Positions 1 through 64,000 of a DNA stretch of 64,000 nt are shown in pieces; the first letter of the stretch is position 1, and each line of letters starts with the position of its first letter. The notes beneath the pieces were generated by a model. The model had not been told where the DNA came from, did no database searches, and was given only the letters and a program-made list of their open reading frames with translations. The DNA is from Kineothrix alysoides (lineage in GTDB: Bacteria > Bacillota > Clostridia > Lachnospirales > Lachnospiraceae). Location: contig NZ_JPNB01000001.1 in the NCBI RefSeq assembly GCF_000732725.1, positions 186,001-250,000 on the forward strand, read 5' to 3'. Position numbers and translations under genes: made by a program.

Positions 1-110
1 GCAATAGGAATGAAAAAGAAACAGAAATAAAAGAGAAGCAGAAATGGAAAAACAGAAAAGAAATAATAATAAATGAAGAAATGGAAATATGAAATAAAAT
101 GAAGCAGTAA
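1..110. other. Purine-rich non-coding stretch
   Basis: The first 110 bases are almost entirely A and G, with short recurring purine words such as AGAAATGGAAA. No start codon with a ribosome binding site and no convincing reading frame is visible. It could be the 3' flank of a gene lying left of the window, because a terminator-like hairpin follows at once. Confidence 0.4.
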
Positions 111-150
111 AAGAGGATATTTACCGGAAACTTAAGGTAAATATCCTCTT
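111..150 (+). terminator. Terminator-like hairpin
   Basis: A perfect 15-bp stem is formed by AAGAGGATATTTACC (111-125) and its complement (136-150) with a 10-base loop. The descending arm ends in TCTT and is followed by TGTTT. It probably ends a transcript that starts left of the window, before the MATE gene. Confidence 0.6.
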
Positions 151-251
151 TGTTTAAGTTCCCATTGAAAAACCGGGATAAGTGCGATATACTGCTAATC
201 GTGTACACAAATGATGGAATTATTTAAAGAAATCCACAAAAGCGGAAGGAT

Positions 252-1655
252 ATGAGCAAAGAAATGTCCGGTAAATTAATGCAGGATGAAAATAATATAA
301 AAGTAACGGATATGGGAAAAAGTAATGCCATAACGGAGGGAGTAATCTGGAAACAGTTGCTCCTCTTCTTTTTCCCTATTTTATTCGGCACTTTTTTTCA
401 GCAGTTATATAATGCGATAGACGCCATTATCGTAGGAAGATATGTGGGAAAGGAGGCGCTTTCTGCCGTGGGCGGAAGCACCAATACAGTGATTCAGCTA
501 ATCGTAGGCTTTTTTGTAGGTCTATCCAGCGGAGCCACCGTTATCATATCCCAATATTACGGAGCGAAGAGGCAGGAGATGGTGGGATATGCGGTACATA
601 CGGCAATTGCCTTCAGCGTGATTGCAGGTCTTGCTATGTCAGCAGCAGGTATCCTCACTGCACCGGCAGTATTAAAAGCTATGAATACACCGGAGGATGT
701 GCTTGGGCCGTCAGTTACCTTCCTTCGGATTTATTACTTAGGGATGGTAGGGAATCTCGTTTATAATATAGGTGCGGGAATACTCAGGGCAGTAGGTGAC
801 GCCAAACGGCCTCTGTACTTTTTGATCGTGAGTTGTATGACAAACATCGTTCTCGACATGCTGTTTGTGGTAGGCCTCGGCATGGGAGTGGCAGGGGCGG
901 CGTTAGCGACTATCATTTCCCAGGCGCTCAGTGCGGTACTTGTTATAATGCTGTTAGCAAGGACGAAGGATATGCACCGTCTGGTCCTTCGCGATATCCG
1001 TTTGGATAGAAGGATGTTAGCGAGAATTATTAAGATCGGATTTCCGGCAGGCATGCAGTCAATTATGTACAGTTCCTCCAACGTCATTATACAAGCCGGC
1101 ATTAATTCCCTGGGAACGGATACTGTAGCGGCATGGACGGCCTATAGTAAGATAGACAGTATATTTTGGATGATCGTCAGCGCCTTCGGCATTTCGGTCA
1201 CTACATTCGTGGGGCAGAACTATGGAGCGGGGAAGAAAGAACGGATGAAAAAAGGAGTACGGATATGTATGGCTATGACTTTTGCCGCTACCTTTTTGAT
1301 TTCCTTTGTGCTATATTTCTGGGGAATATATTGCTATCGGCTGTTTACTACAGATACGGCGGTAATAAGGATAGGAGTGCAGATGCTGCGCTTTCTCGTG
1401 CCTGTGTACTTCACATATGTAGCCATCGAGATTCTCTCCGGTGCCCTGCGCGGCGTGGGCGATAGCTGGATTCCTATGATTATATGTCTGATAGGAATAT
1501 GCTCGCTGCGCGTAATATGGCTTATGCTGGCGGTTCCGCTTCGAAAGAATATTTATACGATCATGTTCAGCTACCCGCTCACATGGGTAGTTACGACTAT
1601 TCTGTTCGTCATATATTATTTGTTTTTCAGTAAAGTTAAAGGACGTCAAAAATAA
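252..1655 (+). CDS. MATE family efflux transporter
   Basis: The protein has 467 residues and about 12 hydrophobic segments, the usual size and topology of multidrug and toxic compound extrusion pumps. Typical MATE features are visible: an N-terminal stretch with FPILFGTFFQQLYNAIDAIIVGR, then GGSTN and LSSGATVIISQYYGA, and the equivalent second-half motif VTTFVGQNYGAG. These proteins export cationic drugs or metabolites using Na+ or H+ gradients; the substrate cannot be read from sequence. The ATG at 252 follows a good GGAAGG ribosome binding site. The gene is convergent with the LytTR regulator, 16 bp downstream. It belongs to the NorM/DinF-like part of the family and is a different branch from the second MATE gene near 53 kb. 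Confidence 0.92.
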   Translation: MSKEMSGKLMQDENNIKVTDMGKSNAITEGVIWKQLLLFFFPILFGTFFQQLYNAIDAIIVGRYVGKEALSAVGGSTNTVIQLIVGFFVGLSSGATVIISQYYGAKRQEMVGYAVHTAIAFSVIAGLAMSAAGILTAPAVLKAMNTPEDVLGPSVTFLRIYYLGMVGNLVYNIGAGILRAVGDAKRPLYFLIVSCMTNIVLDMLFVVGLGMGVAGAALATIISQALSAVLVIMLLARTKDMHRLVLRDIRLDRRMLARIIKIGFPAGMQSIMYSSSNVIIQAGINSLGTDTVAAWTAYSKIDSIFWMIVSAFGISVTTFVGQNYGAGKKERMKKGVRICMAMTFAATFLISFVLYFWGIYCYRLFTTDTAVIRIGVQMLRFLVPVYFTYVAIEILSGALRGVGDSWIPMIICLIGICSLRVIWLMLAVPLRKNIYTIMFSYPLTWVVTTILFVIYYLFFSKVKGRQK

Positions 1656-1671
1656 AGTTCTATGGAAACAC

Positions 1672-2421
1672 TTAAGGAATATTCATATTCAGCTTTAGGG
1701 CAAGCGACTTTACAATGCGTGTAGCAACCGGACAGACCTTTCCGTTTTCCAGAATGACCAGACAATTTTTAATATTTACTTCTTTCACGTGGGAAAGGTT
1801 AATAATGCACGATTTATGACATTGAAAAAATGATTCGTCCAAAAGCTTTACTATTTTCTTCAAGGAATAGAAAAGCTCGGTATATCCATTTCTCTTATAG
1901 ATTCGAATCTTATGCGCTTCTACGGAAGTTTCAATGCAGTAAATATCGGGCAGCTTCATGGAAATGATACGTCCGTCGATTTTTAAGGCGATAGCCTTTT
2001 GAATAGTATTGGTAGGGAGCGTATATAGCTCCAGCGCTTTGAGAATACATTCGCGTATGCGGGAGGAAATATCCTTGCTGTCGCTTTTTATAATATAATC
2101 CATGGCTTCCACCTTGTATTTGAAAGAAAGATAGGAAAGCTCGCTGTGAACAGTGACGAACACGATAAAGCCCCGCGGATCATATTTCCTTATTTCTCTG
2201 GCAAGAGCGAAGCCGTCAATGGAAGTATTCAGATTAACGTCGAGAAAATATAAGGATGGAGTCTTATGCTCGGTCAAATAGGAGAGAAGCTGATAGGGTG
2301 AAGAAGTAGTGCAAACGATAGAAGCATCCATATCTTCAATCATGATTGTGTTGGATACCAATTTATTAAAATGCTGCAATTGATTTTCATCGTCATCACA
2401 AATGTATACTGGTAACATCAT
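1672..2421 (-). CDS. LytTR-family response regulator (AgrA-like)
   Basis: A 249-residue protein with an N-terminal receiver domain (acidic cluster D9-D11, probable phosphoacceptor D61 in YFLDVN) and a C-terminal LytTR DNA-binding domain from about residue 145, with the typical ESFFQCHKSCIIN stretch. Family members such as AgrA and ComE bind direct repeats upstream of quorum-sensing or bacteriocin genes. It is transcribed divergently from the agrB-like gene, so the 216-bp gap between them is the natural place for its sites. No partner histidine kinase is adjacent, so the input signal is unknown. The Agr link is inferred from neighbourhood plus domain architecture. Confidence 0.9.
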   Translation of the reverse strand: MMLPVYICDDDENQLQHFNKLVSNTIMIEDMDASIVCTTSSPYQLLSYLTEHKTPSLYFLDVNLNTSIDGFALAREIRKYDPRGFIVFVTVHSELSYLSFKYKVEAMDYIIKSDSKDISSRIRECILKALELYTLPTNTIQKAIALKIDGRIISMKLPDIYCIETSVEAHKIRIYKRNGYTELFYSLKKIVKLLDESFFQCHKSCIINLSHVKEVNIKNCLVILENGKVCPVATRIVKSLALKLNMNIP

Positions 2422-2637
2422 TCCCCCTCAGTAAAAGTTGATATTAATGATGTCATGATACGATATAATAATTGAATTTACTACTTCTTACAACAAATCT
2501 ATGATAATATTTTCATATGGAAATAAGGTGAAAAAATAATCGTTTAAGAAATGGAATTGAGCGTTTATGAAAAATATGGTAATATAATATCGAAGTATGT
2601 TATAAATAGAATCACGAGATGAGACGAGGTGTATAGC

Positions 2638-3225
2638 ATGGAACATATGCTTGCGAGTAAGATTACGGATTGGTGTTTGAAGCGCAATGAGATGTCGGAG
2701 ACACAAGCCATAGCGGTTACCTATGGAATAGAATTAATCTTTAATTCTCTGTTCAAAATGATAGGGCTAATATTGATCGGACTCATTTTCGGTCGTGCAT
2801 GGGATGTAATATTATCAATTGGATGTTTTTCTTTGTTGCGTTCTTGTGCGGGAGGAGTACATATGAAGTCGAGCCTTGGCTGCTTCTTATCCATGGCGCT
2901 CGTGAGTGTCCTTTCCTGTGTAGGCGCGGAGTATATCAGTTATCTGCCGGTTGGCGTAATGATAGCTTTAACATTAGGAATTATAGTAGTTAATAAATTG
3001 TATGCACCATTTTTTACTGAAAATAATCCGATTGAAGACGGTAAACTTATCAAAAAGAAAAATACAGGTGCAGTAATAATCTCTGTAATATTATTGGCAA
3101 TCATATGGATTACGCCCATATGGAAGCTTAAAATGATATTGCTTATACCGGTAACACTGGAAACCTTAAGCATATTGCCGTGCTGGCACGGAACTAAAAA
3201 AGCGGCTCAGGACAAAGCTGAATAA
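2638..3225 (+). CDS. AgrB-like accessory gene regulator protease
   Basis: The 195-residue membrane protein matches the AgrB family, integral-membrane cysteine peptidases that cleave and cyclise the AgrD propeptide into an autoinducing peptide. The signature SCAGGVHMKSSLGC contains the catalytic pair His75 and Cys82, seven residues apart as in staphylococcal AgrB. Four to six hydrophobic segments are present. I place the start at the ATG at 2638, eight bases after a GAGG site, rather than the in-frame GTG at 2629, which overlaps that site. No AgrD-like small gene is seen on either side, and no AgrC kinase. It may act on a peptide encoded elsewhere. Confidence 0.85.
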   Translation: MEHMLASKITDWCLKRNEMSETQAIAVTYGIELIFNSLFKMIGLILIGLIFGRAWDVILSIGCFSLLRSCAGGVHMKSSLGCFLSMALVSVLSCVGAEYISYLPVGVMIALTLGIIVVNKLYAPFFTENNPIEDGKLIKKKNTGAVIISVILLAIIWITPIWKLKMILLIPVTLETLSILPCWHGTKKAAQDKAE

Positions 3226-3255
3226 AAGCCTGCACCGCAGCAAAAACTTGATAAT

Positions 3256-3325
3256 AAAGCAAGCATATTATTACTTAGTGTCAAAGGGGAATTTTGAGAA
3301 TTGTCTTAATGTGCTTGCTTTTATT
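3256..3325 (+). terminator. Long-loop hairpin after agrB
   Basis: AAAGCAAGCA (3256-3265) pairs with TGCTTGCTTT (3312-3321), the second arm running into TTTATTA. The 46-base loop is large, so this may be a composite structure. It lies between two convergent genes and could end the agrB transcript. Confidence 0.4.
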
Positions 3326-3338
3326 ATATCTAAATCAA

Positions 3339-4148
3339 TCAACGCTTCTTTATGTACCAGTCTAAGTTCTGCGGAATTTTATATCTTTTTTTACCCTTAC
3401 TATACCCATAATTAATTGCTTTAACAGGGCATGCATGAAGGCAGGACATACAAAATTCACATTTTTGTCCCCAAACCGGTTTTTGAGAGACCATGCGGAT
3501 ATTTTCCACAGGACACACCTTGCTGCATAATCCACAACCGGTGCAGGAACTGTCCAAGTTGGAAGAAAAAATATTGCCTCTTTGCCAAAGGACGCTTGTT
3601 TCTTTTTCATTTAATTTATATCCAAAACTATGCCATGGTCTTACAAAAAAAGGTTCAAAATTCCGATGTGCCTGTTTATCTATGATCATAGAGGAATATT
3701 TGTTCAATTTATCTGTCGCTTTATTAAATAATTTACTGATATTTTTTTCGTCAGGAAGCCGATTAACATCTGTTAATAAATTACTTTTGTTTATGAGTGC
3801 TATATTATTAGGCATCTTTATACGATAAGAGGCAGAAAGTTTCATATTTCGTGTATCTAATATTTTTTCAAGCTGAATAGTTGCAATCCCGTCATATCCC
3901 CCCATTGTATGGACTTCATATAAATAGGAAGTATTAATTAATACGCTGTTTAGAAATTTTTTGATGATATTTGGCAATCCCCAATAGTAAACCGGGAAAA
4001 AGATTCCAACACGGTCGGCGCTGAGTGCTCTTGAGTTATCATATTGGGCAATATTAATAAGCTGGCAATCTCCGATCCTGTCTGCCAGTGTTTTGGCGGC
4101 CCAATATGTATTTCCTGTACCACTGAAATAAAATATAATATTTTTCAT
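3339..4148 (-). CDS. EFR1-family flavodoxin-ferredoxin fusion protein
   Basis: The 269-residue protein begins with a flavodoxin-like segment (FYFSGTGNTYWAAKTLA, an FMN phosphate-binding loop) and ends with two [4Fe-4S] ferredoxin motifs, CTGCGLCSKVCP and CEFCMSCLHACP. This arrangement defines the EFR1 (flavodoxin plus ferredoxin) proteins of anaerobic Firmicutes. The predicted role is low-potential electron transfer in the cytoplasm; no specific partner is known. It follows a TetR gene by 20 bp on the same strand, so the two are probably one operon under the twin operator at 4798-4830. Base composition is AT-rich relative to the core genes. Confidence 0.9.
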   Translation of the reverse strand: MKNIIFYFSGTGNTYWAAKTLADRIGDCQLINIAQYDNSRALSADRVGIFFPVYYWGLPNIIKKFLNSVLINTSYLYEVHTMGGYDGIATIQLEKILDTRNMKLSASYRIKMPNNIALINKSNLLTDVNRLPDEKNISKLFNKATDKLNKYSSMIIDKQAHRNFEPFFVRPWHSFGYKLNEKETSVLWQRGNIFSSNLDSSCTGCGLCSKVCPVENIRMVSQKPVWGQKCEFCMSCLHACPVKAINYGYSKGKKRYKIPQNLDWYIKKR

Positions 4149-4168
4149 ACTTTTTATCCTTTTTAAAT

Positions 4169-4741
4169 TTAGATTTGAATAAGGTTAATCATATCTGCAA
4201 TCATTTTGTTGCGCTGTTTTTTTTCAAAGAAATTAAAAGAAGTATTTTCTTTGATAATATCAGCTTCAAGAAATGATAGTTGTATGGTGCTGGAAATCAT
4301 ATTTAAAATAATCATTATTTCGTCGTCATTTAAATTGCTGTTTATTGATTTTAAAATGGGAGAATAATATTCAATAGCCTGTTTTAAGGAATCCGCTTTT
4401 ATACACCCTTCCAAACAAAATTTTATATACAATTTACTTATTTCTCCATGCCCGGCTAAAAAGTCTGCATATGATTGAAAAGACAGTACAATCATTTCTT
4501 TGGACTCGACGTTTTTCTTTAGGAAGCTTTTATTTTCTTCTCTAATACTATTCTCTATATATTGCTTTACCGCATCAACTAATAAGTCCTGTTTACTTTT
4601 GTAATGATAATTGATTAACCCGACTGCTACATTTGCTTTTTTGGCTATTTGGCTAATACTGATATTAGATGAGCCGGTTTCTTCGATTAACTCTATCACA
4701 GCATTTACCATATCGTTTTTTGTTCTTTCGGCTTTGTACAT
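4169..4741 (-). CDS. TetR-family transcriptional regulator
   Basis: A 190-residue protein with an N-terminal helix-turn-helix (ISISQIAKKANVAVGLINYHYKSKQDLL, about residues 27-55) and a variable helical C-terminal ligand domain, the standard TetR plan. It is the first gene of a two-gene operon with the EFR1 protein. Two copies of TTGAAT-N3-ATTCAA lie just upstream and are the likely operators, which suggests autorepression together with the EFR1 gene. The inducer cannot be predicted from sequence. Confidence 0.9.
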   Translation of the reverse strand: MYKAERTKNDMVNAVIELIEETGSSNISISQIAKKANVAVGLINYHYKSKQDLLVDAVKQYIENSIREENKSFLKKNVESKEMIVLSFQSYADFLAGHGEISKLYIKFCLEGCIKADSLKQAIEYYSPILKSINSNLNDDEIMIILNMISSTIQLSFLEADIIKENTSFNFFEKKQRNKMIADMINLIQI

Positions 4742-4797
4742 ATATCATCCCCTCTTTCGAATTAAAATGTTATTTGATAATTGATGGTATTCTGAAA

Positions 4798-4830
4798 TTG
4801 AATAGTATTCAATAATTGAATTTGATTCAA
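4798..4830. promoter_or_regulatory. Twin TetR-type operator
   Basis: Two 15-bp palindromes share the same half-site: TTGAATAGTATTCAA (4798-4812) and TTGAATTTGATTCAA (4816-4830), both TTGAAT-N3-ATTCAA, with centres 18 bp apart. They lie 57-89 bp upstream of the TetR start on its transcribed side. Identical half-sites and spacing with different spacer bases are the expected pattern for two dimer sites. Confidence 0.7.
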
Positions 4831-5010
4831 TTATATCACTTGTATATTATCTGTCAACAAAGATACTATAAATTATTTTTAAACTTGAGTTTTAGATTCG
4901 GGTATATGATTACATATTGAGTACAGGTTTTATAGCGTTTCATTGGAAAAAATTGTATGCAAATACTATCGTCAGGATAATCTATACTTTTTTATTGCAT
5001 AAATTTTTTT

Positions 5011-5054
5011 ATAGTGATATATTTATAACATATAAGTTATAAATATATCACTAT
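5011..5054. promoter_or_regulatory. Perfect 19-bp inverted repeat in leader
   Basis: The arm ATAGTGATATATTTATAAC (5011-5029) is perfectly complementary to 5036-5054, with a 6-base spacer. The right arm ends immediately before the AGGAGA ribosome binding site of the membrane-protein/XRE pair. It can be an operator for the XRE regulator, or an RNA hairpin that controls access to the ribosome binding site. Confidence 0.7.
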
Positions 5055-5067
5055 AGGAGAGTGCATT

Positions 5068-5463
5068 ATGAAAGTGAAAATGAATACTAAACTAAGGCTT
5101 GTTATGGAAGTAATAACAGTGCTGTACTTATTTCTTAGCGCATTACTACAGAATTCAGATTTCAATATTCCGCTTTTACTGACTTTGATTTGGAGCGTGA
5201 TATGGTTCCTAATCTTTTTACAAGGAAAAAGATTAGGTGGAATAAAGGATGAGCTGATAATTTCCATATTATCTAAAATAAATGGAATAGTGGTGTATTT
5301 CTTTATATTTGCGATTGGCACTTTGTGTGTTTTTCTTATAACACCGTATAATAGCTTTTTTATTTCAAAGGTTACGATCGGGATATATTTAATGCTTATA
5401 CTTCTTATTGCAACTGTAGTCAGATTATTATTATTTATATATTATGATAAGAAGGGTATGTAA
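5068..5463 (+). CDS. Small membrane protein, unknown function
   Basis: A 131-residue protein with four predicted membrane segments (roughly residues 8-27, 33-50, 70-92 and 103-127) and few charged loops. I do not recognise the family. It starts at an ATG with an AGGAGA site directly after a 19-bp inverted repeat and is followed 9 bp later by a small XRE regulator. This membrane-protein/XRE layout is common in Firmicutes, where the regulator controls its own operon. The gene is AT-rich. A role as a sensor partner of the regulator is possible but only inferred from position. Confidence 0.75.
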   Translation: MKVKMNTKLRLVMEVITVLYLFLSALLQNSDFNIPLLLTLIWSVIWFLIFLQGKRLGGIKDELIISILSKINGIVVYFFIFAIGTLCVFLITPYNSFFISKVTIGIYLMLILLIATVVRLLLFIYYDKKGM

Positions 5464-5472
5464 AAGGTGGCT

Positions 5473-5670
5473 ATGTTAAATACAAAAATAAAAGAATACC
5501 GGGAAAAGAAATCAATGAGTCAAAATGAACTTGCCAAATTGGTTGGGGTAAGAAGAGAAACAATAGTCCATTTGGAAAACGGCAGATATAATCCTTCTTT
5601 AAAATTAGCAATGGATATAGCAAAAGTATTCGACACAACAGTTGAAGATTTGTTTGAATTTATTGGTTAA
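5473..5670 (+). CDS. Small XRE-family repressor (single HTH domain)
   Basis: The protein has 65 residues and is nothing but a Cro/C1-type helix-turn-helix (SQNELAKLVGVRRETIVHLENGRYNPSLKLAMDIAKVF) with the common ending TTVEDLFEF. Stand-alone domains of this kind usually bind the promoter of their own operon. The ATG at 5473 is chosen because AAAGGTGG lies just before it; the in-frame GTG at 5467 overlaps that site. It sits 9 bp behind the membrane protein and is likely co-transcribed. Confidence 0.88.
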   Translation: MLNTKIKEYREKKSMSQNELAKLVGVRRETIVHLENGRYNPSLKLAMDIAKVFDTTVEDLFEFIG

Positions 5671-5750
5671 AATAATGAACTGGCGCTGTCATAGTGCAAT
5701 CTATAACCATATCGGAGTATGGGACGGCGCTGCGGTTAGTGCGTGCATGG

Positions 5751-5785
5751 AAAAAGCGGTATAACAGTGAGATGTTATACCGCTT
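5751..5785 (-). terminator. Rho-independent terminator of asnA
   Basis: On the minus strand a 13-bp perfect stem (5773-5785 with 5754-5766, six-base loop) is followed by a run of five T (5755-5751). It lies about 65 bp beyond the asnA stop codon. Confidence 0.8.
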
Positions 5786-5849
5786 ATCATTATTATTAAA
5801 ATAAAAAATCTCAAACTGATTTTGAAGATTCCGATAGCTTTGCAATTTC

Positions 5850-6860
5850 TTAAAGCAACTGCAGTCCATTCTCCCTGGCAGCAGCCATCGTCTCGTCAGG
5901 CCAAAGCGAGCACTGAACCTCTCCAATATGTGCCTTGCGCAAAAAGAACATACAGATACGCGATTGTCCGATGCCGCCGCCAATCGTATAGGGAAGTTCT
6001 TCCTCAACGACTGCTTTTTGGAAAGGAAGTTTCACGCGTTCCGGACATCCTGCCTTTTCCAGCTGAGAAAGCAGAGCCTCTTTATCCACGCGAATTCCCA
6101 TGGAAGATAGTTCCAGTGCGATATCGAGAACCGGATAATAAACAACAATATCTGCGTTTAAAGTCCAATCGTCGTAGTCAGGAGCACGCCCGTCGTGCCT
6201 TTCGCCGGATTCCAGCAAATCCCCGATCTGCATAATGCATACGGCTCCTTTGGCTTTAGAGATATAATATTCTCTCTCCTTCGGTGTGTTATCGGGGAAC
6301 ATGTTCTCCAGTTCCTGCGTTGTGATAAAGAAGATATCGTGGGGCAGTATCTCTTCTATATAATCGTATCTGATTGCCAGATACTTTTCCGTCTTGCGCA
6401 GTACTTTGTATACGGTACGGACTACCTCTTGCAAGGTTTCGATATTTCGTTCTTCTTTGGAAATAATTTTTTCCCAGTCCCATTGATCCACATAAATGGA
6501 ATGAATATTATCGGTCTCTTCATCCCGACGGATAGCGCTCATGTCGGTATAAAGGCCTTCTCCGTGAGAAAAACCGTATTTTTGAAGCGCCGAACGTTTC
6601 CACTTGGCGAGGGAGTGAACGATTTCGGCTTCCGCATCACCCTGCTCCTTAATGCCGAAGGTAACGGGGCGTTCTACGCCGTTTAAGTTGTCGTTCAGAC
6701 CTGATTCGGGGGTAACAAATAAGGGTGCAGATACGCGCAGCAGGTTCAAACGCTCGGCAAGAAGATTCTGAAAGAAATCCTTGACGGTTTTAATACCGAT
6801 CTGGGTATCGTGCAAATTAAGTGCCGACTGGTAGTCTTTAGGAATAACCGGCTTGCTCAT
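5850..6860 (-). CDS. asnA: Aspartate--ammonia ligase
   Basis: The 336-residue protein matches AsnA, the ammonia-dependent asparagine synthetase that resembles class II aminoacyl-tRNA synthetases and makes asparagine from aspartate, ATP and ammonia. Recognisable stretches are VSAPLFVTPESGLNDNLNG near the N-terminus, IYVDQWDWEK in the middle, and LPYTIGGGIGQSRICMFFLRKAHIGEVQ near the C-terminus, the class II motif 3 equivalent. Length is as expected for the family. The gene stands alone, with its terminator on the far side and about 130 bp of AT-rich sequence upstream, in which I see no T-box. Confidence 0.96.
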   Translation of the reverse strand: MSKPVIPKDYQSALNLHDTQIGIKTVKDFFQNLLAERLNLLRVSAPLFVTPESGLNDNLNGVERPVTFGIKEQGDAEAEIVHSLAKWKRSALQKYGFSHGEGLYTDMSAIRRDEETDNIHSIYVDQWDWEKIISKEERNIETLQEVVRTVYKVLRKTEKYLAIRYDYIEEILPHDIFFITTQELENMFPDNTPKEREYYISKAKGAVCIMQIGDLLESGERHDGRAPDYDDWTLNADIVVYYPVLDIALELSSMGIRVDKEALLSQLEKAGCPERVKLPFQKAVVEEELPYTIGGGIGQSRICMFFLRKAHIGEVQCSLWPDETMAAARENGLQLL

Positions 6861-6989
6861 AAGTAATCATCCTCACTTTTTTCTTTATTATTAATCATCT
6901 TACATAATTATACACAACTAATATTTAACCGCGTTTTGGATGATAATGCAAGCGTTAAATACTGTGAAGCAATATTTTGTATATTAAAT

Positions 6990-7090
6990 GTTACTGTTCA
7001 CTCCGTTCTCAGCAACGCATGATTTCTGCAATGCAAAAATTTTGCATGTAAATTCGCCCTGTAAAGCAGAAATCATCTCTTAAATCACGT
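6990..7090 (-). repeat. MITE-like repeat family 1, copy A (truncated)
   Basis: This copy begins with the terminal repeat GTTACTGTTCAC (6990-7001) and matches the reverse complement of the full copy at 14595-14743 through the words CCGTTCTCAGCAAC, TGCAATGCAAAAATTTTGCATG and GAAATCATCTCTT. It loses similarity near 7090, inside the end of the neighbouring gene, so the other terminal repeat is missing. The stop codon and last codons of the flavin-oxidoreductase gene fall inside the repeat. Confidence 0.8.
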
Positions 7091-7573
7091 TCTTCTCCGA
7101 ACCAATTCGATTGCTTCTTTGCCGGACATATGCTCGATATCCAGTTCTATCATGCAAAGCTGCGGGAGTGATTTGTCAATTTCCTGAAGGTGCCCTTGTG
7201 CCTGCTCGGGAGAATACCTTTTTGTCAATTTCTCGATAGCGCTTCTTTTCTGCGCTTCGTCCTCCAGGATTCTGGCTTTTCCGAAAGCGATGACGCTGCG
7301 AAAGTAAGTGGTATATTTCTCCGGTACCACACTGTCTTTATCGATAACACAGAAGGAGACCTTTTCATTTCTTACAATGGAATCTATCTTGTGCCCCGTT
7401 TTAGCACAGTGGAAAAAGATTCTGGAATCATCGTACACATAACTGAGCGGAACCGCATAAGGATACCCGTCGTCTCCGGATACAGCGAGAACGCCGGAGG
7501 TTCCCCGCTGCAGGACATTGATACATTCTTCTTCCGGTAGATTTTGTTTTTCTCGTCTCATTTCTCTAAACAT
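7085..7573 (-). CDS. Pyridoxamine 5'-phosphate oxidase-like flavoprotein (NimA type)
   Basis: A 162-residue protein of the split-barrel, FMN-binding PPOX superfamily, resembling the nitroimidazole-resistance (NimA) group. The pattern GVLAVSGDDGYPYAVPLSYVYDDSRIFFHCAKTGHKID is the typical core, including the HxAxxGxK-like cofactor contact. Members reduce or bind flavins and sometimes detoxify nitro-compounds; the substrate here is unknown. It is last in a three-gene minus-strand cluster with an EamA-like transporter (14 bp gap) and a GNAT. The last codons and stop lie within a truncated copy of repeat family 1, so the native C-terminus may have been replaced. Confidence 0.85.
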   Translation of the reverse strand: MFREMRREKQNLPEEECINVLQRGTSGVLAVSGDDGYPYAVPLSYVYDDSRIFFHCAKTGHKIDSIVRNEKVSFCVIDKDSVVPEKYTTYFRSVIAFGKARILEDEAQKRSAIEKLTKRYSPEQAQGHLQEIDKSLPQLCMIELDIEHMSGKEAIELVRRRT

Positions 7574-7587
7574 ATGACACCTCTTTC

Positions 7588-8025
7588 TTATTTTGTATTA
7601 ATTATGAACATGCCGACAATGCAAATGGCGATTCCCGCCAATTTTTTCATGGAAAGGCCCTCTTTATAAAGAAGCCAGCCGACAAACAGCATAATAACTG
7701 ATACACACATATTTGCAATCAGCGACCCCTTGCTGATTTCCCAGCCGTTTCGATACATCAGAAGATAGCCGCCCTCTACACCTAATACGGCGAGTCCCAG
7801 CAAGAAATTGGATAAATTCATCTTGCTCATTTCCATAATCAGGCTTTCTTTTTTCGTCAGAAAGAACAAAAGAATACTGGAAACAAGGGCCACTCCATAA
7901 GTAGCGATAAGGGCAAGGAACGGATTTACGTCGGAGGGCGTATTTTTGCTGAACGTATGATAGAAGACATTGGAAAGGATGACCAGTAAAATAGGCATAA
8001 TATATAGATAATTCAAATTATTCAT
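7588..8025 (-). CDS. Small EamA/SMR-type membrane transporter
   Basis: The 145-residue protein has four membrane segments and ends with the EamA-like pattern LYKEGLSMKKLAGIAICIVGMFIIN, so it resembles a half-size drug/metabolite transporter that would work as a dimer. The start overlaps the end of the upstream GNAT gene by 8 bp, which suggests translational coupling. The substrate is not predictable from sequence. Confidence 0.78.
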   Translation of the reverse strand: MNNLNYLYIMPILLVILSNVFYHTFSKNTPSDVNPFLALIATYGVALVSSILLFFLTKKESLIMEMSKMNLSNFLLGLAVLGVEGGYLLMYRNGWEISKGSLIANMCVSVIMLFVGWLLYKEGLSMKKLAGIAICIVGMFIINTK

Positions 8026-8449
8026 CGCCGCCCTCCAATTGCTTATACATCAGGACATGAAGGCAGTATTCGTCATAATAGGGTTCTCCTGACGTTACGT
8101 AGCCCTGTTTTTCGTAGAAGCCCGCCGCCCTTACCTGAGCCGACAGATATATTTTCCGGCCTCCGGCTAAGCGTATTTGTTCTTCGGCCTCCTCCAGAAT
8201 ATGCGCACCGATATTTTTTCCTCTGTATGCTTTGTCAACGGCAATACGGCCCATGGCATATGCCGATTTCTCCCTGTCAAAATAGTAGCGGCAGGTTGCT
8301 ATTGGCGCTTCCCCCTCAAATAGGACGAGGTGGGTGGAAATGTCGTCGAGGTCGTCGAATTCATCGATAAATCCTTGCTCCTTTACGAATATGGATTCCC
8401 TCAGAAAGGAGGCTTCTTGTGGTAAATAGTTATAACTTTTTGTGATCAT
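8018..8449 (-). CDS. GNAT family N-acetyltransferase
   Basis: A 143-residue protein with the full GNAT core: the acetyl-CoA loop appears as MGRIAVDKAYRGKNIGAHIL (Q/RxxGxG/A region) and the C-terminal strand as AAGFYEKQGYVTSGEPYYDEYC. It resembles the ElaA/YjcF group of small acetyltransferases (FVKEQGFIDEFDDLD near the N-terminus). It heads the minus-strand cluster GNAT - EamA-like - NimA-like. The acceptor is unknown. Confidence 0.9.
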   Translation of the reverse strand: MITKSYNYLPQEASFLRESIFVKEQGFIDEFDDLDDISTHLVLFEGEAPIATCRYYFDREKSAYAMGRIAVDKAYRGKNIGAHILEEAEEQIRLAGGRKIYLSAQVRAAGFYEKQGYVTSGEPYYDEYCLHVLMYKQLEGGDE

Positions 8450-8672
8450 GATGAGATATGTTCCTTCATAATATAGTTGATTTATGCGTTACAAAAACAA
8501 AAAACATTCAAAAACAAACCTTCTGATGCGGGAAATGCACCATACCTACGGTTTGCCCCTGAATGCCTTATATGCTTTATCCGGTGACAAAGCATTAGCT
8601 TTTTCTGACAAGATTATACTAAAGTTAAATGGGAATGTCAATGAAACAGAAACAATAAAACGAAGGAGAAAT

Positions 8673-8861
8673 ATGTTTTTAATGGAAGAGGAGGTGGATT
8701 CACAAACGAAATATCTATAATATAGTTCTGGATTACCCCACAAAGCAGTTGCTGTTTATCTATATCTAAAAGACCCTGCAAATAAAGAGAATTCTTGTTA
8801 CCCAGCCATTGCAAGAGAATTAAATATCTCAAGTAGCTTGCTTTTTGAAATTTTAAGGTAA
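8673..8861 (+). pseudogene. Broken helix-turn-helix gene remnant
   Basis: Reading from an ATG with an AAGGAG site at 8673, the frame gives MFLMEEEVDSQTKYL, then a TAA at 8718-8720, then in the same frame YSSGLPHKAVAVYLYLKD and PAIARELNISS before a stop at 8859-8861. The pattern K-Y-L-x-Y-x-SGLPH-AVxVYxYLKD is typical of winged-helix proteins from conjugative elements, where a leucine sits at the stop position, so one TTA-to-TAA change could have broken it. The HTH is also cut short at its C-terminus. It suggests that an integrated element once lay here. Confidence 0.6.
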
Positions 8862-9121
8862 ACATAAAGAAATTACTGCGCAGATTAGGTGGGCTATGGT
8901 ATAGCTCATCATAGCCTATACAAATAAGTAAACATTTTAACTGATTATGACAGAGGTAGGAAGTAAATTTTAAAATATTGTTGGAATTGAACCAATATGC
9001 TATATTATATTTAATTATTTAGAAAACATGGTGGGTATAATGGCATTATATCTGTACCCATAAAGTGAGTCTGTTATTTTAATAATTATAAACTGTATTT
9101 AAAAAGGTTAAGGGGAAAATT
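8862..9121. other. AT-rich spacer before RCC1-type gene
   Basis: The 260 bp contain no reading frame that I can support. A small hairpin, GGCTATG with CATAGCC, lies near 8891-8915. A TATATT hexamer at about 9001 may be part of the promoter of the gene starting at 9122. Confidence 0.4.
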
Positions 9122-10726
9122 ATGTCTATAAAAGCTAGAGTTATTATATTATCATCCATATTTGTTTTGTTATTAATTACAGCGATTGCGGCGGTGCTTC
9201 AGCTGTCAGAGAAGGGAAGAACTGTCGCGGAAAATGGAAGGATTGAGACGGAGAGCGGCAACGGGGATAATAATTCTGTAAAAGTATTAAATGTAACAAG
9301 CACTAACCAATTTTTAGTGGAGGATATGGAAGATTTACAGATAAACAAAGTATTTCAAATTGAAAACTATTATATTGACAGTAAGGCAGAGACGGGAAAT
9401 TATTATTTTATAGATGAAAATAAGACTCTTTGGGGAGAGGGTAAAAATGAATATGGTCAGCTGGGGTATTGGAAGAAAGGCGAAGAAGATATATTTGAAA
9501 GAGAGCCTCATAAAATTGCGGAAAATGTCATTCATGTAGATCGGGGAGGATTTTATTTCACAATTTTTCTTACAGAAGAAGGTCATCTTTATGGAATGGG
9601 TGATAATCTAAATGGATTAATGGGCATGGATAATATAGAAGGGCGAGATTACTTCTTAAATCCGGGAAGTGTGGTGACAGAGAAGCCTGTTTTATTAATG
9701 GAGGATATTGTTTATGCAAGATGCGGAAACAGAAATATTGTTGCTTTGAAAAAAGATGGCAGTGTATGGTGGTGGGGAGAATTTCGTACAACTTCTTCCA
9801 AGAGTGGAAAAGAAGAGAAGAGTATTAGTTATTCCCAGCCGGTAAAAATGTTGGAAGGTGCACAGTATGTAACGTGTAGTTCTTTTTGTGCGGGAGCAAT
9901 TAAAAAGGATGGAAGTTTATGGTTGTGGGGAAATAATACCTTTGGTTCTTGCGGCATAAATAGCGGTGAGGAAGATTTCATAAATGAACCTACTAAGGTA
10001 ATGAATGAAGTAAAAATGGTTTGGTTTGATTCTATGGAGTTTAATTCTACCCAGACGCCAAGTATACATCAATATGGGGATAATCCTGAAAAATGCATAT
10101 ATCCATATGTTACTTTTGCCGAGAAAGAAGGCGGAGAGTTGGTTGCATGCGGATACGAGGTAAAAGGAAAAGGAAGCGTAGAAAGGACCTATACTTTATA
10201 TGGTGATATTTTAAGGACAGGAGACGCGGTGAATGGGGAAGACTTTGAACCTGTAAAAGTGAGCTATTCAGAGGTATTCCAACCAATCAGCATTGCCCAA
10301 AAGGATAGGGACATACATCTGAAATTAAAAGGATGTCAGTATGGCTGGTTCCCGGAAGAACTTGGAGAATATTTGGATACCATAGGCATGAGATTTAAAG
10401 TAATAGATGGGGAATCGGAAGGAGAACAGGTATATTATTTTGTTACCTTAGATAATTATTTTACTTTTTATTTTAATCAAAGTAAGGAGCTTTACCGATT
10501 TAGTTCAACAGCTTATGGATCAAGAGATGGAAAAATACTCATTGGGATGAGGAAAGAAGAAGCTGAGAGGTATTTGGGAGAACCTATAGAAGAGGTGGTT
10601 AACGCTGATAATAATATATATTCAAATGTTATTTATCAGAAAGATGATGTTTGGTTTGAGATTGGATATGAATATGGGAGAATATTTTATATAAATGAAA
10701 GTAGAATAGAACCAGATATATGGTAG
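9122..10726 (+). CDS. RCC1-repeat surface or secreted protein
   Basis: A 534-residue protein with a hydrophobic N-terminal segment (residues 7-27) that acts as a signal anchor or signal peptide without a clear lipobox. At least four RCC1-like blade motifs follow: LWGEGKNEYGQLG (about 103-115), LYGMGDNLNGLMG (156-168), VWWWGEF (215-221) and LWLWGNNTFGSCG (266-278). The middle and the acidic C-terminal part (about 330-534) are not recognised, though RKEEAERYLGEP near the end resembles SmpA-like repeats. RCC1 propellers bind proteins, so a surface interaction role is likely but unproven. The gene is AT-rich and stands alone with its own terminator. Confidence 0.8.
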   Translation: MSIKARVIILSSIFVLLLITAIAAVLQLSEKGRTVAENGRIETESGNGDNNSVKVLNVTSTNQFLVEDMEDLQINKVFQIENYYIDSKAETGNYYFIDENKTLWGEGKNEYGQLGYWKKGEEDIFEREPHKIAENVIHVDRGGFYFTIFLTEEGHLYGMGDNLNGLMGMDNIEGRDYFLNPGSVVTEKPVLLMEDIVYARCGNRNIVALKKDGSVWWWGEFRTTSSKSGKEEKSISYSQPVKMLEGAQYVTCSSFCAGAIKKDGSLWLWGNNTFGSCGINSGEEDFINEPTKVMNEVKMVWFDSMEFNSTQTPSIHQYGDNPEKCIYPYVTFAEKEGGELVACGYEVKGKGSVERTYTLYGDILRTGDAVNGEDFEPVKVSYSEVFQPISIAQKDRDIHLKLKGCQYGWFPEELGEYLDTIGMRFKVIDGESEGEQVYYFVTLDNYFTFYFNQSKELYRFSSTAYGSRDGKILIGMRKEEAERYLGEPIEEVVNADNNIYSNVIYQKDDVWFEIGYEYGRIFYINESRIEPDIW

Positions 10727-10730
10727 CTTT

Positions 10731-10767
10731 TAGGGAACGAATTATTCATTCGTTCCCTAATTTTTTT
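10731..10767 (+). terminator. Rho-independent terminator
   Basis: TAGGGAACGAAT (10731-10742) pairs perfectly with ATTCGTTCCCTA (10748-10759) across a 5-base loop, followed by seven T. It starts right after the stop codon of the RCC1-type gene. Confidence 0.95.
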
Positions 10768-11064
10768 GTATTTAGTTTTTCTGCAAAGAGAAGTTTGATG
10801 CAAGCTACATATTGGCCGGATTGCTTTCACCGGCTGTAGCACCACGAGTATATACATAGTCTCCTGCATTTGGGCTCGTATAAGCAGAACCACTGGTAGA
10901 AACTACATTTAATGCCCGCCTCAGTTTAAAGCGATAGCAAGCAGCTCCAAGCGCAGACTCTGTAACAGATGTTCCAGACTTTGATTCGCTTTCACAGCTT
11001 GAGCGTCCGTAAACGGTATTATAAAGAAATGGAAGTAAATGTAACAACTTAGCAAAAGTGTCCT
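10768..11064. other. Intergenic stretch without a convincing gene
   Basis: The 297 bp hold one open frame on the minus strand (10805-11068) with no ribosome binding site and no recognisable family. It begins inside an imperfect hairpin at 11051-11090 that more likely ends the neighbouring minus-strand gene. I regard the stretch as non-coding, possibly the remnant of a lost gene. Confidence 0.4.
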
Positions 11065-11652
11065 TCAATTTTTGGGGGACATTTTTTTATTATTATGAAG
11101 AAAAGCAATAATTCTCTTATATGGTAATATAATAAGACTATTTGAAAATAGCAGCAATATAAATTGAAGTACGATAACCCATGTGTTTTTTGAATATCGG
11201 ATATAGTCGGTATTTAGAATATATCCAAGGATATAGCTTCCATTTGAAGTACTATATTCAATTTGTAGTTTATATAAGGAACTGTGTAGAATCAAACTAT
11301 CTTCCTTAATGTAAATAGAAGAATCGTTTTGAGGATTTGAATTATTATTTATGAATTCTAAAAAGTTTTTAAAATCATCAGCAGGAATTATTAAATCAAA
11401 AGTAAATTCTCTGCTTACATTGCCATCTACTATTTTATGATTGTATCCTTTTATAGTAAGGGAAGAAAAATCAGAAAGTCCTATTAAATCTTTAAGGTCA
11501 TCACTTTGTAATTTTGTTAGGTGGGCAGATCTAAGGAAAGATTTTTCATCAAATTTAAATGCTGCATAAATGTTAAAAATAAACAATGAGATAGTAAGTG
11601 TGGTGAGGAATATAAAGACCCTAAATAGTTTGCCCCTTTTTCTTATTTTCAT
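11065..11652 (-). CDS. Membrane protein of unknown function
   Basis: A 195-residue protein with one hydrophobic segment near each end (about residues 10-32 and 157-180) and a roughly 120-residue extracytoplasmic domain between them. I do not recognise the domain. The ATG at 11652 is preferred over the ATG at 11670, because GGGAGAGAG lies seven bases before it and the upstream ATG overlaps that site. Codon use is AT-rich like the RCC1-type gene upstream. It is convergent with that gene and shares no operon with other genes. Confidence 0.65.
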   Translation of the reverse strand: MKIRKRGKLFRVFIFLTTLTISLFIFNIYAAFKFDEKSFLRSAHLTKLQSDDLKDLIGLSDFSSLTIKGYNHKIVDGNVSREFTFDLIIPADDFKNFLEFINNNSNPQNDSSIYIKEDSLILHSSLYKLQIEYSTSNGSYILGYILNTDYIRYSKNTWVIVLQFILLLFSNSLIILPYKRIIAFLHNNKKMSPKN

Positions 11653-11836
11653 TTTTAGGCTCTCTCCCATATTTACTATATTTCAAAAATTCACTCCATA
11701 TTACCATGAATTTAGCTGAATAAGCAAATAGATAATACGATACAGAGGGTATAAATGTATTCTAAAATACATAGGGCATCCCCAACCTTCCCTACCAGTA
11801 CCTAAAGCACTTTCTTCGGTACAACACTCATTAGCA

Positions 11837-11859
11837 GTTAAGGTTTCTGTGTGAACAGT
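11837..11859. repeat. Repeat family 1, end fragment (copy E)
   Basis: The 23 bp GTTAAG-GTTT-CTGTGTGAACAGT match the terminal part of the reverse complement of the full repeat at 14595-14743 (GTTAAG-CTA-CTGTGTGAACAGT) with few changes. Only this end is preserved. Its last bases form the left half of the SOS-like box at 11853-11864. Confidence 0.5.
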
Positions 11860-11920
11860 TGTTCGATAAAACTATTGATAAACGCGAATGAATATGGTAT
11901 CATAATACAAACGGGTGTTC
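11853..11920 (+). promoter_or_regulatory. Promoter with two LexA/SOS-type boxes
   Basis: GAACAGTTGTTC (11853-11864) is a perfect GAAC-N4-GTTC palindrome, and AAACGGGTGTTC (11909-11920) fits the Gram-positive LexA consensus (CGAACRNRYGTTYC) with one mismatch in the left half-site. Between them lies a promoter: TTGATA (11875-11880), 17 bp, TATCAT (11898-11903). One box is upstream of -35 and the other covers the expected start of transcription. The two repair genes downstream make SOS control plausible. Confidence 0.6.
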
Positions 11921-11941
11921 GAGGGACGGTGACAAGATTTG

Positions 11942-13291
11942 ATGAATTATAAGGTTTCAGAAGAGATGTGTGTAATGGAGAAGCTGGGAATCTTAACAGA
12001 TGCAGCCAAATACGATGTGGCATGTACCTCCAGCGGTGTGGATAGGAAGGGCAGCGGAAGCGGCATGGGGAATACCGTTGCGGGAGGCATCTGCCATAGC
12101 TTCAGCGCGGACGGAAGATGTATCTCTTTATTGAAGATACTTTTTACAAATGAATGTATTTATGACTGCAAATATTGTATTAACAGAAAGTCCAACGATG
12201 TTGTCAGAACCTCATTTACGCCGGATGAGGTATGCGAGCTGACCATGGGATTTTATAAAAGAAATTATATTGAAGGACTTTTCTTAAGCTCTGGCATATT
12301 ATATAATCCGGATTTTACCATGGAATTAATTTATCAGACCCTGTATAAGCTGCGCAGGGAACACCGGTTTCAGGGGTATATTCATGTGAAAGCGATTCCC
12401 GGCGCAGATCCGTTTCTGATTCAAAAGACGGGGCTGTTAGCCGATAGGATGAGCGTGAATCTGGAACTGCCGACGGCGGAGGGACTTAGCCGCCTCGCGC
12501 CTAATAAGCATAGGAAAAACATTTTAGCACCTATGCGCCAGATTCAAAATGGAATTGTATCCAGTAAGAACGAAATCGTTCTATATAAAAATGCACCCCG
12601 TTTTGTTCCGGCAGGACAATCCACCCAGCTTATCGTAGGTGCCACACCGGAAAATGACTATCAGCTAATGACTGTGGCAGAAAGCCTCTATGAGAAATTT
12701 GAATTAAAAAGAGTGTTTTATTCTGCCTTCGTGAATGTGAACGAGGATAAGGAACTGCCCGCTCTTCCCGGAGGGCCTCCGCTCCTTCGGGAACATAGGC
12801 TTTATCAGGCGGACTGGCTGCTTCGTTTTTATGGATTTAAAGCAGGAGAGCTTTTAAGCGAAGAAAGACCCAATTTCAATATTCTGCTGGATCCGAAGGC
12901 CGACTGGGCGCTGCGTCATCTGGAAATATTTCCGGTGGAAGTAAACAGGGCAGATTATCAATTGTTGCTTAGGATACCGGGAATAGGGGTGAAGAGCGCG
13001 CAGAGAATCGTAATGGCGAGGCGTAACGGTTTTCTTAGCTTTCTTGATTTGAAAAAGATAGGAGTGGTGCTTAAGCGGGCGCTCTATTTCATTACGTGCA
13101 ATGGAAGAATGATGTATAACACGAAGATAGAAGAAGATTATATCACGAGAAATCTTCTTACGGTCAAAGAAAAGCTACCCTTTGACAAGGATGGAATTAC
13201 CTATAAGCAGCTATCCTTATTTGATGATGTAGGTTTTACTATGCAGCCGGATATTATCGATACTCATAAAGCAGTGCTGGGGCAGATGTAA
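11942..13291 (+). CDS. Putative DNA modification/repair radical SAM protein
   Basis: A protein of about 449 residues that matches the radical SAM family annotated as putative DNA modification/repair protein (TIGR03916), related to spore photoproduct lyase. The Fe-S motif CIYDCKYC (CxxxCxxC, about residues 72-79) coordinates the catalytic cluster. The C-terminal part has a helix-hairpin-helix, LLLRIPGIGVKSAQRIVMAR (about 340-360), expected to bind DNA. An ATG at 11942 follows GGTGA by nine bases; a TTG three bases earlier is a weaker alternative. The next gene, 23 bp downstream, is the family's usual partner. Two SOS-like boxes precede it. The damaged base it repairs is not known. Confidence 0.9.
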   Translation: MNYKVSEEMCVMEKLGILTDAAKYDVACTSSGVDRKGSGSGMGNTVAGGICHSFSADGRCISLLKILFTNECIYDCKYCINRKSNDVVRTSFTPDEVCELTMGFYKRNYIEGLFLSSGILYNPDFTMELIYQTLYKLRREHRFQGYIHVKAIPGADPFLIQKTGLLADRMSVNLELPTAEGLSRLAPNKHRKNILAPMRQIQNGIVSSKNEIVLYKNAPRFVPAGQSTQLIVGATPENDYQLMTVAESLYEKFELKRVFYSAFVNVNEDKELPALPGGPPLLREHRLYQADWLLRFYGFKAGELLSEERPNFNILLDPKADWALRHLEIFPVEVNRADYQLLLRIPGIGVKSAQRIVMARRNGFLSFLDLKKIGVVLKRALYFITCNGRMMYNTKIEEDYITRNLLTVKEKLPFDKDGITYKQLSLFDDVGFTMQPDIIDTHKAVLGQM

Positions 13292-13314
13292 CGGGGAGTG
13301 GAGGTGTGTGCGGT

Positions 13315-14085
13315 ATGGAAGAGAAATATTTAATATGTGAGGATTCATTAGAGGGCATTTTTACGGGAATCTATAAAGCCTATTCCTTGAAGGCAGATCA
13401 CAGCCATCTGCATATACAGATCGGGGAGGAGGAGAATCTGCGCTTATTTGCAGAATATATCCCTATAGAGCCCGATGCCGGAATGGCAGTAAAGGTATCC
13501 CGCACTATTCAGCGGGAGTTAGGCGAGGAGACGTATATGAATATATGCCGTGCGCTGGCTTCGGAGGACAAGCAGAAGGGAGAGGCTGTATACAAGACTG
13601 TGGTGTGCGGACTGCAAATGAAAAATGGCAGGCAGGTTATGGGCAATCTGGCGAATTCCTACGTGCATAAGGTGTTCGAACTGAGCCGGGGGACCAACAA
13701 CGAGGTTCTTCATTTGATGGGATTTCTCCGATTCCAGGAGCTGGAAAACGGCATATTATTTTCCAGGATAGGGCCTAAGAACAATATAGTGACCTTTTTA
13801 GCTCCTCACTTCGCGGATAGGCTGCCTCTTACAAATTTTGTCATATACGATGAGAACAGGGGAATATTTGCTGTTCATCCCGCTTCAAAGGATTGGTATC
13901 TCGTTACGGATGCCGAAATCAGCCGGGAAGCGATGGAGAATTATTCGAAGGAAGAGCTGGAATATCAGGAACTGTTTACTTATTTCTGCCATAAAATAGC
14001 AATAAAAGAGAGAAGAAACCTGAATTTACAAAAAAGCATGCTTCCCTTAAGATTCCAAGAATATATGGTAGAATTTAGGAAATAA
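13315..14085 (+). CDS. DNA metabolism protein, DUF4130/TIGR03915 family
   Basis: A protein of about 256 residues that matches the family of probable DNA metabolism proteins found next to the radical SAM repair protein (TIGR03915, with a DUF4130 domain). The middle has GNLANSYVHKVFELSRGTNNEVLHLMGFLRFQEL and the end LPLRFQEYMVEFRK, both conserved in the family. The two families almost always occur together, so they are thought to act in one repair pathway. Similarity to uracil-DNA glycosylases has been proposed for relatives. The ATG at 13315 is favoured, ten bases after GGAGG; a GTG at 13306 is too close to that site. Confidence 0.88.
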   Translation: MEEKYLICEDSLEGIFTGIYKAYSLKADHSHLHIQIGEEENLRLFAEYIPIEPDAGMAVKVSRTIQRELGEETYMNICRALASEDKQKGEAVYKTVVCGLQMKNGRQVMGNLANSYVHKVFELSRGTNNEVLHLMGFLRFQELENGILFSRIGPKNNIVTFLAPHFADRLPLTNFVIYDENRGIFAVHPASKDWYLVTDAEISREAMENYSKEELEYQELFTYFCHKIAIKERRNLNLQKSMLPLRFQEYMVEFRK

Positions 14086-14325
14086 TGATCAATATGCAGT
14101 TTAGTGAAGTAAAGAGATAAAAGATAAATTGTGCAACTTTATATATTTTGACGAATATTGCGGATTGGGAGTGGTCAATATGAAAAAAAATTTCAGCGGC
14201 TAATATTTCCATGAATCCAGTTTATAGAAATTTCACTTTACTTTTATAGTGGATAAGGTATAATACACAAGTAACTGCGAGAAAGATATTTTCATGAAAG
14301 GATTTTTCAAGGAAGGGTGATATTT

Positions 14326-14553
14326 ATGATACATCGTAAAATAAGGTTGAGACCCGACGAAGTGAAAAAATTTGTGGCAGCGGCATCGAAATGTGACTTT
14401 GATATTGATATTGCTTATAATAGATACGTAGTTGACGCAAAATCCATCGTCGGAGTATTGGGATTGGACTTTAATCAGATTTTAACAGTTTCCTATTCAG
14501 GATACGATGATGATTTTGAGTCGTTTATGAGACATTTTGCCGTCGCATCCTGA
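14326..14553 (+). CDS. HPr-like protein without the active-site histidine
   Basis: The 75-residue protein has the fold signature of HPr, the phosphocarrier of the sugar phosphotransferase system: YVVDAKSIVGVLGLDFNQILTVSYSG matches the region around regulatory Ser46, which here is Ser40. The N-terminal active-site loop, normally GLHARPA with catalytic His15, is replaced by KIRLRPDEV and has no histidine. It therefore cannot carry phosphate between EI and EII but could still be phosphorylated on serine, as Bacillus Crh is. The start at 14326 is nine bases after GGAAGG. It stands alone. Confidence 0.8.
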   Translation: MIHRKIRLRPDEVKKFVAAASKCDFDIDIAYNRYVVDAKSIVGVLGLDFNQILTVSYSGYDDDFESFMRHFAVAS

Positions 14554-14594
14554 TTTCCGGGGCTCTAATCTTCTCTGGGAAACCGGAAATGGAC

Positions 14595-14743
14595 GTTACT
14601 GTTCACACAGTAGCTTAACACTTGCTGGTAAGCTACGTAAGAACATGATTCAAGAGATGATTTTTGCTTCGCGGAGCGAATTGGCATGCAAAATTTTTGC
14701 ATTGCAGAAATCATGAGTTGCTGAGAACGGAGTGAACAGTAAC
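14595..14743 (+). repeat. MITE-like repeat family 1, copy B (complete)
   Basis: A 149-bp element bounded by inverted ends GTTACTGTTCAC (14595-14606) and GTGAACAGTAAC (14732-14743). Internally it carries two further inverted pairs, AGCTTA with TAAGCT and ATGATTTTTGC with GCAGAAATCAT, so the whole sequence can fold. It has no reading frame. Related copies lie at 6990, 11837, 50631 and 56924. No clear target-site duplication is seen. Confidence 0.85.
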
Positions 14744-14780
14744 AAACGGACAATGGCAAATAATAAGGTAATGTTGTTTG

Positions 14781-14826
14781 ACTCCCTATAAGAGATAGAG
14801 TAGACTATCTTTATGGGGAGTTTTTT
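14781..14826 (+). terminator. Rho-independent terminator
   Basis: ACTCCCTATAA and GAGATA (14781-14797) pair with TATC and TTTATGGGGAGT (14806-14821), followed by six T. It follows the HPr-like gene and the repeat copy, and it is directly followed by a 28-nt palindromic module. Confidence 0.85.
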
Positions 14827-14944
14827 ATGTAACAGGAAAGTGCACCTGTTACATAAAAAATGGATGCGCAGCTACGCGCGCAGAACAAAAGCTGTGCTGC
14901 CGAAGGACTTGGCCGCTAGAGTATGCGAAGCACACTTTTGTTCT
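14827..14944 (-). repeat. Repeat family 2, copy with 28-nt palindromic module
   Basis: The element begins with the 28-nt palindrome ATGTAACAGG-N8-CCTGTTACAT (14827-14854), then has GGATGCGCAGCTACGCGCGC, AGAACAAAAGCTGTGCTGCC and GAAGCACACTTTTGTTCT. The same order of words is found in inverse orientation at 23253-23380. It has no reading frame and lies between a terminator T-run and the helicase gene. Confidence 0.75.
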
Positions 14945-14983
14945 GTAATATCCTGAATAACTCGTTGGCAGGGAGTCTTGGAA

Positions 14984-17419
14984 ATGGAACAGAAGGAAAA
15001 GGCAGAAATACATATATCCGTCCGCAACCTGGTGGAATTCGTGCTGCGGTCGGGAAATATTGATAATAGGAGGTCCACGGCGCCGGATCAGGCGATGCAG
15101 GAAGGCAGCCGGGTACACCGGATGATACAAAGGAGAATGGGTTCCGATTATCATGCGGAGGTAGTGCTGCGGCATCCGCATGAGATGGAGGAATATACGG
15201 TTGTCGTAGAGGGAAGGGCAGACGGGATCATAGACGGCACGGAAGCGACTCCGGTAACGGTGGATGAAATCAAAGGGACCTATCTGGAACTTAAAAAGAT
15301 AAAGGAGGCCTTTACCGCCCATCTGGCGCAGGCCAAGTGCTATGCATATATTTATGCCGATAAGAACAAGCTGAAGGAAATTTGTGTCCGCATGACCTAC
15401 TGTAATCTGGATACGGAGGAAATCAAATATTTTCATTCCAGTTATACCTTTGTGGAATTAAAGCGGTGGTTTGAGGATATCTTGATGCAGTATAAGAAAT
15501 GGACTGACTTCGAGTTTCAATGGAAGCGAAGCAGGACGCAGTCCATCAAAGACCTTTCCTTTCCGTTTCCCTACCGAGAGGGGCAGAAGGAGCTGGTAAC
15601 TTATGCCTATCAAAGCATTTACCACGGAAAAAAGCTTTTTATAGAGGCTCCTACGGGAGTCGGCAAGACGATTTCTACAGTTTTTCCTGCGATTAAGGCT
15701 ATGGGTGAAGGATTAGGTGAGAGAATCTTTTATTTGACGGCGAAGACCATTACCAGAACCGTCGCCGACGGCACCTTCCAACTTTTGAGGGAAAAAGGAC
15801 TTCAAATGAAGACGGTAATATTGACAGCTAAGGAAAAAATCTGCTTTATGGAGGAAACAGAATGCAATCCGGAATATTGTCCTTATGCAAAAGGGCATTA
15901 TGACCGCATTAATAAAGCGATATACGATTTGTTGACCCATTCGGACAATTTTTCCAGAGAGGCGATTGAAGAGTATGCAAAGGCTCATCAGGTATGCCCT
16001 TTTGAGCTTTGTTTGGATATGAGTTTGTTTTCCGATGCCATTATCTGTGACTATAATTATGTGTTTGATCCACATGTGTATTTGAAACGCTTTTTTGCGG
16101 ATGGGGTAAAGGGTGACTACATTTTTCTTATCGACGAGGCGCATAATCTGGTGGAGCGCGGCAGGGAAATGTACAGTGCAGTGCTTTGCAAAGAAGACTT
16201 TCTGAAATTAAAGAAGAGTGTAAAAGAGATTGACGGCAAAATGGAGCATCATCTCGAGAAATGCAACAAAGAGCTGTTGCTTTTGAAACGGGAGTGTACG
16301 AGTTATCGGATTGAAGAATATATCTCGCCCTTTGTCATGGCGTTACAGCGACTTAGCTCTGCGATGGAGACTTACTTGGAGGAGCAGGATGGCGGCCATG
16401 CGGTACATGAAAATGAAATAAGGGCAGAAATTCTAGACTTTTACTTTGCAGTATCCCATTTTCTCGATATTTATGAGAGGGTGGATGAGAATTATGTCGT
16501 TTACTCGGAGATGAGAGAGGACGGAAGCTTTATTTTAAAGCTTTTTTGTGTGAATCCGGCGGTGAATCTACGGGAATGTATGGCAAAGGGGAGAAGCACC
16601 ATTTTATTTTCCGCAACTCTTCTTCCGATTCAGTATTATAAAGGGCTTTTAGGCGGCGATGGGGGAGATTATGAGGTATATGCCAAGTCGGTGTTTGACC
16701 CGGAGAAAAAGGCGCTTTTCATTGGAAGCGATGTGACCAGCAGATATACGAGGCGCACGGACATGGAATATTACAATATTGCCTCCTACCTTTATGAAAT
16801 TGTGAAGAACCGTCATGGAAATTATATGGTCTTCTTTCCTTCACACGCTTTTTTGCAGAAGGTGTATGAGATATTTGAGCACTATTTTGCGGATAAAGGC
16901 AGTGTGGAATGTATTCTTCAGGAGGACCGTATGGACGAACGGGCGAGAGAGGACTTCCTGAGCCGCTTTGCGTGGAACGACGACTGCGATTTGGCCCAGA
17001 TGATTCGTATGGACGTGGAGATAGAGGAGGAAAAAAGTCTGCTGGGCTTTTGCGTGCTGGGAGGGATATTCAGCGAAGGCATCGATTTGAAGAGAGACAG
17101 CCTGATCGGTGCTATTATTGTAGGCACGGGGCTGCCTTTGGTCTGCAACGAAAGGGAAATACTGAAGAACTATTTCGATGAAAAGGGAGGCGGCGGCTTC
17201 GATTATGCCTACCGCTATCCTGGCATGAACAAGGTATTGCAGGCGGCGGGAAGGGTAATAAGGACGGCGGAGGACGTAGGCTTGGTAGCGCTTTTGGACG
17301 ACAGGTTTCTGAATCATTCCTATCAAAAAATGTTCCCGCGTGAATGGGAACATTTCGAAGTGGTTACGGTTGACGGGGTGGCAAAAAGGGTGGAACGTTT
17401 TTGGGATGGCTGGCTGTGA
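14984..17419 (+). CDS. DinG/XPD-like Fe-S helicase with N-terminal PD-(D/E)XK-like domain
   Basis: An 811-residue superfamily 2 helicase. Walker A is EAPTGVGKT with K228, and the DEAH box lies at 384-387. Between them are cysteines in the pattern [13 protein letters not shown] and CPFELC, the [4Fe-4S] region of XPD/DinG enzymes. The C-terminal part has [14 protein letters not shown] (motif VI). The first 150 residues have GRADGI, then VDEIKG (E95, K97) and [10 protein letters not shown], the pattern of a PD-(D/E)XK nuclease or Cas4-like domain. So a nuclease may be fused to the helicase. The ATG at 14984 follows GGGAG by eight bases. The 3' end overlaps the convergent endonuclease IV gene by 56 bp. 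Confidence 0.9.
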
Positions 17420-18281
17420 ACACTCCGCTGCGCAGCATTTGGATTTCCTCCTTATAAGGAGGCAGCAGCTTAGACGGGTCTTTTTCCGAGGGAATATAAG
17501 GAGTCTCCAATATTTTGGGTATATCCGCAAAGGCAGAGTGATGGACGATGGAGTACAGTGCTTCGAAGCCGATATATCCATGCCCGATGTTGGTATGTCT
17601 GTCTTTGCCGGCGCCGCATGGATTCTTGCTGTCGTTGATATGCAGGACGGCGACCCTATCTTTTCCGATCAATCGATCCAGGCGATCCACACACTCGTCA
17701 AAGCCATGGACAATATCATAGCCTGCATCGTGCATATGACAGGTATCCAGACAAATCCCAAGTTTTTCATTGTGGATAACTTTATCGAAGATGGCAGCAA
17801 GCTCTTCGAAGCTTCTACCGATTTCAGAGCCCTTTCCTGCCATGGTCTCCAGGGCGATGGTACAGGGTGTGTCTTTATCTAATATCTCATTGAGGCCCTC
17901 CGCTATTTTGCGGATACCTGCATCTTGGCCCGCGCCCACATGAGCGCCGGGATGCAGCACAAGAACCTTGCTTTTCAATGCGGCAGTACGCCGTATATCC
18001 ATCGAAAGGAAATCCAGGGCCAGCTTGAAGGTGTCGGTATTTATGCTGTTGCCAAGATTAATAATATATGGAGCATGGATGATAGAATCTGTGATGCCAT
18101 GTTCCTTCATATACGAAAGACCTGCGTCTATGTTCAGTTCTTCTATTGCCTTGCGCTTCGTATTCTGGGGAGCGCCTGTAAATATCATAAAGGAGTTTGC
18201 TTCGTAAGAAGCAGCTTCTTTGGCGGAGCCGAGAAACATTTCCTTGCCCTTCATCCCTACATGTGAACCTATCTTTAACAT
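17364..18281 (-). CDS. nfo: Endonuclease IV
   Basis: A 305-residue apurinic/apyrimidinic endonuclease of the Nfo family, which cuts the DNA backbone at abasic sites in base excision repair using three zinc ions. The zinc-binding signatures are visible: [61 protein letters not shown] and [10 protein letters not shown]. The body ends near residue 285, and an extra proline-rich tail of about 20 residues (PPFLPPRQP at the end) is encoded within the convergent helicase gene. It starts at an ATG with an AGGAGG-type site. It fits the repair theme of the region. Confidence 0.96.
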
Positions 18282-18854
18282 ATTTCCTCCTGTGTAAGCT
18301 TTAATAAAAAGAGCGTGCGAATGTCAGCCCTTTATTTGTTTTTTAGTAGTATAGCATCGAAGTCGAAAAAGGTAAAGTTAACATAACTTAAGAGCTGTTC
18401 AAGATTTATGTCGATGTCGAAAAATGAAAAATGAAATATTTTTTTGACAAATGACGTCAGAATTTAGAAGAAATGGAAGATGAGTCACAGATTATGACAC
18501 GAACGTCACATGTGGATAACTCGGTGGAAATTGGGGATTTCTTTTCAAAATGTCTCAAAAAGCATTAGAAATCGTACAAGTTCTCCACATTTATATTTTT
18601 GCAAGAAGAACTTGAAAAATCAGAAAAAATACCAGTTTAGTCAAGAAGATTATGTGAAGCAAGAGAAAATATTGACCGAATTGGACATGCCGCAATTGTG
18701 GGTAAAGTGCTGATTGAACCCATAAAATATTATGTAAATCAATGCAGCGGGTAATGGAGGGGTTATGTTAAAATCGGGATATATATGCAAGGCTTTTCAT
18801 GTTATAATATAGCAGTAATAAACAGATTATTCGACAAGGATTGGAGGACATAGA
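18282..18854. other. 573-bp intergenic region
   Basis: No gene is supported here. A frame of 67 codons at 18510-18713 has no ribosome binding site or recognisable family. A TATAAT hexamer at 18811-18816 with GGATTGGAGGA close to the next start is the likely promoter and ribosome binding region of the amylase gene. The part near 18400-18600 is AT-rich with short repeated words such as GAAAAATG. Confidence 0.5.
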
Positions 18855-20162
18855 ATGTGGGCTTATGAGAGTGTGTTTTATCAGATTTATCCGCTGGGTT
18901 TTTGCGGTGCACCATTTGAAAACGACGGCGTGCTCCGGTCTGGGATATTGAAGGCAATCGATTGGATTCCCCATATGAAGCGTCTGGGAACAAATGCAGT
19001 ATATTTTTCGCCGGTATTCGAATCGGATACACATGGATATAATACGAGAGATTATAAACAGGTTGATTGCAGGCTGGGAACCAATGAAGACTTTAAACGG
19101 GTATGCAAAAGTCTGCATGAAAGCGGAATACGCGTGATACTGGATGGTGTATTCAACCATGTGGGAAGGGGATTCTATCAATTTCAAGATGTCATAAAGA
19201 ACAGGGAGGCATCTCCGTATCTGAATTGGTTTCATATCGACTTGGGAGGAAACTCCAATTATAACGACGGACTTTGGTATGAAGGATGGGAAGGAAATTA
19301 TGATTTGGTGAAGTTGAATCTAAGGAATGAGGAGGTCGTAAAACATCTTCTGGATTGTGTGGAATTCTGGATCGACGAGTTTGACATTGACGGGCTGAGG
19401 CTGGACGTAGCTTATTGTCTGGATCATGATTTCGTACGCAGGCTCAGGCGCTTTACGGAAAGTAAAAAGGAGGATTTTTTCCTTGTGGGCGAGATGCTGC
19501 ATGGAGATTATAACCAGATGGTAAATGAGGACATGCTGCATTCGGCCACCAACTATGAATGTTATAAGGGACTTTATTCCAGCTTTAACAGCATGAATAT
19601 GTTCGAAATCAATCATTCTCTGCTTCGTCAGTTCGGGCCGGAGAACTGGACGCTCTATAAGGGGAAACATCTGCTTTCTTTTGTGGATAACCACGATGTG
19701 ACGCGAATCGCCAGTATCCTTACCAATGAAAAGCACCTCCCGCTGATTTACGCATTATGCTTTGGGATGCCCGGTATTCCTTGCGTATATTATGGAAGTG
19801 AATGGGGGGCAAAGGCACAGAAAAGCGAAGGTGACCCGGCGCTGCGGGCTTGCTTCGAAGCGCCTGCAGGCGGTGAACTGGTGGAGTATATCGGGAAACT
19901 CTCTGAAGCGAAGAAAAATTCCGAAGCATTGAATTACGGAGATTTCCGTTCTCTTTTGCTTACGAATAAGCAGTGCATATTTGAGAGAAAGTCGCAAAAT
20001 GAAAGGGTGCTTGTGGCGATTAACGCCGACGGAGAAAGCTTCCGGGCACAATTTGACGCAGGCTGCCGTACGGCTTTTGATTTAATTAGTGGTGAGGAGC
20101 ATGATGTTAACGGCGGAAGCGAGCTTCCTGCGTATAGTGCTTATTTTTGGAAGACAACATAA
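18855..20162 (+). CDS. GH13 alpha-amylase family glycosidase
   Basis: A 435-residue intracellular glycoside hydrolase family 13 enzyme with no signal peptide. The catalytic triad is visible: nucleophile D184 in GLRLDVA, acid/base E213 in LVGEML, and D281 in FVDNHDV. It starts directly with the barrel (YESVFYQIYPLGFCG), so it lacks the N-terminal domain of classical cyclomaltodextrinases. Likely substrates are maltodextrins taken up by the cell; the exact specificity is not predictable. It stands alone with its own terminator. Confidence 0.93.
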   Translation: MWAYESVFYQIYPLGFCGAPFENDGVLRSGILKAIDWIPHMKRLGTNAVYFSPVFESDTHGYNTRDYKQVDCRLGTNEDFKRVCKSLHESGIRVILDGVFNHVGRGFYQFQDVIKNREASPYLNWFHIDLGGNSNYNDGLWYEGWEGNYDLVKLNLRNEEVVKHLLDCVEFWIDEFDIDGLRLDVAYCLDHDFVRRLRRFTESKKEDFFLVGEMLHGDYNQMVNEDMLHSATNYECYKGLYSSFNSMNMFEINHSLLRQFGPENWTLYKGKHLLSFVDNHDVTRIASILTNEKHLPLIYALCFGMPGIPCVYYGSEWGAKAQKSEGDPALRACFEAPAGGELVEYIGKLSEAKKNSEALNYGDFRSLLLTNKQCIFERKSQNERVLVAINADGESFRAQFDAGCRTAFDLISGEEHDVNGGSELPAYSAYFWKTT

Positions 20163-20191
20163 TATACGTAAGCATCTGCAGAATGTAAGAG

Positions 20192-20236
20192 CACCTCAAA
20201 TGTTAGACAAAACGACTAACATTTGGGGTGTATTTT
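20192..20236 (+). terminator. Rho-independent terminator
   Basis: CACCTCAAATGTTAG (20192-20206) pairs with CTAACATTTGGGGTG (20216-20230) with one G-T wobble, followed by TATTTT. It lies 30 bp after the amylase stop codon. Confidence 0.85.
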
Positions 20237-20318
20237 AATTTGGGGCGCTTTTCTATAGGATAAGAATACTGGCATTTATTTTATTTTATCTTAAAGACAT
20301 TAGTTATAAAAAAGGATA

Positions 20319-20366
20319 TTGACATATCGGTTCATACTGTATATATTGTATATATACAGTATGAAC
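20319..20366 (+). promoter_or_regulatory. Promoter with a 16-bp inverted repeat operator
   Basis: TTGACA (20319-20324), 17 bp and TATATT (20342-20347) form a strong promoter. Overlying it is a perfect inverted repeat with arms GTTCATACTGTATATA (20330-20345) and its complement (20351-20366) around a 5-bp spacer. The regulator downstream is of the YtrA GntR subfamily, whose members repress their own ABC-transporter operons through such sites. Confidence 0.8.
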
Positions 20367-20392
20367 AAGGGTGGAATGTTCAAGTGAAGAAT

Positions 20393-20533
20393 GAAGACGT
20401 AGTGTGAAGTGTGAAATCGCAGTACGAAGAAAGAAGTGGCAGTACAAAGAAAGAAGCCGTAGTCCGAAGAAAGAAGCCGCAGCACGAAGGAAAGAAACCA
20501 TAGCGTGAAGAATAAAACCGTAGAATAAAGTGT
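20393..20533 (+). repeat. Seven-unit 20-bp degenerate tandem repeat
   Basis: Seven consecutive units of 20-21 bp follow the consensus GAAGCCGTAGTACGAAGAAA: 20393, 20413, 20433, 20453, 20473 (21 bp), 20494 and 20514 are the unit starts. They fill the leader between the promoter and the GntR-type start. There is no start codon in any frame with a recognisable product. Confidence 0.85.
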
Positions 20534-20555
20534 GGAACGAAAAGAGGTGAGAGAA

Positions 20556-20927
20556 TTGGACATATTGATTAGTAATTCCGGTGGGCAGCCGATTTATGAG
20601 CAGATATGTACGCAGATTAAGAAGAATATCATAGCCGGAGAATTAAAGGAAGGTGACGCTCTTCCGTCCATACGATCTCTTGCCAAAGATTTACGTATCA
20701 GCGTAATCACTACGAAGAGAGCGTATGATGAACTGGAAAAGGAAGGATTTATTTATACGATAGCCTCCAAGGGGTGCTTTGTAGCGAAGAAAGACATGGA
20801 GTTTATAAGAGAAGAAAATTTAAAAAAGATAGAAGCGCATATGCGGGAAATTTCTGAGCTTGCGAGGTCGTCCGGATTAACGGGGAAAGACTTGGCGAAG
20901 ATGTTTCAATTTCTGGAAGAAGAATAG
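20556..20927 (+). CDS. GntR-family regulator, YtrA subfamily
   Basis: About 123 residues with a winged helix domain (PIYEQICTQIKKNIIAGELKEGDALPSIRSLAKDLRISVITTKRAYDELEKEGFIYT) and a short helical tail, which is the YtrA layout without a ligand domain. I start it at the TTG at 20556, because GAGGTGAG lies just before; an in-frame GTG at 20532 would place the repeat array's end inside the protein. It precedes an ABC transporter by 14 bp and very likely represses that operon through the palindrome at 20330-20366. Confidence 0.88.
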   Translation: MDILISNSGGQPIYEQICTQIKKNIIAGELKEGDALPSIRSLAKDLRISVITTKRAYDELEKEGFIYTIASKGCFVAKKDMEFIREENLKKIEAHMREISELARSSGLTGKDLAKMFQFLEEE

Positions 20928-20941
20928 CAAAGGAGTAAATT

Positions 20942-21787
20942 ATGAATGCTTTGGAAATAACAAATTTAACGAAAGAGTACAAGGACTTTAAGCTGGATAA
21001 TGTCAGCCTCAGGCTGCCGTCCGGTTGTATTATGGGACTTATCGGGGAGAATGGTGCGGGAAAAAGCACGATGATTAAGCTGATTATGAATGCGATAAAT
21101 CGCGACGGCGGCGAGATAACCGTACTCGGTAAGGATAACCGGGCCGATTTCAAGGTGACGAAGGAGGATATCGGTATCGTGCTGGATGAAACAGGATTCC
21201 CGGAAATCATAACGGCAAAGCAATTGAACGCTATTATGAAAATGACCTATCAAAACTGGGAGGAAGAGACTTATTTTCATTATATCGAGCGTTTTTCTCT
21301 TCCCGGGAAAAAGCCTTTCAAGGACTATTCCAGAGGAATGAAGATGAAGCTGGCAATAGCGGCAGCGATGTCTCATCGTGCGAAGTTGCTGGTTCTGGAT
21401 GAGGCCACCAGCGGGCTGGATCCCATTGTAAGGGATGAAATCCTAGATATTTTCCTTGAATTTACGAGAAAAGAAGAGAATTCCATTCTGATTTCCTCCC
21501 ACATTGTCAGTGATCTGGAAAAGTTATGCGATTATATTGCTTTTCTCCATAAGGGTAAGCTTATATTCTGTGAGGAAAAAGACCGCCTTTTGGAAAACTA
21601 CGCAATTCTGCACTGCAAAAAAACTGAACTGAATGGGTTGGAATGGTCGGCAATAAAAGGAAAAAGAGAAAACAGCTACGGAGTTGACGCACTGGTGGAT
21701 CGTAAAAAGGTACCGAGGGGAATGAATATAGAAAATGCGTCAATTGAAGATATTATTTTATTTATGGTAAAAGGAGTGGATAAATAA
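20942..21787 (+). CDS. ABC transporter ATP-binding protein
   Basis: The 281-residue ATPase has Walker A GENGAGKST, signature YSRGMKMKLAIAAAM (the SGG position is degenerate, as in this group), Walker B LLVLDEATSGLDP and the switch histidine in ISSHIV. It belongs to the YtrB/BcrA-like group of exporters or antibiotic-response transporters controlled by YtrA-type regulators. Its stop codon overlaps the ATG of the permease gene. The substrate is unknown. Confidence 0.93.
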   Translation: MNALEITNLTKEYKDFKLDNVSLRLPSGCIMGLIGENGAGKSTMIKLIMNAINRDGGEITVLGKDNRADFKVTKEDIGIVLDETGFPEIITAKQLNAIMKMTYQNWEEETYFHYIERFSLPGKKPFKDYSRGMKMKLAIAAAMSHRAKLLVLDEATSGLDPIVRDEILDIFLEFTRKEENSILISSHIVSDLEKLCDYIAFLHKGKLIFCEEKDRLLENYAILHCKKTELNGLEWSAIKGKRENSYGVDALVDRKKVPRGMNIENASIEDIILFMVKGVDK

Positions 21788-22446
21788 TGAAAGGATTGCT
21801 GTTAAAGGACTTTTATATGATATGGAAGCAGGCGAAGTTCATGCTTGCTCTTGTAATAATCTATATTCTCATTGGTGTAGTGAGCGACAGCTCATTTTGG
21901 ACGGTATTCTCGGTAATATTTATGGCTATGCTGCCTATTACTGCATTAGGACTCGATGAGAGGAGCGGCTGGACCAGTTATGCATCGATGCTTCCCTTTT
22001 CCAAACATGATATTGTCGTAAGTAAATATGTATTCGGATTAATAGGAGTAGGGTTGTCAGTCCTATTGTATGCTGTTCTGACTATGTTGACTGGAATAGT
22101 CAGATATGGAAGCGTACAGATTGATTCTATTTTGCAGATGATTATGCCTTTATTTTCTGTTTCGTTCCTCTTTATATCAACCAATTTGCCGATTATGTTT
22201 AAGGTAGGAGTGGAAAAGGGCAGGATGTGGTATTTGCTGTCGCTGATGGTGATTATGGGAGGTTCCTCATTTATCATCAGCATTTTGGACGGTAACCCGG
22301 GTTTAGGTGCAATTTCGGGTTTTCTCAGCATAGATACACAGGCGAATCAGTTAATACAAAGCGCAAGCGTTCTTGGTGTCTGCACCATACTGTTGCTAGG
22401 CTCAATGAAGCTTTCGATCAATGTATTTGAAAAGAAAGATTTATAA
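21787..22446 (+). CDS. ABC-2 type permease
   Basis: The 219-residue protein has six hydrophobic segments and the start MKGLLLKDFYMIWKQAK common to ABC-2 permeases of this type; a related pattern DERSGWTSYASMLPFSKHDIVVSKY follows the first segments. It overlaps the ATPase stop codon by one base and is therefore translationally coupled. Together they form a minimal two-gene transporter with the YtrA-type regulator. Confidence 0.88.
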   Translation: MKGLLLKDFYMIWKQAKFMLALVIIYILIGVVSDSSFWTVFSVIFMAMLPITALGLDERSGWTSYASMLPFSKHDIVVSKYVFGLIGVGLSVLLYAVLTMLTGIVRYGSVQIDSILQMIMPLFSVSFLFISTNLPIMFKVGVEKGRMWYLLSLMVIMGGSSFIISILDGNPGLGAISGFLSIDTQANQLIQSASVLGVCTILLLGSMKLSINVFEKKDL

Positions 22447-22448
22447 GA

Positions 22449-23213
22449 TTAATTCGGGAGTGTCTCGTCCAATCGCTTTCTGACTGCGGAGATTTCGCCG
22501 GCATCCGTTCGCCATATTTCATATTCACTCATGCCGGGAATGCCCATGGAAACGTGGGGATTGCGAAATCTCATTTCGCTTTCCACAATTCTTTTTCCTG
22601 ACATATGAAAGGACGTGATGGAAGTTTCCTCAAGCAGAGTGCGGACAGCAGCTTCATCAATTCCTGCACCTGCTATAATGGAGATGGAGCCGTTCGCTTC
22701 TTTACTTAATTGTCTGAGTAAGTCAATGCCTTTCAGACAGGAGGATTGTTGGCCTGAGGTAAGGATGTTGTGAATGCCCAGCTCCTTCGCTTCTTCCATA
22801 GCCTTGAAAGGAGATTTACACATATCGAAGGCGCGGTGAAGGGTTATGCGCATAGCCCCGGCATGAGCTATCAGCTCCTTTAGTTCAGAAACTGCCAGTT
22901 CGCCGTCAGCGTTTAAGCATCCGATGACGATGCCGTCGGCGCCTGCGTCACGGAACATATCTATTTCCTTAATTATAATGTTCAATTCATGAAGGCTGTA
23001 AAGGAAATCCCCGAAACGAGGACGTATTAGGACATGGATAGGGATATCTACTGTTTCCCGAACTCGCTTAAATAGGGCGAGGGTGGGGGTGGTGCCGCCG
23101 ATAATGAGATTGGAGCAAAGTTCCAGCCTGTCGGCTTTTCCTTTTTGCGCGTTAATGGAAGACTCAACGCTGTCTGTGCAGCATTCTAATAGGTATTTTT
23201 GTCTGAGGGGCAT
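22449..23213 (-). CDS. cutC: CutC family protein
   Basis: A 254-residue TIM-barrel protein of the CutC family. Typical stretches are ECCTDSVESSINAQKGKADRLELCSNLIIGGTTPT, HVLIRPRFGDFLYS, DGIVIGCLNADGELA, TLHRAFDMCKSP and ILTSGQQSS. The family was named for copper homeostasis in E. coli, but a direct role in copper handling is disputed. I place the start at 23213, with AAGGAG six bases before. A longer in-frame start at 23288 would take its first 12 or so residues from a copy of repeat family 2. It is convergent with the ABC permease. Confidence 0.9.
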   Translation of the reverse strand: MPLRQKYLLECCTDSVESSINAQKGKADRLELCSNLIIGGTTPTLALFKRVRETVDIPIHVLIRPRFGDFLYSLHELNIIIKEIDMFRDAGADGIVIGCLNADGELAVSELKELIAHAGAMRITLHRAFDMCKSPFKAMEEAKELGIHNILTSGQQSSCLKGIDLLRQLSKEANGSISIIAGAGIDEAAVRTLLEETSITSFHMSGKRIVESEMRFRNPHVSMGIPGMSEYEIWRTDAGEISAVRKRLDETLPN

Positions 23214-23252
23214 ATGAACTCCTTCCCGATTTTCAAAATAAGATGGGTGATA

Positions 23253-23380
23253 AGAACAAAGGTGTGCTTCGTACATCCTTGTGCCCAAAACTTTGACAGC
23301 ACAGCTTTTGTTCCGCGCGCGCAGCTGCGCATTGTTTGTCCGAAGGGCTTTTATGTAATAGGAGCACCTTCCTATTACAT
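23253..23380 (+). repeat. Repeat family 2, second copy
   Basis: A 128-bp element that matches the reverse complement of 14827-14944 in order: AGAACAAAGGTGTGCTTCG, CAGCACAGCTTTTGTTCCG, CGCGCGCAGCTGCGCAT, then a T-run and the palindrome ATGTAATAGG-N8-CCTATTACAT (23353-23380). The palindrome arms differ from the first copy by a C-to-T change on one side and the matching G-to-A change on the other, keeping the stem paired. Confidence 0.78.
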
Positions 23381-23490
23381 AAAAACAGATACAGCGAGCA
23401 GAAGTGCTTTACTGTATCTGTTTTGAAATTTTACATGTTTTCTTTGATACAGACATATTTTAGTCTTATACAGATGTACATGTTCTGGTT

Positions 23491-23781
23491 CTATACCGAT
23501 TTATAGCGTTTATCGAACTTATCAGCACCGCATACATGGCGTTCACTGTCGCTTTCTGCAATAATATAGTCTCCTTCGCGGATGAAGATGACTCCCCGTC
23601 TGTTTTGAATAAAAGGGCAGACAATGGTACCGTCCGGCCTGGTAATTTGAATTAAGTTGTCAGGGCTGATCCAGCCATTTGTAATAACCTTGGTGTAGAG
23701 CTCGAAACCATCTTCCATACCTTTATTCAATTGGTATTGCTCTGCACTTACAATTAAGGATATTCGTTCATATTTTTTCAT
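23491..23781 (-). CDS. Hypothetical protein, 96 residues
   Basis: A soluble protein with no membrane segment. It contains PDNLIQITRPDGTIVCPFIQNRRGVIFIREGDYIIAE, which looks like a small beta-rich domain, and ends with KFDKRYKSV. I do not recognise the family. It has a GGGAGG-type ribosome binding site and lies alone between cutC and the PadR operon, on the opposite strand to the latter. Confidence 0.6.
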   Translation of the reverse strand: MKKYERISLIVSAEQYQLNKGMEDGFELYTKVITNGWISPDNLIQITRPDGTIVCPFIQNRRGVIFIREGDYIIAESDSERHVCGADKFDKRYKSV

Positions 23782-23896
23782 TGTTTAGCCTCCCTTATCT
23801 CATGTATACTCCCGTTCCTTATATTTATGAAAGAACCATAAATACGCTTTCCCTTATATATAGTTTAGCTTAATTTGAAAAAAAATACAATGCTTA

Positions 23897-23926
23897 TTGA
23901 CAACATAATATTATATGTTGTATAGT
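23897..23926 (+). promoter_or_regulatory. Promoter with inverted repeat before padR
   Basis: TTGACA (23897-23902) and TATAGT (23921-23926) are separated by 18 bp. Within the spacer CAACATA (23901-23907) and TATGTTG (23914-23920) form an inverted repeat, a plausible operator for the PadR protein encoded downstream. The ATG at 24076 leaves a leader of about 145 bases. Confidence 0.6.
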
Positions 23927-24075
23927 ATGAATTAAGAAATGATAGTATATACCATATAATATTATATTCAACAATGGAATGAAGGAAGAATTTAAGAAAC
24001 AGGAAGGAATAAAGGAGTGCAGAATCGGAAGGTTATGAGAAGAATATTTAGTATGATACGAAAGGAGTAGGTTAA

Positions 24076-24402
24076 ATGGTATTTAATACAGGAGCGGCAC
24101 TGCTTGACGCAATTGTACTGGCGGTTGTATCGGGCGATCCGGAGGGGACTTATGGATATAAGATAACCCAAGAGGTAAGGCAGGTCATAGAATTGTCAGA
24201 ATCAACATTATATCCGGTACTAAGGCGGCTGCAGAAGGATGAGTGTTTGGAAGTATATGATATGGAATGTGCCGGAAGAAACAGACGGTATTATAAGGTC
24301 ACGGAAAGAGGAAGGGCACAGCTTTCGTTGTACAAAAGCGAATGGAAGAAATATTCTCAAAAAATAAACGGAATGTTCGAGGGAGGAATCGTACATGAAT
24401 AG
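24076..24402 (+). CDS. PadR-family transcriptional regulator
   Basis: The 108-residue winged-helix protein has the PadR pattern GDPEGTYGYKITQEV and LSESTLYPVLRRLQKDECLEVYDMECAGRNRRYYKVTERGR. It leads an operon in which the next gene, of the DUF1700 family, overlaps its end by 8 bp. PadR plus DUF1700 plus DUF4097 is a common envelope-stress module of Firmicutes. It probably represses its own operon. Confidence 0.94.
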   Translation: MVFNTGAALLDAIVLAVVSGDPEGTYGYKITQEVRQVIELSESTLYPVLRRLQKDECLEVYDMECAGRNRRYYKVTERGRAQLSLYKSEWKKYSQKINGMFEGGIVHE

Positions 24403-25066
24403 ATTGGAATTTATGCAGAAATTGGAATCGCTTCTTTCCGATATATCAGACGGAGAAAGGGAAGAGGCATTACAATACTATAATGACTACCTGAACGATG
24501 CAGGAGTAGAGAATGAACAGGAGGTACTTGAGTCCCTCGGTACACCTGAAAAAATAGCGAAGACGATTAAAGAAGGCTTAGGTGATAACGGAACAACCGG
24601 GGAATTTACAGAAACGGGATATAAAGATTATACGGCACAGCACGAAGAAAAAAATGAGGTAATAAAAAAGAAAGAAAAAAGCTCCCTTTCGGGCGGTATG
24701 ATTGCGATAATCGCTATTTTATGTATCTTGGCTTCACCGCTGCTTGTTTCCATAGCGGGAGGTCTTCTGAGTGCCGGAGTGGGAATCTTTGTAGGTGTCC
24801 TGGGCTTTTTCTTCGGAATAGCGTTGGCAGGTATTCTGCTTTTCGTAACGGCTATCGTATTGCTCGTAATAGGAATCGGATGTTTATTCTATGCGCCGCT
24901 GGCAGGAGTTTGCCTGATCGGAGCGAGCTTGTTCGTCGGAGGCCTCTCTCTATTCTTCATCTGGCTTTCCGTTTGGATTTGCTTAAGGGCAATTCCGTGG
25001 CTTATGAGAGTAGTGTCGGACCTGTTCAGCAAGCTATTTAGAAAAAAGGGAGGTGAAAAGGCATGA
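24395..25066 (+). CDS. DUF1700 family membrane protein
   Basis: A 223-residue protein with a helical cytoplasmic N-terminus (MNRLEFMQKLESLLSDISDGEREEALQYYNDYLNDAG, the DUF1700 signature) and three or four membrane segments between about residues 88 and 205. The N-terminal part resembles the cytosolic domain of HAAS-type anti-sigma-like proteins. It overlaps both neighbours (8 bp with padR, 4 bp with the DUF4097 gene), so the genes are translationally coupled. Its biochemical role is not known. Confidence 0.9.
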   Translation: MNRLEFMQKLESLLSDISDGEREEALQYYNDYLNDAGVENEQEVLESLGTPEKIAKTIKEGLGDNGTTGEFTETGYKDYTAQHEEKNEVIKKKEKSSLSGGMIAIIAILCILASPLLVSIAGGLLSAGVGIFVGVLGFFFGIALAGILLFVTAIVLLVIGIGCLFYAPLAGVCLIGASLFVGGLSLFFIWLSVWICLRAIPWLMRVVSDLFSKLFRKKGGEKA

Positions 25067-26085
25067 AGAAATTTACGAAGATTTGTTTGATTACCGCATT
25101 GATTCTGATTTTGGTTGGGGGTACAATATGTGTAATAGGAGTTGTGAGCGGCGGCTGGAAGCAGGTGGATGAAATCGGAGGAAACAGCTCCTGGTCGAAG
25201 ATGTTATACGGAGTATCACATGCCTATACCGGTAATTATTTCGATGATATAGAGGAATGGGCAGACGGCAAAGGGGACTGGATTTCCGATAGTACGGAGT
25301 ATGAGAATTATGGTGATGGCTGGGACTTCGATATGGAAGGCTGGGGCTTTGATGATGCGCAGAACTGGGATTACGATGGAAAGGGAATTGCTGTAGGAAG
25401 TGATTACAGCCAAATCACTGTCGGTGAATCTGGTATAAAGACAATGTACATTTCGATTGGAGGGGCGGCGCTTTATATAAAGGAAGCGCAGGACGGGAAT
25501 TTCGGAATCCAGAAAGAAGGCATGGGAATATATGAATATTATGAGGAGGACGGCGTGCTGCATCTGATAGGAAATTACAAGAACCGCGTAAATGATGGAG
25601 AGAAGGTCTATCTTTATATTCCGGAAGGCGCGCAGTTTGAGAAGGTGGCAATAGCGGAAGGCGCAGGTTTGGCAGACTTAGGAGAATTGGATGCGGATGA
25701 AATTGAATTGCAGATAGGTGCAGGGATGGCGACCTCGGATAAAATTAATTGCAGCAGCTTGAAGGTAGATATCGGTGCCGGAAAAGTGATTTTGGGCGGA
25801 GTGAAAGCGCAGGAACTGGATATGAATGTAGGAGTAGGGCATGCGTATTTGGAAGCTGATATCACGAAGGAAATAAATGTGGATTGCGGACTGGGTGCCG
25901 TAGAGTTGGTGCTTTCGGGTTCAGAGAAGGATTATAACTATAAAGCGAGCTGCGATGCAGGGAGTATTAATATAGGAGATAAGATATATGGTGCTCTGTC
26001 CAGCGATGCGTTTATAGATAACGACGCCGAGAAAGACTGTTCGCTGGAATGCGCTATGGGAAATATTAAAGTATCCTTTGAATAA
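25063..26085 (+). CDS. DUF4097 family beta-helix membrane protein
   Basis: The 340-residue protein has one N-terminal membrane segment (residues 7-27), an acidic aromatic-rich linker (about 45-115) and a C-terminal repetitive beta domain of the DUF4097 family, with repeating patterns such as IELQIGAGMATSD, LKVDIGAGKVILGG and LDMNVGVGHAYLEA. The domain resembles the right-handed beta-helix of putative adhesins and LiaF-like proteins. It lies in the PadR operon and is likely exposed outside the membrane. Confidence 0.88.
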   Translation: MKKFTKICLITALILILVGGTICVIGVVSGGWKQVDEIGGNSSWSKMLYGVSHAYTGNYFDDIEEWADGKGDWISDSTEYENYGDGWDFDMEGWGFDDAQNWDYDGKGIAVGSDYSQITVGESGIKTMYISIGGAALYIKEAQDGNFGIQKEGMGIYEYYEEDGVLHLIGNYKNRVNDGEKVYLYIPEGAQFEKVAIAEGAGLADLGELDADEIELQIGAGMATSDKINCSSLKVDIGAGKVILGGVKAQELDMNVGVGHAYLEADITKEINVDCGLGAVELVLSGSEKDYNYKASCDAGSINIGDKIYGALSSDAFIDNDAEKDCSLECAMGNIKVSFE

Positions 26086-26152
26086 GGAGATAAGCTGTTG
26101 TAAAGAAAAAAGAAATACTTTAAAATAAAAATAAGAAAAGGATGGTAATGAT

Positions 26153-26350
26153 ATGGATAACGATTATAAGAAGTTGACGAGGTCAAAGTTTAACAGGATG
26201 ATTTCCGGTGTTTGCGGAGGACTTGGTAATTATTTGGGGATGGACCCTACGGTAGTGAGGCTGATCTGGTTGATTCTGAGCATAGCCAGCTTTGGAACGG
26301 GATTGATCATATATTTGGTCGCGGCTATTGTTATTCCGGAAGAAGATTAA
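26153..26350 (+). CDS. PspC domain protein
   Basis: A 65-residue protein with the complete PspC domain: KLTRSKFNRMISGVCGGLGNYLGMDPTVVRLIWLILS followed by a second hydrophobic segment and the typical end IVIPEED. PspC proteins sense membrane stress and regulate partners such as the phage-shock or Lia systems. It follows the DUF4097 gene by 67 bp and has its own AAGGATGG site, and probably belongs to the same operon. Confidence 0.92.
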   Translation: MDNDYKKLTRSKFNRMISGVCGGLGNYLGMDPTVVRLIWLILSIASFGTGLIIYLVAAIVIPEED

Positions 26351-26411
26351 TCCTGCAATATTCGCAAGAAAACTAATATTTCGGTAATACAATAATATGG
26401 TTAAAGCCTTT

Positions 26412-26446
26412 TTAAGGGTATTCTCCGTGCAGGAGAATACCCTTAA
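26412..26446. terminator. Bidirectional hairpin between convergent genes
   Basis: TTAAGGGTATTCTCC (26412-26426) is perfectly complementary to 26432-26446, with a 5-base loop. It lies between the convergent PspC and ECF genes, two bases beyond the stop codon of the latter. No long T-run follows in either direction, so it may rely on stem strength or serve to protect RNA ends. Confidence 0.6.
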
Positions 26447-26448
26447 TG

Positions 26449-27033
26449 CTATTTACTGATAGTGAAGAACAGCCCTGACTTTTTAAGTGCCGGGCGCAGA
26501 GCCATATATACGGCAACGGATACGATGGAGGAGGTCACCGCATTGATAGAGGTTGCGGCGATGTTCCATGCGAGAGTGATTTCGGCAGCAGGCTTTCCCA
26601 GAATGAGCAGTTTGTAGTAATAGCCGATGAGAGGATCGAAGATTACATTGAAAAGGAGGCCGCTTACCGCTGCTAACACAGTCCACTTAAATACCTTTTT
26701 CGAATTGGTCTCGGTAGAAATCTTGCCGAATCTATGGGCAATGATGCCTGTTATAAAGCCGATGAAGAACTTGAGCAGGAAGGTCTTGGGAGCGTATACA
26801 ACATAAATAGGGTCCATCAGGTCGCCGATCGTCATGCCGAGAGCACCGCCCAGGCCCCCGGATACCCCGCCGAGAAGCAAAGCGCCGATTACACATACGG
26901 CGTTGCCCAGATGGATTGAAGTGGCATCACCTCCGGGCAATGTGATTTTAATTTGTAAAAAGGTAAATACTACGTAGGATAAAGCTGCAATTAAACCGAT
27001 AAATACAATTTTGTGAACCTTTTCATTTCTCAT
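26449..27033 (-). CDS. ECF transporter S component
   Basis: A 194-residue membrane protein with six hydrophobic segments. The pattern LQIKITLPGGDATSIHLGNAVCVIGALLLGG and MTIGDLMDP matches substrate-binding S components of energy-coupling factor vitamin transporters. The N-terminal end carries the short charged stretch before the first helix. The shared ECF ATPases are not in this window, as expected for group II systems. The vitamin cannot be told from sequence; no known riboswitch is visible upstream. Confidence 0.85.
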   Translation of the reverse strand: MRNEKVHKIVFIGLIAALSYVVFTFLQIKITLPGGDATSIHLGNAVCVIGALLLGGVSGGLGGALGMTIGDLMDPIYVVYAPKTFLLKFFIGFITGIIAHRFGKISTETNSKKVFKWTVLAAVSGLLFNVIFDPLIGYYYKLLILGKPAAEITLAWNIAATSINAVTSSIVSVAVYMALRPALKKSGLFFTISK

Positions 27034-27237
27034 AATGGTTTCTCCTCCTATAATCTAGTTTCGCTATGTATTCATGTTTAAATCACATTATACTCAGAAA
27101 TGGAGCTATAAAAAGTGCCATTTTAAAACTTTTTAACTAGGCCAGTTTGAAATTCCTTCGAGCTGCTTTTAGAACAAGAATCGATGTATATGAAAAAAAG
27201 AATGTGTGGTAGAATGGTATGGAAAGAAAAGAGTTTA

Positions 27238-27261
27238 GTGTGAAAAATAAATTTTTCACAC
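27238..27261. promoter_or_regulatory. 24-bp palindrome upstream of VOC gene
   Basis: GTGTGAAAAAT and ATTTTTCACAC are perfect inverted arms (27238-27248 and 27251-27261) around AA. A TAGAAT hexamer at about 27210 may be the -10 box, so the palindrome would lie in the early transcript or act as an operator. Confidence 0.55.
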
Positions 27262-27318
27262 GCAACTTTGTGCCTCGGCCCAAAGTTTGCAGGTTATGAG
27301 AAAGGCATGGTTATTAAT

Positions 27319-27699
27319 ATGAAATTAAACAAGGTTCATCATGTGGCAATTATTGTTTCCAATTATGAAAAATCAAAACATTTTTACGTGGATTTGTTGG
27401 GATTTGAGGTTATTCGTGAGAATTACAGACAAGAGCGCGGAGATTATAAGCTGGATTTAAAGTTAGGGGATATGGAGCTGGAGTTGTTTGGAATACCGGG
27501 AAGTCCCAAGAGGCCGAGTTACCCGGAGGCTTGCGGGCTGAGGCATCTGGCTTTTAAGGTAGAGAAAATTGAAGAGGTCATAAAAGAATTGAATGGACTT
27601 GGAATCGAAACGGAACCCGTCAGGACGGACACGTTTACGGGGAAAAAGATGACTTTTTTTGCTGACCCTGACGGACTGCCGTTAGAATTGCATGAATAG
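27319..27699 (+). CDS. VOC family protein (glyoxalase-like)
   Basis: The 126-residue protein begins MKLNKVHHVAIIVSNYEKSKHFYVDLLGF and contains RPSYPEACGLRHLAFKVE and a C-terminal FFADPDGLPLELHE, the pattern of the vicinal oxygen chelate family similar to Bacillus YwkD. His8, His75 region and the C-terminal Glu are candidates for metal ligands. The substrate is unknown. An in-frame ATG at 27307 is an alternative start, but the family match begins at 27319. It stands alone behind a 24-bp palindrome. Confidence 0.85.
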   Translation: MKLNKVHHVAIIVSNYEKSKHFYVDLLGFEVIRENYRQERGDYKLDLKLGDMELELFGIPGSPKRPSYPEACGLRHLAFKVEKIEEVIKELNGLGIETEPVRTDTFTGKKMTFFADPDGLPLELHE

Positions 27700-27931
27700 A
27701 GATAGAATCCCGTCCTTTATGCACAGAGTACAAAAGGAAGCAACTGGCAAAAAACAATAATAACGAGACGGGCAACCAGTTGATAAGTAATGTAAAAACA
27801 AAATATGCTTGTGTAACCGTTATTGGGATTCATTGTCAGACGCAAAATAAATGGTACAATAAACATCACAAATTAATTCTTCGTTTAGAGAATTAATAAA
27901 ATGTATACCAGTGTTAATATCCGCTATGAAT

Positions 27932-27940
27932 GGGGGGGGG
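27932..27940 (+). repeat. Nine-G homopolymer in ribosome binding region
   Basis: A run of nine G lies six bases before the ATG at 27946, at the place of the ribosome binding site. It is also inside the frame of an alternative upstream start at 27901. Confidence 0.9.
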
Positions 27941-27945
27941 TACTG

Positions 27946-28764
27946 ATGATACAAATAAGCAAAGATATAAAGATAAAAGATGTAGCAAATGTCGTAAATG
28001 AAAAATCCCCGAGCTTTTCTGGTATTGTGAACCAGGAATGTAAGGGTACGTTATGGGTTGACAATATTGAAGAACCAAGAGTTGCAATTGCCGAGTCCTA
28101 TGCAGTAGGAAGTTTTGCATTTCTTGGCACATATAAAACAAATGAAGACTTTTCAGATTTAAAAGATTTTTTGGAAAATGATTTATTTCATCACTTAAAG
28201 GAAAAGGGATATAAATGTTTTGAATTTTCTATTGAAAGTGAAAATATATACAAGAATATTTTAGAAATCTTTAAAAATAAATCAATCCAAACAGAAAAAG
28301 AATTCTCGTTCCGAGTCAATAAAATACCTGAAAAAAATCAGGATATTCCCAAAGGATATCAGCTAAGAAAAGTAGATGATATATTCTGGAATATGTTAAC
28401 AGAAAATGAATTTGAAAATGAAGATTTATTAAAAGTTCGGTTGTTGGAATCATGGTACTCATTTGAAGAATTTAAGAATAAAAGTATTGCATATTGCATT
28501 ATTTTAGATAGAAGAATCGTTGCTGTAATGGTTGGAACTGCATGTTTTAAAAATGTAATAGCAATAGATATTGAAACAGAAGAGAAGCATAGAAGAAAGG
28601 GGTTGGCTTATGCGATGGCGATAGAATTCATAAACGATTGCTTGAGAAATGGACTTATTCCACAATGGGATTGTGTTGAATCAAACCCCAATTCATACAA
28701 TATGGCCGGAAAATTAGGATTTGAGAAAATAAATGAAAATACAGTCTATTGGTTCAATATTTAA
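27946..28764 (+). CDS. GNAT acetyltransferase (PF12746-like)
   Basis: A 272-residue protein with an N-terminal domain of unknown type and a C-terminal GNAT domain: IAIDIETEEKHRRKGLAYAMAIEFINDCLRNGLIPQWDCVESNPNSYNMAGKLGFEK. This organisation matches the GNAT_acetyltran group and is related to the 352-residue protein at 40917. The acceptor is unknown. The start is taken at 27946, just after a run of nine G; an upstream ATG at 27901 in the same frame would add 15 residues with no family similarity. Its composition is AT-rich. Confidence 0.82.
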   Translation: MIQISKDIKIKDVANVVNEKSPSFSGIVNQECKGTLWVDNIEEPRVAIAESYAVGSFAFLGTYKTNEDFSDLKDFLENDLFHHLKEKGYKCFEFSIESENIYKNILEIFKNKSIQTEKEFSFRVNKIPEKNQDIPKGYQLRKVDDIFWNMLTENEFENEDLLKVRLLESWYSFEEFKNKSIAYCIILDRRIVAVMVGTACFKNVIAIDIETEEKHRRKGLAYAMAIEFINDCLRNGLIPQWDCVESNPNSYNMAGKLGFEKINENTVYWFNI

Positions 28765-28850
28765 TGGAAAAGATTTATGATAAGCAACTTCTGATTCATT
28801 TCCTATTAGGAAAAAAGGTTAATATTTTCTGCAAAAATACTGAATAATAC

Positions 28851-28901
28851 TTGACAAGACATGGATTATAAGATATATAATAAATAACAGTAATCATTAC
28901 T
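28851..28901 (+). promoter_or_regulatory. ahpC promoter with palindromic operator candidate
   Basis: TTGACA (28851-28856) and TATATA (28874-28879) are spaced by 17 bp. The palindrome AGTAATCATTACT (28889-28901) overlaps the expected start site and contains TAATNATTA, the core of the PerR/Fur-family box. A second, poorer match, TTATAAGATATATAA, overlaps the -10 region. PerR-type control of ahpC-ahpF is known in Firmicutes. Confidence 0.5.
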
Positions 28902-28950
28902 ATTATTGAGAAATATATCAAAATAATAATTAATTTAGGAGGTCAAAATT

Positions 28951-29514
28951 ATGTCATTAATTGGAAAAGAAGTACAGCAATTTAAAGCGCAGGCTTATCA
29001 GAATGGAAAGTTCATTGAAGTTACAGAGGAAAATTTTAAAGGGAAATGGAGCATTGTTTGCTTTTATCCGGCAGATTTCACATTTGTGTGCCCGACTGAA
29101 CTCGAAGATTTACAAAATAATTATGAGGAACTGAAGAATTTAGGGGCAGAAGTATATTCTGTTTCTACAGATACGCATTTTACGCATAAGGCATGGCATG
29201 ACAGTTCAGAAGCTATTAAGAAGATAACTTATATTATGATTGGAGACCCTTCTCATGCATTATCACGTAATTTTGATGTTTTAATAGAGGCGGATGGACT
29301 TGCAGACCGCGGAACCTTTATTATTGATCCGGACGGCATTATTCAATCGGTGGAAATTAATGCAGGAAGTATCGGGCGTGATGCGGGTATTCTTATTGAC
29401 AAGGTGAAAGCCGCTCAATATGTCAGAAAAAATCCGGGAGAAGTCTGCCCTGCAAAATGGAAAGAAGGCTCTGCTACGCTAAAACCAAGCCTGGATCTTG
29501 TAGGTAAAATTTAA
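28951..29514 (+). CDS. ahpC: Alkyl hydroperoxide reductase peroxiredoxin subunit
   Basis: A 187-residue two-cysteine peroxiredoxin. The peroxidatic Cys47 is in FTFVCPTE and the resolving Cys166 in GEVCPAKW, with the YF-like C-terminal stretch replaced by the common [11 protein letters not shown] ending. It reduces hydrogen peroxide and organic peroxides and is recycled by AhpF, encoded 11 bp downstream. It has an AGGAGG ribosome binding site seven bases before the ATG. In an anaerobe this pair is a main oxygen-defence system. Confidence 0.97.
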
Positions 29515-29525
29515 GGAGAGATATT

Positions 29526-31055
29526 ATGATACTAGATGCGGATATAAAAGAACAATTGGCAGAGTATCTTAAGCTTATGGAAAATGAGGTTCTGATTAAG
29601 GTAAGTCATGGAACGGACCAAGTTTCCAATGATATGGTGGATTTAGTAAATGAATTAGCTGCCATGTCATCCCAAATTAAGATAGAGCGTTCTGACTTGT
29701 CTAAAACGCCGAGCTTTAGTATCAATCGTGTTGGTGAAGAAACTGGAATAACCTTTGCGGGTATTCCTTTAGGTCATGAGTTCACATCTTTGGTGCTGGC
29801 ACTTTTGCAGGTGAGTGGAAGAACCCCTAAAGTGGATGAGAAGATAATTGAACAGATTAAAGGAATTGTGGGCGAATATCATTTTGAGTCTTATATTAGT
29901 TTAAGCTGCCATAACTGCCCAGAGGTAGTGCAGGCTCTTAATGTAATGAGCGTGCTTAATCCGGGTATTACTCATACAATGATTGATGGTGGAGTGTTTA
30001 AAGATGAGGTAGAAAGCAAGAATATTATGGCGGTGCCTTCTGTTTATTTAAACGGAGAACCTTTTAGCACCGGGAGAATGGCGATAGAAGAAATACTTGC
30101 CAAACTGGGCAGCACTGCTGACATATCTGAATTCTATGACAGAGAACCATATGAAGTGTTGGTGATAGGCGGTGGTCCGGCGGGATCCAGTGCAGCCATC
30201 TATGCGGCAAGAAAAGGGATTCGAACCGGAATTGTTGCAGAGAGATTTGGAGGTCAGGTAAGAGATACCTTAGGTATAGAGAACTTTATAAGCATAAAGC
30301 ATATTGAAGGCTCGAGGCTTTCTGATAATCTGGAAGCCCATGTAAAAGATTATAATGTAGATGTTATGATGCCGCAGCGTGCAAAAAGTTTAAAAAAGAA
30401 AGAATATGTAGAGGTTGAACTGGAAAACGGAGCAACTTTGAAAAGTAAAACAGTAATTCTTTCCACGGGTGCACGCTGGCGCAATGTCGGCGTACCGGGT
30501 GAAATTGAATATAAAAATAAGGGAGTTGCTTATTGCCCTCATTGTGACGGGCCTCTATTCAAAGGAAAGCGTGTTGTTGTCATTGGAGGCGGGAACTCCG
30601 GAATTGAAGCAGCCATTGATTTGGCAGGTATTGTAAATCATGTAACAGTTCTTGAGTTTATGCCGGAATTAAAAGCGGATGCGGTACTTCAAGAGCGCTT
30701 ATATTCACTGCCTAATGTAACCGTCTATAAAAATGTTCAAACGAAAGAAATTATAGGAACCGATAAGGTAAATGGAATCACTTATATAGACAGGGGCACA
30801 CAAGAAGAACATCACATTGAACTGCAGGGTGTGTTCGTTCAGATTGGATTGGTACCTAATACAGAGTGGCTGGGAGATAGTGTGGAGCGTAATCGTATTG
30901 GTGAAATCATAGTGGATAATCACAATGCTACTAGTATTCCGGGAGTATTTGCAGCGGGAGATTGTACCAACAGTCCATATAAACAGATAATTATATCTAT
31001 GGGCTCCGGTGCTAATGCGGCGTTAGGTGCATTTGATTATTTGATTCGGAACTAG
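29526..31055 (+). CDS. ahpF: Alkyl hydroperoxide reductase flavoprotein subunit
   Basis: The 509-residue protein has an N-terminal double thioredoxin-fold domain with CHNC (Cys128 and Cys131), an FAD-binding stretch VIGGGPAGSSAAIYAARKG, the redox-active CPHC (Cys337 and Cys340) and an NAD-binding VVVIGGGNSGIEAAID. This is the complete AhpF domain order. It transfers electrons from NADH through both disulfides to AhpC. The end has FAAGDCTNSPYKQIIISMGSGA, the second FAD contact. It is followed by a good terminator. Confidence 0.97.
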   Translation: MILDADIKEQLAEYLKLMENEVLIKVSHGTDQVSNDMVDLVNELAAMSSQIKIERSDLSKTPSFSINRVGEETGITFAGIPLGHEFTSLVLALLQVSGRTPKVDEKIIEQIKGIVGEYHFESYISLSCHNCPEVVQALNVMSVLNPGITHTMIDGGVFKDEVESKNIMAVPSVYLNGEPFSTGRMAIEEILAKLGSTADISEFYDREPYEVLVIGGGPAGSSAAIYAARKGIRTGIVAERFGGQVRDTLGIENFISIKHIEGSRLSDNLEAHVKDYNVDVMMPQRAKSLKKKEYVEVELENGATLKSKTVILSTGARWRNVGVPGEIEYKNKGVAYCPHCDGPLFKGKRVVVIGGGNSGIEAAIDLAGIVNHVTVLEFMPELKADAVLQERLYSLPNVTVYKNVQTKEIIGTDKVNGITYIDRGTQEEHHIELQGVFVQIGLVPNTEWLGDSVERNRIGEIIVDNHNATSIPGVFAAGDCTNSPYKQIIISMGSGANAALGAFDYLIRN

Positions 31056-31104
31056 GGAATATTCTTTAATTAAAAAATAAAAGATAAATAAGAAGTAACT
31101 TTAA

Positions 31105-31135
31105 AGATTAGGACACCAAAAGTCCTAATCTTTTT
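31105..31135 (+). terminator. Rho-independent terminator of ahpCF
   Basis: AGATTAGGAC (31105-31114) pairs with GTCCTAATCT (31122-31131), followed by a run of T. Confidence 0.92.
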
Positions 31136-31162
31136 ATATTACAATAAATTCTTTCATCAAGG

Positions 31163-31241
31163 TGACAAAAGTCATCCCCAAAAAAGTGACTTCTTTCACT
31201 TTAGACCGTTTACTTGATTTGTTAATATACATAAGTAGAAT
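31163..31241 (+). promoter_or_regulatory. Promoter with two small palindromes before ABC operon
   Basis: TGACAAAAGTCA (31163-31174) and AAAGTGA-N6-TCACTTT (31183-31202) are inverted repeats lying just upstream of a promoter TTGATT (31214-31219), 16 bp, TAGAAT (31236-31241). They are candidate sites for the NarL-type regulator encoded at the end of the cluster. Confidence 0.5.
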
Positions 31242-31295
31242 AGGTGGACAGGAAACAAGGCGGAAAGAAGCAAAGAAAGAGAGGAAGCTTTATAT

Positions 31296-32078
31296 ATGGA
31301 GGAAACAGTATTAAAACTACAGGGATTAACAAAAAAATATGACAACAAACCGGTGGTAGACCATATTTCTATGGAAATAAAGAAAGGCGAAATTTTCGGA
31401 CTTTTAGGACCTAACGGGGCCGGAAAAAGTACTACCATGAATATGATCTGTGCGCTGACCAAGCCTACGGCCGGTTCCGTCCGGATTTTTTCCAAAGAAA
31501 TGAATACGGTCTTAAATACGCGGCAGATCAGAAGGCGTATCGGTTATATACCTCAGGATATTGCTATTCATGGAAATTTGAAGGCGTGGGAAAATGTAGA
31601 ACTTTTCACATCGCTATACGGATTAAAAGGAAAAGAGTTAAAGGATGCGGTCGGTGAGGCTCTGGAATTCGTTGGCTTAAGCGAACACAGAAATGATTAT
31701 GCCAAGAATTTCTCGGGTGGAATGAAAAGGAGGCTTAATATTGCTTGTGCACTTGGACATAATCCGGAGCTCTTGTTTTTTGACGAGCCTACGGTAGGAA
31801 TTGACCCTCAGTCGAGAAATTTTATTTTAAAAAAGATAAAATACATTAACAGCCAAGGCGCAACCGTTATTTATACCAGCCACTACATGGAAGAAATTGA
31901 AGCAATCTGTACGAGGATCGCAATTATGGATAATGGAAAGATCATTGCGGTAGGCACGAAGGAAGAATTGGTTTCTCTTGTAACAGATGACTTATCGGCA
32001 AATATGTCTCTTGAGGAAGTGTTCCTTACGCTGACAGGGAAAAAACTAAGAGATTATGCGGAGGGGGATAAAGCGTGA
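31296..32078 (+). CDS. ABC transporter ATP-binding protein
   Basis: A 260-residue ATPase with Walker A GPNGAGKST, signature FSGGMKRRLNIACAL, Walker B LLFFDEPTVGIDP and YTSHYMEE. It resembles the NatA/DrrA-like drug exporters. It overlaps the first permease gene by 4 bp and forms a transporter with two ABC-2 permeases. A histidine kinase and response regulator follow, so the transporter is likely induced by a cell-envelope or peptide signal. Confidence 0.94.
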   Translation: MEETVLKLQGLTKKYDNKPVVDHISMEIKKGEIFGLLGPNGAGKSTTMNMICALTKPTAGSVRIFSKEMNTVLNTRQIRRRIGYIPQDIAIHGNLKAWENVELFTSLYGLKGKELKDAVGEALEFVGLSEHRNDYAKNFSGGMKRRLNIACALGHNPELLFFDEPTVGIDPQSRNFILKKIKYINSQGATVIYTSHYMEEIEAICTRIAIMDNGKIIAVGTKEELVSLVTDDLSANMSLEEVFLTLTGKKLRDYAEGDKA

Positions 32079-33211
32079 TGCCATGGGTTTTAATAAAAAA
32101 TAATTTAAAATTGATGCTGAAGAATAAGTGGATTTTGTTTTTTATGACGGCACTGCCTCTTATGGTTATGGCATTACTGGCATCGGTTTTTGAAGATATG
32201 CTGGGAAAAGATACGGCCATTGAAAAAATAGCTGTCGGATATGCCATTCATATCGAAAATGAGGAAGAAGAGCAAAGCTTTCGGGAAGCTTTTGAAACTT
32301 TCGTAGAGGGCTGTGAAGAAAATGATATTTACCTGCAAGAATATGAAGCGACGGAATACAAAGACCTGTTGGAAAAGAAAGCAACGGATATATTTCTTCT
32401 TGTTACGGATAAAGAAATGATAATTTACGGTTCAGAAGATAAGAAGATAGAAACAATGGTACTAAACAGTGCGTTGGCTTCGTTTGACAAGATGATTCAC
32501 AGCGTAAAGGTATTGAAAGAATATTTGACGGAGAATCCGGAAAAGGTACAAAATCTTAAGGAGACACAATTGCCGGATAAAGATTATATAAAGGCAGAAA
32601 GACTTGCTGTTAATCCGTTGCCTTCCGCTATGGACTATTACGGAATCATTGAAGTCGTTTATTTTGCATGGGCAGGTATGGTTTCTTTGTCGGTGGTCAT
32701 TTCCAATGAAAGAAAAAATAAAATAGAAAACAGACTCCAGATCGCACCGGTATCAAAACTTTCTTTATATTTGGGGAAAGTAGTGCCCTGTGTGTTGGCA
32801 ACAGCGGTAGAGCTTGGAATTACCATGGGATTATCCATAATGCTTTTTGGAGTGCATTGGGGGAAGATACCAGCTTCGCTCGGCATTCTTCTGCTTCTCT
32901 GCATAGCTTCCGGTACGGTAGGGGTGCTCTTGTTCTATCTCTTTAAAAGTGTGGTAGTAAGTATTGTGGCAGGCTATCTTGGCCTGATGACGATAGGATT
33001 TTTAGGAGGTACCTTTAATATGTATATGTATGCATATCCGGAACATGTGCAAAAGTTATCGGTACAATATTATGTTAATCGAACGCTTGTAGAGTACTCG
33101 ACAATGGGAGACAGTGCATATGCTTCAGGCTGTATCACTTTTCTGACGGTAATCATTTTGATAAGTACGACGCTTGGCATGTTTGTTATGAATAAGAGAA
33201 TGGAGGTTTAA
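32075..33211 (+). CDS. ABC-2 type permease, first subunit
   Basis: A 378-residue protein with one membrane segment near the N-terminus (about residues 19-37), an extracytoplasmic domain of about 150 residues, and five or six segments from about residue 190 to the end, the plan of YhgE/Pip-like or ABC-2 membrane type 3 permeases. It has the typical SVVISNERKNKIENRLQIAPVSKLSLYLGKVVP elbow. It forms a heterodimer with the next protein in the predicted exporter. Confidence 0.88.
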   Translation: MMPWVLIKNNLKLMLKNKWILFFMTALPLMVMALLASVFEDMLGKDTAIEKIAVGYAIHIENEEEEQSFREAFETFVEGCEENDIYLQEYEATEYKDLLEKKATDIFLLVTDKEMIIYGSEDKKIETMVLNSALASFDKMIHSVKVLKEYLTENPEKVQNLKETQLPDKDYIKAERLAVNPLPSAMDYYGIIEVVYFAWAGMVSLSVVISNERKNKIENRLQIAPVSKLSLYLGKVVPCVLATAVELGITMGLSIMLFGVHWGKIPASLGILLLLCIASGTVGVLLFYLFKSVVVSIVAGYLGLMTIGFLGGTFNMYMYAYPEHVQKLSVQYYVNRTLVEYSTMGDSAYASGCITFLTVIILISTTLGMFVMNKRMEV

Positions 33212-33214
33212 GAA

Positions 33215-34477
33215 ATGAGGGGATTTCATACGATGTTAAGAATAAATTTCAGGCTTTTATTCAGAAATGCAGGATACCTTTGCTTTCTTATCATACTTCC
33301 TATGACGGCGGTGGCGCTTTTGAATCTGAATGCGGCGACGACCACTGTATACGGAGACGATGCGCAGAAAATAGTTTATTTGAAAAATGAAGACGACAGG
33401 ATAGAGGACATGACGAGCCTTAGACTGAATATAAAGGTATATGATCTTTCTGGTTCCAAATTGTCGTCGGACTTTCTTAATTCTTTACAAGGTATAGGAT
33501 GCTATCAATTATATTGTTATAATTCTGAAGAAAGCAAAATGCCGGAAATAAAAGAAAAAGCAATAAAAGTGATGAACGAAAATACCATAGGGGCAGTTCT
33601 GGTAATTCCTTCGGATTTTGACCGCCTGATTTTAGATGGAGATTATGAGGACAGCGTATTTCTTTATTACGGCAATGAAGATGCGAGAGTGGATACATTG
33701 CAGAATTATATCAATCAATTTTTCCGCACCGCCAGTACTTTTTCGACAACAGCAGACGATGACAAAGAAGCTTTTGAAGAACTTTTGGCTCAGGCAAATA
33801 AAGAAGGGTTTCAGATAAGAACGGAAAGTGTAGGAAGCGGTACCAGCGTGGAATTAACCTCGGAACAATTAGGCTATATGTCCACGGTAAAATATAGTTG
33901 GGCGCTTGTCACTATGGCTTTTACGTTCAGTGGAGTTTTTGTCAGCAATATCGTTATTATGGAGCGGAATAACGGTGTATTCAAAAGAACAAAATTAAGC
34001 GGAATCGGTATGGCAAGCTATGGTCTGGTAAAATTTTTTTTAGCAATGGGAACAGTAATCATACAGATATTTGTAATGGGGGCAGGAATAAAACTTTTTG
34101 TCAAGACAGACTTTGGCATTAATATGGGACAGTATTTGCTGCTCACCTTTGGGTTGGCGCTTATTTTAAATACATTAAGTGTAGTAATCGGCATACTCGT
34201 TAATAATTTGCTGAATACCAGTTATATAGCATTTTTCTTGGCTACGTTTACTTTTACGCTTTCCGGGTTGTTTTTTACTGCTATGCCGGCGGATGGATGG
34301 CTTGCCAATGCGGCGCTCCTTACACCGCAGCGCTGGGGGATTAAAGCGGTGGAAACGCTGCTAACGGAAGGCAGTAATGCATTCGGCTCCTATGCTCTTG
34401 CCGTCATTGGTTTTCTTGCACTTATTTTATGCGGGGGATTTTTAGGGCTCAATCTAATTCAGAAAGAGGAACTATGA
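33215..34477 (+). CDS. ABC-2 type permease, second subunit
   Basis: A 420-residue protein with the same plan as its upstream neighbour: one N-terminal segment, a long extracytoplasmic domain (about 45-220), and six C-terminal segments with the elbow IVIMERNNGVFKRTKLSGIGMASYGLVKFFLA. It starts 3 bp after the preceding stop codon. Two related permease genes in a row suggest a heterodimeric exporter. Confidence 0.88.
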   Translation: MRGFHTMLRINFRLLFRNAGYLCFLIILPMTAVALLNLNAATTTVYGDDAQKIVYLKNEDDRIEDMTSLRLNIKVYDLSGSKLSSDFLNSLQGIGCYQLYCYNSEESKMPEIKEKAIKVMNENTIGAVLVIPSDFDRLILDGDYEDSVFLYYGNEDARVDTLQNYINQFFRTASTFSTTADDDKEAFEELLAQANKEGFQIRTESVGSGTSVELTSEQLGYMSTVKYSWALVTMAFTFSGVFVSNIVIMERNNGVFKRTKLSGIGMASYGLVKFFLAMGTVIIQIFVMGAGIKLFVKTDFGINMGQYLLLTFGLALILNTLSVVIGILVNNLLNTSYIAFFLATFTFTLSGLFFTAMPADGWLANAALLTPQRWGIKAVETLLTEGSNAFGSYALAVIGFLALILCGGFLGLNLIQKEEL

Positions 34478-34478
34478 T

Positions 34479-34506
34479 TTGACAGCCTGCAATTCTCATA
34501 TATAAT
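34479..34506 (+). promoter_or_regulatory. Promoter of the two-component genes
   Basis: TTGACA (34479-34484) and TATAAT (34501-34506) are separated by 16 bp, both perfect hexamers. They overlap the end of the transporter operon, so the kinase and regulator may have constitutive expression of their own. Confidence 0.75.
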
Positions 34507-34570
34507 AAAATTAATTATATACAATAGTATAAAGTGGTGTTTTACAAATGACTAGAAATGATGGTGGGAT

Positions 34571-35710
34571 ATGGGAGACAGGATTCTGCTAAATTATTTT
34601 CCAATACTTAAATTTATATGTATGCTGGCGATTTCAGCGTATACTATTGTAAACGGACAGACCGATGACAGCCATCTAAGCAGTCAGGTCTGTCTAATTG
34701 CGCTTATTTTGCTCTCGGCTACAGCCTATGAATCCTTTATCAGATATAAGTGGCTGTGGCTTTTAGCGGAAGGGCTTCTGCTTTCGGTTACTTATCTCTA
34801 TTTTAATCCTGAGTGTTTTTACCTTGCACCTTTTTTGGTATTGGATGCGGTGGTTTATTTAAACTTGAAATGGCCTCTTTTACTGTTTCCGATGATAGGA
34901 TGCTTTTTCTCATATCATAATAGGCCTTTTTATTTTTTCTGCAGCCTGTTCGGTGCGGTCATTTATTTGCAGCATTATATTTTCCTTAAACAATATAGAG
35001 AGCGCATGGAATATTATGAGAAGGAAGAATATGAGCTGAAGGATACGATAGACAATCATGAAATAAAGCTGAAGGAAGAGCTTAGGGCAAACGGGCTTTA
35101 TTATGAGAAGCTGATGCTGGAAGATAAAACACGGCTTGCACAAGTGCTGCATGATGAACTGGGACATAGCATTAACGGAAGCATTTATCAGCTGGAGGCA
35201 TGCAAGGTGCTGCTTGATAAGGAAAAAGAAAAGTGTAATTCCATTATACAGAACGTGATAGATAGTCTTAGGATCAGCATGGAGGAAATCAGAATGATCC
35301 TAAGAAAGGAAAAGCCCAATAAAAAGCAGATGGCGATGGTGCAGCTTCACGCATTGAGCGAAGAATGCAAGGAAAGATACGGAATCGATATGGAGCTTTC
35401 CATACAGGGGGATGCGGGAAAGATATCGGATAAGCTATGGGAGATTATATTGGATAATACCTTTGAAGCGGTTACGAATGCCTTAAAGTATGCAAAATGC
35501 AGCCATATTAAGATTGAAATATGCGTGATGAATAAATTGGTAAGATGCAGTATATGCGATGACGGAAAAGGTTGCGACAAATTTGAAACGGGTATGGGAA
35601 TGGAAGGTATGAAAAGGCGGACCAGAAGTGTCAACGGTACCATTGACTTTGAGATGACAAATGGGTTTACAGTAAAAATGCTGTTGCCTGCCGAAGAGCA
35701 GCAGGCATAA
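34571..35710 (+). CDS. Sensor histidine kinase, NarL-type (HisKA_3)
   Basis: The 379-residue kinase has about five membrane segments in residues 8-140, a coiled coil (about 145-180), a HisKA_3 dimerisation domain with phospho-accepting His194 in LAQVLHDELGHSING, and a HATPase domain with NTFEAVTNALKYA and GMGMEGMKRRTRSVNG. It lacks a large sensor domain, like the intramembrane-sensing LiaS/DesK type. Its partner regulator follows by 18 bp. The signal is unknown; the transporter upstream suggests an envelope-active compound. Confidence 0.93.
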   Translation: MGDRILLNYFPILKFICMLAISAYTIVNGQTDDSHLSSQVCLIALILLSATAYESFIRYKWLWLLAEGLLLSVTYLYFNPECFYLAPFLVLDAVVYLNLKWPLLLFPMIGCFFSYHNRPFYFFCSLFGAVIYLQHYIFLKQYRERMEYYEKEEYELKDTIDNHEIKLKEELRANGLYYEKLMLEDKTRLAQVLHDELGHSINGSIYQLEACKVLLDKEKEKCNSIIQNVIDSLRISMEEIRMILRKEKPNKKQMAMVQLHALSEECKERYGIDMELSIQGDAGKISDKLWEIILDNTFEAVTNALKYAKCSHIKIEICVMNKLVRCSICDDGKGCDKFETGMGMEGMKRRTRSVNGTIDFEMTNGFTVKMLLPAEEQQA

Positions 35711-35728
35711 AATGACGTGAGGTATGGT

Positions 35729-36361
35729 ATGGAGAAGATACGGGTAATCATTGCGGACGATTCTGATTTTGTCCGTGACGGCATGAATATTATTTTAGGC
35801 GTAGATGAGGAGTTTGAGGTGGCAGGATGTGCCGCCAACGGCAAAGAAGCGGTGGCCTTGGCAAGAAAAAGCAGGGCGGACGTCATTTTAATGGATATTC
35901 AGATGCCTGAAATGGATGGAATAGAGGCAACGGGTATCATTGTTAAGGAGAATCTGGGAAAGGTATTGATTTTGACGACCTTTGATGACGATGATCTGGT
36001 AGTCCGTGCCATTCAAAACGGTGCCAAGGGATATTTGATCAAAAACCATACGCCGGATAAATTAAAGCAGATGATAAAGTCGATAAACGCAGGCGTTAAT
36101 GTGTTGGAAGAGACTGTGTTTGAGAAAATAGCGGAGAATAAAGAAATCCGTGGAGGACAAGGCTTTGAGGAGAAATTGTTTACGGAAAGAGAGCTGGAAG
36201 TAATAAAAGCCATAGCCGAAGGGCTGTCCAATAAGGAAATTGCGTCAAAGCTTTTTATCAGCGAAGGGACCGTCAAAAATTACATAACCACTATTCTGGA
36301 AAAAGGGAACCTGAAGCATAGGACACAGGTTGCCATATATTATCTGACAGGAAAAAAGTAA
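35729..36361 (+). CDS. NarL/LuxR-type response regulator
   Basis: A 210-residue regulator with a receiver domain (acidic pair in IIADDSD, phosphoacceptor D56 in ILMDIQMPEMDG, switch residues in LTTFDDDD and KGYLIKN) and a C-terminal LuxR helix-turn-helix (LTERELEVIKAIAEGLSNKEIASKLFISEGTVKNYITTILEK). The ATG at 35729 follows GAGG by six bases; a GTG at 35717 is too early. It forms a pair with the kinase and probably acts on the promoter near 31163-31241. Confidence 0.95.
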   Translation: MEKIRVIIADDSDFVRDGMNIILGVDEEFEVAGCAANGKEAVALARKSRADVILMDIQMPEMDGIEATGIIVKENLGKVLILTTFDDDDLVVRAIQNGAKGYLIKNHTPDKLKQMIKSINAGVNVLEETVFEKIAENKEIRGGQGFEEKLFTERELEVIKAIAEGLSNKEIASKLFISEGTVKNYITTILEKGNLKHRTQVAIYYLTGKK

Positions 36362-36391
36362 TATTTGAAACTTAAAAATAGAGATATATAC

Positions 36392-36420
36392 TTGGTTTCA
36401 TATATTATTTGATTTATGAT
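36392..36420 (+). promoter_or_regulatory. Promoter of leader block, copy 1
   Basis: TTGGTT (36392-36397), 17 bp, TATGAT (36415-36420). The same positions in the second copy have the better hexamers TTGATT and TATAAT. Confidence 0.6.
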
Positions 36421-36472
36421 AATAAGTACGTATTAAAAACTTCAATTTACTTACGAAAGGGGTAAATTAATT

Positions 36473-36505
36473 ATGAAAAAAGCAGATATGGTAATGAATC
36501 AATAA
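36473..36505 (+). CDS. 10-residue leader peptide MKKADMVMNQ
   Basis: A ten-codon frame with an excellent ribosome binding site (GAAAGGGG, 11 bases before the ATG), ending in TAA. The same peptide with one difference (A4 to I) is encoded in the second copy at 39707, where one further change (GTA to GTG) is silent. Nothing in the next 100 bp resembles a downstream gene on this strand, because a divergent metallo-hydrolase follows, so this copy looks orphaned. The function is inferred from layout only. Confidence 0.5.
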   Translation: MKKADMVMNQ

Positions 36506-36611
36506 TGTTCTATAGTTGCTTTATTCGATTATTGTATAAAAATACTACCATTCCACTTGTCCATATACTTTCGTAAAGGTGGTGGGTCGCGGAATACATA
36601 AGAGATTAGTA

Positions 36612-37337
36612 TTATTGGTCAATAACTAAGTCTGAAGATTTATAGTGGCCATAATGTGATGTTAATGTAAATTCAGTACCCTTAATAAGTTTACTGATTT
36701 TTTGAATTGATTCTCGACTAAGCGCTTCGTCCATAGTAAAAGGATGAATATCCAATTTGTTGTTACTTATCTTACAGCTGTCTCCCAAAAATATATAATC
36801 ATTATCTAATATATATATCATCGAGCCGGTTGTATGTCCCGGAGCTTTAACGCATCTTATTGTATGTTCACCGATTTTTATTTTTTGTTCATCCTTAAGC
36901 AAAATCAAGTCATCCAATCCTATGCCATCCGGCAATGAATTATTTTTGTTTCTTTCACGTTTTGTCTCGCCATTTACCATTTGTAATTCATCTTCTCCCA
37001 TATATATGTTTGCGTCAGTAAACAAGCCCAAAGACGCTACATGGTCATGGTCAGAGTGAGTTAAAAATATATGTCTCACATCTGAAATATTTTCCTGCTG
37101 AATTATTTTCTCTACCGCCTTTATATCAGAACCGGCATCTATTAAGATATATCCGTCACTTGAATTGATAAAATACATGTTGCCGATTTTATTTTTGACA
37201 GCCAATATTTCTGAATCTTGAATCTTCCCTGTTTTTGAAGGTTTCATAAATAATACCGGATATTCATTAAACGGAATTATTGTTGCAGCCAGTAGGGCTA
37301 ACGCAATAACAATTATCAAAATTATCATATTTTTCAA
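36612..37337 (-). CDS. MBL-fold metallo-hydrolase
   Basis: A 241-residue protein with an N-terminal membrane segment (residues 2-20) and a metallo-beta-lactamase fold. The zinc site is visible: FLTHSDHDHVAS (HxHxDH), then CVKAPGHTTGS and FLGDSCKI with the second histidine and the bridging aspartate, and a late histidine in LTSHYGH. Such proteins hydrolyse thioesters, lactones or phosphoesters; no specificity can be read. It is AT-rich and is divergent from a TetR gene, with three similar palindromic sites between them. Confidence 0.9.
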   Translation of the reverse strand: MKNMIILIIVIALALLAATIIPFNEYPVLFMKPSKTGKIQDSEILAVKNKIGNMYFINSSDGYILIDAGSDIKAVEKIIQQENISDVRHIFLTHSDHDHVASLGLFTDANIYMGEDELQMVNGETKRERNKNNSLPDGIGLDDLILLKDEQKIKIGEHTIRCVKAPGHTTGSMIYILDNDYIFLGDSCKISNNKLDIHPFTMDEALSRESIQKISKLIKGTEFTLTSHYGHYKSSDLVIDQ

Positions 37338-37390
37338 TATTCTTCCTCCATACGATATTTTTTATTAGTATAGAACACTTTCAAAACTTA

Positions 37391-37494
37391 AAGTGTCACA
37401 CTTGCGGCACTTATTTGTAAGCAGTATAATAGATGTTAACAGGAGCGTCAATACCTTAGGCGCAAGTGCTACACTAATCAAAAAGTGTGACACT
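37391..37494. promoter_or_regulatory. Three AGTG-CACT palindromes between divergent genes
   Basis: AAGTGTCACACTT (37391-37403), AGTGCTACACT (37465-37475) and AGTGTGACACT (37484-37494) share AGTG-N3-CACT half-sites. They flank the region between the metallo-hydrolase and the TetR gene, as expected for operators that regulate both. Confidence 0.6.
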
Positions 37495-37544
37495 ACAATC
37501 TTATTAAGCTATTTCTTATTAAGCTATTTGTAGGAGGACTTTAT

Positions 37545-38111
37545 ATGAAAGAAACAAAAAATCCTATTGCGTTACAGTCAAAGAATTGGATTATAACATC
37601 ACTGCTTGAACTTATGAAGAAATATAAGTACTCTGAAATAACTATAAAGGACATTACGAAGAAAGCTGATTTAGACCGACGTACATTTTATCGTCATTTT
37701 CAGTCTAAAGATGATGTGATTTGCGCATGTATTAAAACGATATGTGATGAATATATTGGCACACTACAAAGTGAAAAAAGTCCATCTGCATATACTACTG
37801 CAAAAATATATTTTACAATATGTCTGAAACATTTAGATTTTCTTATACTCATGAACAAGCATGGATTATCTGGATTTTTGTTTACAAAGTATAACGAATA
37901 TATGCCTAGATTACAGGATAATGATGTCTCACCTGAGTTAAAATTAAATTACGGTGATCATATAACATATCTATATGCTTTTAATAATGGCGGGTTTTGG
38001 GCCCTAACATTAAAGTGGTTAGAAAATGGGGCAATTCAAAGTCCGGATGAAATGGCGGAAGTTATTTGTAAAATACTCCACGGCATGTTGAATTGTAACT
38101 TGACTGCGTAA
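37545..38111 (+). CDS. TetR-family transcriptional regulator
   Basis: A 188-residue protein with the N-terminal pattern NPIALQSKNWIITSLLELMKKYKYSEITIKDITKKADLDRRTFYRHFQSKDDVI, a TetR helix-turn-helix of the DhaS-like type, and a C-terminal TetR_C-like segment. An AGGAGG site lies before the ATG. It likely controls the divergent metallo-hydrolase through the sites at 37391-37494. The ligand is not known. Confidence 0.9.
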   Translation: MKETKNPIALQSKNWIITSLLELMKKYKYSEITIKDITKKADLDRRTFYRHFQSKDDVICACIKTICDEYIGTLQSEKSPSAYTTAKIYFTICLKHLDFLILMNKHGLSGFLFTKYNEYMPRLQDNDVSPELKLNYGDHITYLYAFNNGGFWALTLKWLENGAIQSPDEMAEVICKILHGMLNCNLTA

Positions 38112-38352
38112 CGTTAGCTCAATTGTAAAAATTCTGGCATACTGTTTTTTTTAGGGCTTTTCCATTAAACTGCTTGTTGGGGAGTGCCTTCCCCCAACAC
38201 TACGACTTCGGACTAACTTGGAATTGGATGGAAGAATTTATGCACTTGCAGGTTGCTAAAATGCACTTATAAGTTGGTAGATGTTAATTGATGGACTTAT
38301 TATAATAATGTTTGACAATTACAGTATTATAATATTCCTATGGAGGTATATA

Positions 38353-38907
38353 ATGAAAAAAATTATTTTAACATCAGCCGGCTTTGAAAACAAAAAAATC
38401 GAGCAAAAATTTCTTGATATGGTTAATAAGCCATCCAATAAAATAAGGGCAATATGGATACCGACCGCAGCTACTTATGATGCTGCAAAAGCTGTACTGC
38501 CAAAGTGCATGGACGATTTACTGAATGCGGGTATATCAGCTGAAAACATAAAGACCTATAATCTTGACTACGTAATGGAATATGAAGAATTGGCTGCTTT
38601 TGATACCGTTTATGTCTGTGGCGGCAATAGTAGATATCTTCTTGACAAAATGTATGAAGCAAATTTTGTAAGCCTGCTGGAGCGGTTCATCGATCAGGGG
38701 GGAATATATATTGGTGTAAGTGCCGGAAGTTGCATATGCGTGAACGGATTCGAAGATAACCTTGGATTTTTACCATGCACATTAAGTGTGCACTGCATAG
38801 AAGGCAATATATCCGGGGACATAGACATTAACCATACTTCACACATAAATCTAACAAATAGTCAAGCAATTATCATTGAAGAGGAAGAGCGCTATATTCT
38901 TGAATGA
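38353..38907 (+). CDS. Peptidase S51-family protein (dipeptidase E-like)
   Basis: A 184-residue protein of the peptidase E family. The nucleophile serine is in GVSAGSCI, and the family patterns IWIPTAATYD, VYVCGGNSRYLLDKM and GGIYIGVSAGS are clear. Dipeptidase E cleaves Asp-X dipeptides; relatives act in peptide or cyanophycin breakdown. The ATG at 38353 follows GGAGGT by six bases; earlier in-frame starts have no ribosome binding site. It is AT-rich and slightly shorter than the usual 200-230 residues, with a short C-terminus. Confidence 0.85.
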   Translation: MKKIILTSAGFENKKIEQKFLDMVNKPSNKIRAIWIPTAATYDAAKAVLPKCMDDLLNAGISAENIKTYNLDYVMEYEELAAFDTVYVCGGNSRYLLDKMYEANFVSLLERFIDQGGIYIGVSAGSCICVNGFEDNLGFLPCTLSVHCIEGNISGDIDINHTSHINLTNSQAIIIEEEERYILE

Positions 38908-38982
38908 TGGTATTTAATTTAAAAGCAAAATCGCTTTCAACTATTGATTTTGAGTCTGTCAAAGCGCAAATGGGGTATAAAA

Positions 38983-39600
38983 ATGAAACTATCTGAAAAA
39001 ATACAAATGTTAAGAAAGAAAAATGGGCATTCACAAGAATATATGGCAGAAATTTGTAATGTCAGCAGACAATGTATATCGAAATGGGAGGCGGATATAG
39101 CATTACCAAATGTTGATAAGCTTTTGATACTGAGTAAATTTTTTCGGGTTTCTATCGACGTTTTACTGAAAGATGATTTGACCATTGACGGCGCACAAGA
39201 GATTCACACATGTGGAAACAATGCTCTTCTTAATGAAAAAACAGGCTTATATGAAGGCGTCCTTATTAAGGAAAGTATAGAAAATGATTTGGTACTTGAT
39301 TACCTTACGATCAACAAAGTAGAAATATGGAAGACTCAAGGAAATCCAAAATACTGGACGGCTATATATTTTACTTCGACAAACAGAGATTTTCCGAATT
39401 TGATATCAAAAGTAATGATTTCAGATGAGACAAAAGGCGGAAATTGGTTTGTTGATTTTAAGACGGGAAATATTAAATTTATTGTCTTCCGTAATAAGAT
39501 TTTAAAATACACTATCGGGAATAGTATAGAAAAACAAGATGTTTGCGAAGAATGCAAGAAGATGGGTATTCCCTATGAGCAAATGCAATGGGCAGAATAA
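38983..39600 (+). CDS. XRE-family regulator with C-terminal domain
   Basis: A 205-residue protein with an N-terminal Cro/C1 helix-turn-helix (MKLSEKIQMLRKKNGHSQEYMAEICNVSRQCISKWEADIALPNVDKLLILSKFFRVSIDVLL) and a C-terminal part of about 130 residues with beta character (YWTAIYFTST, NWFVDFKTGNIKFIVFRNKILKYTIG) that I do not recognise. A pair of cysteines near the end (CEECKKMG) may bind metal. The ATG at 38983 has a GGGGT site. A copy of the leader block follows by 10 bp. Confidence 0.82.
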   Translation: MKLSEKIQMLRKKNGHSQEYMAEICNVSRQCISKWEADIALPNVDKLLILSKFFRVSIDVLLKDDLTIDGAQEIHTCGNNALLNEKTGLYEGVLIKESIENDLVLDYLTINKVEIWKTQGNPKYWTAIYFTSTNRDFPNLISKVMISDETKGGNWFVDFKTGNIKFIVFRNKILKYTIGNSIEKQDVCEECKKMGIPYEQMQWAE

Positions 39601-39623
39601 AAGGTGAAAATAGAGATATATAC

Positions 39624-39652
39624 TTGATTTCATATATTATTTAATTTATAAT
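39624..39652 (+). promoter_or_regulatory. Promoter of leader block, copy 2
   Basis: TTGATT (39624-39629), 17 bp, TATAAT (39647-39652). It would transcribe the leader peptide and then rsgA. Confidence 0.8.
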
Positions 39653-39706
39653 AATTAAGTTAGTATTAAAAACTTCAATTTACTTTCGAAAGGGGTTGAT
39701 TAAATT

Positions 39707-39739
39707 ATGAAAAAAATAGATATGGTGATGAATCAATAA
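39707..39739 (+). CDS. 10-residue leader peptide MKKIDMVMNQ
   Basis: A ten-codon frame behind GAAAGGGG. It is followed by a hairpin GCAGAAAGC-TTTT-GCTTTTTGC (39756-39777) and then a terminator (39814-39837) before the ribosome binding site of rsgA. Short peptide, hairpin, terminator and gene is the arrangement of ribosome-sensing attenuation known upstream of ribosome-protection and rRNA-methylase resistance genes. That this applies here is inference. Confidence 0.55.
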   Translation: MKKIDMVMNQ

Positions 39740-39755
39740 TTTAATATTGAAGTAT

Positions 39756-39837
39756 GCAGAAAGCTTTTGCTTTTTGCGTATAAGGAACCCTTTTGTAAAC
39801 ACTGTATAAACAGACTTGCCAATGGGCAAGTTTTTTT
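39756..39837 (+). promoter_or_regulatory. Attenuator-like double hairpin with terminator
   Basis: The first hairpin is GCAGAAAGC with GCTTTTTGC (39756-39777). The second is ACTTGCC with GGCAAGT (39814-39831) and a T-run to 39837, a rho-independent terminator placed before the gene. A gene-proximal terminator only makes sense if it can be bypassed, so this is a likely regulated attenuator. Confidence 0.65.
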
Positions 39838-39861
39838 GTACCCAAAATTGGAGGAAAATCA

Positions 39862-40858
39862 TTGAAAATGAAAGAAAATGGAACACAAATGCATGCTATT
39901 GTTTGTGAAGTTCAACGGGAATTATTCACGTTAATATGTGAACAGGGAGAGATTCACGCAAAATTACTGGGAACATTCTATAAAGAAAATAGCATGTTCC
40001 CAGTTATAGGGGATATGGTATTAATTTACTTTAATCAAAACGGAGATTCTATTATTGAAAAAGTCTATGAAAGAAAAAGCAAGTTTTCAAGAACAGATTT
40101 TTCAGGGCATGCGGCAAGTTATGTAAAAACAATAAAAGAGAAGGTGCTTGCGGCAAATTTTGACTATGTTTTTATAGTAGATTCACTCAATAAGAATTTT
40201 AATTTAAATCGTATTACAAGATTTGTAAGTGTAACATTGAAAAGTGGAGCAAAACCGGTAGTAATTTTAACAAAAGCGGATTTATGCAATAATGTGGATT
40301 ATTATACAAAAAAGGTAAAAAGCATATCAGAAAAACTTGATATTTGCGTAATTAGCGCAATATCAGGAATCGGTATGAATCAGCTTGATTTTTATTTAAA
40401 GGGTGGCAATACAATTGTATTTCTTGGTTCATCAGGAGTCGGGAAGTCTACTCTTTTGAATGCAATTGCAGGTGAAGAACTGATGAAAGTCAGCAAGATA
40501 CGTGAAAACGATTCAAAGGGACGCCATACCACCACCCACAGGCAATTGATAATGCTTCCATCAGGAGTCGCGATTGATTGACACACCGGGAATTAGAGAA
40601 TTAGGCTTGTGGGATGCAAGAGAAGGAATTGATGATACATTTTCAGATATAACGGAACTTTTTGACAATTGTAAATATAGTAATTGCACACATACAACGG
40701 AACCTGGCTGTGCAGTAAAAAAAGCAATTGAAAATATGACAATTTCCAGTGAACGCTGGAAATTGTATTGTCAATTAAGAAATGAAAATGAATGGGGTAA
40801 AAACAAAGCTGTTAATATATGCAAACAAAAATTAAGAAATAAAATCAGCAGAACATAA
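39862..40858 (+). pseudogene. rsgA: Frameshifted ribosome-associated GTPase RsgA
   Basis: Two adjoining frames together give a complete RsgA, a GTPase that acts in maturation of the 30S ribosomal subunit. The first (239 residues) has an OB fold, the permuted G4 ILTKADL and G1 GSSGVGKSTLL, and GRHTTTHRQLIMLPSG; the second begins IDTPGIRELG (G3) and carries the zinc-finger cysteines CKYSNCTHTTEPGC. The break is at 40573-40581, where ATTGATTGAC occurs. Removing one base restores GVAIIDTPG, in register with the family; removing a four-base ATTG copy also restores the frame. The start is the TTG at 39862, seven bases after GGAGG. It may be a true mutation or a sequence error. Confidence 0.85.
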
Positions 40859-40916
40859 AACAAGATAGTATTAATAATTTATGAGCCATAAAGCAATTAT
40901 ATTTTAGGAGGAATTT

Positions 40917-41975
40917 ATGTTCAAATTAAATAATAATGATTTTAGTAAAATATTACCTTTAGTCAAATCTAAAAATGAAGTATCCGTACTTTCTGTTATA
41001 AAGGGTGCCATGCCAGGTGAAATATATGTAAATAGCATAGATGATCCGACAGTTGCATTGATAAAGACTTGTGAATGTAACTTAATTGCGGGTAATTCTA
41101 GTGATGTCAATTTTAATTCTGAAGTGTCTGTGGTAATAGATTTTTGGGACCAGTTGACACCTGATTCGAGTGAGTGGATAGATTTAATACCAACGATTCA
41201 TAAAAATCCTTTCATTAGAAGATATAAAAGGAGGCACTATATATTATCTATTGATGATTTTAAGGAATGTGATCAACCTTTGGAAGATGGCTTTATAATT
41301 AAGAAAATTGACGTTGATTTCTTAAGGAAAACTTCTTACGAAAACTCAGAGAAACTGCTTGAATGGATTGCCGATTGGGGAGATGATGCAAGATTTGAAA
41401 AATATGGGGCAGGGTATTTTATACATAATGGAAATGTTATTGTAAGCTGGTCATTAAGTGATTGCAGCTTTGACAAAGAGATAACAATCGGAATTCATAC
41501 AGATGAAAGATATAGAAAAAATGGATTCGGAAAAGCAGTTGTTTCTGCAGTCGTTAAGGATTGTTTTAATAAAGGTTACGAAAAAATAAATTGGCTTTGT
41601 GCAGATACTAATAAAGGGTCCATCGCTTTAGCTGAAAAATTAGGATTTAAATATAACAATAATTATTATGCTTTTTCGACATATCCTCCAATTGAGAATA
41701 TACAAGATTTATCTGAAGCTGAATGGTTTGAATGGGGCGAATATTTGGAGAATGCCTCTAAAACAGAGGGCTGTTTGATATGGGATTCTCTGTATTGTTA
41801 TATAAAATCGAATAACATTGAAAAAACTATTAGTATTATGACTACTATGGAACATAGTAAAATTAATGCGGATTATTCAAGGTTTAAAGATTATATTACT
41901 TATCTGCAAGGCTATGGTTTGTGTTCTAATTTCAGAAGCCAAGCTTGGCTGGATTTTCTAAAAAGAAATACTTAA
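40917..41975 (+). CDS. GNAT acetyltransferase, 352 residues
   Basis: The N-terminal 130 residues are a domain of unknown type, followed by a GNAT fold (TIGIHTDERYRKNGFGKAVVSAVVKDCFNKGYEKINWLCADTNKGSIALAEKLGFKYNN, about residues 195-250) and a C-terminal extension of about 80 residues that ends in a helical segment with DYITYLQGYG. It is a relative of the protein encoded at 27946. It has an AGGAGG site and AT-rich codons. The acceptor is unknown; the extension could be a separate interaction domain. Confidence 0.82.
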   Translation: MFKLNNNDFSKILPLVKSKNEVSVLSVIKGAMPGEIYVNSIDDPTVALIKTCECNLIAGNSSDVNFNSEVSVVIDFWDQLTPDSSEWIDLIPTIHKNPFIRRYKRRHYILSIDDFKECDQPLEDGFIIKKIDVDFLRKTSYENSEKLLEWIADWGDDARFEKYGAGYFIHNGNVIVSWSLSDCSFDKEITIGIHTDERYRKNGFGKAVVSAVVKDCFNKGYEKINWLCADTNKGSIALAEKLGFKYNNNYYAFSTYPPIENIQDLSEAEWFEWGEYLENASKTEGCLIWDSLYCYIKSNNIEKTISIMTTMEHSKINADYSRFKDYITYLQGYGLCSNFRSQAWLDFLKRNT

Positions 41976-41983
41976 GCCAAATA

Positions 41984-42081
41984 TAGTATGTCTGATCGGT
42001 AAACTCGGGTATGTAATGGAGTACATAAAAGATGAATATACCGGAAAGTCCCTTTTTATCAACATTTTTTCGAAAGAATAG
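41984..42081 (+). pseudogene. C-terminal gene remnant
   Basis: An open stretch without start reads VCLIGKLGYVMEYIKDEY and TGKSLFINIFSKE before a TAG at 42079-42081. It looks like the end of a protein (possibly an acetyltransferase) whose upstream part is missing. There is no ribosome binding site. This is a weak call based on protein-like composition only. Confidence 0.3.
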
Positions 42082-42200
42082 AATTCGAATTCCACCATAG
42101 CCGCTATGTATTTTTACCTTTTTCCCGGAGATACTATATAAAATGTCATTCTTGTTATTTGGGGTATCAATGAGCGGAACGCGAGGCGGTAGTTATATTT

Positions 42201-42803
42201 ATGGATCGAAAAATTAGTTATGCAGAGTTAATCAGGCAGAAAAGAAATGAGACCTACGGATTCTTTTTTTACACACCGCTGTTTTTTCTTCTTTCCTTCG
42301 CAGGCTGGCTGTGGGAAGTATTGATTTATATGGGGATGGAGGGTGAGTTCGTCAACCGGGGCGTATTGTTCGGTCCATGGCTTCCAATCTACGGAACGGG
42401 AGGGATTATCCTTTCCTTTGTGCTGGGGAGGTATGAGTATAAGCCGGTGCGCGTATTTTTTATATCGATGCTTCTTTGCTCTGTATTGGAGTATCTGGCC
42501 AGTTGGATTCTGGAACGTACGTGGGGAATCCGCTGGTGGGATTACAGCAATGATTTTTTGAACATCAGCGGGCGAATCTGCTTATGGGGAAGCCTAATGT
42601 TCGGACTTTCAGGCTGGATGCTTATTTGCTATATCATTCCGTATATGCGGCTTTTATACCGGAAGATATGGAAAACGGAAAATGGCAGAAAGCTGCTGCA
42701 GCTCATATGCCTGGCGCTGATTCTTTTGTTTACGGCGGATGCGACGTTTGCGGCAGACTTTCCAAACATGGGCAAAAGTATTTCGTATGAAAGTCCGTCT
42801 TGA
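42201..42803 (+). CDS. CmpB-like putative ABC transporter permease
   Basis: A 200-residue membrane protein with five hydrophobic segments. The pattern FLLSFAGWLWEVLIYMGMEGEFVNRGVLFGPWLPIYGTGGI and LEYLASWILERTWGIRWWDYSNDFLNISGRICLWGSLMFG matches the ABC_trans_CmpB family (PF06541), common in Lachnospiraceae; its real function is not established. It ends in a signal-peptide-like hydrophobic stretch. It precedes the T-box leader of valS but is a separate unit. Confidence 0.88.
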   Translation: MDRKISYAELIRQKRNETYGFFFYTPLFFLLSFAGWLWEVLIYMGMEGEFVNRGVLFGPWLPIYGTGGIILSFVLGRYEYKPVRVFFISMLLCSVLEYLASWILERTWGIRWWDYSNDFLNISGRICLWGSLMFGLSGWMLICYIIPYMRLLYRKIWKTENGRKLLQLICLALILLFTADATFAADFPNMGKSISYESPS

Positions 42804-42865
42804 CAAAACGGCTTTGGTTTACTATATTTAATATTAATAATAAGAAGCAGAATATAAAAAGGTAA

Positions 42866-43124
42866 TGACAAAGAGGAGTACGCACAGCCCCTTAAAAGAG
42901 AGGACGGCCCACCGGCTGAAAGGTCGTCTGAAGAAAGGTATGCGGAAGGTAGCTTTGGAACCGGGAGGCCTAACCGTGCGCAGCGCCAAGTAAGTCTTCA
43001 CGATTTATCCCCGTTACAGGATAGGACTCTGAGAATCATTTTCGGAATCCATGAGCGAAAAATAAAGGTGGTACCGCGTAATCTACGCCCTTTGTCGGTT
43101 GTTTGACCGGCGAAGGGCTTTTTA
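42866..43124 (+). ncRNA. T-box riboswitch leader of valS
   Basis: The leader contains the conserved T-box sequence GGTGGTACCGCG (43067-43078) followed by a terminator stem GCCCTT-T-GTCGGT with ACCGGC-G-AAGGGC (43087-43118) and a T-run. Stem I begins near GAGGAGTACGCAC and closes with GTGCGC near 42975. A GTA codon in the descending strand (42949-42951, or 42938-42940) could be the specifier for uncharged tRNA-Val. Uncharged tRNA would stabilise the antiterminator and allow valS transcription. Confidence 0.92.
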
Positions 43125-43126
43125 TT

Positions 43127-43154
43127 ATGTAATAGGGAATTCTGCCCTATGAGA
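43127..43154 (+). repeat. 28-nt palindromic module after T-box terminator
   Basis: ATGTAATAGGG-AATTCTG-CCCTATGAGA begins three bases after the T-run of the T-box terminator. It aligns with the modules at 14827, 23353 and 48970, with the outer pairs degraded. Confidence 0.6.
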
Positions 43155-43185
43155 TGTTTCAATAATTGAGATGAGGAGAAGAGAC

Positions 43186-45867
43186 ATGAGCAAAGAATTG
43201 GCAAAGACCTATGATCCCAAGGGGATCGAAGACAAATTATATCAGAAGTGGCTGGATAAGAAATATTTCCACGCCGAAGTGGATAGGAGTAAGAAACCCT
43301 TTACCATCGTGATTCCGCCTCCGAACATTACGGGTCAGCTTCATATGGGGCATGCACTGGATAATACGATGCAGGATATTTTGATTCGTTTTAAGAGAAT
43401 GCAGGGTTATAACGCACTTTGGCAGCCGGGAACAGATCATGCTTCCATTGCTACGGAGGTCAAGATTATCGAGAAGATGAAAGCGGAAGGCATCGATAAG
43501 AACGATCTGGGCCGCGAAGGCTTTTTAGAACGCGCGTGGGAGTGGAAGAAAGAATACGGCGGAAGAATTATCGGGCAGCTCAAGAAGCTGGGGTCCTCCT
43601 GCGACTGGGACAGAGAACGTTTTACTATGGATGAAGGCTGTAATAAAGCGGTTACCGAGGTGTTCTGCAAGCTGCATGAAAAGGGATGGATTTATAAAGG
43701 CAGCAGGATCATCAACTGGTGCCCGGTCTGTAATACGTCCATTTCGGATGCAGAGGTAGAATATGAAGAGCAGGATGGACATTTTTGGCATATTAAATAT
43801 CCTATTATGGATGAATGCGGACAGCCCAGCGAGACAGAGTTTCTGGAGTTCGCAACAACTCGTCCTGAGACGATGTTGGGAGATACTGCGGTTGCAGTCA
43901 ATCCGGAGGATGCAAGATATAAGCATTTAATAGGAAGAAAAGTTCTTCTCCCATTAATAAACAGAGAGATACCCATAGTAGGGGATTCCTATGTAGATGT
44001 GGAATTCGGTACTGGTGTTGTGAAAATAACGCCCGCTCATGACCCCAATGATTTCGAAGTAGGAAAAAGACACAGCCTGCCCGAAATCAATATTATGAAT
44101 GACGATGCCACCATTAATGCAAACGGCGGAAAATTCGAAGGGCTGGACCGCTACGAGGCGAGAAAAGCAATTGTTGCCGAGCTGGACGAAATGGGACTGT
44201 TAGGAAAAGTGGAAGATTATTCCCATAACGTAGGGACACATGACAGATGCAAGACGACCATTGAACCCCTCATTAAAAAACAATGGTTCGTTAAAATGGA
44301 TGAGCTTGTAAAGCCTGCAGTAGAAGCGGTAAAAACGGGAGAAATCAAGCTTGTTCCGGAGCGCATGGAGAAGACGTACTTTAACTGGACCGACAATATC
44401 CGTGACTGGTGCATCAGCCGCCAGCTATGGTGGGGCCACCGGATTCCCGCGTATTATTGTGATAAGTGCGGCGAGACGGTAGTTGCTAAGGCAGCTCCGG
44501 CTACTTGCCCGAAATGCGGCAGCCAGCATTTTACGCAGGACCCGGATACGTTAGATACGTGGTTTTCTTCCGCATTGTGGCCTTTTTCCACCTTGGGATG
44601 GCCGGAAAAGACGGAGGATCTGGATTATTTTTATCCGACGGATGTCCTTGTGACAGGATATGACATTATTTTTTTCTGGGTTATCCGCATGATATTCTCC
44701 GGCTATGAGCAGATGGGTGAAAAACCGTTTAATACGGTATTATTTCACGGACTTATCCGGGATTCGCAAGGGCGCAAGATGAGCAAGTCTCTCGGAAATG
44801 GAATAGACCCTCTCGAAATTATCGAGCAATATGGTGCAGACGCGCTCAGGCTGACTCTGGTTACAGGAAACGCGCCGGGCAACGATATGCGCTTTTACTA
44901 TGAGAGAGTTGAGTCGAGCCGCAATTTTGCCAACAAGGTTTGGAACGCTTCCCGTTTCATTATGATGAATATGGAGGGAAAAAACGAAAGCCGGATTGCC
45001 GATGAAAGCGAAGCTTTATTTGAAAGTTTACAGCCGGTAGACAAGTGGATATTATCCAAGCTTAACCGCCTTATTAAGGAAGCGACCGACAACATGGAGA
45101 ACTTCGAACTGGGAATAGCGGTGCAGAAGGTATACGACTTTATATGGGACGAATTCTGTGACTGGTATATCGAGATGGTTAAGCCCAGACTTTATAATTC
45201 CGACGATGAGGCCAGCCAGAATGCGGCGCTTTGGACCTTGAAGACAGTGCTTATTAACGCGCTCAAGCTGCTTCATCCTTATATGCCTTTTCTGACGGAA
45301 GAAATCTTCTGCTCTTTACAGACGAAGGAGGAGTCGATCATGATTTCTTCGTGGCCGGTATACAAGGAAGAATGGAGCTATACGAAGGAAGAGAAAGATA
45401 TCGAGACGATAAAGGAAGCGGTACGCGGCATCCGGAATATAAGAACACAGATGAACGTAGCGCCCAGCCGGAAAGCGAAGGTATATGTGGTAAGCGAGAA
45501 GGAAGATATTCTCACCACATTTGAAGAAGGCAGATTATTCTTTTCCTCTCTGGCATATGCTTCTGAAACAATGCTCCAGAAGGATAAGCAGGGAATCGAG
45601 GATGATGCGGTTTCCGTAATGATACCGAATGCTGCTCTGTATATCCCCTTTGCGGAACTGGTAGATTTGGGACAGGAAATAGAGCGTCTGGAAAAAGAAG
45701 AAAAGCGCTTGCAGAGCGAGCTTAACCGCGTGAACGGCATGCTGAGCAATGAAAAATTTATTTCCAAGGCTCCGGCAGATAAAATTGCGGAGGAAAAGGA
45801 AAAGCTGGAAAAATATACGCAGATGCGGCAGCAGGTAGTATTGCGCCTGCAGCAGCTTCAGAAATAG
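43186..45867 (+). CDS. valS: Valyl-tRNA synthetase
   Basis: An 893-residue class I synthetase with HMGH in [23 protein letters not shown] in [14 protein letters not shown], the editing-domain stretch [20 protein letters not shown], and a C-terminal coiled-coil arm (about 825-893). It charges tRNA-Val with valine and is controlled by the T-box leader upstream. The ATG at 43186 has GAGGAGA before it; an in-frame ATG at 43171 overlaps that site. Length matches the Firmicute enzymes. folC follows after three 20-bp repeats. Confidence 0.97.
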
Positions 45868-45882
45868 GCAAAAAGGAGCAAA

Positions 45883-45942
45883 GAGTGAAGAACATTCATA
45901 ATGAGTAAAGAACACTCATTGCGAGTAAACGACACTCAAGGT
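45883..45942 (+). repeat. Three-unit 20-bp tandem repeat
   Basis: Units begin at 45883, 45903 and 45923: GAGTGAAGAACATTC-, GAGTAAAGAACACTC- and GAGTAAACGACACTC- each followed by five variable bases. Within each unit GAGT pairs with ACTC (or GAGTG with CATTC), so each can form a mini-hairpin. They lie between valS and folC. Confidence 0.8.
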
Positions 45943-45949
45943 TATAAAG

Positions 45950-47296
45950 ATGAGATCCTATCACGAAGCAGAGGAATATCTTTTAAATGTACCGAAGTTC
46001 ACAATGTCAGCAGGGGGACCGTCATCCACATGGTTGACGCGAAAGAATACCCTTGAGGATACGGGCCGCTTTTTGGAGCTTCTGGGAAATCCCGGAAGCG
46101 GGAAAAAAGTAATTCATGTAGCAGGCACAAACGGAAAAGGTTCCGTTTGTGCTTACTTGTGTTCCATCCTTGGAGAAGCAGGATACCGCGTGGGAATGTT
46201 TTGCTCTCCGCACCTTGTGGAAATGAGGGAACGGTTTCGGATAAACGGAATCCCTGTGGAGGAGAATGTGTTTACGAAAGCCTTTGAAGCGGTGATGGAT
46301 AAGATAGAGCGCATGAGAGAGGAGTTGGATAACCCCACATATCACCCGACGTTTTTCGAGTTTTTATTTCTTATGGGAATGCTTATATTTGAGGAAAAGG
46401 GCGTGGACTATATCGTGCTTGAGACCGGTCTGGGCGGCAGGCTGGATGCCACTAATACGATAAAAAGTCCGGTTCTTACGGTCATTACTGAAATAGGAAT
46501 GGATCATACGGAATACCTGGGAGATACGGTAGGCAAAATAGCACAGGAGAAGGCGGGGATATTAAAACCATGCGCCCCGGTCGTATTTTGCGATAAAAGA
46601 AAGGAAGCTTCCGAGGTAATATTAAAAAGAGCGAAGATGCTCGGAATTCAAGCGTTTCCGGTAGCCGGCGGCGACTATATTAATGTTAATTTAACAAATA
46701 AAAGCATTGATTTTTCCTTTCATTCTCGTTATTATGATTATATTAGGCTCACAGTAACAACAAAAGCATTATATCAGGTGGAAAATGCCTCCATAGCGGC
46801 GAGGTGTATAGAGGTGCTCCAAGATCCCAAGGTTAGTCTGAAGCATTTGACGGAAGGAATTCGAAAGACCGTATGGGAAGGAAGAATGGAAGAAATAATG
46901 CCTGGTATTTTTTTGGAGGGCGCACATAACGAGGACGGAATCAGGGCCTTTGTTCAGTCGGTCTCAGCAGATTCATGCCAGGGAAAAAGGTACATGCTGT
47001 TTTCCACTGTTTCGGATAAGGACTATGAGTCGATGGTACGTATACTGGAAGAGAAACCATTGTTTGAGATGGCGGCGTTGACCAGACTGGACAGCGGGCG
47101 GGCGGCATCTACGGAGGTTTTACGCGCGGCGTTTGAGAGGTATGGCAGTGGAAGGTGTGAGGTGTTCGCCGGTTCAAGGGATGCGTTAGAATTTTTAATG
47201 GAGAGAAAAGAAGAGCGAGATTATATATATATTGTGGGCTCCCTTTATCTGGTCGGAGAGATAAAGGCGTTGCTAAGGAGGAGAACGGATGATTAA
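45950..47296 (+). CDS. folC: Folylpolyglutamate/dihydrofolate synthase
   Basis: The 448-residue protein is a Mur-ligase-type enzyme with the P-loop HVAGTNGKGSVCAYL, the FolC motif FCSPHLVEMRERFRING and LETGLGGRLDATNTI, and the C-terminal EGAHNEDGIRAFVQ. It adds glutamate residues to folate and may also make dihydrofolate. It follows valS by 82 bp and is followed with 8-bp overlap by a small unknown gene, so the cluster valS-folC and the next two genes may be co-transcribed. Confidence 0.96.
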   Translation: MRSYHEAEEYLLNVPKFTMSAGGPSSTWLTRKNTLEDTGRFLELLGNPGSGKKVIHVAGTNGKGSVCAYLCSILGEAGYRVGMFCSPHLVEMRERFRINGIPVEENVFTKAFEAVMDKIERMREELDNPTYHPTFFEFLFLMGMLIFEEKGVDYIVLETGLGGRLDATNTIKSPVLTVITEIGMDHTEYLGDTVGKIAQEKAGILKPCAPVVFCDKRKEASEVILKRAKMLGIQAFPVAGGDYINVNLTNKSIDFSFHSRYYDYIRLTVTTKALYQVENASIAARCIEVLQDPKVSLKHLTEGIRKTVWEGRMEEIMPGIFLEGAHNEDGIRAFVQSVSADSCQGKRYMLFSTVSDKDYESMVRILEEKPLFEMAALTRLDSGRAASTEVLRAAFERYGSGRCEVFAGSRDALEFLMERKEERDYIYIVGSLYLVGEIKALLRRRTDD

Positions 47297-47489
47297 TTTT
47301 GAGGAAGAATTGAAAAAGTTTCATCTAAGTCTGGAAGTGGAAGATGCAGAAGAGGCGATTTACAACCAGGATTTGACGGATATGGCAGACATCTTTGTGA
47401 AGATGATAAAAGATATAGAAGAGCATGAGACGACGGTACAGAGCAAGCCGAAGAATCACAATGCGATGTCTCGCATGGAAGAAGAATAG
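47289..47489 (+). CDS. Small acidic protein of unknown function
   Basis: A 66-residue, highly charged, helical protein (FEEELKKFHLSLEVEDAEEAIYNQDLTDMADIFVKMIKDI). I do not recognise a named family, but its position between folC and the zinc-ribbon/TPR gene suggests a conserved lineage gene. Its ATG lies inside the last codons of folC, indicating translational coupling. Confidence 0.7.
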   Translation: MINFEEELKKFHLSLEVEDAEEAIYNQDLTDMADIFVKMIKDIEEHETTVQSKPKNHNAMSRMEEE

Positions 47490-47499
47490 GGGGGGCGGC

Positions 47500-48912
47500 A
47501 TGATCTGTTATAATTGTGGCTGCCGTTTATCTGAACATGATTTTTGCACCGGATGCGGGGCAGATGTGTCCATATATAAGAAAATTATGTATATATCCAA
47601 TCGATTTTACAACGACGGGTTGGAGAAAGCAGGTGTGAGAGATCTTACCGGAGCGCTTACCAGCCTGCGCCAGAGCCTTAAGTTCAATAAGAACAACATT
47701 GAGGCGAGAAACCTGCTTGGTCTGGTTTATTTCGAAATGGGAGAAGTGGTGGCAGCGCTCAGCGAATGGGTAATCAGTAAAAATCTGCGTCCCAAGAAAA
47801 ACATTGCGGACGATTATATCGACATGATACAGAGTAATCAGGCGAGGCTGGATTCCATCAATCAGACGATTAAAAAATATAATCAGGCACTTTTGTATTG
47901 CAATCAGGGAAGCTCGGATCTCGCAGTAATCCAATTAAAAAAGGTGCTTTCCTTAAATCCGAAACTCATAAGGGCCCATCAGCTCCTTGCGCTTTTATAT
48001 ATTAACGGTGAAGAGTGGGAAAAGGCGAGAAAAGAACTGAATAAATGTATTCAGATCGATACGAACAATACAACTACCATGCGCTATTTAAAGGAAGTAG
48101 AGAACATGCTCATTCCTGAAGAGGGCGTGAAGGCAGCTTCGAAAAAAAAGAGTCAGTCGAAGGATGCAGTAACATATCAAAGCGGCAATGAAACCATTAT
48201 CCAGCCCTTAAACATGAAAGAGTCCAAAGGAGTTTCCACTTTCGTAAATATGGGGATAGGGATTGTGATAGGTATTGCGATAGCCTGCTTCCTTATTCTG
48301 CCGGCAAGGATTCAGGCAGCGAAGTCTACGATTAATGACGAACTGCGGGTGGTCAGCGAGCAGTTGGATGCGAAGACGGCGACCATCGACGAGATGGAGC
48401 AGCAGGTGAATAACTTGACGGAAGAAACGGCCAAGCTTCAGGAGGACCTGGATGGCTATGTGGGAACAGACGGCGCTTTGCAGGCAACGGATAAGCTCTT
48501 GCTCGCTTCCGGCGCTTACCTGAAGAATGCGGCGGACATAGTGACCGTTTCCGAATATCTGGATCAAATAGACTTAGAAAGTCTGGGAACCTCGGCTTCC
48601 GAATCCTTTACTGCTTTGTACGATACGTTGACCGGATTGATAGGACCGGAATTGGCGAAGACATATTTCGACGAAGGCTACAACGATTATCGCCAGGAGA
48701 AATACGCCAGTGCCATCCCTAAACTGGCAAAGGCTTACCAGTATGACCAGACAAACGGAGACGCGCTTTACTATCTTGCCAACTGTTACAGACGAAACGG
48801 CAATGTCGATAAAGCGAAAGAAGCCTATGCGAAGGTAATCGAGCTTTTCCCGGGTACGAAGAAGGCCAGTGAGTCAGGGACATATCTGGCGGAGATAAAT
48901 AACGGGAATTAA
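47500..48912 (+). CDS. Zinc-ribbon, membrane-anchored TPR protein
   Basis: A 470-residue protein with an N-terminal zinc ribbon (C3, C6, C16 and C19 in CYNCGCRLSEHDFCTGC), a cluster of TPR motifs (about 30-210), one membrane segment (GIVIGIAIACFLILP, about 250-266), a coiled coil (about 275-330) and a second TPR pair at the C-terminus (about 390-450). The N-terminal part is inside the cell, the C-terminal outside. TPRs bind proteins, so an assembly or signalling role is likely. The ATG at 47500 follows a G-rich site. The terminator at 48938 ends the unit. Confidence 0.86.
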   Translation: MICYNCGCRLSEHDFCTGCGADVSIYKKIMYISNRFYNDGLEKAGVRDLTGALTSLRQSLKFNKNNIEARNLLGLVYFEMGEVVAALSEWVISKNLRPKKNIADDYIDMIQSNQARLDSINQTIKKYNQALLYCNQGSSDLAVIQLKKVLSLNPKLIRAHQLLALLYINGEEWEKARKELNKCIQIDTNNTTTMRYLKEVENMLIPEEGVKAASKKKSQSKDAVTYQSGNETIIQPLNMKESKGVSTFVNMGIGIVIGIAIACFLILPARIQAAKSTINDELRVVSEQLDAKTATIDEMEQQVNNLTEETAKLQEDLDGYVGTDGALQATDKLLLASGAYLKNAADIVTVSEYLDQIDLESLGTSASESFTALYDTLTGLIGPELAKTYFDEGYNDYRQEKYASAIPKLAKAYQYDQTNGDALYYLANCYRRNGNVDKAKEAYAKVIELFPGTKKASESGTYLAEINNGN

Positions 48913-48937
48913 AATATAGAATAAATAGAAACTTACC

Positions 48938-48969
48938 AAAGAGAACATAAGCGATTATGTTCTCTTTTT
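48938..48969 (+). terminator. Rho-independent terminator
   Basis: AAAGAGAACATAA (48938-48950) pairs perfectly with TTATGTTCTCTTT (48955-48967) across GCGA, ending in a T-run. It closes the folC/TPR unit ahead of spoIIAA. Confidence 0.95.
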
Positions 48970-48997
48970 CTGCAATAGGGAAGTGTTCCTGTTATGA
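48970..48997 (+). repeat. 28-nt palindromic module after terminator
   Basis: CTGCAATAGGGAAGTG-TTCCTGTTATGA aligns with 14827-14854 at 20 of 28 positions, including the central AAGTG and the arm CCTGTTA. It starts directly at the end of the terminator T-run. Confidence 0.6.
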
Positions 48998-49105
48998 AAA
49001 AGTTCTTTGAGAAAACGAATAAATTCGACAAAAATGGACATGCTGTATTTTATGTATATACATAAAGGAAATATGTCATTTACAAAGAAAAGGAAGGAGA
49101 AGTGC

Positions 49106-49414
49106 ATGGAAGAGAATTTTAAAGTGATTGATAATTATCTCATGGTAAGAATGCCTGAAGAAATTGATCATCACAAATCATCATACATAAGTGAAAATGC
49201 GGATCGGTTCATAATGCAGAATAGAGTGAGCAATGTAGTTTTTGATTTTGAAGATACGAGGTTTATGGACAGCTCCGGCATAGGAATTATCATGGGGCGT
49301 TATAAAAAGATTTCCTGCTTCGGCGGTAAGGTGTTTGCAGTCAATATGGATAACAGAATAAAACATCTTTTAATAATATCAGGTTTACATAAAATAGTGG
49401 AAATTATGGACTAG
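49106..49414 (+). CDS. spoIIAA: Anti-sigma F factor antagonist SpoIIAA
   Basis: A 102-residue STAS-domain protein. The motif [14 protein letters not shown] carries the serine (Ser56 or Ser57) phosphorylated by SpoIIAB. Dephosphorylated SpoIIAA frees sigma F from SpoIIAB in the forespore. The start at 49106 has AAGGAGAAG before it. Upstream, AAAGGAAAT and AAAGAAAAG about 12 bp apart are only a weak match to a sigma-H promoter. It leads the three-gene operon. Confidence 0.95.
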
Positions 49415-49424
49415 GAGGAACGGG

Positions 49425-49871
49425 ATGAGAAATGAAATGACGATGGAATTTGATGCGATATCAGAAAACGAGGCTTTTGCGAGAATATCCGTAGCTGCCT
49501 TCATATCCTTTTTAAACCCTACATTGGAGGAGATGTCGGACGTAAAAACAGCGGTTTCGGAAGCGGTGACCAATGCGGTCATTCACGGTTATGACGGAAT
49601 CGAGGGAGGTAAGGTCGTAATAAACTGCTTAATTGAAAAAGATGTATTACATATCGAGGTAATAGATAAAGGAAAAGGAATAGAGAATATTGAAAGAGCG
49701 ATGGAGCCTCTGTTTACTACAAAGCCGGAGCTCAACCGCTCAGGTATGGGATTTCCTTTTATGGAAGCGTTCATGGATGATTTGGAAGTGATATCCGAGC
49801 CGGACAAAGGAACGATTGTGCAGATGAAAAAGAAAATCGGGTGTACCTCGTGGATAGAAGATGAGGAGTAG
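49425..49871 (+). CDS. spoIIAB: Anti-sigma F factor and kinase SpoIIAB
   Basis: A 148-residue GHKL-type kinase with the N-box [13 protein letters not shown], the G1 box [12 protein letters not shown] and the G2-type [10 protein letters not shown]. It holds sigma F inactive and phosphorylates SpoIIAA. It starts 10 bp after spoIIAA with an AGGAGG site and is followed 3 bp later by sigF. Confidence 0.97.
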
Positions 49872-49874
49872 TCT

Positions 49875-50591
49875 ATGGAGGAGGTTACAGTACTAATTGC
49901 CAGATCACAAGCCGGTGATAAAGAAGCGAGAGAAGTACTGATAGAAAAAAATCTGGGGCTGGTCCATCATATCGTGAAGCGTTTTCTCGGGAGAGGCTAC
50001 GATGCAGAGGATTTGTTTCAAATAGGAAGCATCGGCCTTATGAAGGCCATCGATAAATTTGATTTATCTTTCGAGGTAAAGTTTTCCACCTATGCGGTTC
50101 CTATGATAAGCGGAGAAATCAAACGCTTTCTGCGGGATGACGGAATGGTCAAGGTAAGCAGGACGTTGAAGGAAAACGGGTGGAAAATCAAACAGACTGC
50201 CGAGAAAATATCATATGAGCAGGGAAGGGAAGCCACGCTGGAGGAAATCTCCAAACTCACGGAGCTGTCCATAGAAGATATTGTCATGGCTATGGAAGCA
50301 AATGTAGAAGTGGAATCCATATATAAATCTGTTTACCAGTCTGACGGAAATGAAATATTTCTGGTGGACAAGCTGCCGGAAAAAAGGGATGCTAACGAAA
50401 AACTGCTGAATCATATGTTGCTCGAGCAGCTTATGGGCGAGCTGGGCGAGGAAGAGAGGCAGTTAATTACCCTTAGATATTTCCAGGACAAGACGCAGGT
50501 GGAAGTAGCCAAAAAACTGGGTATCAGCCAGGTTCAGGTCAGCCGTATGGAAAAAAGAATATTGGTCCGTATGAGGGAAAGCCTTATATAG
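49875..50591 (+). CDS. sigF: RNA polymerase sigma-F factor
   Basis: The 238-residue sigma factor has region 2 (GLVHHIVKRFLGRGYDAEDLFQIGSIGLMKAIDKFDLSFEVKFSTYAVPMISGEIKRFLRDDGMVKVSR) and region 4 (LITLRYFQDKTQVEVAKKLGISQVQVSRMEKRIL). The preceding spoIIAA and spoIIAB identify it as sigma F, the first forespore-specific factor. The gene follows spoIIAB by three bases and the operon ends here. Confidence 0.97.
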   Translation: MEEVTVLIARSQAGDKEAREVLIEKNLGLVHHIVKRFLGRGYDAEDLFQIGSIGLMKAIDKFDLSFEVKFSTYAVPMISGEIKRFLRDDGMVKVSRTLKENGWKIKQTAEKISYEQGREATLEEISKLTELSIEDIVMAMEANVEVESIYKSVYQSDGNEIFLVDKLPEKRDANEKLLNHMLLEQLMGELGEEERQLITLRYFQDKTQVEVAKKLGISQVQVSRMEKRILVRMRESLI

Positions 50592-50630
50592 CGGCAGATG
50601 TGTAAAAGCGTAGTGGAAGTTTAGGTGGAT

Positions 50631-50657
50631 GTTGCTGAGAACGGAGTGAACAGTAAC
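50631..50657 (+). repeat. Repeat family 1, end fragment (copy C)
   Basis: The 27 bp GTTGCTGAGAACGGAG-TGAACAGTAAC match exactly the right end of the complete copy at 14595-14743. The rest of the element is missing. It lies between sigF and the next small gene. Confidence 0.85.
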
Positions 50658-50761
50658 AAATGGATGAAGCCGTAGGCTGAATAATAACATGCAGATATTG
50701 TGGTGTTATAGAGTATCGTATATACTACTATTTAGTAAAAAAGAAACGGAGGAAGGCACAA

Positions 50762-50935
50762 ATGACTGCTTTTGATTATGTAGTAGTAAGTATTGAGGGG
50801 GATTATGCTAATTTAAAACGCACAGATGCGGAGGAAGATGAACTGAAGCTTGTGGCGAGAGCACTTCTGCCTGAGGCAATTGCGGAAGGTACAAGACTGC
50901 ATTATGAATATATGGAATATACGATTGTAAAATAG
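50762..50935 (+). CDS. Small DUF3006-like protein
   Basis: A 57-residue protein, too short for most gene finders, with a GGAAGG site before the ATG. The sequence YVVVSIEGDYANLKRTDAEED and ARALLPEAIAEGTRLHYEYMEYTIV resembles the small beta-barrel proteins of the DUF3006 family (ExGDxAxL and LLPExxxEG patterns). Function unknown. It lies between the sigF operon and spoVAA. Confidence 0.65.
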   Translation: MTAFDYVVVSIEGDYANLKRTDAEEDELKLVARALLPEAIAEGTRLHYEYMEYTIVK

Positions 50936-50947
50936 TATGACCTCTTC

Positions 50948-50976
50948 GCATAATCTGCCATTTATTTGCAATAATA
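50948..50976 (+). promoter_or_regulatory. Possible sigma-G promoter of spoVAA
   Basis: GCATA (50948-50952) and CAATAATA (50969-50976) are separated by 16 bp, a fair match to forespore sigma-F/sigma-G promoters, which drive spoVA genes in known sporeformers. Confidence 0.35.
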
Positions 50977-51028
50977 AGGGATAATGTCAATAAAGGAAGC
51001 AAGAAGCAAAGGAATAGCAGGTGAAGAA

Positions 51029-51658
51029 ATGTCAGGAGAGACTCTTTATTTAAAAGCGGAACTTTGTACAGAGGTTACCGTAGATGATGTTTTTCTAAAA
51101 GATGTGGCTAAAGTATATTGTGCAGATCCTCATGTGACGGCGAAGGTAAAGGCGATCAAGATACACCGTTTCAGAGAAAAGGAGCAGACGCGCCAGGTGT
51201 TCAGCATTCTGAAGCTGATAGAAATGATACAGCAGGCTTGTCCGAACGTAAGCGTAGAGAATGTGGGAGAGATGGATGTGCTGGTAAAACGTGTGAATGT
51301 GAATAAGAATGAGGGTTTTATTGTCATTTTGAAAATTATTTTTGTGGCGGGCATCAGTTTTTTTGGCACAGCATTTACCATAATGGCGTTTCATAATGAT
51401 ATAGGCATTAACAAGGTATTTGGAAAAGTATATGAGCTCGTTATGGGGCAGGCAGCGGCGAACTATACGATTTTGGAGCTGGCCTATTCCATAGGGCTTG
51501 CTCTTGGTATCATCGTGTTCTTTAACCATATCGGAGGAAGAAGAATCACGAAAGACCCTACCCCCATCGAGGTAGAAATGCGTATTTATGAAAAGGACGT
51601 GAACAATGCGCTGATCGAAACTGCGGATAGGGAGGGGAAGACCATTGATGTTTCTTAA
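51029..51658 (+). CDS. spoVAA: Stage V sporulation protein AA
   Basis: A 209-residue protein with a soluble N-terminal domain (ETLYLKAELCTEVTVDDVFLKDVAKVYCADP) and two membrane segments (about 103-125 and 150-172). The sequence VTVDDVFLKDVAKVYC and AFHNDIGINKVFGKVYELVMG fits SpoVAA. It forms part of the spore inner-membrane channel that moves dipicolinic acid. The start at 51029 follows AGGTGAAG. The next gene overlaps it. Confidence 0.93.
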   Translation: MSGETLYLKAELCTEVTVDDVFLKDVAKVYCADPHVTAKVKAIKIHRFREKEQTRQVFSILKLIEMIQQACPNVSVENVGEMDVLVKRVNVNKNEGFIVILKIIFVAGISFFGTAFTIMAFHNDIGINKVFGKVYELVMGQAAANYTILELAYSIGLALGIIVFFNHIGGRRITKDPTPIEVEMRIYEKDVNNALIETADREGKTIDVS

Positions 51659-52148
51659 ACAGCTTTTGCTGGGAATCATGGGGCTCAGCTTCGGCATGTT
51701 CGCCGCAGGAGGTGTATTCACCGTATTGATATCTGTTGGCCTGATTCCACGATTTGCGGGGAAAATGCATGTCAGCAGAAAAATCTTTTTATTCGAAGAA
51801 GCGGTTGTCCTTGGAACACTGACGGGAAATTTTTTCAGTATATTCGACAGATACGGCAGAATCGGGGATTTTATCATTAAAAATCATATCTTTGGAAAAG
51901 AGAACACGGAATCCATCTGGCACATGATAGGTACGGGAATCCTTATTATTTTTGGGCTGTTCGCCGGAATTTTCGTGGGATGCCTGGCTCTTGCGATTGC
52001 AGAAATGCTGAATTCCATTCCGATTTTTGCCAGAAGGATCGGTTTCCGGCACGGCCTCGGAGTAGTAGTGCTTGCCATGGCTCTGGGAAAGATAGCAGGA
52101 GGGCTTATCTATTTTATAAAGGCGGTATTTTTGTATGGGGGAACGTGA
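51648..52148 (+). CDS. spoVAB: Stage V sporulation protein AB
   Basis: A 166-residue membrane protein with four hydrophobic segments, matching SpoVAB (GMFAAGGVFTVLISVGLIPRFAGKMHVSRKIFLFEEAVVLG and VGCLALAIAEMLNSIPIFARR). It begins inside the end of spoVAA by 11 bp. It works with SpoVAA, AC and AD in dipicolinate transport during sporulation. Confidence 0.94.
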   Translation: MFLKQLLLGIMGLSFGMFAAGGVFTVLISVGLIPRFAGKMHVSRKIFLFEEAVVLGTLTGNFFSIFDRYGRIGDFIIKNHIFGKENTESIWHMIGTGILIIFGLFAGIFVGCLALAIAEMLNSIPIFARRIGFRHGLGVVVLAMALGKIAGGLIYFIKAVFLYGGT

Positions 52149-52291
52149 ATTCTATCTAAGAATGCAGTCATTGAAAAATACTTAAGTATTACCAATTGCG
52201 TTTATGAATAAAATTGCTCAAAATCCGCATACTGGAAATATAATCGAAGCGAAATAGGCAAGAGGCAATTTTTTCAGAGAGGTTTGAGCAT

Positions 52292-52753
52292 ATGGAAGAA
52301 CAGATAAAGCAGGAATATAAGGAATATGTCAAGGAGGTAACTCCTACCCACAATTTATGGTTGCAAATGATAAAGGCGTTTCTCGTGGGAGGAGTAATAT
52401 GCATCATCGGGCAGTTCATTTTGAACTATTGTACGAATTCATTGGGACTGGATAAGGAAACGGCGGGAGGATGGTGTTCCCTTTTGCTGATATTAGTTAG
52501 TATTCTGCTTACGGGATTCAACATTTATCCGAACATCGTAAAATTCGGCGGTGCAGGGGCCCTTGTACCGATTACCGGATTTGCCAATTCCGTAGCTGCT
52601 CCTGCAATCGAGTTCAAGAAGGAAGGCCAGATATTTGGCGTCGGATGTAAAATATTTACGATAGCAGGTCCTGTAATTTTGTACGGAATATTTACAAGCT
52701 GGGTTTTGGGGTTGGGTTATTGGATATTGAAAGTAATGGGAGTAATTGCATGA
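52292..52753 (+). CDS. spoVAC: Stage V sporulation protein AC
   Basis: A 153-residue membrane protein with four to five segments, matching SpoVAC (PTHNLWLQMIKAFLVGGVICIIGQ and GGAGALVPITGFANSVAAPAIEFKKEGQIFGVGCKIFTIAGPVILYG). SpoVAC is the mechanosensitive component of the spore dipicolinate channel. It lies 143 bp after spoVAB. In related genomes spoVAD follows directly; here 4.3 kb of other genes intervene. Confidence 0.95.
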   Translation: MEEQIKQEYKEYVKEVTPTHNLWLQMIKAFLVGGVICIIGQFILNYCTNSLGLDKETAGGWCSLLLILVSILLTGFNIYPNIVKFGGAGALVPITGFANSVAAPAIEFKKEGQIFGVGCKIFTIAGPVILYGIFTSWVLGLGYWILKVMGVIA

Positions 52754-52785
52754 TAGCATGATCATTATAAAGAAGTGTGAAAAGA

Positions 52786-52812
52786 GAGGACGCCTAACCG
52801 TTAGGCGTCCTC
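52786..52812 (-). terminator. Terminator overlapping MATE stop codon
   Basis: GAGGACGCCTAA (52786-52797) pairs perfectly with TTAGGCGTCCTC (52801-52812) across CCG. On the minus strand the last three codons and stop of the MATE gene form one arm, and CTCTTTTCAC follows the hairpin. It also sits 30 bp after spoVAC and could stop that transcript. Confidence 0.8.
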
Positions 52813-54168
52813 AAATAAATTATCCCTGGTAATATTTTTCAGCCATTTCCCGCTCTTGTAATGCTTGATGACCCAGGGCCACTTCACGAATTCGTCGGTA
52901 CAGAGCAGGAAATATACCCATAAGACGGGAAGCTTGAACACAAAGGCGGCCAAAAAGCCCAGAGGCACGGCATAACACCACATGTCGATGGTATCGCAGA
53001 TAAATCCGAAACGGCTGTCGCCGCCTGCGCGGAAGACCCCGGCTATCAGGGTGGTGTTAACGGCGGCTCCCATTACATAGTAAGTATTGATAAGGAGCAT
53101 GTATTTTAAATAGTGAAGTGCGGTTTCGGACAATGCGGCATACTTCAGGACGAAGGGAGCAGCCGCAAATATGAGAAGGCCGCCCGCAAGGCCGCTCAAA
53201 ACGGTAAGCTTCATCAGCCTGCCGGCGTTAGCGCGGGCTTCTTCCAAACGGTTTTCCCCGATTTCATTTCCGAGTAATATACCGCCTGCGCTGGCAACGC
53301 CGAAACAGAGAACGGTGCCGAAGTTACGGATAATGCTGACAAAGGAATTAGCTGCAACCGCATCGGCGCCCATGTGCCCGATAATTACCGAGTACATGGA
53401 AAAAGCGACGCCCCATGACACGTCGTTGCCCAGGGCGGGCAGGGATAAGCGGATGAAATCCTTGAACAGAAGCTTATTGCGAATAAACATAAATCTCAGA
53501 TTCAATTTAATATCTTTACTGAAATGCGATATGACGATACACGCTATCAGTTCCAGTACTCTGGAGATGGAAGTGGAAGCAGCAACACCTATAATGCCGA
53601 GCTTGGGCGCGCCGAACAGACCGAAGATCAACACGGCGTTCAAGAAAATGTCGAAGCTTATGGTCACGGCATTCAATACAGTTCCCACAACAACTCGTCC
53701 GATACTTCTTAAAATAGAAAGATATATTTCAATTAATCCCCAGCACAAATAACTGACGCTGATATAGCGCAGATAGTATGCCCCCAGTCCGATCAGCTCC
53801 GCATCGTCGGTAAATACGCGCATCATCAGGTGCGGGACCGAGAATGACATTACGGCGAATAATATGGAAATAGCAACCGAGAATCGAAGTGCGATTCCTT
53901 CTACCGCTTCGATGGCACGCATATCTCCTTTGCCGAAATACTGGGCACACAGCATGGTTGCCCCCGTACCCAGCCCGTAATAAACCATGAACAGAATGCT
54001 GGAATACTGCGCGGCAAGGGAGGCGGCAGCGATGGAGGACTGGCCCACATAATTGAGCATGACTACGTCCGCAGAGCTTACGGCTGCGCTTAAAAGATTT
54101 TGAATAACGATAGGAAGGACCAGTTTAAAGATTTTGTGATAAAATACGTTTTTACCTAAAGATTTCAT
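52801..54168 (-). CDS. MATE family efflux transporter
   Basis: A 455-residue protein with 12 predicted segments and the MATE patterns LPIVIQNLLSAAVSSADVVMLNYVGQSSIAAASLAAQYSSI and GTGATMLCAQYFGKGD. It resembles the more distant branch with an internal GNEIGENRLEEARANAGR motif. It lies on the minus strand between spoVAC and spoVAD, divergent from the MBOAT gene. Its stop codon is in a terminator stem. Confidence 0.92.
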   Translation of the reverse strand: MKSLGKNVFYHKIFKLVLPIVIQNLLSAAVSSADVVMLNYVGQSSIAAASLAAQYSSILFMVYYGLGTGATMLCAQYFGKGDMRAIEAVEGIALRFSVAISILFAVMSFSVPHLMMRVFTDDAELIGLGAYYLRYISVSYLCWGLIEIYLSILRSIGRVVVGTVLNAVTISFDIFLNAVLIFGLFGAPKLGIIGVAASTSISRVLELIACIVISHFSKDIKLNLRFMFIRNKLLFKDFIRLSLPALGNDVSWGVAFSMYSVIIGHMGADAVAANSFVSIIRNFGTVLCFGVASAGGILLGNEIGENRLEEARANAGRLMKLTVLSGLAGGLLIFAAAPFVLKYAALSETALHYLKYMLLINTYYVMGAAVNTTLIAGVFRAGGDSRFGFICDTIDMWCYAVPLGFLAAFVFKLPVLWVYFLLCTDEFVKWPWVIKHYKSGKWLKNITRDNLFEDA

Positions 54169-54419
54169 AATGTTACGTTACTCCGTTTATTTTCGTGGTA
54201 TTCCTTGCTATCTTACTATATAAAAGAGGTGTTTGTACATATTTAAATAAAATATGTATCACTTTTTATGTGCACGAATCGCTTGGCGTTATTCCAGATT
54301 TTGCAAAATAAATTTTATATTATCTTAAGGGTTTCCTATTGAGATTAAAAACATGTGGTGTTACAATAATAATGCTCTTAAAATACAGTGTGAATTTGAA
54401 AAAGTAAGGATTGAGAAAA

Positions 54420-55835
54420 ATGGTAGTGTTTTCCGGGATGGAATTTCTGTTTCGCTTTTTGCCGATTTTCTTAGCCGTTTATTATATAACACCGCAGAAA
54501 TACAGAAATACGGCCTTATTATTTGGAAGTATCGTATTTTATGCCGTAGGCGAGCCGTATTTCATCCTGCTCCTTTTGGCATTCGTATGGCTGAATTATA
54601 TTTTGGCGAAAAAAATATGCTTTTACGAGACCGAGCATAGTGTTAAGAATAAGAAGAAGCTTCGTGAGAAGAAACTTCATAAGAGGATAGATAAGAAAAA
54701 GGGAAATAAATGGATGATTACAGCTCTACTGCTTGACGTAGGGCTGTTAGTTGTATTTAAAATTCTGGGTGCTTTTGCGGGGAACGAGGCTCTGCCCTTG
54801 GGACTCAGCTTCTATACCTTCAAGATGATTTCCTTCCAAATGGACATATACAGAAGAGATATTAAGGCGTTGCCGACCTTTAAACGCACAGCAGTTTATT
54901 TCATGATGTTTCCTCAGATTATATCAGGACCGATCATGCGTTATGACGAAGGGGATTTTACTCTGGAGAAGAGAACTTACTCCTGGGAGCGCATAGAGGA
55001 AGGGCTGCAGTATTTTGTATTAGGGCTTGGGACCAAGGTACTTTTGGCAGACCGTTTAGCAATTTTGGAAAAGGATATTCATACCATCGGCTATGAGAGT
55101 ATATCCTCACCGCTTGCGTGGCTTGGAGCGGTTTCCTATTCCATGCAGCTATATTTTGATTTTTGGGGATATTCGCTCATGGCATCAGGGCTTTGCGTGA
55201 TGCTGGGCTTTTCCTTCATCAAGAACTTCGATCACCCATATGCGTCGCGCAGCATCAGCGAATTCTGGCGGAGATGGCACATGACGCTGGGGAGCTTTTT
55301 CAGGGATTATGTATACATACCGCTTGGCGGCAGCAGGGAAGGAAAAGGCAATACCGTGAGAAACCTTCTGATCGTATGGCTGCTGACCGGACTTTGGCAT
55401 GGAGGAAGCCTGAACTTCATTTTGTGGGGATCAGTACTGTTTGGGCTTATCGTTCTGGAGAAGTTATGGATTGGCAAGTGGCTGCAAAAATATCCGCTGG
55501 TTGGGAGATGCTATGTGCTCGTCCTGATTCCGATCACATGGATGCTGTTTGCGATAACCGACATCAGCCAGCTTGGGCTGTACTTAGGACGGATGTTTCC
55601 CGTTGCAGGGGGAGCGGGCGTTGCCGTCAATTCCTCCGATATTTTCAAATATCTGAAGATGTATGCCCCATATCTTACGGCGGGAGTTATATGGTGCATA
55701 CCGGCAGCATACCGGTTTGTGGAAAAACATAGAAGGCATCCGGCAGTCATTGCAGGAATGGTCTGCATTTTCTGGTTATCCGTATATTTTACGGTAAGCA
55801 TGGGTAACAATCCCTTTGCTTACTTGAAGTTTTAA
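54420..55835 (+). CDS. MBOAT family O-acyltransferase
   Basis: A 471-residue polytopic enzyme of the membrane-bound O-acyltransferase family (AlgI/DltB-like). The catalytic histidine lies in LLTGLWHGGSLNFILWG, and the AlgI patterns SYTFKMISFQMDIYR-like and FPQIISGPIMRYDE, and RFWRRWHMTLGSFFRDYVYIPLGG, are present. It moves an acyl group across the membrane to a cell-surface polymer. The SGNH protein 15 bp downstream is the usual partner. The ATG at 54420 gives the family-typical start MVVFSG. Confidence 0.95.
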   Translation: MVVFSGMEFLFRFLPIFLAVYYITPQKYRNTALLFGSIVFYAVGEPYFILLLLAFVWLNYILAKKICFYETEHSVKNKKKLREKKLHKRIDKKKGNKWMITALLLDVGLLVVFKILGAFAGNEALPLGLSFYTFKMISFQMDIYRRDIKALPTFKRTAVYFMMFPQIISGPIMRYDEGDFTLEKRTYSWERIEEGLQYFVLGLGTKVLLADRLAILEKDIHTIGYESISSPLAWLGAVSYSMQLYFDFWGYSLMASGLCVMLGFSFIKNFDHPYASRSISEFWRRWHMTLGSFFRDYVYIPLGGSREGKGNTVRNLLIVWLLTGLWHGGSLNFILWGSVLFGLIVLEKLWIGKWLQKYPLVGRCYVLVLIPITWMLFAITDISQLGLYLGRMFPVAGGAGVAVNSSDIFKYLKMYAPYLTAGVIWCIPAAYRFVEKHRRHPAVIAGMVCIFWLSVYFTVSMGNNPFAYLKF

Positions 55836-55850
55836 GGGAATGGTGAGAGT

Positions 55851-56837
55851 ATGAAGCGGATAAAAAAATGTCCGTTATTTCTTATCCTCGTAATAAGCAG
55901 TGTTCTTTTTACGTTGATAGGAATTATCGGAAAAAATTCCATATATAAGGACTATGAATATCATTTTGCAGATACGCCCTTTCTCGCCCTTACGCTGGAA
56001 GGAATCAGCAAAGGAGAATATCCGTGGGAGTCTTTCCGGTATGGTTCTGTAATAGAAGCAGTGTCGGGGGCGTTGAACTTGCCCATCGGAGGCGGGGAGG
56101 ACGAGGCGCTGGAAACAGAGGCTCTTGTTGCCGAAGGGGATGCGGGAAGCTTATTTGAAGAAGCGATTCCGGCCGAAGATGCCGGGGAAGAGGCTGCGTC
56201 CGATGAAGAACGTGCGGATAGAACCTATGACTTTGTACAAGTGGGAGAGGAATATTTTGATGATGCGGTATTTATCGGGGATTCCAGAACCGTGGGCTTG
56301 TTCGAGTACGGCGGCATGGAGGAACGGTGCGATTTTTTTGCGAAGACGTCGCTTACGATATACGATGTGTTTACCGAGCCTATTGTAAAGGATGAGGAGA
56401 CGGGAGATAAGATTACCATAGAAGCGGCATTGCAGAAGAAGCAATACGGAAAAGTATATCTTATGCTAGGCATCAACGAGCTGGGAACCGGCACGACGGA
56501 GACCTTTATGACGGAATATAAGAAGGTGGTGGGACGGCTCGAAGAGCTTCAGCCGGGTGCGATCATCTTTGCGGAAGGCATTATGCGCGTCGCCGGAACG
56601 AAAAACGAGACGGACCCGATATTCAATAATATGAATATCAATGAAAGAAACGAAGCGATAGAAGAAATTGCCGATAATAAGAAAATTTTCTATATTGATG
56701 TGAACGAGGTCGTATGCGATGCTCAGGGAAATCTGGAGAAAGACTATACTACGGACGAAATTCATTTGAAGGCGCAATATTACGAGAAATGGAAGCAATT
56801 TCTCCTGTCTAAGGGAATCATCAGAGAGGAAAAATGA
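55851..56837 (+). CDS. SGNH/GDSL hydrolase-like acyl transfer partner
   Basis: A 328-residue protein with an N-terminal signal anchor (residues 7-28), a low-complexity acidic linker (about 80-122) and a SGNH-type domain: S145 in FIGDSRTVGL, the asparagine-containing LGINELG and D302/H305 in TDEIHLK. It is located outside the membrane and probably transfers the acyl group delivered by the MBOAT protein to a surface polymer, as PatB or DltD do. The acceptor polymer is not known. Confidence 0.88.
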   Translation: MKRIKKCPLFLILVISSVLFTLIGIIGKNSIYKDYEYHFADTPFLALTLEGISKGEYPWESFRYGSVIEAVSGALNLPIGGGEDEALETEALVAEGDAGSLFEEAIPAEDAGEEAASDEERADRTYDFVQVGEEYFDDAVFIGDSRTVGLFEYGGMEERCDFFAKTSLTIYDVFTEPIVKDEETGDKITIEAALQKKQYGKVYLMLGINELGTGTTETFMTEYKKVVGRLEELQPGAIIFAEGIMRVAGTKNETDPIFNNMNINERNEAIEEIADNKKIFYIDVNEVVCDAQGNLEKDYTTDEIHLKAQYYEKWKQFLLSKGIIREEK

Positions 56838-56923
56838 CAAGTTTCGAATATTAATTCTGGAATAGCAATTCTCGAATAATTTTCTTTTTTTTTCAAATAA
56901 TACTATACATAACGAAAATAATC

Positions 56924-57056
56924 GTTACTGTTCGCACAGTAGCTTAACACTTGCTGTTAAGCTGCGTAAGAATGTGATTCAAGAGATGATTTCTGCTTCG
57001 CGCAGCTAATTTGAATGCAAAAATCATATGCTACCGAGAACGGAGTGAACAGTAAT
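56924..57056 (+). repeat. MITE-like repeat family 1, copy D
   Basis: A 133-bp copy bounded by GTTACTGTTCGCAC (from 56924) and GTGAACAGTAAT (to 57056). It shares with copy B the words AGTAGCTTAACACTTGCTG, TGATTCAAGAGATGATTT, CTTCGCG and CGAGAACGGAGTGAACAGTAA. It has lost about 16 bp of the interior hairpin. It lies 26 bp before spoVAD. Confidence 0.9.
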
Positions 57057-57082
57057 AAATAACCGGAAAGCGTGGGTATAGT

Positions 57083-58132
57083 ATGAGTCAGGAAAAAAAC
57101 GTTTGTTCCATGGGGAAGCAAAGTATAGAGCTGAAAACCCCGGTATATATAAGGGAAAGTGCCAGCATAGTAGGCACGAAAGAAGGACAGGGGCCTTTGG
57201 CGGAACTGTTTGATATGATAGGCGAGGACGATATGTTCGGCTGCGATTCGTGGGAAGAGGCAGAAAGCAGTTTGCAGAAGGATGCGGTATTTTTGGCGCT
57301 GAATAAGGCCGGAATGAAGAAGGAAGAGATAAGATATATCTTTGCCGGCGATTTACTGGGGCAGTCCATCGCCAGCAGTTTCGGGCTGGCTTCCTATGAG
57401 ATACCGTTAATCGGAATGTACGGCGCGTGTTCTACCTGCGGTCTGACTCTGAGCATGGGAGCGATGGCAGTGTCCGGCGGATTTGCGGAGCATGTGCTCT
57501 GCGTAACTTCCAGTCATTTTGCCAGTGCGGAAAAGGAATTCCGTTTTCCTCTGGGGTATGGCAATCAAAGGCCGCTTTCGGCATCGTGGACGGTAACAGG
57601 AAGCGGAGCATTCCTGCTTAGCGGCGATAAAGGAACGAAGGCGAGGGCGAAAATTACCGGAATCACTACCGGTAAGATTATGGATTACGGCCTGAAAGAT
57701 TCTCAGAATATGGGGGCCTGTATGGCTCCGGCGGCGTGCGATACCATTTACAATAACCTGAAGGATTTTGGAAGAAAGCCGTCCGACTACGATAAAATCA
57801 TCACAGGAGATTTGGGAACGGTGGGGCAGCATGCGCTGCTTGATCTGCTGAACGAAAAGGATGTGGATATAGCCGGACAGCATATGGACTGCGGTATTGA
57901 AATATACGATGCCAAGGAGCAGGATACCCATGCGGGAGGAAGCGGCTGCGGATGCAGTGCGGTAACTCTGTCAGCCTATATTTTAAAAAAAATAGAAGAA
58001 GGCGTATGGAAGCGCGTATTGTTCGTCCCTACCGGCGCGCTGTTGTCTAAGACGAGTTTTAACGAAGGACAGACCGTACCGGGGATTGCCCATGGAGTGG
58101 TTATAGAGGCAATAGGTGAGGGCGAGGCATAA
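57083..58132 (+). CDS. spoVAD: Stage V sporulation protein AD
   Basis: The 349-residue protein has the thiolase-like fold of SpoVAD: GDLLGQSIASSFGL, YGACSTCGLTLSMGAMAVSGGFAEHVLCVTSSHFASAEKEFRFPLGYGNQRPLSASWTVTGSGA and GGSGCGCSAVTLSAYIL. It binds dipicolinic acid on the surface of the spore inner membrane. It is separated from spoVAC by a MATE gene and the MBOAT/SGNH pair and is preceded by a copy of repeat family 1. No strong ribosome binding site is seen; GTGGG lies seven bases before the ATG. spoVAE is not found after it in this window. Confidence 0.94.
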   Translation: MSQEKNVCSMGKQSIELKTPVYIRESASIVGTKEGQGPLAELFDMIGEDDMFGCDSWEEAESSLQKDAVFLALNKAGMKKEEIRYIFAGDLLGQSIASSFGLASYEIPLIGMYGACSTCGLTLSMGAMAVSGGFAEHVLCVTSSHFASAEKEFRFPLGYGNQRPLSASWTVTGSGAFLLSGDKGTKARAKITGITTGKIMDYGLKDSQNMGACMAPAACDTIYNNLKDFGRKPSDYDKIITGDLGTVGQHALLDLLNEKDVDIAGQHMDCGIEIYDAKEQDTHAGGSGCGCSAVTLSAYILKKIEEGVWKRVLFVPTGALLSKTSFNEGQTVPGIAHGVVIEAIGEGEA

Positions 58133-58141
58133 AAATAACTA

Positions 58142-58228
58142 TTGAATATTATACCCATGGATTATATAATAGAGGATATGATTCATGGGAATTTTTTTGT
58201 GCATTTACTTAATCGATTAAGTAAATGC
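58142..58228 (+). promoter_or_regulatory. Promoter and 28-bp perfect palindrome before export operon
   Basis: TTGAAT (58142-58147), 17 bp, TATAAT (58165-58170) form a promoter. Downstream lies a perfect, spacer-free palindrome with halves GCATTTACTTAATC (58201-58214) and GATTAAGTAAATGC (58215-58228), centred about 35-40 bp after the expected start. A central CG flanked by AT-rich halves is typical of LacI- or MarR-type operators. Confidence 0.75.
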
Positions 58229-58305
58229 TGAAAGCATAAAATGGACGTTGATCGCATGGGAAATAATATTTATACCGGGGCGAATTATGAGAGATGGGGG
58301 AGAAT

Positions 58306-59358
58306 ATGAAAGATAGAAAGAGAATGTTTTTTACGGGAACGGTATGCCTGTTTATAGTGGTCTTTACGGGCTGTGGCCTGCTGCGGCAGGAAGAAGAGGT
58401 GAAAAATCAGATAACGATTCCCTCTTATGATGCCAGCGGTGCGAGTTTTGGGTATGTAAAGCGCGGCGATTTGGAAAATGCAGAGACCTTGTTCCTAAAA
58501 CTGACGACTACGGAGGAGCACGAGCTTTACTTCGGCGTATCCGGCATCAGCATCGATAAGGTTTACATAAAAGAGGGAGACGGGGTAAGGTCAGGCCAGC
58601 TTTTGGCGGAGCTTCAAAGCGATGATATAAAGAATGAAATAGCTTCTTTGGAAGCGAAGAAGGAAACCATCGCCTTGGACATCCAGCATACCGAACAGCT
58701 TTTGGAGGAGACGAGGCAGAGGAAGGAATACATAGAAGAGAAGGAAGATGCGAGGCAGGAGTCAATAGGACGTTACCAATTGCAGCTTCAGCAGTTGGAT
58801 AATGATATGCAGGAGACGGAGGGAGCGCGGAAAGAACAGGAAAGTAAGCTTAAAAAGTATCGGATTTATGCGGACATAGATGGTACAGTAGCGAGGGTTT
58901 CGAGCTATGGAGGAGGATTTTTATCGGATGAAAAGCAAGCCTTTCTGACCTTACAGTCGGCAGCCCGGCAGTTTTCCGGCAATACAAAAGCAGAGAACGA
59001 TTTTGAAAGGGGGCAGAAGGTAATTCTTATATTGAATGAGGAGGAATATCCGGCCCAAATTCTTAGAGCAGAAAGGGCGGAGAGTGTTACCGAGGTAGAT
59101 GTATGCCTTCAGGAGGGTTATTCGGTTCCCGAGGATTGTACATACGGAGAATTACTATGGAGTACAGGAGTGGTAAAGGACGCTTTATACGTTCCGAAGA
59201 ATGCAATCGTGCCCGTGGGAGAGAAGAGTTATGTGTACAAAATGGGAGAGGACGGTTTTGCAAATCCTGTAGAAATACAGACCGGAACGGTCAATACGGA
59301 CTATGTGCAAATAACAGCAGGGGTGGAGCAGGATGATACGGTAATGCTGTACGAATGA
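58306..59358 (+). CDS. Lipoprotein membrane fusion (HlyD/MacA-like) adaptor
   Basis: About 350 residues with a lipoprotein signal (VVFTGC, Cys23) and the adaptor plan: a first lipoyl-like half (FGVSGISIDKVYIKEGDGVRSGQLLAELQ), a coiled-coil hairpin (about 110-195), the second half (YRIYADIDGTVARVSSYGG) and a beta-barrel (PAQILRAERAE). The start at 58306 has a GGGGGAG site. It is the first gene of an export operon with a larger adaptor and an FtsX-type permease. In a Gram-positive it would sit outside the membrane as a MacA-like partner. Confidence 0.88.
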   Translation: MKDRKRMFFTGTVCLFIVVFTGCGLLRQEEEVKNQITIPSYDASGASFGYVKRGDLENAETLFLKLTTTEEHELYFGVSGISIDKVYIKEGDGVRSGQLLAELQSDDIKNEIASLEAKKETIALDIQHTEQLLEETRQRKEYIEEKEDARQESIGRYQLQLQQLDNDMQETEGARKEQESKLKKYRIYADIDGTVARVSSYGGGFLSDEKQAFLTLQSAARQFSGNTKAENDFERGQKVILILNEEEYPAQILRAERAESVTEVDVCLQEGYSVPEDCTYGELLWSTGVVKDALYVPKNAIVPVGEKSYVYKMGEDGFANPVEIQTGTVNTDYVQITAGVEQDDTVMLYE

Positions 59359-59398
59359 GCAAAAACCATATTTCAGAATCTTGGAATTTTATAATTAA

Positions 59399-61690
59399 AT
59401 GGCGGAGGGTATAGATGTAATTATGGGGCTTATGGGATTTAAGGAGAAGAGTAGAGGGGTTTCTGGCAAGTATAGGAAGAAAGATAAAAAAGATATAACG
59501 GAGAGTGCGGCGAAAAATAAGCGGAAGATTTGCAAAAGTATATCTGTGTCGTCGGCAGCTTTATGTATCATCTTAAGTATGACAACAGTGTCATTTATAG
59601 GATGCGGGGAGCAGCAGCCGGTGCCGAAGCTTTTGGAGCCGGTGAAGGTGAGCCTTTCCGGCAGAATTGCGCAGCGGGAGAATATATGTGATATAAAGGC
59701 ATATGCGGGGAGAGTAAAGCCTTATGCCGTAAGCTATGCTTTTCCCGATGCCTGTCTTGTGGAGGAGATACCGGTACGTCTTGGGGAATATGTGGAGGAG
59801 GGACAAGTGCTTGCCGTGATGAACTGCTCGGACGATGAAAGGCAGAGAGCGCAGATTGAGAGTGATGTTGCCTGGCTGGAGAAAGAGGACGAATGTCAGA
59901 GGAAGATGGACGAAACGGATATAACAGTCGCCCAGATGCAGCTTTCCATGGCGATATCCGAAAGCAAGGATACGAAGGAAGAGAAAAAGGCCATCGAGGA
60001 TATGACAAAGGCGCTGGAAGCCGATAAAGAGGAAGCGGAGTATGAAAGCAGCTTAAGGCAGATAGCCATTGAAGAAAAGAGGGAGCAGCTGAGCCTTTAT
60101 GCCCGGAAGACGGACAATGCCTGTTTAACGGCAAAGGAAAGCGGCTATGTAGTATATGTAAAGGAATTTTCTGCGGACAATGCTGCGGGAAGCGTGGAGT
60201 CAGAAGAAATTGTTGTCTTGATTTCCGATAAACAACAGGCTTACATATCGGCGGACATCGTGGATGCCAAGGTAAAGAAGGCGACAGAAATCTATGCGGA
60301 AATAGACGGGAAAAAATATGAGTTGGAATATCTTCCCTATTCGGATCAGGAAAGGCGAATAGCAATCAATGCGGGAATAAGCCTGGGAGCACGCTTCAGT
60401 ACAACGGACGAGACAGCAATGGCAGAGCTGGTTGGAAAGAACGCGACGGTCTACCTTTTATCCAATCAGAAAGAGCAGGTAGTCTGCGTTGCGCCTGATT
60501 CCCTTTTCAGCGAAAACGGCGAGTATTTCATCTATGTACTGGAAAATGGACAGAAAATTAAGAGGAGCGTAACACCTGGCACCCATACGGTCAATGCGGT
60601 GGAGATAGAGGAAGGACTTATGGAGGGAGAAAACGTATATTATCCGATAAGCGATATGCCCGGCAATAAGCATACTATCGAAAAGGCAGAGGAAAGTACC
60701 TTTGAAATCGTGAAAAAATATGACCAGACCAATACGAGGCAGACTTCGTCCTTACGTGTCCTGGTAAAGCCTGAGAATGCGGTATTGCAAGAACTTAAGG
60801 TGAAAAACGGGATGGAGGTAGCAAAGGGTGATACGATAGCGATTCTGGCGGCAGGCGAAGGAGAAAGCAAGAGCGAGGCATATATGCAAGAGTTAGAGGA
60901 ACTAAAAGCCTCATACGTCTTTCAGAGAACTCTGGATAATAAAGAAGCGGATAAAAGAGAGAAGCGCATAAGCGCCATGATAGAAAATAAAACGCAGAAT
61001 ACTTTTGAGTATAAGAAAACGGTGCAGGAGTTAAATAAAACAAAGCTTTCCATGGAGCTGGAGGACGCTCGTTACCAATATGAGACTGAGACGCTGAAAC
61101 GCAATATCGAGAAAGCCGGAGAGCAATCGGGAATTATTGAGGTAACGGCAGAGGCGGCGGGAATCGTCACGGAAGTGACGGCCTCGCCCGAGGGATATTC
61201 CATTCCTAAGGATACCCTGCTTTGCAAGATAGCGGACCCCTCCTCTCTTTGTATCATGGTTTATACCGACGATAAAGAGGTAGTTCCCATGGATAGGGAG
61301 GTGACTGTGGATTTATATCAGACCGAGGAGGACTTGAAAGGGCGGGTAATCGGCTCTTATCAGGATGCGGCGAAGACAGTGTATAACGAAAAACGGGTGC
61401 TTCGCGAGAATAACCCTCAGATGACGAAGATTTCCTATATCTCACTGGAGGAAGGTATATCCTATGAAAGTGTAAGGTCCTTTGGTGTAAACGTGATCCT
61501 TTGGAGCGTGCCTGACGCGATTATCATAGATACCCGGGCAATTTATAACGAAAATGACAGAAGATATGTGTGGCTTATGGAAGAAGGTCAGATGAAGAAG
61601 CAGTACGTAACCATGGGCTACAACGAAGGTAATAGTGCCTGGATCATACAAGGATTGAGTGCAGGGCAGGAAATCATATTGGAGAATTAG
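59399..61690 (+). CDS. Tandem membrane fusion adaptor lipoprotein, 763 residues
   Basis: A long protein with an internal signal (about residues 47-68, SFIGC with Cys69) and two successive adaptor modules. The first has AYAGRVKPYAVSYAFPDACLVEEIPVRLGEYVEEGQVLAVM (about 101-142) and a coil (about 150-235). The second has VLVKPENAVLQELKVKNGMEVAKGDTIAIL (about 455-485), a coil (about 497-570) and VTAEAAGIVTEVTASPEGYSIPKDTLLCKIAD. The usual HlyD or MacA adaptor is about 350-400 residues, so this is a head-to-tail duplication or fusion. The start is uncertain: an in-frame ATG at 59423 is 14 bases after GGAGG. Confidence 0.82.
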   Translation: MAEGIDVIMGLMGFKEKSRGVSGKYRKKDKKDITESAAKNKRKICKSISVSSAALCIILSMTTVSFIGCGEQQPVPKLLEPVKVSLSGRIAQRENICDIKAYAGRVKPYAVSYAFPDACLVEEIPVRLGEYVEEGQVLAVMNCSDDERQRAQIESDVAWLEKEDECQRKMDETDITVAQMQLSMAISESKDTKEEKKAIEDMTKALEADKEEAEYESSLRQIAIEEKREQLSLYARKTDNACLTAKESGYVVYVKEFSADNAAGSVESEEIVVLISDKQQAYISADIVDAKVKKATEIYAEIDGKKYELEYLPYSDQERRIAINAGISLGARFSTTDETAMAELVGKNATVYLLSNQKEQVVCVAPDSLFSENGEYFIYVLENGQKIKRSVTPGTHTVNAVEIEEGLMEGENVYYPISDMPGNKHTIEKAEESTFEIVKKYDQTNTRQTSSLRVLVKPENAVLQELKVKNGMEVAKGDTIAILAAGEGESKSEAYMQELEELKASYVFQRTLDNKEADKREKRISAMIENKTQNTFEYKKTVQELNKTKLSMELEDARYQYETETLKRNIEKAGEQSGIIEVTAEAAGIVTEVTASPEGYSIPKDTLLCKIADPSSLCIMVYTDDKEVVPMDREVTVDLYQTEEDLKGRVIGSYQDAAKTVYNEKRVLRENNPQMTKISYISLEEGISYESVRSFGVNVILWSVPDAIIIDTRAIYNENDRRYVWLMEEGQMKKQYVTMGYNEGNSAWIIQGLSAGQEIILEN

Positions 61691-61699
61691 GAGAAGGCG

Positions 61700-64000
61700 A
61701 TGATTCGATTTGTATGGCAGAAATTAATACATAAAAAATGGTTGAATATGTGTACTTTTTTGGGGATTGTCTTATTGGTCAGCGTCGCTGCCGGAAACGT
61801 GCTCTATCAGGGAGCCGCGTGCAGCAAGCTGTTGCAGAACAAGTTCGATACCTACATCGGAGAGCATAACGCATATCCGGCCCTGGTAGAGGCTGCCTAT
61901 CCTTTTGTCTATGCTGATAGGGAGGAGGAGGCGGTCGCTCAGGCTAAGAAGGTGTGCGAAACGGTAAGCGCGGCTATAGAGAACAAGCTTCCTGTTAAGG
62001 AAAATGAAAGAGTTATGCTATTTACTTCCGACAGCCTTTTAGGCATTCCTTCTTATCAGAGCAACGACTCTAAGCAAGACTACTTTTTCATCCCCAGCTA
62101 TATGGAAAATATGGAGGAGCATACGGAGATATTAAGGGGTGAGCTTTTTGCCGAAGCTGCGGACGATGAGGGCATATATGAATGTATCGTAAATGAGAAC
62201 ATGGTCTTTAGCGACAATCTGTCTGTAGGGGAAGTGATTACCTTTCCGAAGACTCAGATGAAGGATGGAAAGGAGCTTAAAATCCGCATTGCAGGGATAT
62301 TTAAGGAAAATGACAACCATGACAGTTATTGGGTAAGATTCCCTAACAGCTATGAAAACAATCTATTCCTTTCTCAGGCAGCCTTGGACGAAATCATGAG
62401 TGGCAGGGAGGCGGCCGCAATAAATATGAGCCTTACCTATGATGTGTTTCTCGATTACGAGAGTATGAGCTTTAAGCAGGCGAACAAAACGATAGCCGGC
62501 TTAGCGGATATAGCGGCTAAGCCTCCGGCAGTGAAGATGACGGTCAAGTCAGAACTGGGAGGGCTTCTTAGCAGCTATGTGGATGCACAGAATCAGGTAA
62601 AGGCAACGATGAGAACCTTACAGATACCGCTTCTTGTGCTGCTGATGGTCTTCCTGTATATGGTATCTTCCCATGTGTTTGAGATGGAGCAGAATGAAAT
62701 CGCTATGCTAAAGAGCAGAGGCGTAGGCAACGGACAGATACTTGGCGTCTATTTCACGCAATCCTTCCTCCTCGCCATAGCAGGGGCGGTGTTCGGCATC
62801 CTGTTAGGCTGGGGCTTTGCCTCCCTTTTAGGAAGTGCTAATGCATTTATGGAATTTGTGGGAGGGCGGCGTTTGCGCATAGTGCCGGATATGGGACTTC
62901 CTGTCTCCGTACTGGCGGCGATTCTGGCAGCAATATTGTTCATGACACTGCCTGTACTCAGATATACGGCGCTCAGCGTGGTGGAAATAAAGCATAAGAA
63001 AAATGCAACGGAAAAGTCGCTCTGGGAAAGATATTATCTGGATGTGGCGCTGCTCGCCCTTTCCCTCTATATAAGATACAGCCTGCTGAAACAGCAGGAG
63101 TCTCTGGCACAGCAAATTATACGGGGAGAGAGCATGGACCCCGTTCTTTTCCTAAGCTCAGGGATCTTTATGCTGGGCTGCGGAATGGTCTTTCTCAGGC
63201 TGCTTAAGCTTGTGGTCAAGGCCGTGTACCACATCGGAAGAAGTCGGTGGAAGCCTGCAGTCTACGTATCTTTTCTGCAAATCATACGAACCGGTAAGAA
63301 GCAGAACTTCATTTCTGTTTTCCTCATACTCACCATAGCTATGGGAATCTTTTACGCGAATACGGCTCGTACCATGAATACCAGCATCGAGGAAAGGATT
63401 CGTTACGACACGGGAGCAGATATCGTAAGCAGTGAGCAGTGGAAGAATAATTTGCCCTTCGCAAAGAAGAATAAAAAGCTGGTAACCTATGAGGAACCGA
63501 ATTTCCTCCGCTATGAGGAGTTGTCCGGGCAGGTGCAGGAGATGACCAAGGTCATTAGGGATACCGATGTGCGCATGTATTACGGCGATAAGGTATTCGA
63601 GAAGAATATGCTCATGGCGATTCACACGAAAGAGTTCGGGGAAACCGCCTGGATGAAGGAGAATGCTCTGGATAAGCATTGGTACTATTACCTGAACGAT
63701 ATTTCACAGGCAGCGGATGGCGTGCTGGTATCTTCTAATTTCCGCGATAAGATGGGAGCGCAGATTGGAGACAGCATCAAGTATACGCTATTCGACGAGC
63801 TGGGCAATGCAAGGGCTTTAGGCACCGCAACTATTTATGGTTTCGTGGATATATGGCCGGGATATTCCCCCTACCGGGAGGAAAGAACGGCGGATGGCAG
63901 TATCAGCTATACAGATAATTACTTAATTGTGGCCAATTACAGTCAGGTGGTAAGCATTTTTGGTGCCACGCCCTATGAGATGTGGGTTAAGACGGATAAG
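61700..64000 (+). CDS. FtsX-type ABC permease (cut by window end)
   Basis: The frame is open from the ATG at 61700 to the last base, 767 codons. It has an N-terminal segment (about 18-36), a large extracytoplasmic domain (about 40-300), then three segments from about 310 to 430 with the FtsX pattern EMEQNEIAMLKSRGVGNGQILGVYFTQSFLLAIAGAVFGILLGWGFA, and a repeat of the plan beginning KPAVYVSFLQIIRTGKKQNFISVFLILTIAMGIFYANTARTMNTSI. It is a MacB/LolC-like permease with two FtsX modules. It starts 9 bp after the adaptor gene, and the ATPase is expected to the right of the window. Confidence 0.9.
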   Translation, partial: MIRFVWQKLIHKKWLNMCTFLGIVLLVSVAAGNVLYQGAACSKLLQNKFDTYIGEHNAYPALVEAAYPFVYADREEEAVAQAKKVCETVSAAIENKLPVKENERVMLFTSDSLLGIPSYQSNDSKQDYFFIPSYMENMEEHTEILRGELFAEAADDEGIYECIVNENMVFSDNLSVGEVITFPKTQMKDGKELKIRIAGIFKENDNHDSYWVRFPNSYENNLFLSQAALDEIMSGREAAAINMSLTYDVFLDYESMSFKQANKTIAGLADIAAKPPAVKMTVKSELGGLLSSYVDAQNQVKATMRTLQIPLLVLLMVFLYMVSSHVFEMEQNEIAMLKSRGVGNGQILGVYFTQSFLLAIAGAVFGILLGWGFASLLGSANAFMEFVGGRRLRIVPDMGLPVSVLAAILAAILFMTLPVLRYTALSVVEIKHKKNATEKSLWERYYLDVALLALSLYIRYSLLKQQESLAQQIIRGESMDPVLFLSSGIFMLGCGMVFLRLLKLVVKAVYHIGRSRWKPAVYVSFLQIIRTGKKQNFISVFLILTIAMGIFYANTARTMNTSIEERIRYDTGADIVSSEQWKNNLPFAKKNKKLVTYEEPNFLRYEELSGQVQEMTKVIRDTDVRMYYGDKVFEKNMLMAIHTKEFGETAWMKENALDKHWYYYLNDISQAADGVLVSSNFRDKMGAQIGDSIKYTLFDELGNARALGTATIYGFVDIWPGYSPYREERTADGSISYTDNYLIVANYSQVVSIFGATPYEMWVKTDK

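Follow-up and report, generated by a model that had tools for sequence, protein, structure and literature searches.

The window analysed here, a stretch of 64,000 nucleotides from Kineothrix alysoides, carries on its forward strand two blocks made of a promoter, a Shine-Dalgarno sequence (SD) and a 10-codon ORF, spaced 3.23 kb apart. The two copies (36379-36505 and 39612-39739), described as near-identical direct repeats in the initial annotation, were 91% identical on alignment (115 of 126 ungapped columns, plus 3 gap columns), with a similarity extending from just past the upstream genes to the stop codon of the ORF. Promoter-like hexamers with 17-bp spacing were found in both, TTGGTT (36392-36397) and TATGAT (36415-36420) in copy 1 and TTGATT (39624-39629) and TATAAT (39647-39652) in copy 2, and the SD of both is GAAAGGGG. 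The ORFs encode MKKADMVMNQ (36473-36505) and MKKIDMVMNQ (39707-39739), also in agreement with that annotation, and differ in two codons, GCA/ATA (Ala/Ile) and the silent pair GTA/GTG. A pattern of this ORF had 2 matches in the window with up to 3 mismatches allowed and none in 100 shuffles of it; in the whole genome the pattern is found exactly twice.

Copy 1 has no gene behind it on its own strand, as had been annotated, the following gene being an MBL-fold gene on the opposite strand (36612-37337). No hairpin with a T run was detected behind this copy when the segment 36441-36640 was folded, and a complement of its SD is also missing. As these elements downstream of the stop codon are missing, copy 1 was rejected as an active second switch; it would rather be a relic in which promoter and ORF were retained and the remainder is gone. 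A stretch of 10.5 kb that includes copy 1 (27716-38236) is missing from the corresponding place in a genome of the same genus (G1065), which agrees in part with the proposal that the segment between the copies was inserted, the missing stretch being a larger one.

Copy 2 lies directly downstream of a gene for an XRE-type HTH regulator (38983-39600, forward strand), an order that is the same in G1065. Its leader SD, CGAAAGGGG (39687-39695), is followed within the ORF by an SD-like GGTG element at -13 to -10 from the stop (39724-39727), and behind the ORF by a hairpin, P2 (39752-39781), which begins 15 nt past the first base of the stop codon, by CCCTTTTG (39788-39795), complementary to the leader SD, by an intrinsic terminator of sequence ACTTGCC-AATG-GGCAAGTTTTTTTG (39814-39838), present with small changes at three other loci (L004, L005 and L037), and finally by the SD (GGAGG, 39850-39854) of an RsgA-like gene. 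Judged from its sequence, the region thus has the short ORF with an SD upstream of a gene, and the intrinsic terminator between the two, that a uORF attenuator would have. The same layout recurs before intact RsgA-like genes in G1065, G144, G179 and G166, and RsgA paralogues throughout Bacillota are preceded by it. No Rfam family matched positions 36300-40000 at the gathering score (best E 0.083, below the cut-off), nor the leaders in searches at 14 and at 15 loci. The hairpin, the SD complement, the terminator and the RsgA-like gene behind copy 2 did not form part of the initial annotation.

The RsgA-like GTPase gene is frameshifted in the window, with a first part (39862-40581) that matches PF03193 at 141.3 bits (cut-off 30; 170.9 bits for P0001) and a second part (40574-40858) that matches the C-terminal part of RsgA models, the frame being broken near 40574-40581. 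It is followed by a gene for a GNAT acetyltransferase (40917-41975, PF12746 at 119.7 bits), all on the forward strand. The gene is intact in the same-genus relative, and intact relatives of it lie at the loci L004 and L292. The predicted model of the L228 relative matched the RsgA structure 7boi_W with an E value of 1e-24. In a tree limited to Bacillota housekeeping RsgA and paralogue rows, 92 paralogues separated from 27 housekeeping RsgA rows with support of 100 and are therefore not members of the housekeeping clade; the source genome carries both kinds. The short ORF copied twice is probably part of a switch before a spare RsgA-type enzyme. The frameshift, together with the absence of the attenuator and of the GGTG element from copy 1, gives some weight to the competing reading that both copies in the window are functionless, decayed remnants and that the working switch is kept in relatives only, but the elements of the leader are still present in copy 2, its ORF is the one that G1065 has, and the frame break may be a sequencing error; we regard this reading as a serious possibility, though the less probable one.

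Copy 2, read as the leader of a switch before the spare enzyme, belongs, as a divergent member, to a widespread family of leaders. A motif scan of the genome set (genome_contigs) gave 73 matches; an RsgA paralogue came first behind 47 of these and an APH-like kinase behind 11, as assigned by gene order (an earlier sorting by best E value had put operons under the kinase). Two of the 47 RsgA genes are remnants, and a kinase gene follows the RsgA paralogue in 9 of these loci. The profile was built from 81 leaders (65 motif matches, 15 other loci and copy 2 of the window), reduced to 56 at 85% identity; 8 of the 73 matches yielded no leader and are absent from it, and motif conservation in the set of 56 is a product of the scan. 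An SD with an ORF of 10-11 codons was present in 44 of 51 leaders and a terminator-like hairpin with a T run in 55 of 56. The persistence of such a frame at dozens of divergent loci argues at the sequence level for the annotated proposal of a translated regulatory leader. Two alignments (A2 and A3) contain badly cut rows and support no count.

Among loci selected by protein, a leader ORF was recognised in 26 of 58 paralogue loci (15 of 29 in the class set and 11 of 29 in the phylum set) vs. none of 30 housekeeping rsgA loci (Fisher p 3e-6, the loci not being fully independent), and none was recognised in the remaining 32 paralogue loci under the rules used. A stricter rule retained 11 of 25 class loci and 0 of 26 phylum loci. 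A DNA search with E up to 1 had matches in 275 of the 299 genomes; most of these are noise, and the top ones alone were used. The long terminator pattern had no match in viral_contigs; a looser pattern found 104 stretches, which were left unused.

Pairing between the leader SD and its complement was stronger than in shuffles (z -2.35, p 1e-10, n=55), with no signal when own and swapped partners were compared (p 0.55), both sides being nearly invariant; the arms of P2 covary across the family. The ORF paired with the SD complement no better than expected (z -0.23) and weakly with the 3' arm of P2 (z -0.56, p 0.005). An antiterminator formed by the 3' arm of P2 and the 5' arm of the terminator (TGTGCC/GGCACA by eye) scored no better than shuffles (z -0.06) and gave a borderline result when partners were swapped (14 of 23, p 0.056), the swap tests being confined to the leaders whose terminators scored best (23 in all), and an unbiased search in the leaders found no partner better than shuffles. 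The terminator probability was 0.86 without a ribosome, 0.84 with a ribosome at the start and 0.86 at the stop, falling by more than 0.2 in 3 of 55 leaders at the start and in none at the stop, so that an effect of ribosome position on the terminator was also rejected. These antiterminator tests rest on equilibrium folding, and a kinetic route is compatible with them.

In ten translational leaders of RsgA paralogues, the predicted accessibility of the gene SD was 0.53 without a ribosome, 0.58 with a ribosome at the start and 0.06 at the stop, with a drop of more than 0.2 at the stop in 7 of 10 and a rise in none, but part of this effect is built in because the ten loci were chosen for SD-complementary segments. 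For some paralogues, the folding model thus predicts a translational leader that is OFF when a ribosome occupies its stop. An EV ending was detected in 7 of these leaders, L257, L264 and L284 being without it as detected.

That accessibility pattern would suit a sensor of completion, in which a ribosome is parked on the leader stop through contact of GGUG with the anti-SD, a finished leader meaning OFF and an unfinished one ON. The conserved bases of class A (-13 to -7 and +3 to +15) cover about the span of a ribosome on the stop, placed there with a footprint size that we assumed, and P2 begins just past this presumed footprint, at +13 to +15 in 41 of 56 leaders, hardly any smaller start being possible because the folds began at +10. 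The sequence GGATCACCTCCTTTCT, which we take to be the 16S tail, is the complement of GGUGAU and is present in 5 copies in the genome. In the folds, however, a ribosome on the stop had no effect on the terminators of class A, and with the selected loci behind the accessibility values we consider this sensor possible but doubtful.

On the comparison of leader sequences, it is the bases, and not the leader peptide, on which selection acts, contrary to the annotated proposal that the peptide sequence matters. The peptides vary within the window-type group (MKKIDMVMNQ, MRKVKMVMNQ, MKKLEMVICN and MKKLDRVIYQ), whereas the feature conserved over the 56 leaders is GGTG before the stop, at -13 to -10 in 47 of 51 leaders when the ORF was chosen irrespective of it. 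GGUG is kept through codon choice. Seven residues (E, M, L, K, T, G and R) occur at codon -5, but its third base is always G (39 of 39 non-Met codons vs. 23 of 116 elsewhere, in a comparison run first with Val included and rerun without it). Val occupies -4 in 54 of 56 leaders and is encoded by GTG in 53 of these 54 vs. 5 of the 63 Val codons at other positions of these ORFs; the leader finder favoured GTG at -4, and a recount without this preference was made on the same loci. As codon -5 always ends in G and Val -4 is nearly always GTG, it is the base sequence that is selected. The silent difference had been taken as support for the peptide, but the GTA of copy 1 breaks the conserved GGTG element. 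The peptide does recur in one other genome, that of G1065, but the ORF DNA is identical there too, so this match cannot separate selection on the peptide from selection on the bases. A degenerate pattern of the peptide had no match in genome_contigs, a set that near relatives possibly fall outside.

These data bear on arrest by the nascent chain, in which the ten-residue peptide itself would stall the ribosome upon drug exposure, as in ermC-type leaders. Such arrest is common among inducible resistance genes, and a short ORF with a strong SD and a nearly constant Val -4 would be in line with it, but the remaining positions from -8 to -1 are variable (residue entropy of 2.1-3.5 bits) and the codon choice at -5 and -4 points to the bases, making arrest unlikely. 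Sensing of an amino-acid shortage by a trp-type attenuator, for which a uORF and a terminator are present, is highly improbable, as no residue except Val -4 is repeated or conserved over the family and the cargo consists of RsgA paralogues and APH-like kinases and not of biosynthesis genes.

We favour, with moderate confidence, the reading of copy 2 as the leader of a switch resembling a uORF attenuator that keeps the RsgA paralogue off until translation is disturbed, copy 1 being a relic. During normal translation the leader SD would pair with its complement and transcripts would stop at the terminator. An inhibitor would shift the placement of ribosomes on the leader, the pairing would fail, and read-through would allow the RsgA paralogue to be made, with the kinase behind it in some loci; the paralogue may then act on the 30S subunit, protecting or rescuing it. 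In many Firmicutes, related switches precede this spare enzyme, suggesting that it is made when ribosomes are disturbed. Weighing against the favoured reading are the failure to find an antiterminator, the absence of an own-versus-swapped signal for the SD pairing, the paralogue loci in which no leader was recognised and the frameshift in the window's own GTPase gene. By analogy with the HflXr and VmlR leaders, the best reading is a switch that reads ribosome occupancy and induces a 30S-acting GTPase.

Ribosome-associated GTPases have repeatedly become inducible resistance factors, as in the cases of TetM and HflXr. A broader proposal, which taken jointly we put forward only tentatively, is that Bacillota carry an inducible, RsgA-derived "ribosome-protection" GTPase of the 30S subunit, distinct from TetM, HflXr and ABC-F and in some species sharing an operon with an APH-like kinase; that its leaders sense completion of translation or recycling, through a ribosome parked on the uORF stop with an internal SD-anti-SD contact, and not the peptide; and that, once the GTPase gene is lost, the same leader controls just the kinase. 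If true, such a factor would act at the decoding side of the 30S subunit; our literature searches found no RsgA-based inducible resistance GTPase described. The leader family offers a sequence handle for finding such genes and the inhibitors that induce them, and the fixed spacing from GGUG to the stop makes an anti-SD contact at the stop codon directly testable as a sensor.

TetM is EF-G-like and not an RsgA. The tet(M) leader of the Tn916-type element in pCF10 shares with the window's leader a short ORF and a terminator before a GTPase gene (that of a ribosome-protection protein), and a similar TTTTTTGTACCC after the first terminator, but has another peptide and other hairpins (L038, by eye). 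Plasmid and phage searches (72,556 plasmids) gave short weak pieces or no match and nothing spanning the window's leader, so homology with the tet(M) leader was not found. According to PMC12121999, the toiL-topAI system of Escherichia coli also has a uORF, which reads several classes of translation inhibitors, but its control is translational and Rho-dependent and its cargo a toxin-antitoxin system. SCO6149, an RsgA paralogue of Streptomyces coelicolor, is among the WblC-activated translation genes under tetracycline and differs in being under WblC control, with no leader mentioned in the accessible portion of PMC7157823. The vmlR leader of Bacillus subtilis has a 3-codon uORF, MIN (other tripeptides in other species), within an anti-antiterminator (PMC9226507); it resembles the leader here in its very short uORF before an intrinsic terminator and differs in its ABC-F gene and in a predicted antiterminator, which was not found here. 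The HflXr leader of Listeria (rli80-lmo0762), for which resistance was shown experimentally, encodes 14 residues with an RLR motif (PMC6310831); the leader here lacks RLR and precedes an RsgA paralogue and not HflX, and is thus not of the HflXr type, but both are uORF transcription attenuators, putative in our case, before a homologue of a ribosome-associated GTPase.

The initial annotation had described two near-identical blocks in the window, each with a promoter of 17-bp spacing, a GAAAGGGG ribosome binding site (SD) and a 10-codon frame, and this was borne out: copy 1 (36379-36505) and copy 2 (39612-39739) are identical in 115 of 126 ungapped columns and both carry all three elements. The ORF pattern was matched twice in the whole genome and never in the shuffled window, and a degenerate peptide pattern gave no match in genome_contigs, a set that may omit near relatives. 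In copy 2, the leader ORF (MKKIDMVMNQ, then stop) is followed by a hairpin, P2 (39752-39781), the segment CCCTTTTG (39788-39795), complementary to the leader SD, an intrinsic terminator (39814-39838) and a gene for an RsgA-like GTPase starting at 39862. Folding of 39672-39838 gave a z of -4.33, with the helix between SD and complement included in the minimum-energy structure. A frameshift near 40574-40581, which could reflect a pseudogene or a sequencing error, splits the GTPase gene; the gene is intact in G1065 (same genus) and G144 (same family). Downstream of copy 1, neither an SD-complement nor a terminator was found, and the gene that comes next is encoded on the opposite strand; in addition, copy 1 has GTA at the GTG position, disrupting the GGUG considered below.

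At the collinear place of G1065, the order is S51-like peptidase, XRE regulator, leader and intact GTPase, with a leader ORF identical to that of copy 2 and a single leader match in that genome. Missing from this place is the 10.5 kb corresponding to 27716-38236 of the window, which holds AhpC/AhpF-like genes (by eye), ABC and two-component genes, leader copy 1, MBL and TetR genes, with the 9-bp repeat TTTATGCAC at both junctions. Copy 1 thus lies in a stretch either gained here or lost there. Another compared genome, G1070, is without window 31287-36283. The same-family genomes G144 (MRKVKMVMNQ), G179 (MKKLEMVICN) and G166 (MKKLDRVIYQ) each have a leader and a terminator ahead of an intact RsgA-like gene. 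In G345, the leader (MKKMMAINI) and a similar terminator precede a short ORF, and no RsgA gene was found within the 3 kb read (L036).

The Kineothrix genome has three clear RsgA-type genes: the housekeeping one, encoding the 30S-maturation GTPase (C1:840118-841017), that of the window and a second paralogue on contig C2; a fourth match (30.2 bits) was barely above cut-off and had internal stops. The C2 paralogue (L286, G000:C2:117800-119900) is intact and has its own leader ORF (MAKLIVNEVVAD, then stop) with two terminators (by eye), without the SD-complement motif. In a FastTree phylogeny of 119 rows, 27 Bacillota housekeeping RsgA separated from 92 paralogues with support of 100; as RsgA of other phyla are absent from this tree, the paralogue clade may have come from outside. 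The paralogues of Paenibacillus, Bacillus and Lysinibacillus nest with Oscillospiraceae ones, suggesting horizontal transfer. For a Bacillus relative, the AlphaFold model (pLDDT 79) matches 30S-bound RsgA (7boi, 5no2).

A recognisable leader was present upstream of 15/29 class and 11/29 phylum paralogue loci vs. 0/30 housekeeping ones (Fisher p 3e-6); the G207 gene is counted in both sets, and two of 60 loci, including the window's own, were excluded since their orientation could not be assigned by the script. A relaxed rule recovered leaders in 19/63 loci and in none of the antisense control, and a strict rule in 11/25 class and 0/26 phylum loci. With the G144 protein as query, 76 of 391 class genomes gave hits at E<=1e-50, and many of 30 fetched loci showed a CGAAAGGGG-like SD, an ORF of about 10 codons, a hairpin, AACCTTTCGTGAATACTG and terminators. 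The 18-mer AACCTTTCGTGAATACTG occurs in 73 stretches of genome_contigs (70 Bacillota by titles), where we estimate about 7 by chance.

When these loci were sorted by the first recognised gene within 2.5 kb downstream of the motif (E<1e-10), an RsgA paralogue came first in 47, as remnants only in L202 and L205, and an APH-like kinase in 11 (L182, L208, L212, L214-L216, L220, L224, L229-L231). A kinase stands behind RsgA in nine of the 47, namely both remnant loci and seven leader-RsgA-kinase operons of Paenibacillus, Bacillus and Lysinibacillus (L181, L222, L228, L233, L239, L243, L244), so that RsgA may have been lost from the loci in which the kinase comes first. These kinases, of about 340 aa, are possibly uncharacterised drug-modifying enzymes; the one scanned (L182) had no curated NCBIfam family above cut-off. 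Among the 15 loci with neither gene first, the sequence ends less than 350 bases from the motif in L176, L179, L198, L227 and L245; Pfam identifies a different APH-type kinase in L190 and a methyltransferase in L211, and GNAT plus APH (L180) and a nitroreductase (L175) were recognised by eye; three non-Bacillota loci that lack a leader, L179, L223 and L235, are probably chance matches; and L177, L200, L238 and L241 make up the remainder.

Alignment of 56 non-redundant leaders on the stop revealed G, G, T and G at positions -13 to -10 in 56, 56, 54 and 54 of them, with a finder that favoured GTG; when the ORF was picked independently of GGTG, this motif was found in 47/51 leaders, and 44/51 had 10-11 codons. 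Codon -5 encodes seven different residues, yet ends in G in 56/56 (non-Met, 39/39 vs. 23/116 where these residues occur at other positions of the ORFs), and Val -4 is GTG in 53/54 vs. 5/63 elsewhere. This codon bias shows that the bases GGUG themselves are under selection. The 16S tail, which we take to be GGATCACCTCCTTTCT (five occurrences in the genome), contains CACC, complementary to GGUG. By our count, a ribosome with the stop in its A site would have GGUG some 8 nt from its P site. A further conserved block spans about +3 to +15, with P2 starting at +13 to +15 in 41/56 leaders.

In leaders built like copy 2 (class A), P2 arms preferred their own partner over others' in 19/23 cases (p 2.5e-4) and beat shuffles (z -2.44, n=55). 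Predicted pairing between the SD and its downstream complement also beat shuffles (z -2.35, p 1e-10), without difference between own and swapped complements (p 0.55), as expected if both sides hardly vary. Swap, shuffle, ribosome-position folding and partner-search tests revealed no antiterminator in class A leaders; a changed ribosome state may relieve termination by a kinetic or RNAP-pausing route, such as that discussed for vmlR (PMC9226507). No Rfam family matches the leaders; matches off them were an FMN riboswitch and BsrG RNA (L222 1422-1575 and L228 182-438).

Ten phylum loci have another, translational architecture, of leader, CCTCCC-type segment and gene SD. Seven of these leaders, before RsgA paralogues (L265, L266, L268, L273, L275, L276, L280), end in GEVxxx or WEVxxx and carry GGGAGGT[GA] at the matching position ahead of the stop. 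In predicted folds, a footprint on the leader stop lowered the mean free gene SD from 0.53 to 0.06, a drop to which the choice of the ten loci for SD complementarity contributes; with the footprint at the leader start it was 0.58, without a drop. According to this model, the gene should be OFF when the leader is finished and ON when it is not.

The recurrence of uORF leaders at RsgA paralogues and not at housekeeping RsgA, together with kinase genes sharing operons with them, suggests induction of the paralogues by disturbed translation. Such induction is described for HflXr (PMC6310831), VmlR (PMC9226507) and toiL (PMC12121999). Work with tetracycline places a Streptomyces coelicolor RsgA paralogue among WblC-activated translation genes (PMC7157823), and PMC9032327 gives RsgA a part in 30S decoding-centre folding. 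We infer that the RsgA paralogue would protect ribosomes. Among the matches listed, open-access full text held no leader or attenuator of any RsgA gene. In the tet(M) leader of pCF10 (L038 25970-26360), an earlier short ORF, MRQGILK, precedes the annotated leader peptide and has its own terminator-like hairpin.
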